25,772 bases of DNA from a virus. The DNA lies in IMG/VR virus record IMGVR_UViG_3300020193_001072, positions 1 through 25,772 of that record. The stretch is one strand, 5' to 3'. The position numbers and the translations under genes were made by a program. Positions within the stretch are counted from its first letter, which is position 1. Each line of letters starts with the position of its first letter. Shown one piece after another: positions 1-25,772 of this stretch. The notes beneath the pieces are model-generated. The model was given only the letters and a program-made list of their open reading frames with translations, was not told the DNA's origin and ran no database searches.

Positions 1-2
1 AT

Positions 3-1679
3 GGAACTAGTGGATTCTTAAGTTATGGGCAATTAACACTTGAGCAGGCACAATGGTTTAAAGATACTTATAGAATAAATTATAGAGCATTCTATCCTGG
101 ACCACCATCCAATGTTCCTGATCAATACGGTAGATACTTGTGTACCATGACTGGAACACCAAAAGATCCACCAAAAAGAAGAGTCCCCCCTGTGTTGGGA
201 GGTTTTGATCCTAACCTTCCTCCTGGTTCTGCTAATCCATATCTTACGGATAAACCAGTTCCTCCCGATATTCTTGGTGACTTGGCTATCTTAGGTCTTT
301 CTGCAGCAGTGGTTTTAGCACTTGGTGCAGCTCTTGCTTCTGGAGCAGCAACCGCACTTCTTGCAAGATTGAGATATCTAGCTAAACTTAGAATGGATAG
401 AGGTGCATTAAATCCATTAGGACAAACTGCGGTTAGATCTGGTGCAGCAGGTAGACAGCGTGTTGATGTTTATACTGGAAGACCATATCAGGGACCAAGA
501 GGTAATCGTACTGGAACACAATATTCAACAACTAATCAACAGACAGGAAATACTTATACTAACCCCGGACCTTTAAGAGGTATGCCTGGAACTGGATCGC
601 AAACAAATCCAGCAGGAACTTTGGATAGATCAACTTTACCTCAAAGATATATTGACAAATATGGGAGTAGATCTGTTTTAGGACAGCAACAAGTTAAGAT
701 GTCTCCAAGTGCTGCACGAAGAACATTTGGAGAATGTTTAAATGAGTCTTCAGATGTGAAAGGGGATTATGCAAATGCTTTTGTCTTAAAACTTTTTTCA
801 GAGTATCCTGATCCATATGATAAAATTGATGAAATAATAAAAATTCTTGATAAACATTTAAAAACAAAAACCAGTAAAGTAAAAGAAAGTTTTGATAACT
901 CCAATACTAGAAGAATTATTCGTGATATTAAAAAACCATATGTTCCTCCAGAACAACCAAAAGTAAAATATAAAATCAAACCAAGAGCAAATAGAACTAT
1001 TAACGTTGATTTAATGAAGCAAGCAGAAGTTCCTACTTCTTTTAAACCAGCAGAAGAACGACTTTGGGGGAGATATGAGAAAAAGCAAAATGAAAGAATG
1101 TCCCAAGATAAGAAAAACGTTGTTTTGGATCATCTTGGTGCAAGTGATCATGCTTGGGAATATCTGCTAGAAAGAAATAGAAGCAAAGATAAGTATTCGG
1201 GATTTTTTGATAAAGATGGAACACCCCATAAAATTGTTAGAAAAGAAGATGTTAAAGGAGAAACTTTACTTTTTATTGCTGATGAAAACGGAAAAAAAGA
1301 AAGCATCCTTCAGTCTGAATTAAATGATCGGTTAGATTATGAATTTAATAAAGAAGTATTCAATCAATATTTTGCAGAACAAGAGACTCTTCAAGCAGAT
1401 AAAGATCCATTGTTTAAAAAAGTATCAAAGGCATTAAAAAAAGAAATTGATTATACAAATAAACCATCAAAACTTGGATATCCAAATGAAAACCCACCAG
1501 AAATGGTCGGTGGATTTCATCCAGATTTAATTGATGGGGAAAAAGTATCAAATGCTTATAATAAATTGGATCCAATTAGTGCAAACTCTATGCCACCGAC
1601 TGGTAATCCTAAAATTGATGCAAAGGTTCAAAAAGCAAAAAAACTAAAATCAGTTAAATCAGTTTTACCAGATTCCTGA
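3..1679 (+). CDS. probable virion structural protein, 5' end cut by window
   Basis: The frame is open from the first bases of the window (first whole codon at 3), so this is the 3' part of a longer gene; 558 residues are visible. The visible N-terminus holds the motif LTLEQAQWFKDTYR, then a Pro/Gly-rich stretch with a hydrophobic Ala/Leu-rich segment (about residues 92-125) that could be a membrane-spanning or buried helix. A Gly/Thr/Asn/Gln-rich linker follows, then a charged Lys/Glu-rich C-terminal half. The phrase VLGGFDPNLPPG near the start is echoed by MVGGFHPDLIDG near the end. I recognise the style (low-complexity linker, NPPEMVGG and MPPTGNPKIDAKV near the C-terminus) from cyanomyovirus structural proteins, but no defined domain. 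It ends just before the psbA promoter with no convincing terminator. Virion role is inference. Confidence 0.6.
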   Translation, partial: GTSGFLSYGQLTLEQAQWFKDTYRINYRAFYPGPPSNVPDQYGRYLCTMTGTPKDPPKRRVPPVLGGFDPNLPPGSANPYLTDKPVPPDILGDLAILGLSAAVVLALGAALASGAATALLARLRYLAKLRMDRGALNPLGQTAVRSGAAGRQRVDVYTGRPYQGPRGNRTGTQYSTTNQQTGNTYTNPGPLRGMPGTGSQTNPAGTLDRSTLPQRYIDKYGSRSVLGQQQVKMSPSAARRTFGECLNESSDVKGDYANAFVLKLFSEYPDPYDKIDEIIKILDKHLKTKTSKVKESFDNSNTRRIIRDIKKPYVPPEQPKVKYKIKPRANRTINVDLMKQAEVPTSFKPAEERLWGRYEKKQNERMSQDKKNVVLDHLGASDHAWEYLLERNRSKDKYSGFFDKDGTPHKIVRKEDVKGETLLFIADENGKKESILQSELNDRLDYEFNKEVFNQYFAEQETLQADKDPLFKKVSKALKKEIDYTNKPSKLGYPNENPPEMVGGFHPDLIDGEKVSNAYNKLDPISANSMPPTGNPKIDAKVQKAKKLKSVKSVLPDS

Positions 1680-1689
1680 TTGGACCCCC

Positions 1690-1723
1690 TTGACGGGGAC
1701 TGAACCCAGTGCTATGATAAATA
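1690..1723 (+). promoter_or_regulatory. composite sigma70-like / late promoter of psbA
   Basis: TTGACG at 1690-1695, a 17-base spacer, then TATGAT at 1713-1718: a near-consensus sigma70 promoter. The last three bases of the -10 begin GATAAATA (1716-1723), a T4-late-promoter-like octamer. The predicted start near 1725 would give a 5' leader of about 165 bases. Activity is inferred. Confidence 0.65.
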
Positions 1724-1768
1724 GGTAAACAAATGTTACGAAACACAAAGTTTTCTTAACATTGTTAA

Positions 1769-1889
1769 ACTCCCACTAACCGAGACCTATGGGGAGTATA
1801 AATTACGTCTCTCATACCCAGTCTGAGGGTGACTGGGGAATAGTAACTCCACCATTTCCCTGATGGTCTTACTACTCTTTTAATCAAAA
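1769..1889 (+). promoter_or_regulatory. structured psbA 5' leader with three hairpins
   Basis: Three perfect inverted repeats lie in the leader: ACTCCC 1769-1774 with GGGAGT 1792-1797 (17-base loop), CCCAGTC 1817-1823 with GACTGGG 1831-1837 (7-base loop), and ACCAT 1851-1855 with ATGGT 1863-1867 (7-base loop). A second late-motif-like TATAAATT sits at 1797-1804. No Shine-Dalgarno sequence is visible before the ATG at 1890, so translation may depend on leader structure or bound factors, as is known for cyanobacterial and plastid psbA mRNAs. Confidence 0.5.
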
Positions 1890-2972
1890 ATGACTGCTAC
1901 AATTTCACGTCAACAATCACAATCGAATATTTGGGAACAATTCTGCAACTGGGTTACCTCAACCGATAATCGTCTTTATGTCGGTTGGTTTGGAGTTCTG
2001 ATGATTCCTTGCCTGCTTGCTGCTACGACTTGTTTCATTATCGCATTCATCGGTGCTCCCCCAGTGGACATTGATGGAATCCGTGAACCCGTTGCTGGTT
2101 CTCTCATGTACGGAAACAACATCATCTCTGGTGCTGTAATTCCTTCGTCCAATGCAATTGGACTGCACTTCTATCCCATTTGGGAAGCTGCTTCACTTGA
2201 TGAGTGGCTATATAACGGAGGACCTTTCCAACTGGTCGTCTTCCACTTTCTAATCGGTATCTATGCTTACATGGGTCGTGAATGGGAACTTTCTTACCGT
2301 CTTGGTATGCGTCCCTGGATTTGCGTTGCTTACTCTGCTCCTGTTGCTGCTGCTTCTGCGGTGTTCCTTGTTTATCCTTTCGGTCAAGGTTCCTTCTCTG
2401 ACGCAATGCCTCTTGGAATCTCGGGAACGTTTAACTACATGCTCGTCTTCCAAGCAGAACATAATATCCTTATGCATCCGTTCCACATGCTTGGGGTTGC
2501 TGGGGTATTTGGTGGCTCTCTGTTTAGTGCTATGCACGGAAGTCTGGTTACGTCTTCCCTTGTCCGCGAAACTACCGAGCAAGAGTCTCAGAACTATGGT
2601 TACAAGTTCGGACAAGAAGAAGAAACCTACAATATCGTAGCTGCACACGGTTATTTCGGTCGCCTTATTTTCCAATACGCTTCCTTTAATAACTCACGTT
2701 CGCTGCACTTCTTCCTCGCTGCTTGGCCTGTTGTCGGTATCTGGTTTACTGCCCTGGGCGTTAGCACAATGGCATTCAACCTCAACGGTTTCAACTTCAA
2801 CCAGTCCATCATTGATGGTCAGGGTCGTGTGCTCAACACCTGGGCAGATGTGCTGAACCGTGCTGGTCTGGGTATGGAAGTGATGCACGAAAGGAACGCA
2901 CACAATTTCCCTCTGGATCTTGCTGCTGCTGAGAACACTCCTGTTGCTCTCACTGCACCTGCAATCGGTTGA
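1890..2972 (+). CDS. psbA: photosystem II reaction-centre protein D1
   Basis: Full-length D1 (360 residues, the usual cyanobacterial length, no intron). It binds P680, pheophytin and QB in the thylakoid membrane and carries most Mn4Ca-cluster ligands. With the numbering shifted by one against the standard scheme, the key residues are all present: Tyr162 (TyrZ), Asp171, Glu190, His191, His199 (P680), His216 and His273 (non-haem iron), Ser265 (QB), His333, Glu334, Asp343 and Ala345. The C-terminal extension after Ala345 that CtpA removes is kept. The position equivalent to 130 is Glu (residue 131), the form associated with high-light D1. The gene is visibly more GC-rich than its surroundings, as expected for a host-derived auxiliary gene under protein-level constraint. 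It lies under a composite early/late promoter and ends at an intrinsic terminator. It would replace photodamaged host D1 during infection. Confidence 0.98.
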
Positions 2973-2996
2973 TAAAAACTGAATAACTGATATAAT
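2969..2996 (+). promoter_or_regulatory. sigma70-like promoter overlapping the psbA stop
   Basis: TTGATA at 2969-2974 (spanning the psbA stop codon), a 16-base spacer and a perfect TATAAT at 2991-2996. The expected start, about 3003, falls inside the left arm of the terminator hairpin that begins at 2998, so RNA begun here would lack that arm. The block AAAACTGAATAACT (2975-2988) recurs with one change before the psbD terminator. Confidence 0.5.
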
Positions 2997-2997
2997 T

Positions 2998-3023
2998 AGA
3001 GGGTGTAACAACCCTCTTTTTTA
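2998..3023 (+). terminator. intrinsic terminator of psbA
   Basis: AGAGGGT (2998-3004) pairs perfectly with ACCCTCT (3011-3017) around a 6-base loop, and the stem runs into a T tract ending at 3022. It begins 26 bases past the psbA stop codon. Confidence 0.9.
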
Positions 3024-3037
3024 TTTGTATAAAAACT

Positions 3038-3241
3038 ATGTTTAATTTTAAAGTAGGTGATATTTGTAGGATTAATAATCCAATTCAAAGAAAACACGGA
3101 AGAGAATTTGAAATTTTGGGATTTATGTATGATAAAGATGATGAATATTTTCCTCCAATTGCAATGAAAGTTAGGTACTTAGACACTAACCGCAAGGGGA
3201 CATATGATTGTTCATTTGATTCTCTTGAGGTGATTAGTTAA
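3038..3241 (+). CDS. small hypothetical protein (67 aa), possibly SH3-like
   Basis: A 67-residue soluble protein between psbA and psbD. It opens MFNFKVGDICRI and has the pattern of a small beta-barrel: a KVGD turn, alternating hydrophobics, Tyr/Phe-rich strands (FEILGFMYD, MKVRYLD) and an acidic turn DKDDE. This resembles SH3/KOW-like barrels, but I cannot assign a family. No Shine-Dalgarno precedes the ATG, which lies 15 bases after the psbA terminator T tract. Its own transcript could start from the TATAAT promoter at the end of psbA. The stop codon is one base from the start of the next small gene, so the two are probably co-translated. Function unknown. Confidence 0.65.
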   Translation: MFNFKVGDICRINNPIQRKHGREFEILGFMYDKDDEYFPPIAMKVRYLDTNRKGTYDCSFDSLEVIS

Positions 3242-3242
3242 A

Positions 3243-3365
3243 ATGTCTCATAATAATCAACATCACCCCATGGAAGATTGGGTTATCTGGGCAGGAGTAG
3301 CTATGATGGGATTCACAGTGATTGTGTTTGTCGTCTTCACTCTTTCAGTAATTTATTGGGGATGA
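3243..3365 (+). CDS. 40-residue single-span membrane protein
   Basis: ATG at 3243, one base after the previous stop; stop codon at 3363-3365. The product has a short polar N-terminus (MSHNNQHHPMEDW) and one hydrophobic span from about residue 13 to 38 ending IYWG. The stretch AMMGF matches the AMxGF core of high-light-inducible (Hli/CAB) proteins, which cyanophages often carry beside psbA, but the ExxNGR chlorophyll-ligand residues are absent (IWAGV sits in their place). The end FTLSVIYWG also recalls the C-terminal half of the cytochrome b6f subunit PetN. Neither assignment is secure. Position between psbA and psbD suggests a thylakoid-membrane role. Confidence 0.6.
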   Translation: MSHNNQHHPMEDWVIWAGVAMMGFTVIVFVVFTLSVIYWG

Positions 3366-3378
3366 GTACAAACACTCA

Positions 3379-3412
3379 TTGACCTCTTTATGAAGTAATG
3401 TTAAGATAAATA
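3379..3412 (+). promoter_or_regulatory. composite sigma70-like / late promoter of psbD
   Basis: TTGACC at 3379-3384, a 17-base spacer, TAAGAT at 3402-3407, with the -10 running into GATAAATA (3405-3412). The geometry is the same as at psbA: identical spacer length and the same three shared bases. Confidence 0.65.
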
Positions 3413-3424
3413 TGAGAAATACAT

Positions 3425-3430
3425 AGGAGG
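3425..3430 (+). promoter_or_regulatory. unusually close Shine-Dalgarno of psbD
   Basis: AGGAGG ends only two bases before the ATG at 3433, much closer than the usual 5-9. The start is nevertheless fixed: the next residues ([16 protein letters not shown]) match the D2 N-terminus and no other in-frame start fits. Confidence 0.6.
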
Positions 3431-3432
3431 TT

Positions 3433-4494
3433 ATGACTTCTTCTACTCTTTCACAACCAATTTCGCAACGAGGATGGTTCGATGTCCTGGATGACTGGCT
3501 TAAACGAGATCGCTTTGTATTTGTGGGTTGGTCTGGACTATTACTTTTTCCCACTGCTTATCTTGCCCTTGGTGGCTGGCTTACTGGCACAACGTTTGTT
3601 ACAAGCTGGTACACCCACGGGTTGGCGTCTAGTTATCTTGAAGGCGCTAATTTCCTTACGGCTGCTGTGTCAACGCCTGCAGATTCTATGGGTCATTCTC
3701 TTCTTCTACTTTGGGGTCCTGAGGCTCAAGGGGATATCGTCAGGTGGTTCCAACTTGGGGGACTCTGGACTTTTGTGGCGCTCCACGGGGCCTTTAGTCT
3801 GATTGGATTTATGCTTCGTCAGTTTGAAATTTCCCGACTGGTGGGCATCCGTCCTTATAATGCAATCGCATTCTCTGGACCGATTGCAGTATTTGTATCT
3901 GTGTTCTTAATGTATCCACTGGGTCAATCCAGTTGGTTCTTTGCTCCATCATTTGGTGTAGCAGCAATTTTTAGATTCCTGCTCTTCTTGCAGGGATTTC
4001 ACAACTGGACTCTTAATCCTTTTCATATGATGGGTGTAGCAGGTATTCTTGGTGGTGCTCTGCTATGTGCAATTCACGGTGCTACAGTAGAAAATACGCT
4101 TTATGAAGATGGCGAACAGTCAAATACTTTTAAAGCTTTTGAACCCACGCAAGAGGAAGAGACTTATAGTATGGTCACTGCGAACAGATTTTGGTCTCAG
4201 ATCTTCGGCATTGCTTTTAGTAATAAGCGTTGGCTACATTTCTTTATGCTCTTTGTTCCCGTCATGGGTCTCTGGACATCTTCTATCGGGATTATCGGTC
4301 TTGCTCTCAATCTTCGTGCTTACGACTTTGTTAGTCAGGAAGTTAGAGCAGCAGAAGATCCGGAATTTGAGACATTTTACACAAAAAATATACTTCTTAA
4401 TGAGGGACTTAGAGCGTGGATGGCTCCTGTAGATCAACCACACGAGAACTTCGTGTTCCCAGAAGAGGTCTTGCCCCGTGGCAACGCACTCTAA
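3433..4494 (+). CDS. psbD: photosystem II reaction-centre protein D2
   Basis: Full-length D2 (353 residues; cyanobacterial D2 is 352). It pairs with D1 to form the reaction centre and binds QA. With a shift of one against standard numbering, Tyr161 (TyrD), His198 (P680 chlorophyll), His215 and His269 (non-haem iron), Trp254 (QA pocket) and His118 region (accessory chlorophyll) are all present, as are the signatures [23 protein letters not shown] and [10 protein letters not shown]. The N-terminus [11 protein letters not shown] differs from common host forms. It has its own composite promoter and its own terminator, so it can be transcribed independently of psbA even though it lies about 460 bases downstream on the same strand. 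It is more GC-rich than the flanking structural genes. Product acts in the host thylakoid during infection. Confidence 0.98.
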
Positions 4495-4504
4495 GGGATG
4501 CTGT

Positions 4505-4528
4505 GGGGCAGGATGTCCTGACTGCCCC
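4505..4528 (+). terminator. GC-rich hairpin after psbD
   Basis: GGGGCAG (4505-4511) pairs with CTGCCCC (4522-4528) around a 10-base loop that itself contains an AGGA/TCCT repeat. There is no T tract, so it is more likely a transcript-end stabiliser or weak terminator than a complete intrinsic terminator. A full one follows at 4564. Confidence 0.5.
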
Positions 4529-4537
4529 TTCCGACCT

Positions 4538-4561
4538 AAAACTAAATAACTATGTTATAAT
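4538..4561 (+). promoter_or_regulatory. TATAAT box abutting psbD terminator
   Basis: AAAACTAAATAACT (4538-4551) followed by TATAAT at 4556-4561, two bases before the terminator stem. It parallels the element after psbA. No good -35 is seen at 16-18 bases, so activity is less sure; CTAAATA (4542-4548) also resembles a weak late motif. Confidence 0.35.
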
Positions 4562-4563
4562 AT

Positions 4564-4586
4564 GGGTCGGAAACGACCCCTTTTTT
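4564..4586 (+). terminator. intrinsic terminator downstream of psbD
   Basis: GGGTCG (4564-4569) and CGACCC (4574-4579) pair around a GAAA tetraloop (GNRA type), followed by C and six T (4581-4586). The left arm could alternatively pair with CCGACC at 4531-4536. Confidence 0.92.
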
Positions 4587-4587
4587 A

Positions 4588-4713
4588 ATGATTAGTTCAG
4601 AAACGCCTTACAAACTTGCTGAGATTATCCGAGATACTTGGCCTCAGATATATAGAAAGTCTGAAAAAGATAAAGATGAAAAAAGTAGCGATATTCGGAT
4701 CCGCAAGAACTGA
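4588..4713 (+). CDS. possible small orf (41 aa) overlapping LOG gene
   Basis: ATG at 4588, one base past the terminator T tract; stop at 4711-4713. The product starts MISSETPYKLAEIIRDTWPQ and becomes Lys/Asp/Glu-rich. The first half looks like a genuine amphipathic helix, whereas the end reads through the start of the next gene in another frame (38-base overlap). No Shine-Dalgarno is visible. It could be a real small gene, translationally coupled to the LOG gene, or the remains of a longer one. Function unknown. Confidence 0.35.
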   Translation: MISSETPYKLAEIIRDTWPQIYRKSEKDKDEKSSDIRIRKN

Positions 4714-5224
4714 TTTTGATTCTGGACTTTATAAGGCAGTAGAAAAACTAGGTAAAAATATTGCAGCAGAAGGATGGGTGGTAGTAACTGGAGGTGGTCC
4801 AGGAACTATGGAAGCGGCAAATAAAGGAGCAATGAGTGCTTGTACTGAGAATTCACTTTGTTCTGTTGCAGAGGCAATCTACCTTCCATTTGAAGAAGGT
4901 GTTAATCCTTATGTTCAGGAATATGAAAAGCATCAGACATTCTATTCAAGATTAAAAACTTTTGCTGATTGTGATGCTTTCGTTGTAACTCCTGGTGGAA
5001 TTGGAACTCTTCTTGAAATGGCAATGATTTATCAATTGGTTCAAGTAAATCACATTGATAGAAAACCAATCATTTGTGTTGGTAGAATGTGGAGAACATT
5101 GAAACATTGGATTGAAGATGAAATGTTAGATAATGGATTTCTTAATAATGAAGAGATGAAACTGATTCATTACGTGGATAGGTTTTCTGAAGCAACACAT
5201 TTATTAAAAGGACTATTAAATTAA
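4676..5224 (+). CDS. LOG-family (lysine decarboxylase-like fold) nucleotide-binding protein
   Basis: From ATG 4676 the protein has 182 residues and a Rossmann-like fold: MKKVAIFGSAR at the first strand, VVVTGGGPGTMEAANKGA in the middle, and the family signature PGGIGTLLEMAMIYQL (PGGxGTxxE). Proteins of this family include cytokinin-activating phosphoribohydrolases (LOG) and close relatives that hydrolyse nucleoside 5'-monophosphates. A longer reading from 4616 (TTG) adds 20 residues unlike the family, so 4676 is preferred although it lacks a clear Shine-Dalgarno. The stop codon is directly followed by the ATG of the dioxygenase-like gene, so the two are likely one unit. A phage role in nucleotide-monophosphate salvage is plausible but inferred. 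Confidence 0.8.
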   Translation: MKKVAIFGSARTDFDSGLYKAVEKLGKNIAAEGWVVVTGGGPGTMEAANKGAMSACTENSLCSVAEAIYLPFEEGVNPYVQEYEKHQTFYSRLKTFADCDAFVVTPGGIGTLLEMAMIYQLVQVNHIDRKPIICVGRMWRTLKHWIEDEMLDNGFLNNEEMKLIHYVDRFSEATHLLKGLLN

Positions 5225-5722
5225 ATGAAAATTATTAAATACGAAATTATAGATAATTTTTTAAAAAAAGAAGATTTTGATACAATTAAAAGGACAATAG
5301 TTTTTGGTGAAGATTTTCCCTGGTTTGTTACTCACGGAGTTTCTTATCTTGGGAGTGGTGATGGTCATTATATGAGTCACCTTTTGTATGCAAAACATAG
5401 TCCTGTAAGTCGTTGGTTTGAAATTTTATTTCCAGTGTTTTTAAAAATAGAACCAATTGCAATTCATAGGATTAAAGCAAACTTTTATCCTAGAACTGGA
5501 GAAATAATTAAACATTCTCCTCATGTTGATTTACACGTTTCTCATAAAGGAGCAATTTTATATTTGAATACTAACAATGGAAAAACTATTTTAAATGATG
5601 GTACGGAAATAGATTCCGTAGAAAATAGAATGTTATTTTTTGATCCTTCAATTTTACATCAAAGCACATCTTGCACTGACGATCCTATGGGAAGATTTAA
5701 TATAAATTTTAATTACTTCTGA
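5225..5722 (+). CDS. 2-oxoglutarate/Fe(II)-dependent dioxygenase-like protein
   Basis: 165 residues with the double-stranded beta-helix pattern of prolyl-4-hydroxylase-type 2OG-Fe(II) oxygenases: an HVD motif (His100, Asp102), a distal His145 in ILHQSTSC, and Arg157 in GRFNINFNYF as the 2-oxoglutarate-binding residue. The order H-x-D ... H ... R and the spacing fit the family. Cyanomyoviruses commonly encode several such proteins; their substrates are generally unknown. The ATG directly follows the stop of the LOG-family gene with no gap, so translation is probably coupled. All metal ligands are visible, so an active enzyme is likely; substrate unknown. Confidence 0.8.
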   Translation: MKIIKYEIIDNFLKKEDFDTIKRTIVFGEDFPWFVTHGVSYLGSGDGHYMSHLLYAKHSPVSRWFEILFPVFLKIEPIAIHRIKANFYPRTGEIIKHSPHVDLHVSHKGAILYLNTNNGKTILNDGTEIDSVENRMLFFDPSILHQSTSCTDDPMGRFNINFNYF

Positions 5723-5725
5723 CTA

Positions 5726-5734
5726 CTATAAATA
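5726..5734 (+). promoter_or_regulatory. T4-type late promoter
   Basis: CTATAAATA, matching the T4 late consensus TATAAATA exactly, 29 bases before the ATG at 5763. It separates the enzyme genes from the structural block. Confidence 0.75.
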
Positions 5735-5762
5735 TAATTAAAAAGTAAAAGGGTAATTATAA

Positions 5763-6098
5763 ATGGCAGCAATACCCTTAAATCTAACCATCGAACAAGG
5801 GGTTGATTTTGAGGTTACTCTTACAGTCAGAAATAAAAATCATGTTCCTTTGAATCTTTTAGGATATTCTGCTGTAAGTACATTAAGAAAATATTATACC
5901 TCTACAGATACTTACTCTATCACGGTTAATTTTTTAGATAGAGTAAATGGTAGAATTTCTTTGACTATGACAGATAATCAAACTTCTTTATTAAAAGAAG
6001 GAAGATATGTTTATGATGTAGTTTTAACTTCACCAAATTCTCTTAAGACAAGGGTTATTGAAGGATCGGTTATTGTCACTCCAGGAGTTACTGCATAA
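5763..6098 (+). CDS. small virion protein, Ig-like fold (111 aa)
   Basis: All-beta protein with the pattern of small phage baseplate/tail proteins similar to the N-terminal domain of BppU-like proteins: an opening LNLTIEQGVDFEVTLTVRNKN (Gln-Gly-x-x-Phe strand), a PLNLLGYSAVSTLRK strand pair, GRISLTMTDNQTSLLKEGRYVYDV, and a closing strand RVIEGSVIVTPGVTA. Likely a structural adaptor at the tail periphery. It is driven by the late promoter at 5726, has a GGG-type ribosome site about 12 bases upstream, and its stop overlaps the start of the next gene by one base (TAATG), so the two are translationally coupled. Confidence 0.65.
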   Translation: MAAIPLNLTIEQGVDFEVTLTVRNKNHVPLNLLGYSAVSTLRKYYTSTDTYSITVNFLDRVNGRISLTMTDNQTSLLKEGRYVYDVVLTSPNSLKTRVIEGSVIVTPGVTA

Positions 6099-6808
6099 TG
6101 TCTGATTATTTAATAACGCTAGACGATAATACTTATGAGTTATCCCAGCAGTATGGGTTGCCTCAGTATAATGTTGGCGTAAATTATGAAATACCAACTA
6201 AATCTACTCAGTATAGTAATTTACTATTAGATAATATTTCAAATCTTTTTAATGGTAGCACTCAGTCATTTTCATTAACGGTTAATGGTCAACCCTATAC
6301 TCCTCTTAATCCTCAACAATTAATTGTTTCTATAAACAATGTAGTATTAAATCCGAACATTCATTATCAAGTTTCTGGTAGCACCATTTATTTTACTACT
6401 CCACCAGCTGGGGCGTCTTCATTTTTTGGGGTAGCACTTGCAACTGCTGCAGATTTAACTAGAACAATTAATTTTGTTTTAGATAATGGATCTTTTGATA
6501 TAGAACCTGGATCTAAAGGATATATTCACGTTGATGTTACGGGAACTATAGATTCTTGGATGTTAGTTGCAAAGAGTGTAGGTAATATTGCAATTGATAT
6601 AAAGAAGACTACATATGCAAATTTTCCAAATGGATTTAATTCTATAGTGGGTAGCGAGTTTCCATTACTAATTAATCATAGCAAGAATAGAGATGAAGAT
6701 TTAACTACCTGGAATAGGACAATTACTGCTGGAGATATATTGGATTTCACTGTTTTGTCTTGTTCTGGTATACAAAAATGCTCAGTATTTCTTAGACTAA
6801 AACTCTAA
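6098..6808 (+). CDS. tail-fibre-like structural protein (236 aa)
   Basis: Two recognisable phage fibre modules. Residues about 45-110 hold FNGSTQSFSLTVNGQPYTP, QQLIVSINNVVLNPNIHYQVSGSTIYF and PPAGASSFFGVALA, a beta module recurrent in cyanophage and T7-like tail-fibre proteins. Residues about 125-236 hold a C-terminal domain with IDSWMLVAKSVGNIAIDIKK, YANFPNGFNSIVGSEFP, LTTWNRTITAGDILDFTV and a final strand SVFLRLKL, a domain often found at the ends of phage tail proteins. The start overlaps the preceding stop by one base. Placed in the late structural block; probably part of a short fibre or spike. The exact position in the virion is not visible from sequence. Confidence 0.7.
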   Translation: MSDYLITLDDNTYELSQQYGLPQYNVGVNYEIPTKSTQYSNLLLDNISNLFNGSTQSFSLTVNGQPYTPLNPQQLIVSINNVVLNPNIHYQVSGSTIYFTTPPAGASSFFGVALATAADLTRTINFVLDNGSFDIEPGSKGYIHVDVTGTIDSWMLVAKSVGNIAIDIKKTTYANFPNGFNSIVGSEFPLLINHSKNRDEDLTTWNRTITAGDILDFTVLSCSGIQKCSVFLRLKL

Positions 6809-6836
6809 ATACTACCTTTCTTAAATTTTATAAATA
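6805..6836 (+). promoter_or_regulatory. late promoter motifs before the 466-aa structural gene
   Basis: TTATAAATA at 6828-6836 matches the T4 late octamer; a weaker CTAAATA lies at 6805-6811 over the preceding stop codon. A good Shine-Dalgarno (AGGAG, 6871-6875) follows 8 bases before the ATG at 6884. Confidence 0.7.
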
Positions 6837-6883
6837 AAAGAAGAAATAAATTCGTTGCGTTTCCATCAAAAGGAGATTTATAA

Positions 6884-8284
6884 ATGGCACTTTTAGTTCA
6901 CGATAATGGGGAACTCCAATCGCTGCGCTACCTTGTTAATAGCAATAGCAATATTCCCAGAAACTTAATTCTGAAGCTTTATACAAGTTCGCATAATACT
7001 AATGGTAGCCCTGCTGAAGGAGACGTACCATCGCAATATGCATATTACGAACCATATGATTCATCTGGACTCGTTGGTTATGGATCAACTCCAGTAACAG
7101 GATATCCAGGTGTTGTAAATACAACAAACAGTCAAGACTATTCTCGTCAGTACGGTGTTCTCCTTGATGGAACCAGATGGAACGTAAGAACTATTGTTAA
7201 TCCAATTAAGATTACAACTGGAAGTGGAAACTCTGGTGAATATACTATTACGGTATCTTCTGTAACTAGTATTGCAGTTGGTCACTATGTATCTGGTGGT
7301 GGTGTAGGTGCAAAAGCAACGGTTTGTGCGATTAACGGAAATACATTGGTTTTGTCAGTTCCTAATGGATCTACTTTTTCATCTCAAAGTCTTGAGTTTG
7401 GTGTAGGAACCACAACTGCATCTTATCCAGAACAGACATTTACCTTTACAAGTGCTGCAAATAATATTTACGGATATTATCTTGTTCGTGCAAATAATAT
7501 GCCACACACCTTAAATGGTGTTCTTCACGCTGCAACAGTCGCTGCAGATGCTGGAATTGCTAAGACTGGAACCATTGGTGTTGTTGGTCAATCTTATCTC
7601 ACTTTATTTGATAAGAGACATACCCCAACTGGAGTTGGAGCAACCTCAAGATTTGTTGTTGAAGTTGATAGTCCTACTGGAATTACTACAGGACAGAGAG
7701 TAATTGGTGTTGGTATTGCAACTGGAGCAAAAGTAGTTGGTCTCCAAAATGTTGGCGGAACGGATAACGTAGTTCTCGATAGACCAAATTATGGTGTTGT
7801 ATCTGGAATCGTAACTTTCTTTGTAAACCAAACTGAGAATGTTGCTTTAGGTATGGGAGTAACTCATAGTTTCAGTGCAGGTCAAGATAATGCAATTCCT
7901 GCTGATACAGTTGTTACTGGAATTGATGAGAAAAATAGAATTATCTATATCAATAATGTCTTAACAAATAACATTCAGTCTGCTACTGGAGACACAGTTA
8001 CATTTAATGCAAGTGCAGTAACTGCTACAAGTCACGGACTCGTTGCTGGTGATGTAATTTATGTTTCTGGTGGTGCTTCTGCTACTGGAATTACTTCATC
8101 TACATATACTGTATTCTCAACTCCAACCGCAAACAAATTCACTACTGTTCCTGCTCTTTCTGGTGTAGGAAGTGCAACCCTGTATAGCAGCATCATGTTC
8201 GCTGAGAAATTCACAAATGGTCCTTACAACATTCAAAACAATGGAGACCAAATCAAAGTAACCCTCAATATCAGCCTCGACTGA
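6884..8284 (+). CDS. virion structural protein with repeated beta modules (466 aa)
   Basis: Opens MALLVHDNGELQSLRYLVN, a start I recognise from cyanomyovirus virion proteins, with LILKLYTSSHNT and a Tyr-rich stretch (SQYAYYEPYDSSG). Residues about 105-175 and 255-310 share a module of the form V-x-S-x-x-GI-x-x-G-x-x-V-x-G-x-GI-x-x-G ... V-x-L (ITVSSVTSIAVGHYVSGGGV; VEVDSPTGITTGQRVIGVGI), and similar strands recur later, suggesting stacked immunoglobulin-like domains. The C-terminus ends DQIKVTLNISLD. It has its own late promoter, a strong Shine-Dalgarno and its own terminator at 8309, so it is a single-gene unit and probably abundant. Virion location unknown. Confidence 0.7.
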   Translation: MALLVHDNGELQSLRYLVNSNSNIPRNLILKLYTSSHNTNGSPAEGDVPSQYAYYEPYDSSGLVGYGSTPVTGYPGVVNTTNSQDYSRQYGVLLDGTRWNVRTIVNPIKITTGSGNSGEYTITVSSVTSIAVGHYVSGGGVGAKATVCAINGNTLVLSVPNGSTFSSQSLEFGVGTTTASYPEQTFTFTSAANNIYGYYLVRANNMPHTLNGVLHAATVAADAGIAKTGTIGVVGQSYLTLFDKRHTPTGVGATSRFVVEVDSPTGITTGQRVIGVGIATGAKVVGLQNVGGTDNVVLDRPNYGVVSGIVTFFVNQTENVALGMGVTHSFSAGQDNAIPADTVVTGIDEKNRIIYINNVLTNNIQSATGDTVTFNASAVTATSHGLVAGDVIYVSGGASATGITSSTYTVFSTPTANKFTTVPALSGVGSATLYSSIMFAEKFTNGPYNIQNNGDQIKVTLNISLD

Positions 8285-8308
8285 TATTCGTTAATAAAAA
8301 AAGTTTTA

Positions 8309-8340
8309 AGAGGGATCACTAAAGTGACCCTCTTTTTTTT
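8309..8340 (+). terminator. intrinsic terminator
   Basis: AGAGGG (8309-8314), a bulged A, TCAC (8316-8319), TAAA loop, GTGA (8324-8327), CCCTCT (8328-8333), then T to 8340. Ten base pairs in all. Confidence 0.93.
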
Positions 8341-8494
8341 GATAAAATATAGACACTAAATAAAGAATAAGGCAATAAAAAAATAATAAAAAGGAGAATT
8401 TAGATGCCGATCTCCATCGTGATTTTATTTGAACCAATAAATATCTAAAAAATTAGTATTTTATGATGGATTAAATCAAATAAAATAATAATCT
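8341..8494 (+). promoter_or_regulatory. leader of the giant repeat gene: two late motifs, a 14-codon orf and long inverted repeat
   Basis: CTAAATA (8356-8362) and AATAAATA (8436-8443) resemble late promoters. A strong Shine-Dalgarno (AAGGAG, 8391-8396) precedes a 14-codon orf at 8404-8448 (MPISIVILFEPINI), while the 1108-residue gene at 8495 has no visible ribosome site. ATTTTATTTGA (8422-8432) is perfectly complementary to TCAAATAAAAT (8476-8486), and TCCATC (8413-8418) to GATGGA (8465-8470); the two pairings interleave in pseudoknot order. Confidence 0.45.
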
Positions 8495-11400
8495 ATGGCA
8501 ACTTTTTCCTATACTTCTCAACCATCACAAATAGGAAATGCCATAGTTGGAGAAGTGGTAGGTTCGGTTGTACATTCATATAATGATTCTTCTGCGATAT
8601 ATGTATTAAGTGATAATGAACTTAATTATGGGAGTATAACTAATGTAGTAAATTTATCGGAAGATTACGGAAATATAACCGATCAAATTTACACATCAAG
8701 GCAAGTTGATGATTATGGAGTAATCACACTTAGTGAGACTATTGTTCCTTATGGATCAATATCTCTTGGAAATGCTGTAGATTATAAGTTTATTAAAATT
8801 AATATTGGTGAAGTATCTTTCACTATTTTTGGTCAGGCTTCACTGTTCGTAACTCCTAGAGAATTTGGAAAGGGATCAGTAGGAATCAAAGGCGATTCTT
8901 ATGTAACCGTTCATCTCAAATACTTTGGATCTGGATCTTTATTTAATTTCAATAGTTCATCTGAGGCAACGCTCTACAATCCTCCAGATGATACTCTTCT
9001 CTTTAGTATCACTGGTAGTGGAATTGAGAAGAATACCGAATCTTATGTTGGATCTGGATCTCTTTTTAGCTTTGGTAGCGGATCCCAAATATTATTCTTT
9101 AACGCTCCACCTGGAGAAAATCTATTTAGATTCTCTGGTGCTGCTGTTGAAAGAGTTATTATTGCTCATAATGGATCAGGTAAAGTCATTAATGATATTC
9201 AGATTGATGAAAAAGTAACGTATTCGTATAATGAATCTGCCAGAATTGAAATTATTAATCATGATTATGGATTTGTATCAGAATCTCATCTTGATTTTGA
9301 AGATTACGGAACAATAACTGATACTGAGTTCCTTGGTAGAGAAATTGAAGATTATGGATTTATTGTTCCAGATAGAACTATAATTCCATACGGATCAATT
9401 GTTATTTCTTCGTTTGCTCTTACTCCAAGAACGACGATTAATTATGGTGGTGGTAAATTTGAGATTAGTGGAGAAGCAAAAGTCTTTGTAACTCCAATTG
9501 AAATTGGATCTGGAACTATTAGTGTTAAAGGATCTTCCGGAGATCCTATTGTTGGATTATCGCATAAAGGATCTGGTTCTCTCTTTGGCTTTGGTAGTTC
9601 AACTGAATCCACATTTAAATCTGCTCAGACTGAAGGAATTCTTTATAAGTTTACTGGTACAGCAACGGAATCCTCCTCTAAAGGAACATACTTCGGTTCT
9701 GGATCACTCTTCACATTCGTCAGTGGAACTGAATCTTCGGTTAAAACTCCAGGAGTATCTGGTCTATTCAATATTTCTGGTGATGCATATGTTGTTGCAG
9801 CATCATCTTATGTTGGTTCTGGATCTCTCTTCACATTCGTCAGTGAAACTGAATCCGTAGTATTCAATCCTCCAGAAGAGGGAACTTTATTCAAATTATA
9901 TGGATCTGGAGAAGATACATTCATTTCTGGTGGAAATATTGGTTCTGGTTTTCTCTTTGCAATTGGCGGAGGAACAGATTCGGAAACATATGCAGAACAG
10001 CAAATTGGGGGAGTATTTACATTCTCTGGATCTGCCGTTGCTAGTGATACCAATTCTTATTTTGGATCCGGATCTCTCTTCGCCTTTAGCAGCACAACTG
10101 AAGCAACAGTTGTTAATCCACCAGAAGATACTGTACTATTCAAATTCTATGGTGATGTAGTTGAGAAATCATCAAATTATCATCATGCATCTGGAACATT
10201 CCGATTCAATGACGATTCTGCATATACAATATTTAAGATTGGTCATATTGGATCTGGTGAATTTGGTATTAATGGAGTTGCAACTGAATCTGTATCTCCA
10301 GCTCCACATATTGGATCTGGATCTCTCTTTACATTCGTCAGCTCAACTGAAGCAGTAGTCGCCAATCCACCAGAAGACACAGCACTATTCAAGTTCTCTG
10401 GTAGTGCAGTTGAAACGGCAACGGATTCTTACAACGGATCTGTCACTATTGATGTAGATGGATCTGTAGTTCCAATATTCAGACTTAAGCATATTGGTTC
10501 TGGATCTCTCTTCGCATTCCTTGGTGGAACAGAAGCATTTGTTGTATCTCCAGATGATACTAAGGTTCTCTTTACTATATCTGGAAATGGTATTGAGAGG
10601 CAGACTGATGTTCATGTGGGTTCTGGATCTCTCTTCACATTCATCAGTAAGACCGAATCTACAGTAGTATCTCCAGATGATACTAAGGTCTTATTTACAA
10701 TTACTGGTAATGCTGTTGAGAAGAATACAGAATCTCATCTTGGTTCTGGATCTCTCTTTGGATTTACTGGATCTTCTGAATCTAGAGCAGTATCACCAGA
10801 TGATACTAAAGTTCTCTTTACCATATCTGGTAATGCAGTTGAGAAGAATACCAATTCTTATGTTGGTAAAGGATCTCTATTCTCCTTCTCTGGTGGAACA
10901 GAATCTTACACAGTTTCTCCAGATGATACTAAAGTTCTCTTTAGTATTTCTGGTGAATCTAGAAATAGGATTCTTGCCAATAATATTGGTTCAGGTTCTC
11001 TGTTTGCATTCACTGGTGCCACTGAAGCAAGATCTGTATCTCCAGATGATACTAAAGTTCTCTTTACCATATCTGGTAATGCAGTTGAGAAGAATACCAA
11101 TTCTTATGTTGGTAAAGGATCTCTATTCTCCTTCTCTGGTGGAACTGAATCCGTTGGATTCTCTCCAGATGATACCAGAGAATTATTCAAAATTGGTGGT
11201 GAAGGTTATGGTAGATACTTATTTAATAATATTGGAAGTGGTTCTCTCTTCGCCTTTAGCAGCACAACTGAAGCAACAGTTGTTAATCCACCAGAAGATA
11301 CCGCACTGTTTATATTTGTTGGTAACGTTGAAGAGAAAAGAACCAAGTCTTATATTGGTCAAGGATCTCTATTCTCCTTCTCTGGTGGAACTGAATCAGT

Positions 11401-11821
11401 TGGATTCTCCCCAGATGATATTAAGGTTCTATTTGAATTTACTGGAAATGCAGAAGAATCTATTGTTCCCGCACCTCATATTGGATCTGGAACTTTATTC
11501 TCCTTTATTAATGGAACTGAATCTATTACAGTATTTGCTCCAACTGAACCAGTTATCTTTAGATTTGTTGGTAATGGAGTCGATTCTCAGACATCTTCTT
11601 ACATTGGTACTGGTAGATTATTCGCAATTTCTGGATCTACAGACAGTGTAACTATAGCATATGGCATAGCAAGAGTTCTATTTAATATAATTGGTAGAGG
11701 ATTAGAATCATATTCAAGAGCAAATTATTATGGATTTGCTGAATCTCAATTGACCGGACAATCTGAAGATAGAAAGATAAATTATGCAAGACCTCAACCA
11801 ACACGTCTTATTATAATTTGA
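8495..11821 (+). CDS. giant repeat-built structural protein (1108 aa)
   Basis: About 19 tandem copies of a roughly 41-residue unit run from residue 143 to near the C-terminus. The consensus is Y/H-x-GSGSLF-x-F-x-G-x-TES-x-x-V-S/N-P-P/D-DDT-x-x-LF-x-I-SGNAVEK. Each unit is itself two similar strands-and-turn halves (GSGSLFxFxGxTES and xxVLFTISGNAVEK), which suggests an elongated beta-solenoid or fibre. Residues 27-142 and 243-356 are a separate N-terminal duplication (YGxIT, DYG, PYGSI and FVTP motifs). Gly, Ser, Thr and Phe are abundant and cysteine is absent from the repeats. No signal peptide. The start ATG is preceded by AT-rich sequence without a ribosome site. In the late structural block, so probably a virion fibre or tail decoration; function is inference. 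Confidence 0.75.
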   Translation: MATFSYTSQPSQIGNAIVGEVVGSVVHSYNDSSAIYVLSDNELNYGSITNVVNLSEDYGNITDQIYTSRQVDDYGVITLSETIVPYGSISLGNAVDYKFIKINIGEVSFTIFGQASLFVTPREFGKGSVGIKGDSYVTVHLKYFGSGSLFNFNSSSEATLYNPPDDTLLFSITGSGIEKNTESYVGSGSLFSFGSGSQILFFNAPPGENLFRFSGAAVERVIIAHNGSGKVINDIQIDEKVTYSYNESARIEIINHDYGFVSESHLDFEDYGTITDTEFLGREIEDYGFIVPDRTIIPYGSIVISSFALTPRTTINYGGGKFEISGEAKVFVTPIEIGSGTISVKGSSGDPIVGLSHKGSGSLFGFGSSTESTFKSAQTEGILYKFTGTATESSSKGTYFGSGSLFTFVSGTESSVKTPGVSGLFNISGDAYVVAASSYVGSGSLFTFVSETESVVFNPPEEGTLFKLYGSGEDTFISGGNIGSGFLFAIGGGTDSETYAEQQIGGVFTFSGSAVASDTNSYFGSGSLFAFSSTTEATVVNPPEDTVLFKFYGDVVEKSSNYHHASGTFRFNDDSAYTIFKIGHIGSGEFGINGVATESVSPAPHIGSGSLFTFVSSTEAVVANPPEDTALFKFSGSAVETATDSYNGSVTIDVDGSVVPIFRLKHIGSGSLFAFLGGTEAFVVSPDDTKVLFTISGNGIERQTDVHVGSGSLFTFISKTESTVVSPDDTKVLFTITGNAVEKNTESHLGSGSLFGFTGSSESRAVSPDDTKVLFTISGNAVEKNTNSYVGKGSLFSFSGGTESYTVSPDDTKVLFSISGESRNRILANNIGSGSLFAFTGATEARSVSPDDTKVLFTISGNAVEKNTNSYVGKGSLFSFSGGTESVGFSPDDTRELFKIGGEGYGRYLFNNIGSGSLFAFSSTTEATVVNPPEDTALFIFVGNVEEKRTKSYIGQGSLFSFSGGTESVGFSPDDIKVLFEFTGNAEESIVPAPHIGSGTLFSFINGTESITVFAPTEPVIFRFVGNGVDSQTSSYIGTGRLFAISGSTDSVTIAYGIARVLFNIIGRGLESYSRANYYGFAESQLTGQSEDRKINYARPQPTRLIII
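10796..10899 (+). repeat. 104-bp perfect repeat, copy 1
   Basis: Base-for-base identical to 11042-11145, lying two repeat units (246 bases) upstream. Spans from the DDTKVLFTISGNAVEK half through KGSLFSFSGGT. Confidence 0.9.
11042..11145 (+). repeat. 104-bp perfect repeat, copy 2
   Basis: Identical to 10796-10899. Identity at silent positions shows recent duplication or gene conversion. Confidence 0.9.
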
Positions 11822-11827
11822 TAAATA
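11820..11827 (+). promoter_or_regulatory. late promoter motif
   Basis: GATAAATA overlapping the stop codon of the repeat gene (TGA, 11819-11821), 22 bases before the ATG at 11850. Confidence 0.55.
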
Positions 11828-11849
11828 TTTTAAAGACAAATTCAAATTC

Positions 11850-12302
11850 ATGCCTGATAATGTAACAAAAAGGGTACAGTTACGAAAGGGAACTGAACAA
11901 GAACATTCCAGTTTTATTGGTGCTGTTGCTGAGGTAACAGTAGATACAACTAAAAAAACTCTCCGAGTTCATGATGGTTCTACTAATGGTGGATTTGAAA
12001 TAACAAAAGCTAGGTATGATGTAATTTCTTCTGCTACTAACTTAAGAGTAAATGTAAAATATTTTGCTGATACTTCATCTGGAGTATTTACAGCAACTTT
12101 ACCTACTATAAAAAGTGTAGGAGATTGCATCACTATAGTTGATGCGGAATCATATTGGGACATAAATAATCTTATTATAGTTACTCAAAATAGTGAACAA
12201 TTAAAAGATCATAGTTCGTTCGTTGATTCGCCTTTAATCTGTGATGTTGCTGGTGCTTCAATCGAATTAATCTGGGAAGGAAATTACTGGAGGTTAATTT
12301 AA
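11850..12302 (+). CDS. tail protein with Mtd-N-like N-terminal domain (150 aa)
   Basis: The N-terminal 50 residues (KRVQLRKGTEQEHSSFIGAV, EVTVDTTKKTLRVHDG, GGFEITKA) match the small domain found at the N-terminus of the phage major tropism determinant and many tail-fibre proteins, where it trimerises or attaches the fibre. The rest (about 60-150) is a beta-rich domain with TATLPTIKSVGDCITIVDAE, IIVTQNSEQLKD and a final ELIWEGNYWRLI strand, resembling the capping beta domain common in such fibres. It is followed without a gap by the next gene (stop 12300-12302, ATG 12303). Likely an attachment or accessory fibre subunit. No Shine-Dalgarno is visible. Confidence 0.7.
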   Translation: MPDNVTKRVQLRKGTEQEHSSFIGAVAEVTVDTTKKTLRVHDGSTNGGFEITKARYDVISSATNLRVNVKYFADTSSGVFTATLPTIKSVGDCITIVDAESYWDINNLIIVTQNSEQLKDHSSFVDSPLICDVAGASIELIWEGNYWRLI

Positions 12303-12686
12303 ATGACGATGTTTCTAAGCGAAAGTATGTTTTCGCCCCCAGGTGGTGGATCCGGTGGCGGTAAATTGGTCTCACAAGAAAATAATTTTCATATTCATGC
12401 CTTAAGGCGTGAACCAGATGGAATGTTGGTATATACAAAAGTGAGAACAACTGATAATGATGTTTTCGACTTTCACAGAACAGATGGAACACCTTATCCG
12501 GATTTTCTTGAAGGTGTAGACTATGTTGAAGAGACAACTGAAGAAAAATCTTATACAAATCATCCAGCAGATAAATATCAACAGTACAGGTTTGATTTTC
12601 GTAGATTGAGTTACTTCATCGATAACGATGGATATCTGGTGGCTAGATTTGGCGATTATAATTATTCAACCGAAGGACCTAAGTAA
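12303..12686 (+). CDS. probable structural protein (127 aa)
   Basis: Starts immediately after the preceding stop. A short hydrophobic start, then a Gly/Ser/Pro linker (SPPGGGSGGGK), then a globular region rich in His, Asp, Tyr and Phe: FHIHALRREPDGMLVYTKVR, VFDFHRTDGTPYPDF, and YQQYRFDFRRLSYFIDNDGYLVARF. The Gly-rich linker near the N-terminus suggests a flexible tether on a particle. I recognise the type from cyanophage structural operons but cannot name a domain. A start at 12309 (second ATG) is also possible. Its gene ends 14 bases before the large fibre gene, whose ribosome site (AAGGAA) lies in the gap. Confidence 0.6.
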   Translation: MTMFLSESMFSPPGGGSGGGKLVSQENNFHIHALRREPDGMLVYTKVRTTDNDVFDFHRTDGTPYPDFLEGVDYVEETTEEKSYTNHPADKYQQYRFDFRRLSYFIDNDGYLVARFGDYNYSTEGPK

Positions 12687-12700
12687 GGAATTAGAAAACG

Positions 12701-15700
12701 ATGGCAGATTTTAGACTTGGAAGACTAAAGTTCAATTGGAGAGGCGATTGGTATGGAAATACCGCCTATGTAATTGACGATATTGTTAAATTTGGTGCAA
12801 ACACTTATGTTTGTATTTCAAATCATACCTCAACATCTACCTCTAATAATTGGGCAAGTGTTGATGGAGCAAAGTGGTCCTTACACGTAAAAGGTATTGA
12901 ATTTAGAGGTAACTGGAGTTCTGGAACTTTTTACAATCCAAATGATATTGTAAAATTTGCTTCTGGTACTTATATTTGTGGAATTGCCCATACTTCTGCC
13001 GCAAGTGAAGTTTCTTGGTTTCAAAATGACCAAGCAAAATGGACTCTTCTTGCTGATGGTCTGACCAATAGAGGAGTATTCCAAACCAATACTTTCTATA
13101 GACCAAACGATCTTGTTAAGTACGGAAATAGTGTATATATTGTAAATACTGGATTTAGTACTAGTTCCGGGTTTGGAACTGCTTATACTACAGAGTTTGT
13201 TCAAGGATTTGAGTATGAAGATACTTGGAATTCTGGAACAGCATATCAAGTTGGAGATATTGTAACCTATGGTGGTTATAATTATGTTGCAACTTCTATT
13301 CATACTAATAAACCACCTAGTGAGAATTTAGCAAACGATTGGGATATTCTTACTACTGGATTTAGTATTGCTGGAACTTATAGCACTTCGACTGCGTATA
13401 TACCTGGAGATGTTGTAAGATATGGTGGATATTCGTATGTAGCAAAAACGAATAGTACCAATAATGATCCTATTGATACTAATTATTGGGATCTTATTAT
13501 TAAGGGATTTAACTGGGTAGGAACTTGGACTTCAACCACTTACTACAAACTTGGAGATTCTGTAAGAAAAGGTAGCAATAGTTATGTTAGTGTAGCATCT
13601 TCAAACTTTAATCAAGATCCAGTAACTGATGCTCTTGGTGGATTTTGGAATACATTATCTGCAGGTGCCGAAACTAATGTTCTTACTACAACTGGAGACT
13701 TAGTTTATCAATCTGGAGCTGGTCCTGGTAGACTTCCAATTGGAACAAACGGTCAAGTACTTACTGTAAGTAGCGGTGGAGTACCAAATTGGGAGAAAAA
13801 TAATACTACCCATCCAGTATTTTATGTTACTGAAGAGGGAAGTGATTCCAATGATGGTTCTAATATTAGCAGATCATTTGCTACTATTAAACACGCTTGT
13901 GGAATTGCAACTGGTCCAGCTACAATTTATGTAAAAGCTGGTGTATATAATGAAGTTCTTCCAATTATTGTTCCTGAAGAAGTATCTATTGTTGGCGACA
14001 ATATCAGAACCACTAAGATTAGACCTGCTGCTGGAAATTCAAATTATCAAGTAGTTGGACTTGGATCTACTGCGAATAACGTTTCTTATGGATCTACCGT
14101 TCGTAATGGATCTGGTACTAAGGTCGCAAGAATTCTATATTCAAATTATGATGAAACTCAAGTTCATATTCAACCTTTAGTTGGTGGTGCTTGGAGTGAT
14201 AGTGACACTTGGTTTGATTCCGGAAATTCAATCGGAATTTCTACAGTTATTACCAGAAGTAACTCTGAAGCAACAATGTTTATGTTGAGCAATAAGACAA
14301 TGCTCAAAGATCTTGTCATGGAAGGTATGACTGGATTTAGTCAAGCTGGAGTTATAAAATCTGTAAGCGGAAGTATTACTGGAACTTCCCTTTCCTCTTC
14401 TGGATTAAATGATGATTTAATTGGAGTAACTTTAACTGGAACTGGAGTTGCACCAGAAACAACAATTGTTAGTGTTACTAATAGCACAACTGCACAAGTC
14501 AGCGTAGCACAGACAGTTTCTCCTACTTCTATTACTTATACTGCACAACCATACGATTTAAATAATGCTACAATTAAAGGAGTATTCGTAGCATTAAATC
14601 CATCTTCTCCAATTACAAAGTCTCCATATGTATCTCAATGTTCAGCATTCTCTACTGGAGGTGTAGGTGCAGTTGTTGATGGTAAAGTTCACAGAACTTA
14701 TGAAAATACTCCACAAGTATCGAACAAATCTATCGTTTTTGACTCGTTCACCAATATTCATGATTATGGAGTTGGATTCTGGGTCACAAACAATGCAGCA
14801 TCGGAATTTGTTTCGTGCTTTACTTATTATGCTTTTATTAGCTACTGTTCAACTCGTGGCGGAAGAATTAGATCTCTTGCAGGAAATAGTTCTTGGGGAA
14901 CTTATGGATTAGTAAGTTCTGGTTATAATACTTCAGAACAATATCTCACAGGAAAAGTTGAGGGATTATCTTTAAGTTATCTACCACTTACAGTTGAGGG
15001 TTCTGGATTTAGTGCTGGTGAAAGAATTATTGGTAATACATCTACTGCAGTTGGATATATTCATAGTGTCCAAACTGGAACAAGCAAAATTCTATATTCA
15101 TTAATTAGTGCTGGAGCAGGAAAAACTGCTGGTCTTGGAACTGGATTTACTCGTGGAGAATTGATTAGAGGAATTGGATCTGGAACTACTGCATTCCTTT
15201 CTAATAATTCCAGTGCTAATACTGGTCAAGCTGGATTGACATTAGTTCTTGCTGGATTATCGACCGCATTTGAACCTGGTGGTAGTATAGAATTCCTCAA
15301 AGGAAGTGGTAATGGCGGAGAAAATAATGTTCAAATTGACGGTGCTGATCCGTTTACATTTGTTGTTCAAACAGTAAGTCGTTTGGGTGCAACTGGACTT
15401 GGAACAGTATTTGTTCAGAGAGGTGCATTAGGAACTGTTGCAGCTGCTCATACTGGTGGAATTGCGAATGTTCATTCTTATCCACTTGCTGGAGCGACAG
15501 CTACACTTTCAGTTCCAGTTGCTACATCTGATACAACAATTTTTGTTAATGATAGTAGCGGATTTGTAAATAATGGATTCGTTCTTACTGCTAAGAATGA
15601 ATTGATGAAGATTACCAATATTCCAACATCTACTTCAATTGTAGTTACTAGAGGATCTCAAGGTGCAGGTGTTGCAAATACTTATGCAACTAATGACACT

Positions 15701-16402
15701 ATAACTGCTATTGGTCAAAGTTCTATTATATCTCCAGCTCAATATCTTTGGAAGGATGTAACTGGAATCCAAACATTTATTAGATCTTCCGTTGCTTCCG
15801 GATATGTTGCTAATAATTATGTTAAAATTGATAATGAATTTATGAAGATTAATTCTAGATCAACGGATCCATTTGGATTTACGATTACGGTTCTTGCTGA
15901 AGAAAAAGGAAATCAGACATATGATGAGCAAGACATTAAAGTGAGATATCTTTATAGTCAAGCAAGATTTACTGGGCACGACTTCCTTCAAATTGGAACT
16001 GGTGGAACTTCTACAACTAATTGGCCAAACGTTCCTTCAGTTAAACCAATTCCTTCTAATGAAATTATTGAAGGATTTCCAGGTCGTGTTTATTATGTTT
16101 CCACTGACCAAGAAGGTAACTTCCGTGTTGGTAAGTATTTCCGAGTTAATCAGGCAACTGGATCCGCAACATTGAATGCCTCTGCATTTGACCTGTCTGG
16201 TCTTACATCTTTGAGACTTGGTTCAATTGGTGCTCAGTTGGGTGCTTCTATTAGTGAATTTTCAACTGACCCAACTTTATCTGCCAATAGCAATACTAAA
16301 GTTCCAACACAGGCTGCTGTAAGAGCATTCGTAGAAAATTATGGCGGATCTAGTCTTGAAGAGTCTAAGATTTACTCTTACTTCTTATCGCAGAGTCTGT
16401 GA
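12701..16402 (+). CDS. large tail fibre with six carbohydrate-binding-like modules and beta-helix (1233 aa)
   Basis: Residues 11-321 hold six tandem modules of about 50 residues, each W-x(5-9)-Y-x(3)-D-x-V-x-x-G-x-x-Y ... W, the pattern of chitin/cellulose-binding CBM5/12-type modules (for example TWNSGTAYQVGDIVTYGGYN). Residues 330-366 carry GDLVYQSGAGPGRLPIGTNG and a PNWEK end, a linker common in phage fibres. From about 372 a pectate-lyase-like/DUF1565-like beta-helix begins (FYVTEEGSDSNDG, SFATIKHACGIA, ATIYVKAGVYNEVLPIIVPE, VSIVGDN) and is interrupted by Gly/Thr/Ser-rich strands. The C-terminus has RVYYVSTDQEGNFRVGKYFR and a TKVPTQAAVRAFVEN end typical of cyanophage fibres. Likely a host-surface-binding fibre that may bind or degrade polysaccharide; no catalytic residues can be assigned. 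Confidence 0.8.
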   Translation: MADFRLGRLKFNWRGDWYGNTAYVIDDIVKFGANTYVCISNHTSTSTSNNWASVDGAKWSLHVKGIEFRGNWSSGTFYNPNDIVKFASGTYICGIAHTSAASEVSWFQNDQAKWTLLADGLTNRGVFQTNTFYRPNDLVKYGNSVYIVNTGFSTSSGFGTAYTTEFVQGFEYEDTWNSGTAYQVGDIVTYGGYNYVATSIHTNKPPSENLANDWDILTTGFSIAGTYSTSTAYIPGDVVRYGGYSYVAKTNSTNNDPIDTNYWDLIIKGFNWVGTWTSTTYYKLGDSVRKGSNSYVSVASSNFNQDPVTDALGGFWNTLSAGAETNVLTTTGDLVYQSGAGPGRLPIGTNGQVLTVSSGGVPNWEKNNTTHPVFYVTEEGSDSNDGSNISRSFATIKHACGIATGPATIYVKAGVYNEVLPIIVPEEVSIVGDNIRTTKIRPAAGNSNYQVVGLGSTANNVSYGSTVRNGSGTKVARILYSNYDETQVHIQPLVGGAWSDSDTWFDSGNSIGISTVITRSNSEATMFMLSNKTMLKDLVMEGMTGFSQAGVIKSVSGSITGTSLSSSGLNDDLIGVTLTGTGVAPETTIVSVTNSTTAQVSVAQTVSPTSITYTAQPYDLNNATIKGVFVALNPSSPITKSPYVSQCSAFSTGGVGAVVDGKVHRTYENTPQVSNKSIVFDSFTNIHDYGVGFWVTNNAASEFVSCFTYYAFISYCSTRGGRIRSLAGNSSWGTYGLVSSGYNTSEQYLTGKVEGLSLSYLPLTVEGSGFSAGERIIGNTSTAVGYIHSVQTGTSKILYSLISAGAGKTAGLGTGFTRGELIRGIGSGTTAFLSNNSSANTGQAGLTLVLAGLSTAFEPGGSIEFLKGSGNGGENNVQIDGADPFTFVVQTVSRLGATGLGTVFVQRGALGTVAAAHTGGIANVHSYPLAGATATLSVPVATSDTTIFVNDSSGFVNNGFVLTAKNELMKITNIPTSTSIVVTRGSQGAGVANTYATNDTITAIGQSSIISPAQYLWKDVTGIQTFIRSSVASGYVANNYVKIDNEFMKINSRSTDPFGFTITVLAEEKGNQTYDEQDIKVRYLYSQARFTGHDFLQIGTGGTSTTNWPNVPSVKPIPSNEIIEGFPGRVYYVSTDQEGNFRVGKYFRVNQATGSATLNASAFDLSGLTSLRLGSIGAQLGASISEFSTDPTLSANSNTKVPTQAAVRAFVENYGGSSLEESKIYSYFLSQSL

Positions 16403-16405
16403 TAC

Positions 16406-16414
16406 TTATAAATA
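16406..16414 (+). promoter_or_regulatory. late promoter motif
   Basis: TTATAAATA, four bases after the stop of the large fibre gene and 25 bases before the ATG at 16439; an AGGAT ribosome site lies in between. Confidence 0.7.
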
Positions 16415-16438
16415 AAAAAAGGATATTAAGTTTTTAAG

Positions 16439-16759
16439 ATGGCATCTGGTATTTTAGGTCAGTCAGCACCTTCTGCAACCACACTTACTACTGTATATAC
16501 AGTTCCTGCTAATACATTGTCTGTCGTTAACGTGAGCATAACAAATCGCGGATCTTCATCCGCGAGTGTTAGACTTGCTCTTGCTGCGGCATCTACTCCA
16601 GTCAATAGTGAATATATTGAATATGATGCAGTAATTCTTCCGAACGGTGTTTTGGAAAGAACTGGAATTGCATTAAATGAAACTAAAAGAGTTGTAGTAT
16701 ATTCATCTACCGCAGATACTTCAGTTTCAGTATTTGGACTTGAGCAATCTACCCTGTAA
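16439..16759 (+). CDS. small structural protein (106 aa), fibre-associated
   Basis: All-beta protein: MASGILGQSAPSATTLTTVY, TVPANTLSVVNVSITNRGSS, VRLALAAASTPVNSEYIEYD and a final VYSSTADTSVSVFGLEQ. The layout (attachment-like N-terminus, two or three strand pairs, VxVxVxG end) is seen in small cyanophage virion proteins beside fibre genes, possibly a collar or fibre-cap subunit. It lies directly before the Cys-rich fibre-tip gene (17 bases, GGAGGT ribosome site) and is probably co-transcribed with it from the late promoter at 16406. No defined family is assigned. Confidence 0.65.
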   Translation: MASGILGQSAPSATTLTTVYTVPANTLSVVNVSITNRGSSSASVRLALAAASTPVNSEYIEYDAVILPNGVLERTGIALNETKRVVVYSSTADTSVSVFGLEQSTL

Positions 16760-16776
16760 TTGGAGGTTAAAATTAA

Positions 16777-18372
16777 ATGGCAAGATTTTTAGGATCTGCA
16801 GCGGGAAGAACTGCAGGGGCATCTACTATAGAAGCTTCATTTACAAGAGCAGCAGTTTTTAGCACTCCTGGAGCAACAACATTTAATGTTCCACCAGATG
16901 CAAAAAAAGCAAAAGTTTTTGTCATTGGAGCGGGTTCCGATTATAGATCTGGAACATATTGTTTTCTTTCTGATAATTGTTGTTCTGGTGTAGATTTTCC
17001 GAGATCATGTTATTGTGTATGTTTCACTGGACATCTTACTGGTGCTGGTGGTGGATATGCTGAAAGGACTTATGATTCTGGAATTGCTGGTAAAACATTA
17101 ACAATTAATGTTGGATCTTCTGGTGGACTTAGTGCAAGTAGTGTTGCGGCATCTGGATATACAACAGTTAGTGCAACCAATGCTTCTGATACGGTTCATT
17201 CATGGTCTTGTACTGGAAATAGTGCTGCTAGAGATAATAGTAATGATAATCCAGTAGCATTTAATTTCCAATTACCAAGATGTGGACATGCAAATAATAT
17301 TTCTGGATATTATAATTACGGTGGATGCGCTTCAGGTGGTGACATCAATAGAAATGGTGGAAGAGGAGTTTTAATTCCCGAATTTTTATATGATGGTTAT
17401 CTTGATGGTGTTTCTTGTATGGCTGGTGGCGGTGCTATTTCTGGTAATACGAGTTCTTGCTGGATTAATCCAGTATTTAACTGCTACTGTATTCTTGGAT
17501 ATCATTATGTATTTGGAAGCTATTGTGGATTTAATAATGGTTGGAGTAACCAGACTTCTTGTGGATGTTGGGGACTTTGTGCTGCAACATCAAACCTTTG
17601 TGCGTGTTCTGGTTTGTGTTGTAGAGCAAGCTCAAGATTCTCATTTGCTGGAAGATATTCTACAAAGTGTACATGTAACATATCTGGGGAAGTTCAAGGT
17701 GGTCCATTAGGAAATAATTTCCCAGGATCTGGTGATACCGCAGTGATTAAAGACAAACCAATTGGAGTTGGTGCTCAGTCTGGAAATAGTTCAGATATTG
17801 GAAAAAGAGGATCTTCCGAACAGATGGTAACCTCAGTTACTTATGGAATAGATAGAACAACTAGTGGAGGAACAAGTTGCTGTTTACAGGTTTCATATTC
17901 CCATTATAGTTCTGGATATGATTACTCTTTTGGTGGAACTCAACTTAGTTGCTATTGTTCTGTATATTATCCAGGTTGTTTCTCCAATTGTACTGCATTT
18001 AAAGGTGCTAGTTTTGCTCAATGGTGTTACAGATGTATTGGAACTGGTTGGACATACGTATTTGGCAGTAACTTTTCTGGTGGTGCTCATTGCTGGTGTA
18101 GTCCTTATGGACTTGTTCAATGCTCTGCTACCAATTGTACTGATTGCAGAAATAGATTCTTAAATGTTGGATATATTAATGATAGATCATCTATCATTAA
18201 TGATTCTTGGGAAATTCCTCTTTCTACTTTAATTAGAAATAATGCAACGAATGTCAATGATATTAGATATGGCAACGGTGCTACGTTTGATTCTGCAGCA
18301 GGTTTCGGTGGTGGAGGCAATAGACTTTACCCAACTGGTGGTCAAGGATTAGTTGTCGTACTTTACGGTTAA
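16777..18372 (+). CDS. glycine-rich, cysteine-rich distal fibre / receptor-binding protein (531 aa)
   Basis: The N-terminus (FTRAAVFSTPGATTFNVPPDAKKAKVFVIGAG) is the beta domain that begins many glycine-rich phage tail-tip proteins (usually FxTPGTxTFTVPAGVTxVxVxxxGGGG). The C-terminus (DSAAGFGGGGNRLYPTGGQG ... VVVLYG) is the matching Gly-rich closing strand. Between them, residues 62-457 contain 36 cysteines, many as CxC or CC (CYCVC, NCYC, CGC, CAC, CTC, CWC), with abundant Gly, Ser, Tyr and Trp. This is far above any other protein in the window. The layout resembles T4-family distal-tip adhesins in which Gly-rich motifs form a polyglycine sandwich with hypervariable loops; the cysteine enrichment suggests disulfide or metal cross-linking. 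The next gene may be its chaperone. Role as the host-range determinant is inferred. Confidence 0.75.
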   Translation: MARFLGSAAGRTAGASTIEASFTRAAVFSTPGATTFNVPPDAKKAKVFVIGAGSDYRSGTYCFLSDNCCSGVDFPRSCYCVCFTGHLTGAGGGYAERTYDSGIAGKTLTINVGSSGGLSASSVAASGYTTVSATNASDTVHSWSCTGNSAARDNSNDNPVAFNFQLPRCGHANNISGYYNYGGCASGGDINRNGGRGVLIPEFLYDGYLDGVSCMAGGGAISGNTSSCWINPVFNCYCILGYHYVFGSYCGFNNGWSNQTSCGCWGLCAATSNLCACSGLCCRASSRFSFAGRYSTKCTCNISGEVQGGPLGNNFPGSGDTAVIKDKPIGVGAQSGNSSDIGKRGSSEQMVTSVTYGIDRTTSGGTSCCLQVSYSHYSSGYDYSFGGTQLSCYCSVYYPGCFSNCTAFKGASFAQWCYRCIGTGWTYVFGSNFSGGAHCWCSPYGLVQCSATNCTDCRNRFLNVGYINDRSSIINDSWEIPLSTLIRNNATNVNDIRYGNGATFDSAAGFGGGGNRLYPTGGQGLVVVLYG

Positions 18373-18373
18373 T

Positions 18374-18379
18374 AGGAGG
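18374..18379 (+). promoter_or_regulatory. Shine-Dalgarno of the acidic chaperone-like gene
   Basis: AGGAGG, 10 bases before the ATG at 18390 and two bases after the preceding stop codon; fixes the start. Confidence 0.7.
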
Positions 18380-18389
18380 AACATAAGCA

Positions 18390-19112
18390 ATGTATTACAT
18401 TAGAACTATAAAAAATAATTATGATATTGATGTTGTAATTGATGTAACTGATAATACGGATTTTGTTCAAACTTCTGGGTTGGATTGGATTGAAATTGGA
18501 AATATTCAAGCTGAAAATGGAAATTATTATTATGATGGTAAAATTATTTCTGTAGATTCCGATGATTATGTAATTATTGAGAATATTATCAGAGAATCGG
18601 AAGAACCAGAAAGACTCGAAAGAGAAAGACTTGAAAGAGAATTTGAAGAAAATGCACAAAACGAAATACAAGAATTTTTTGAAAATCAATTGTTAGAAAA
18701 TACAACAGATGACACTGCACCAGAACCACCAGATCCATTAGATGATGAAGCAATTGCTGCTGCAGAATCTGCAGGTGCTGTAGATCCAAGGAATTTTACT
18801 CGACCTAAAGCATATCCAATTCTTGGAGTTGAAAGTAATGAATCTAATCTTAGAGATTGGGAAAGAAATTATAAAAATATATCTTTTAGTATCAATTCAT
18901 TGAATTCTGGAAATTTTACAGTTGTAGATAATGTTGCTATTTTTGATCCAGAATTAGAATTTCCAGACGGACATAAACAAAGTCATTTTCCATTTCCAGA
19001 AGATGATGTTAATGGATATATTCAACATTTAATTGATGTAAGACAAACATATAGAGATCTTTTAGATACTATTTGTACAGATTTAAATTTACCTCCAATC
19101 CCAGAAGAGTAA
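18390..19112 (+). CDS. acidic protein, possible tail-fibre assembly chaperone (240 aa)
   Basis: Very acidic. An N-terminal region (MYYIRTIKNNYDIDVVID ... DWIEIGNIQAENGNYYYDGK) is followed by a charged coiled-coil-like helix (residues about 68-100, Glu/Arg/Leu-rich), a Pro/Asp-rich linker, and a C-terminal part ending VRQTYRDLLDTICTDLNLPPIPEE. The N-terminal YYYDGKII-type phrase and the ending (Arg-x-x-Tyr-Arg-x-x-Leu-Leu ... Pro-x-x-Pro) resemble Caudovirales tail-fibre assembly proteins, which often sit right after a distal fibre gene. The gene follows the Cys-rich fibre tip at 17 bases. The chaperone role is inference from position and end motif; it could instead be a structural protein. 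It is the last gene of the structural block. Confidence 0.55.
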   Translation: MYYIRTIKNNYDIDVVIDVTDNTDFVQTSGLDWIEIGNIQAENGNYYYDGKIISVDSDDYVIIENIIRESEEPERLERERLEREFEENAQNEIQEFFENQLLENTTDDTAPEPPDPLDDEAIAAAESAGAVDPRNFTRPKAYPILGVESNESNLRDWERNYKNISFSINSLNSGNFTVVDNVAIFDPELEFPDGHKQSHFPFPEDDVNGYIQHLIDVRQTYRDLLDTICTDLNLPPIPEE

Positions 19113-19113
19113 T

Positions 19114-19142
19114 TTAAACCTACCTACATAATGGTGTATAAT
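19114..19142 (+). promoter_or_regulatory. sigma70-like promoter of the sugar cassette
   Basis: TTAAAC (19114-19119), a 17-base spacer, TATAAT (19137-19142). The gap to the ATG at 19170 has no late octamer, marking a change from late structural to host-type transcription. Confidence 0.55.
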
Positions 19143-19169
19143 TAAATTTGTATTGTTTTTGGGGTGTTT

Positions 19170-20093
19170 ATGAAAAAAGTTTTTGTAATTAATGGTGGTG
19201 CCGGTAGAGTAATTTGTTCACTACCAGCATTACAAAAATATTATAAAATTAATGGTCCAGACTTTTACATTCTTTCCGAATCTGGTCTGGATTTTTTTAT
19301 TGGTCATCCAGAGCTTCAAGATCTTACTTTTGATCTTGGACATAAAGGATTGTTTGAAAATATCATTAAACCAAATGAATTGGTTACATTAGAGCCTTAT
19401 AGAGAACACGGATATTATAATCAGAAGAAATCGTTGACAGAATCTTTTGATAAATTAATTAATAATACGGAAGATCATTCGGACTTAGAAAAACCAGAAA
19501 TTATTTTATCTAAACAGGAAGAGATTCAGGCACTTGATTGTATTAATAATGTTAAAGAATACCATAAAAAGAAAAAGACCGTAGTTATTCAACCATTTGG
19601 AAGAACTATAAATCAGCATAAAACTGGACATACATTTGATCCATCAAGTAGATCATTGAGTACAGATGATTACTTTTATATTTCGGAAAGAATAAGAAAA
19701 AAATATAATGTAATTGCTTTTTCTGAAATTAAATTTGAAAATGATAAAAACATGTATGTTGATACAGGGATTAGACAGTGGGCTGCAATTGTAGAAGCAG
19801 CGGACTATTTTGTTGGTATTGATTCTGTTGGTCAGCACATGGCATATGCTTTTAATAAGCCTGGAAGCGTTATTATAGGATCAACTTTTGCAGAAAACAT
19901 TTCTTATCCAAAATATTTTAATATCGTAGAAAAGAAAAATAATAAGAAAAAATATTCTCCAATTAGAATTCATGGACTAGACGGAGATCTAGCAGACAGG
20001 TATAATGATACTTGTATGGATTTTACTCAACGGGAATTGGAAGAAATTACTAATAATATTCTACATCACATCAAACAAAAAATCGGAGAATAA
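19170..20093 (+). CDS. glycosyltransferase, GT9/heptosyltransferase-like (307 aa)
   Basis: The start MKKVFVINGGAGRVICSLPALQ has the nucleotide-sugar transferase opening of GT9 (ADP-heptose:LPS heptosyltransferase) proteins. The second half contains VVIQPFGRT, YFYISERIRKKYNVIAFSE, and the donor-site-like QWAAIVEAADYFVGIDSVGQHMAYAFNKPGSVIIGSTF, which parallels GT9 (AALIxxADLxVGxDSGxxHxAxAxxxP). An in-frame GTG at 19164 is possible; the ATG at 19170 with GGGGTG before it fits better. A heptose acceptor or donor is plausible because an ADP-heptose pathway lies downstream, but specificity cannot be read directly. It is followed four bases later by the carbamoyltransferase gene, so the two are likely one unit. 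Confidence 0.7.
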   Translation: MKKVFVINGGAGRVICSLPALQKYYKINGPDFYILSESGLDFFIGHPELQDLTFDLGHKGLFENIIKPNELVTLEPYREHGYYNQKKSLTESFDKLINNTEDHSDLEKPEIILSKQEEIQALDCINNVKEYHKKKKTVVIQPFGRTINQHKTGHTFDPSSRSLSTDDYFYISERIRKKYNVIAFSEIKFENDKNMYVDTGIRQWAAIVEAADYFVGIDSVGQHMAYAFNKPGSVIIGSTFAENISYPKYFNIVEKKNNKKKYSPIRIHGLDGDLADRYNDTCMDFTQRELEEITNNILHHIKQKIGE

Positions 20094-20096
20094 ATT

Positions 20097-21791
20097 ATGA
20101 CAATTATTGCTGCAGTTGCTCGTGGTCACAATGGTAGCACCACGTTGCTTAAAGATGGTGAAGTTATTTTTTATCTTGAAGAAGAAAGACTTTCCAGAAT
20201 GAAATATGATGGATCTCCTCTTCTTGGTCTGTCTAAAATTTTTGATTATGTTGATCACATTGATCATTTAATTGTTTGTCACACACATCGTCATGGTCCT
20301 CAGTTTGATTGGACTGGTGAAGATATGTACTCTGGATACATCAGAAAAATTTCTAGAAACAAATTTAAATTTGAAACTCATTATATTGATACGATTCATC
20401 ATCAATTGCATGCTGCTTGTGGGTTTTATAATTCTGGATTTAAAAGTGCGGCTTGTGTAATCGCTGATGGTGCAGGAAGTTTTCTGAATATTGAAGGAAT
20501 AAATGAAGTTTGCTACGAGTTTGAAACAATCTTTAAAGTTTCATATCCAGGAACTTTTGAAACTGTGTATAAGCACATTGGAACAAAAGACGCTATCGGA
20601 TTTAATCAACCAGAAGAAAATGTATATCTGACTGAGTATCCTGGTTTAACCAAGATGTATGAATCTGTTACTAGATTCTGTGGATTTCCAGAAATCGAAG
20701 CTGGAAAAACAATGGGTCTTGCCCCTTATGGAAAACCTAATAATAATATCCCTAAGTTTTTTAGAGATGGATGGGGAAATAGAGATCTGATTATTTTAAC
20801 TTATCCAAATGGAGCATTAATTAATTTTGAAAGATTTCCATATCTGAAAAAAGATTTGGAAAATCAATCTGAAAATCAATATACTGAAATACAGAAAGAT
20901 ATGGCATTTGCTATTCAAGAAGAAACTTCAAATAAAATGGTGGAGTTAATTCAAAAAGCATATGATCTTACTGGTGAAAAGAATATTGTTATTTGTGGTG
21001 GATATGGTTTGAATTGTGTAGCAAATTATAAGTATTGGGAAGAGTTTCCAGATCTCAATATTTACTGCGAACCAATTTCTCATGATGGGGGGACATCAAT
21101 TGGGGCAGCCAAGATGTTGTATAATCAATTGATGGAAAATGAAAAACCAAATAAACAAGAATCTGTTTATTATGGACCCCAATATGATCCATCAACATAT
21201 GAAAAAACTTTAAGTTCTCTGGATGCACAAGATACTTCTTATGATCAAGTTGCTAAACTTATTCGTGAAGGAAATATCGTAACTATTTTTCAGGGTCGTT
21301 CTGAGGGTGGTCCTCGTGCTCTCGGTAATAGATCTATCCTTTTTGATCCTACTATTAAAGATGGTAAAGATATTGTAAATAAAGTGAAGCGTAGGGAATG
21401 GTTCAGACCTTTTGCTTGTTCAATTCTTCAAGAAAAAGTTGGTGATTGGTTTGATCTTTCTGGTAGAAAAGAATCTCCCCATATGATGTATGCTGTAAAA
21501 TGCAAAGAAGGGATCTCCGAAAAGATCCCTTCAGTAATTCACGTTGATGGAACTTGTAGAATTCAAACTGTAACTAAGAAACAGAATGAACACTATTATA
21601 ATTTAATTAGTGCATTTGAAAAACTTAGTGAAGTTCCTATTCTGTTTAATACATCTTTCAATTTGGGTGGAGATCCTTTGGTTGAAACTCTTGAAGATGC
21701 AATTGATACATTAGAAAAAAGTGACATTGAATATTTGTATCTCCCAGAAATTCAAAAACTTATTAAGATTTCGAACCACTCAGATTCTTGA
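20097..21791 (+). CDS. NodU/CmcH-family carbamoyltransferase (564 aa)
   Basis: Two-domain O-carbamoyltransferase that transfers carbamoyl from carbamoyl phosphate (via carbamoyl-adenylate) to a sugar hydroxyl. The N-terminal Kae1-like domain shows ARGHNGSTTLLKDG (His11), HHQLHAACGFYNSGF (101-115), IADGAGSF (122-129), a TMGLAPYGKP phrase and CGGYGLNCVANY. The YrdC-like C-terminal domain shows VTIFQGRSEGGPRALGNRS, REWFRPFACSIL and ILFNTSFNLGGDPLVET. Length and motif order are those of full-length TobZ/NodU homologues, so it is probably active. GGAGA lies about 9 bases before the ATG. Its 3' end overlaps the oppositely oriented neighbour by 29 bases (21763-21791), leaving no room for a terminator. 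It is a good candidate for decorating the cassette's sugar. Confidence 0.92.
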   Translation: MTIIAAVARGHNGSTTLLKDGEVIFYLEEERLSRMKYDGSPLLGLSKIFDYVDHIDHLIVCHTHRHGPQFDWTGEDMYSGYIRKISRNKFKFETHYIDTIHHQLHAACGFYNSGFKSAACVIADGAGSFLNIEGINEVCYEFETIFKVSYPGTFETVYKHIGTKDAIGFNQPEENVYLTEYPGLTKMYESVTRFCGFPEIEAGKTMGLAPYGKPNNNIPKFFRDGWGNRDLIILTYPNGALINFERFPYLKKDLENQSENQYTEIQKDMAFAIQEETSNKMVELIQKAYDLTGEKNIVICGGYGLNCVANYKYWEEFPDLNIYCEPISHDGGTSIGAAKMLYNQLMENEKPNKQESVYYGPQYDPSTYEKTLSSLDAQDTSYDQVAKLIREGNIVTIFQGRSEGGPRALGNRSILFDPTIKDGKDIVNKVKRREWFRPFACSILQEKVGDWFDLSGRKESPHMMYAVKCKEGISEKIPSVIHVDGTCRIQTVTKKQNEHYYNLISAFEKLSEVPILFNTSFNLGGDPLVETLEDAIDTLEKSDIEYLYLPEIQKLIKISNHSDS

Positions 21792-22497
21792 TTAATTGAT
21801 TGTATCTTTTATAAGGACATCTTGGGAAATGAGTATGAATTTTATTATATTCTTCTTGAGAAATAAATTCACAAGAGAAATCAATTTCCTTTTCTGTTAA
21901 TGGAAATAAAGTAAATAAAGGAGTTCCATATGGGATAACAATCTCATATGGTTCTTTTTTTACATCAACAATCATATGGACATTTGTTGCAAATTGATAT
22001 TTGTAATCGATTAATCCTGGTGCAATGATAATATTATTTTCCCTTAAAATATTTGTAGAATAATGAGATTCCGTGAAAACATACTTTATGTTTTCATTTG
22101 ATTTTAAGATCCATGGATTCGTAAGTTTAAATGCAGTTTTATTTTGTTGATATATGTACTGATATTGATCTGGTGAATGTTGAGATACTAAAGGAGATGG
22201 TCCTGGATCTTGAGTTCCCTGTAAATGTTCAACCATTCCATCTGGATTTACTCTGACTCTAATTTGAGTCCATGCTCTAAATTTTATTCCACTATTAATA
22301 TAATTATTGATCGCTGGACATTGCTTAGCAGAGGCCACATCAAAACTATAATTTCTTTGGTAATCGTGATGTTTGTTTGTGGATTTTAATCTTTTTAACC
22401 AATCTGCATTATCTGGTTTGCAATAAGTTGGCTTTTCATTTACAAAAATATCATTTTCCCAAGTATATGCAGTCAATTTTACTTTTTTATTGAACAT
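21763..22497 (-). CDS. protein of unknown function, paralogue of the next gene (244 aa)
   Basis: On the minus strand; reads toward the carbamoyltransferase and overlaps its end. Features: KQCPAINNYINSGIKFRAW, KYVFTESHYSTNILRENN, IIAPGLIDYKYQFATNVHMIVD, VIPYGTPLFTLFPLTEKEID. The same order (FTE, xPG-x-x-D, G-D/T-PL, LTxEKIE/D, SQE/TQD) occurs in the neighbouring protein, so the two are homologous though diverged. No catalytic signature, signal peptide or membrane segment is evident. A good ribosome site (AGGAGA, 22508-22503 on this strand) sits over the stop codon of the upstream gene, so the two are co-translated. I cannot name the family; proteins like this occur beside glycan genes in phages and bacteria, but a function would be guesswork. 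Confidence 0.7.
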   Translation of the reverse strand: MFNKKVKLTAYTWENDIFVNEKPTYCKPDNADWLKRLKSTNKHHDYQRNYSFDVASAKQCPAINNYINSGIKFRAWTQIRVRVNPDGMVEHLQGTQDPGPSPLVSQHSPDQYQYIYQQNKTAFKLTNPWILKSNENIKYVFTESHYSTNILRENNIIIAPGLIDYKYQFATNVHMIVDVKKEPYEIVIPYGTPLFTLFPLTEKEIDFSCEFISQEEYNKIHTHFPRCPYKRYNQLIKNLSGSKS

Positions 22498-22502
22498 TAT
22501 TG

Positions 22503-22508
22503 TCTCCT
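22503..22508 (-). promoter_or_regulatory. Shine-Dalgarno overlapping the upstream stop
   Basis: AGGAGA on the minus strand, six bases before the ATG at 22497 and overlapping the end of the gene at 22507-23232; fixes the start and indicates coupling. Confidence 0.65.
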
Positions 22509-23232
22509 AAATTACGTTATTTTTAATTTCTTTTAGAACTTTATTTCTTAAAAGACTTTTATTGAATACCTTATAAAGGTAGTCTAAACCTTTAAAAGAT
22601 TTGAAATTTTTTAGTTGGGTACAACTAAGTGACATATCTATTAAATCTTGAGTTAAATAAAATCTTTTTAATTCTATTTTTTCATTAGTCAAAAATTTAA
22701 TATACATTAATGGATCACCTTCATTTACTTTTAATGTAGATTCTCCAGGAAATAATTGATATGCACCTTCTACTGGTCTAAACCATTGAGAAATATCAAA
22801 AGATCCCGGAACATAATATGCAGTATCAGTTAAATGGGTTTTGTGCATCGAAGGATGCATAGTTTGAATTTTTAATGTCTCTTCAGTGAAGAAAATCCAA
22901 TTGACACAATAATTTATAGTTAAGCTATTTTTTACAGAGCTTTGTTTTACTAAAGATGTCATTGCTAAATCGAACCCAACTTTTTTAGGGTGATTTGAAA
23001 ATGTCCTTCCATGTTGATATGTGACATCAATTGAATATGGATTTCTAAGACAATACATATTTTTCAATGTATCTTTAAATGCATAACAATTAAAGAAATT
23101 ATCAGATATATTTTCTTCGTTCTTGTTTTTTACTAAGTCTGAATATACACTGTCTATATCGTGATAACAAAGATAATTTTCTTTGTATATATTCACGTCT
23201 CTATACCAAGGAGACCAATAAACCGTAATCAT
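22507..23232 (-). CDS. protein of unknown function, paralogue of the previous gene (241 aa)
   Basis: First gene of a two-gene minus-strand unit, divergent from the heptose genes. Motifs parallel those of its neighbour: FNCYAFKDTLKNMYCLRNPY, INYCVNWIFFTEETLKIQTM, HPSMHKT, YYVPGSFDISQWFRPVEGAY, VNEGDPLMYIKFLTNEKIEL and LTQDLIDM. The VPG-x-x-D and GDPL segments are conserved between the pair. No signal peptide or membrane helix. The 47-base AT-rich gap to the divergent gene must hold promoters for both directions. Function unknown. Position between a carbamoyltransferase and heptose genes suggests a role in glycan or cell-surface change, but this is only positional. Confidence 0.7.
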   Translation of the reverse strand: MITVYWSPWYRDVNIYKENYLCYHDIDSVYSDLVKNKNEENISDNFFNCYAFKDTLKNMYCLRNPYSIDVTYQHGRTFSNHPKKVGFDLAMTSLVKQSSVKNSLTINYCVNWIFFTEETLKIQTMHPSMHKTHLTDTAYYVPGSFDISQWFRPVEGAYQLFPGESTLKVNEGDPLMYIKFLTNEKIELKRFYLTQDLIDMSLSCTQLKNFKSFKGLDYLYKVFNKSLLRNKVLKEIKNNVI

Positions 23233-23236
23233 AAAA

Positions 23237-23265
23237 TTGACTGTTTCAATAACATACTATATATT
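23237..23265 (+). promoter_or_regulatory. sigma70-like promoter of the heptose operon
   Basis: TTGACT (23237-23242), a 17-base spacer, TATATT (23260-23265), giving a start near 23272 and a leader of about 17 bases to the ATG at 23289. A TATAAT at 23271-23276 lacks a matching -35. The divergent minus-strand promoter is not clearly defined in the same AT-rich 47-56 bases. Confidence 0.45.
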
Positions 23266-23288
23266 TACTATATAATAGATTGATTTTG

Positions 23289-23690
23289 ATGAAAACCGTA
23301 TTTGTTAATGGTACATTTGACGTTCTTCATAGAGGGCATCTTGAATTACTAAATTATGCCAGGTCTTTTGGTGATTATGTTGTCGTTGGTATTGATACTG
23401 ATGATAGAGTGAAAGAAAAGAAAGGAGAATCTAGGCCAGTTAATACGACTGAAGATAGGGCATTTATGCTAACGAATCTAAAATCTGTAGATGAGGTTAG
23501 ATTCTTCAGCACCGATAAAGAACTAGAAGATTTGGTAAAATCTGTAAAACCTGATATAATGATTGTTGGATCTGACTGGAAAGGTAAATCAGTTATAGGT
23601 TCATATTACTCAGCAGAATTAAAATTTTTTGATAGAATAGATGGATACTCTTCAACAAAGATCATTCAAAGTATTATTGATCGGGGATAG
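23289..23690 (+). CDS. heptose-1-phosphate adenylyltransferase-like (HldE C-domain type, 133 aa)
   Basis: Nucleotidyltransferase of the HldE-C/RfaE-II and TagD family: VNGTFDVLHRGHLELLNYAR carries the GxFDxxHxGH nucleotide-binding motif (HRGH, residues 14-17), VGIDTDDRVKEKKGESRPVN is the next conserved segment, VKPDIMIVGSDWKGKSVIG is characteristic of the heptose enzyme, and SSTKII (121-126) parallels the STTxII end. It would form ADP-heptose from heptose 1-phosphate. A glycerol-3-phosphate cytidylyltransferase activity is the main alternative; the adjacent heptose kinase and epimerase favour heptose. The ATG at 23289 matches the family start; a TTG at 23280 would add three residues. It overlaps the kinase gene by 50 bases. 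In most bacteria these two enzymes are one fused protein in the opposite order. Confidence 0.85.
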   Translation: MKTVFVNGTFDVLHRGHLELLNYARSFGDYVVVGIDTDDRVKEKKGESRPVNTTEDRAFMLTNLKSVDEVRFFSTDKELEDLVKSVKPDIMIVGSDWKGKSVIGSYYSAELKFFDRIDGYSSTKIIQSIIDRG

Positions 23691-24402
23691 TTGTGAAGAT
23701 GAATATATGTATGGACGTTGCGAAAGAATAAGTCCAGAAGCTCCCGTTCCCGTGATGGAGTTTTCCAGAATGGAAACTAAACCAGGAATGGCATCTAATG
23801 TATATTTCAATTTGCAAGCATTTAATATTGAAGTTACTTTTCTGACAAATTCAGAAAAAATAGTAAAGACCAGATTTATAGATGAAAAATCCAATCAACA
23901 AATACTAAGGGTTGATAATGAGAAATCAATAAAACCACTTCTTCTTCCAGTAATGACAAACAGTTTTGATGCTGTTGTTATATCTGATTATAATAAAGGG
24001 TATCTTACATATCAGAAATTATTTGAAATTGTTGATTATACAACATGCCCCATTTTTATCGATAGTAAAAAAACTGAACTACCAAATAAACAAAATTGTT
24101 TCATTAAAATTAATGAAACAGAGAATGAAAGTTTAGTTGGAGATTATGATAATATCATTATAACAAAAGGTGCGGAAGGTTGCGTTTATAAAAATACTTT
24201 ATATCCAGCATCTAAAGTTAATGTATATGATGTAGTTGGAGCTGGAGATACATTTTTATCGGGATTAGTTTATGGATATTTAAAGTATAATGATATTATA
24301 AAAGCAATAAGAATAGCAAATAAAGCGGCATCAATTGCCGTTCAAAATCCTGGAACTTATATTTTAAATGAAAAAGATGTCGATTTACTGCGTAGATATT
24401 GA
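23641..24402 (+). CDS. heptose-7-phosphate kinase-like (HldE N-domain type, shortened, 253 aa)
   Basis: PfkB/ribokinase-family sugar kinase. GDSCEDEYMYGRCERISPEA followed by PVPV (15-38) closely matches the HldE kinase start (GDxxLDxYxxGxxxRISPEAPVPV); KPGMASNVYFNL (48-57) replaces the usual PGGAANVA; DYNKGYLT (116-123) and DVVGAGDTFLSGLVYGY (197-213, catalytic Asp203) complete the active site. It would phosphorylate D-glycero-D-manno-heptose 7-phosphate to the 1,7-bisphosphate. The usual domain is about 320 residues; here a block of roughly 40 residues after VTFLTN and before the substrate-loop Arg (KTRFID) is missing, which removes part of the lid region. It starts inside the adenylyltransferase gene and ends inside the HAD gene. 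Activity needs checking because of the missing block. Confidence 0.85.
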   Translation: MDTLQQRSFKVLLIGDSCEDEYMYGRCERISPEAPVPVMEFSRMETKPGMASNVYFNLQAFNIEVTFLTNSEKIVKTRFIDEKSNQQILRVDNEKSIKPLLLPVMTNSFDAVVISDYNKGYLTYQKLFEIVDYTTCPIFIDSKKTELPNKQNCFIKINETENESLVGDYDNIIITKGAEGCVYKNTLYPASKVNVYDVVGAGDTFLSGLVYGYLKYNDIIKAIRIANKAASIAVQNPGTYILNEKDVDLLRRY

Positions 24403-24706
24403 TGGTACTATATGTACTAATGGTGACTGCGAATCTTGTAAGTATGAAGGTAGCATTCCAATAAAAGATAATATAGATAAGATCAATAAATTATATGATG
24501 AAGGTAATACAATTAAATATTTTACCGCTCGTGGTATGGGAAGATATAAAGATGATATACAAAAATCAAAAGATAAATTTTATAATTTAACTAAAATGCA
24601 ATTAGATATTTGGGGATGTAAATATCACGAACTTATTCTTGGGAAACCATCTGCAGACTACTACATAGATGATAAGGCAATAGAGGCAAATGAATTCTTC
24701 AATTAA
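24377..24706 (+). CDS. HAD-type phosphatase of polysaccharide gene clusters (109 aa)
   Basis: Small HAD-superfamily protein: CVDIDGTIC (nucleophile and acid/base Asp pair), IPIKDNIDKINKLYDEGNTI, KYFTARG (motif II Thr), LTKMQLDIWGCKYHELILGK, and KPSADYYIDDKA (motif III Lys and motif IV Asp pair). I recognise this arrangement from HAD proteins in capsule and LPS clusters and in marine phages. In this operon the open step is heptose 1,7-bisphosphate dephosphorylation (GmhB), but the protein is much shorter than typical GmhB (about 185 residues), so that role is a hypothesis. ATG 24377 gives a family-like start; ATG 24368 is in frame and equally lacks a ribosome site. It overlaps both neighbours. 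Confidence 0.8.
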   Translation: MSIYCVDIDGTICTNGDCESCKYEGSIPIKDNIDKINKLYDEGNTIKYFTARGMGRYKDDIQKSKDKFYNLTKMQLDIWGCKYHELILGKPSADYYIDDKAIEANEFFN

Positions 24707-25049
24707 AGTGGTCCCCAAAGGATGGGGATTTGAAAAGTGGATCGTTAATAATGAGCAATATTGCGGAAAACTTTTATACTTTATAAAAGGTAAAAGGTGT
24801 TCTTGGCATTATCATAATATAAAAGACGAAACTTTTTATATTCAATCTGGAAAACTTATATTGTTTTACGGAGAAGATGATGATATTAACTTGGCACAAA
24901 AAAAAGTCCTAAGGAAGGGAGATCATTTCCACGTTCCTGTAGGACTTAGGCATAGAATGTATGCTTTAGAAGATACTGAGATGTTTGAATTTTCAACTCA
25001 ACATCTCGATAGTGATAGTATTAGAGTTATTCAAGGAGATACTCTTTGA
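24690..25049 (+). CDS. cupin-domain sugar-enzyme-like protein (119 aa)
   Basis: Single cupin fold with both motifs: SWHYHNIKDETFYIQSG (His40, His42, Glu47) and GDHFHVPVGLRHRMYALEDTEMFEF (His88 and the PxGxxH element). The start MNSSIKVVPKGWGFEKWIVN, the YCGKLLYFIKGKRCSWHYH phrase and the overall length resemble phosphomannose isomerase/mannose-1-phosphate guanylyltransferase C-terminal cupins and stand-alone sugar-isomerase cupins. A sugar-phosphate isomerase or epimerase is likely in this context, but substrate is not readable. The ATG lies inside the HAD gene (17-base overlap); the 3' end overlaps the oppositely oriented epimerase by 23 bases (25027-25049), so no terminator separates them. 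Confidence 0.75.
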   Translation: MNSSIKVVPKGWGFEKWIVNNEQYCGKLLYFIKGKRCSWHYHNIKDETFYIQSGKLILFYGEDDDINLAQKKVLRKGDHFHVPVGLRHRMYALEDTEMFEFSTQHLDSDSIRVIQGDTL

Positions 25050-25770
25050 CTGATTTAAACTTATAATTACCAATCCATTTCATATCAGCGCAAGTATAGT
25101 CTTGATATTTACCTTTAAGATGTTCGGGGAAGTCGATGTATTCGATTTCCCCTTTTTCTTTTTCTGCTACTAATTCAGCAACTTCTTGAAATGAAACTGG
25201 CGATCCTGTTCCAAGATCATATATTCCAGATTCTGAATTATTATTCAAAACAATATCTACTACATCATCAACACAAATAAAATCTCTAAGGAATTTATCT
25301 GAACCTTTGAATAATTTTAATTTTCCAGTTTCACGAATTTGCTTTGTGAATTTTGATACAGGACTTGCTTGATCTTCTTTGTGTTCTTCTCCTCCACCAT
25401 ATACATTAAAGTATCTGAATCCTTGAATTGATTTAAACTTATCTAAATTATCCTGAACGAAGTAATCAATTTGCAATTTTGTAATTGCATAATAGTTTAG
25501 TGGATTAATTACTTTTAATTTTTTTGTTTGATTTCCATATACAGATGCTGATGAAGCATACTTTACTGGAATTTGATATTGAATTGCTTTCTCAAATAAG
25601 AACAATGTGAATGCTACATTATTGTGATGTAATGTTTGTATATTTTTTTCTGTTGTAGATGAGATTGCTCCCTGATGAATGATTAATGATACTTCATTCC
25701 ATCTATCGAATCCGCTTATAAACTTGTATGCGTTTTCTTTTTCTACTTCTATTATGGGTTCATTAATTTT
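25027..25770 (-). CDS. hldD: ADP-heptose 6-epimerase (HldD-like), 5' part beyond window
   Basis: On the minus strand; the frame stays open to the window edge, so about 247 residues of C-terminal sequence are seen and the NAD-binding GxxGxxG start lies outside. Visible: a segment WNEVSLIIHQGAISSTTEKN as in HldD, KYASSASVYGNQ (catalytic Ser/Thr region), NYYAITKLQIDYFV (YxxxK), RYFNVYGGGEEHK, KLKLFKGSDKFLRDFICVDDVV, GIYDLGTGSPVSFQEVAELV, and a final KWIGNYKFKSVKEYLLE. These are family hallmarks of ADP-L-glycero-D-manno-heptose 6-epimerase. The gene is transcribed toward the cupin and overlaps its end by 23 bases. Other heptose genes (a GmhA isomerase, for example) may lie further along this strand, beyond the window. 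Confidence 0.88.
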   Translation of the reverse strand, partial: KINEPIIEVEKENAYKFISGFDRWNEVSLIIHQGAISSTTEKNIQTLHHNNVAFTLFLFEKAIQYQIPVKYASSASVYGNQTKKLKVINPLNYYAITKLQIDYFVQDNLDKFKSIQGFRYFNVYGGGEEHKEDQASPVSKFTKQIRETGKLKLFKGSDKFLRDFICVDDVVDIVLNNNSESGIYDLGTGSPVSFQEVAELVAEKEKGEIEYIDFPEHLKGKYQDYTCADMKWIGNYKFKSVKEYLLE

Positions 25771-25772
25771 TT

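What the first reader, a model, noticed from the sequence alone, without database searches (positions are those of the whole stretch)
23289..25770. Phage-encoded ADP-heptose pathway
Adenylyltransferase, heptose-7-P kinase, HAD phosphatase and HldD-like epimerase lie together, with a GT9-like transferase upstream. Established route: sedoheptulose 7-P, GmhA, HldE kinase, GmhB, HldE adenylyltransferase, HldD. Sedoheptulose 7-P is plentiful in a photosynthetic host. Published LPS analyses of marine Synechococcus report little or no heptose, so the phage may add a foreign sugar to host LPS (blocking superinfection), modify its own particle, or make an ADP-sugar with another use. GmhA is not in this window.
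Basis: partly seen in the sequence, partly recalled or inferred. Interest (0 to 1): 0.72.

Follow-up and report, generated by a model that had tools for sequence, protein, structure and literature searches.

The report
Phage heptose pathway with substitute isomerase

Summary
The cassette recurs in cyanophages and is annotated as heptose/LPS genes; the deposited label 'phosphoheptose isomerase' sits on the HAD and 'nucleotidyltransferase' on the cupin. No SIS-type GmhA is in the window or in nine complete phages with the cassette. The cupin very probably replaces GmhA (sedoheptulose 7-phosphate isomerase). In virus contigs, HldA-anchored loci carry the cupin (71 of 80) and no GmhA (0 of 80); GmhA-anchored loci carry no cupin (0 of 80). 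The cupin sits in ADP-heptose (HldA/HldC) and GDP-heptose (HddA/HddC) cassettes, is fused to HldA in one bacterial clade whose operon otherwise matches gmhA-hldA-gmhB-hldC, and to HldC in two virus contigs. Seven of eight active-site residues of a cupin D-lyxose isomerase are invariant in 59 of 59 homologues; the nearest relatives are cupin mannose-6-phosphate isomerases. So this looks like a complete five-gene ADP-heptose pathway with a non-orthologous first enzyme. Not shown: activity, substrate, use of the sugar. I found no such enzyme in the papers searched.

The parts
24690..25049 (+). Cupin, 119 aa; proposed sedoheptulose 7-phosphate isomerase standing in for GmhA (K27, H40, H42, K45, E47, H88, E100, D107)
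   Evidence: Pfam Cupin_2 E 5e-8; D-lyxose isomerases among best sequence and fold matches; active-site residues conserved; genome context
23289..23690 (+). HldC/RfaE2-like D-glycero-beta-D-manno-heptose 1-phosphate adenylyltransferase (133 aa)
   Evidence: TIGR02199 E 2.2e-34, 118 bits of cut-off 181; TIGR01518 (glycerol-3-P cytidylyltransferase) weaker, 1.5e-18
23641..24402 (+). HldA/RfaE1-like PfkB kinase, short (253 aa), lacking one internal segment but keeping the GAGD motif
   Evidence: TIGR02198 E 2.1e-43; PDB best 4e84 heptose 7-phosphate kinase E 1.4e-15; alignment A4
24368..24706 (+). HAD phosphatase of EcbF/BcbF type (112 aa); proposed heptose 1,7-bisphosphate 7-phosphatase, not a GmhB homologue
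   Evidence: TIGR01689 E 3.4e-10; PDB 9iqw E 3e-10, 1xpj E 1e-7
25027..25770 (-). HldD-like ADP-heptose 6-epimerase, N-terminal part beyond the window end
   Evidence: TIGR02197 E 1.1e-62; PDB 1eq2 E 6e-44; S116, Y140, K144, K178 of 1eq2 conserved
20097..21791 (+). NodU/NolO-like carbamoyltransferase upstream of the cassette
   Evidence: PF16861 E 1.6e-60, PF02543 E 1.4e-22; same gene upstream in P-SSM2, S-CAM1, S-CAM3, S-SSM7, Sf-FS3
19164..20093 (+). GT9-like protein (possible heptosyltransferase, weak)
   Evidence: TIGR02201 E 7.4e-6 over residues 134-239; phrog_8954 E 6e-92, function unknown

Best explanation
The cassette is a self-contained route from sedoheptulose 7-phosphate to ADP-L-glycero-beta-D-manno-heptose. 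(1) The metal-binding cupin isomerises sedoheptulose 7-phosphate to D-glycero-D-manno-heptose 7-phosphate, in place of the unrelated SIS enzyme GmhA. (2) The HldA-like kinase makes the 1,7-bisphosphate. (3) The small HAD removes the 7-phosphate. (4) The HldC-like enzyme adds AMP. (5) The HldD-like enzyme epimerises C6. A glycosyltransferase, possibly the GT9-like gene upstream, then uses the sugar. Shown here: gene content, conserved residues, shared context, fusions, complementary distribution with GmhA. Inferred: every enzymatic activity, the substrate, the use of the product.
For: Co-occurrence. In GenBank phages the 31 cyanophage or marine-virus records that match the kinase (31 of 35 hits) are exactly 31 of the 35 records that match the cupin; the other four (Bellamy twice, SynMITS9220M01, AG-345-E15) carry an HddA-type kinase. 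IMG/VR: cupin in 71 of 80 HldA-anchored loci and GmhA in 0 of 80; HldA in 70 of 80 cupin-anchored loci and GmhA in 0 of 80; GmhA-anchored loci have a heptose kinase or adenylyltransferase in 57 of 80 and the cupin in 0 of 80. SIS_2 in 0 of 9 complete cassette phages at E<=1. Two pathways, one cupin: it lies beside HldA/HldC and, in three phages, between HddA and HddC (GDP-heptose; NF049969 E 7e-83 in Bellamy); the steps these share are isomerisation and the phosphatase. Displacement: among 288 genomes of one class 23 have HldA. The 9 with a cupin-HldA fusion have no canonical GmhA (0 of 9 at E<1e-50) against 12 of 14 others (Fisher p 7e-5); gmhA-hldA-gmhB-hldC-GT9 becomes [cupin-hldA]-gmhB-hldC-GT9. 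Second fusion, cupin-HldC, in two virus contigs. Chemistry: model pLDDT 95.9; Foldseek ranks 1-5 are D-lyxose isomerase; its ligand contacts K62, H75, H77, K86, E88, H143, E156 (PMC8378251, passages) match residues invariant in 59 of 59 cupins. The nearest sister group lies beside a mannose-1-phosphate guanylyltransferase-like gene in 5 of 8 loci listed and matches PF01050. Lyxose/xylulose, mannose/fructose and glycero-manno-heptose/sedoheptulose share the configuration next to the carbonyl (carbohydrate chemistry, recalled).
Against: No activity was measured. The cupin occurs without HldA or HddA nearby in 7 of 80 cupin-anchored virus loci (L039, L044, L045, L061, L062, L073, L087), with 3 more cut by contig ends, and in cellular loci L097, L103-L110, L117, L118, L120, L121, so some members may do something else. 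SynMITS9220M01 holds both the cupin operon and, in another operon, a SIS GmhA-like gene; genome G039 holds the fusion and a weak GmhA paralogue (E 1e-25); G041 holds the cupin and an HddA-like gene beside a SIS protein (HddA by eye). The nine fusions form one clade, so the profile test rests on about one event plus the viral and nanoarchaeal cases. VIA-align Z of lyxose isomerase (14.5) is tied with or below non-isomerase cupins (CapF, Pac13, 15.4). Many virus contigs are near-copies and contigs recur between sets. The HAD is not GmhB and is not detected in 25 of 80 HldA-anchored loci. No window enzyme reaches its NCBIfam cut-off.
Confidence: 0.74

Rival explanations
1. The cupin is a mannose-6-phosphate isomerase (type II PMI) or a free-sugar isomerase, and the host's GmhA or another source supplies heptose 7-phosphate.
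For: The nearest related group is a PMI-type cupin with nearly the same active site, often beside a mannose-1-phosphate guanylyltransferase-like gene. Standalone copies occur without heptose genes.
Against: Phage and fusion cupins sit with heptose kinases and transferases; position 40 is His in 59 of 59 here and Gln in 21 of 21 of the PMI group inspected; the cupin replaces gmhA in an otherwise unchanged operon and its distribution is complementary to GmhA.
Confidence: 0.13
2. The cupin modifies the heptose later (C3/C5 epimerase or similar, as RmlC-type cupins do in GDP-heptose branches) and the cassette makes a modified heptose.
For: Cupins act as such epimerases in Campylobacter heptose pathways (recalled). 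A carbamoyltransferase and, in relatives, oxygenases lie nearby.
Against: The four metal ligands and the isomerase contacts K27, K45, E100 are kept. RmlC-type epimerases need a 4-keto nucleotide sugar (recalled) and I saw no dehydratase in the window cassette. The cupin is shared by ADP and GDP routes and fused to early enzymes of the route.
Confidence: 0.07
3. The cassette handles another sugar: the adenylyltransferase is a glycerol-3-phosphate cytidylyltransferase-like enzyme and the kinase acts on a hexose or pentose.
For: Scores lie below the NCBIfam cut-offs; the kinase is short; TIGR01518 also matches (E 1.5e-18).
Against: Heptose models are best for three of the four enzymes; the best PDB match of the kinase is heptose 7-phosphate kinase; the HldD keeps S116, Y140, K144 and K178 of the E. 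coli enzyme.
Confidence: 0.06

Closest known systems
ADP-L-glycero-beta-D-manno-heptose pathway (GmhA, HldE, GmhB, HldD)
   Same: Kinase, adenylyltransferase, phosphatase and epimerase roles in one cassette; HldC and HldA as separate proteins
   Different: No SIS-type GmhA; cupin in its place; EcbF/BcbF-type HAD instead of GmhB; shortened kinase
GDP-D-glycero-alpha-D-manno-heptose pathway (GmhA, HddA, GmhB, HddC)
   Same: The same cupin sits between HddA and HddC in Bellamy, SynMITS9220M01 and AG-345-E15
   Different: The window has the ADP branch
Type II (cupin) mannose-6-phosphate isomerase, PF01050
   Same: Metal cupin fold; K27, H42, K45, E47, H88, E100, D109 kept in the group inspected; ketose phosphate to manno-aldose phosphate
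   Different: His instead of Gln at position 40; linked to heptose genes rather than GDP-mannose genes; the window protein does not match PF01050 at E<=0.01
Cupin D-lyxose isomerase (2y0o, 7nzo)
   Same: Seven of eight ligand contacts identical and invariant, the eighth D or E
   Different: 28% identity at most; lyxose isomerase acts on free sugars
Cyanophage LPS/sugar cluster of P-SSM2 (PMC7824862 and the report it cites)
   Same: Same cluster; that review already mentions cupin-fold sugar isomerases, PfkB kinases, nucleotidyltransferases and HAD phosphatases
   Different: The review text holds neither heptose nor sedoheptulose and the passages seen assign no step to the cupin

Membership tests
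GmhA (SIS-type sedoheptulose 7-phosphate isomerase) | SIS domain homologous to PF13580/TIGR00441 | tested here: not met
   No SIS in the window nor in 9 of 9 complete relatives; the cupin has another fold. It may work like GmhA but is not a member.
HldA / RfaE domain I | TIGR02198 above cut-off | tested here: not met
   148.7 bits, cut-off 345; best-scoring family none the less
HldA / RfaE domain I | PfkB GAGD motif and heptose kinase as nearest solved relative | tested here: met
   GAGD invariant in A4; 4e84 E 1.4e-15
HldC / RfaE domain II | TIGR02199 above cut-off | tested here: not met
   118.4 bits, cut-off 181.5; better than any other NCBIfam family
GmhB | GmhB/HisB-N type HAD (TIGR00213, NF006506) | tested here: not met
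   Only TIGR01689 EcbF/BcbF matched
HldD | Catalytic S116, Y140, K144, K178 (roles recalled) | tested here: met
   Identical in the alignment to 1eq2
HldD | TIGR02197 above cut-off | tested here: not met
   212 bits, cut-off 274.6, with the N-terminus beyond the window
Cupin aldose-ketose isomerase (lyxose isomerase / type II PMI like) | Metal ligands H, H, E, H and ligand-contact K, K, E | tested here: met
   Invariant in 59 of 59
Cupin aldose-ketose isomerase (lyxose isomerase / type II PMI like) | Isomerase activity on a sugar or sugar phosphate | not testable with these tools
   Needs an assay
Type II PMI (PF01050) | PF01050 match above gathering score | tested here: not met
   Window protein: no PF01050 match at E<=0.01; nanoarchaeal homologue L114 matches at 20.7 bits, cut-off 23.6

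The most novel reading that the evidence does not exclude
A family of PMI-derived metal cupins is a second, non-homologous class of sedoheptulose 7-phosphate isomerase. It feeds both ADP- and GDP-heptose synthesis in ocean viruses, in one clade of ultra-small bacteria (fused to HldA) and in a nanoarchaeon, and it gives cyanophages a complete heptose pathway independent of the host's GmhA.
Probability: 0.7. Interest if true: 0.76.

Novelty: new variant of a known kind. Interest (0 to 1): 0.68.

Why it matters
GmhA is the committed step of heptose synthesis and has been pursued as a drug target in Gram-negative bacteria (recalled). A cupin doing the same reaction would be a clear case of non-orthologous gene displacement, would explain the missing first step of a cassette known in cyanophages for years, and would correct wrong labels (cysteine dioxygenase, nucleotidyltransferase, phosphoheptose isomerase on the neighbouring HAD) in public phage records. 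It also means that a phage may bring a foreign sugar into hosts whose LPS is reported to lack heptose, drawing on a Calvin-cycle and pentose-phosphate intermediate.

Tried and rejected
T4-type late promoter TATAAATA: 3 matches in the window, 3.3 expected by chance, none upstream of the cassette. Fold search against viral models gave mostly general cupins. VIA-align does not single out isomerases. 'Phosphoheptose isomerase' labels in deposited phages were rejected as GmhA: in the nine phages they sit on the HAD and those genomes have no SIS match; in SynMITS9220M01 the gene so labelled is a real SIS protein. The cassette genes in several cellular contigs (L098-L102, L119) have the phage gene set and may be virus contigs in metagenome bins; they were not used as cellular evidence.

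Rows left out of counts: genome G176 was dropped because the script found no reading frame. In one search the GmhA model was built from 9 of 10 intended sequences. SIS_2 was searched over whole records for 21 of the 80 cupin-anchored virus loci (0 of 21 at E<=0.01) and for 44 virus records of the HldA-anchored set (1 of 44, G335, E 4e-5, profile positions 103-138 only, below cut-off). Of the 59 non-fusion cupin genomes, the 21 fetched (L137-L157) were inspected for active-site residues, and neighbours were listed for 8 of these 21.
Full report
What is there. The window is a 25,772-base virus record of a cyanomyovirus type: full-length PsbA-like and PsbD-like frames and long tail-fibre-like frames are present (named from sequence, no search run on them). 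At 23289-25770 five genes overlap end to end: HldC-like adenylyltransferase, HldA-like PfkB kinase, a 112-aa HAD phosphatase, a 119-aa cupin and, on the other strand and running off the window, an HldD-like epimerase. Upstream are a carbamoyltransferase and a weak GT9-like gene.

Identity of the conventional enzymes. Heptose models are the best NCBIfam matches for HldC (TIGR02199 E 2e-34), HldA (TIGR02198 E 2e-43) and HldD (TIGR02197 E 1e-62), but none reaches its cut-off. The nearest solved kinase is heptose 7-phosphate kinase 4e84. The HldD keeps S116, Y140, K144 and K178 of E. coli HldD 1eq2 (the catalytic roles are recalled). The kinase lacks one internal segment relative to a cellular homologue, and this is shared by the five other phage kinases aligned. 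The HAD is of EcbF/BcbF type, not GmhB; its role as the 7-phosphatase is by position.

The cassette in known phages. All five genes occur in P-SSM2, S-CAM1, S-CAM3, S-SSM7 and Sf-FS3, more dispersed in S-SM2 and P-TIM68, and without hldD in S-T4 and Sf-CH8. Deposited labels call the HAD 'phosphoheptose isomerase' and, in several, the cupin 'putative nucleotidyltransferase'; PHROG calls the cupin 'cysteine dioxygenase'. A SIS-type GmhA is absent from all nine complete genomes even at E<=1, while the same search rings in 14 of 14 control genomes. So either the host supplies heptose 7-phosphate, or something else does the first step.

The cupin follows heptose synthesis, whichever branch. tblastn of the kinase finds 35 GenBank phage records, 31 of them cyanophage or marine-virus records; tblastn of the cupin finds 35, of which 31 are those same records. 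The remaining four (Bellamy in two records, SynMITS9220M01, AG-345-E15) carry the cupin between an HddA-type kinase (NF049969 E 7e-83 in Bellamy, 3e-85 in SynMITS9220M01) and an HddC-like guanylyltransferase. These records are redundant, several being copies or isolates of one phage. The ADP and GDP branches differ in kinase, anomer and nucleotide (recalled); what they share is the isomerisation and the phosphatase step. In IMG/VR, 80 loci found with the cupin hold HldA in 70 and GmhA in 0 (3 of the 10 without HldA are cut by contig ends); 80 loci found with HldA hold the cupin in 71 and GmhA in 0; 80 loci found with GmhA hold a heptose kinase or adenylyltransferase in 57 and the cupin in 0. 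Contigs recur between sets and many are near-copies, so these are not independent counts.

Fusions and an operon swap. In five cellular loci (L111, L112, L113, L115, L116) the cupin is the N-terminal domain of a full-length HldA. In two virus contigs (L250, L251) it is the N-terminal domain of HldC. In 288 genomes of the class of the L113 organism (titled Peregrinibacteria), HldA is in 23, the fusion in 9, canonical GmhA (E<1e-50) in 0 of those 9 and in 12 of the other 14 (Fisher p 7e-5). The two exceptions among the 14 are G219 (GmhA E 2e-29) and G293 (none); one fusion genome, G039, has a weak GmhA paralogue (E 1e-25) beside a transaldolase-like gene (transaldolase by eye). In the GmhA genomes G168, G261 and G117 the order is gmhA-hldA-gmhB-hldC-GT9; in fusion genomes it is [cupin-hldA]-gmhB-hldC-GT9, with gmhB and hldC fused in L191 and L116 (GT9 after L191 scores TIGR02201 E 1e-15, the others are named by eye). 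The fusion is one clade in the HldA tree (100/99 support), so the association reflects about one replacement event there. A nanoarchaeal locus (L114) has cupin, hldA and hldC as separate neighbours, and its roughly 0.5 Mb genome has no SIS match better than E 0.009.

What the cupin can do. A profile of 16 phage cupins has D-lyxose isomerase 2y0o as best solved match (E 3e-4), with L-ribose isomerase and another D-lyxose isomerase close behind. The AlphaFold2 model (pLDDT 95.9, 59 sequences) has archaeal D-lyxose isomerase as Foldseek ranks 1-5; VIA-align gives it Z 14.5 at 28% identity, phosphomannose isomerase about 15, but also CapF and Pac13 15.4, so fold alone does not decide. The residues do more: the paper on that isomerase lists its sugar and metal contacts as K62, H75, H77, K86, E88, H143, E156 and D163 (PMC8378251, passages). 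With an offset of 24 to the chain numbering (inferred) these align to K27, H40, H42, K45, E47, H88, E100 and D107. The first seven are invariant in 59 of 59 homologues; D107 is D in 43 and E in 16. A related group in the same bacterial class keeps these residues except Gln for His40 in 21 of 21 and some variation at 107; in five of the eight loci of it that I listed it lies beside a mannose-1-phosphate guanylyltransferase-like gene (the one scanned scores TIGR01479 E 2e-90), and the three members scanned match PF01050, mannose-6-phosphate isomerase, at 23.4 to 28.9 bits around a cut-off of 23.6. Fructose 6-phosphate to mannose 6-phosphate and sedoheptulose 7-phosphate to glycero-manno-heptose 7-phosphate are the same reaction on a chain one carbon longer. 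I therefore read the cupin as a mannose-6-phosphate-isomerase relative that has become the heptose isomerase.

Against. Activity is unproven; seven virus loci and several cellular loci carry the cupin with no heptose gene nearby; SynMITS9220M01 carries both enzyme types in separate operons; one Woesearchaeota genome (G041) has the cupin and, elsewhere, an HddA-like gene beside a SIS protein. The family may hold more than one specificity.

Known or new. Cyanophage LPS and heptose genes are in print (PMC7378029, passages). A jumbo-phage review says that such clusters 'may also feature' cupin-fold sugar isomerases, PfkB kinases, nucleotidyltransferases and HAD phosphatases (PMC7824862, passages), without the words heptose or sedoheptulose. 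Searches of the open-access library for cupin with GmhA and sedoheptulose, with phosphoheptose isomerase, with ADP-heptose, with heptose and isomerase, with cyanophage, and for GmhA with non-orthologous (listings, plus passages of two papers) showed no cupin sedoheptulose 7-phosphate isomerase. Most subscription papers are not covered.

Use of the product. Marine Synechococcus WH8102 and CC9311 LPS is reported to have neither heptose nor KDO (review PMC4515613, passages). The GT9-like gene and the carbamoyltransferase suggest transfer to a glycan, but whether on the host surface or the virion is open.

Noticed in passing
L001-L009, cassette genes: Deposited and PHROG labels are wrong in a systematic way: 'phosphoheptose isomerase' on the HAD (T4-GC 306), 'nucleotidyltransferase' or 'cysteine dioxygenase' on the cupin (T4-GC 307).
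   Followed up: yes
L250:749-1531, L251:9253-10041: Virus-encoded cupin-HldC fusion protein.
   Followed up: partly
L011:13574-15021 and L016: SynMITS9220M01 has a second operon with a GHMP heptose kinase-like gene and a real but divergent SIS GmhA-like gene, besides its cupin operon.
   Followed up: partly
L039, L044, L045, L062, L073, L087: The same cupin alone in phage contigs without heptose genes, in some beside thymidylate synthase/DHFR-like or phosphoesterase-like genes (by eye); role unknown.
   Followed up: no
window 21763-23232, minus strand: Two adjacent proteins of unknown function (phrog_7084, phrog_17480) between the carbamoyltransferase and hldC; in P-SSM2 these two genes follow each other directly.
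   Followed up: no
window 16777-18372: 531-aa tail-fibre-like protein unusually rich in cysteine and glycine.
   Followed up: no
window 5727, 6829, 16407: TATAAATA (T4 late-promoter-like) just upstream of three genes; the count is no more than chance.
   Followed up: partly
L005:4904-6049, L006:11001-12209: Transketolase-like and zinc alcohol dehydrogenase-like genes beside the heptose genes of P-TIM68 and S-SM2; possible supply of sugar phosphates.
   Followed up: no
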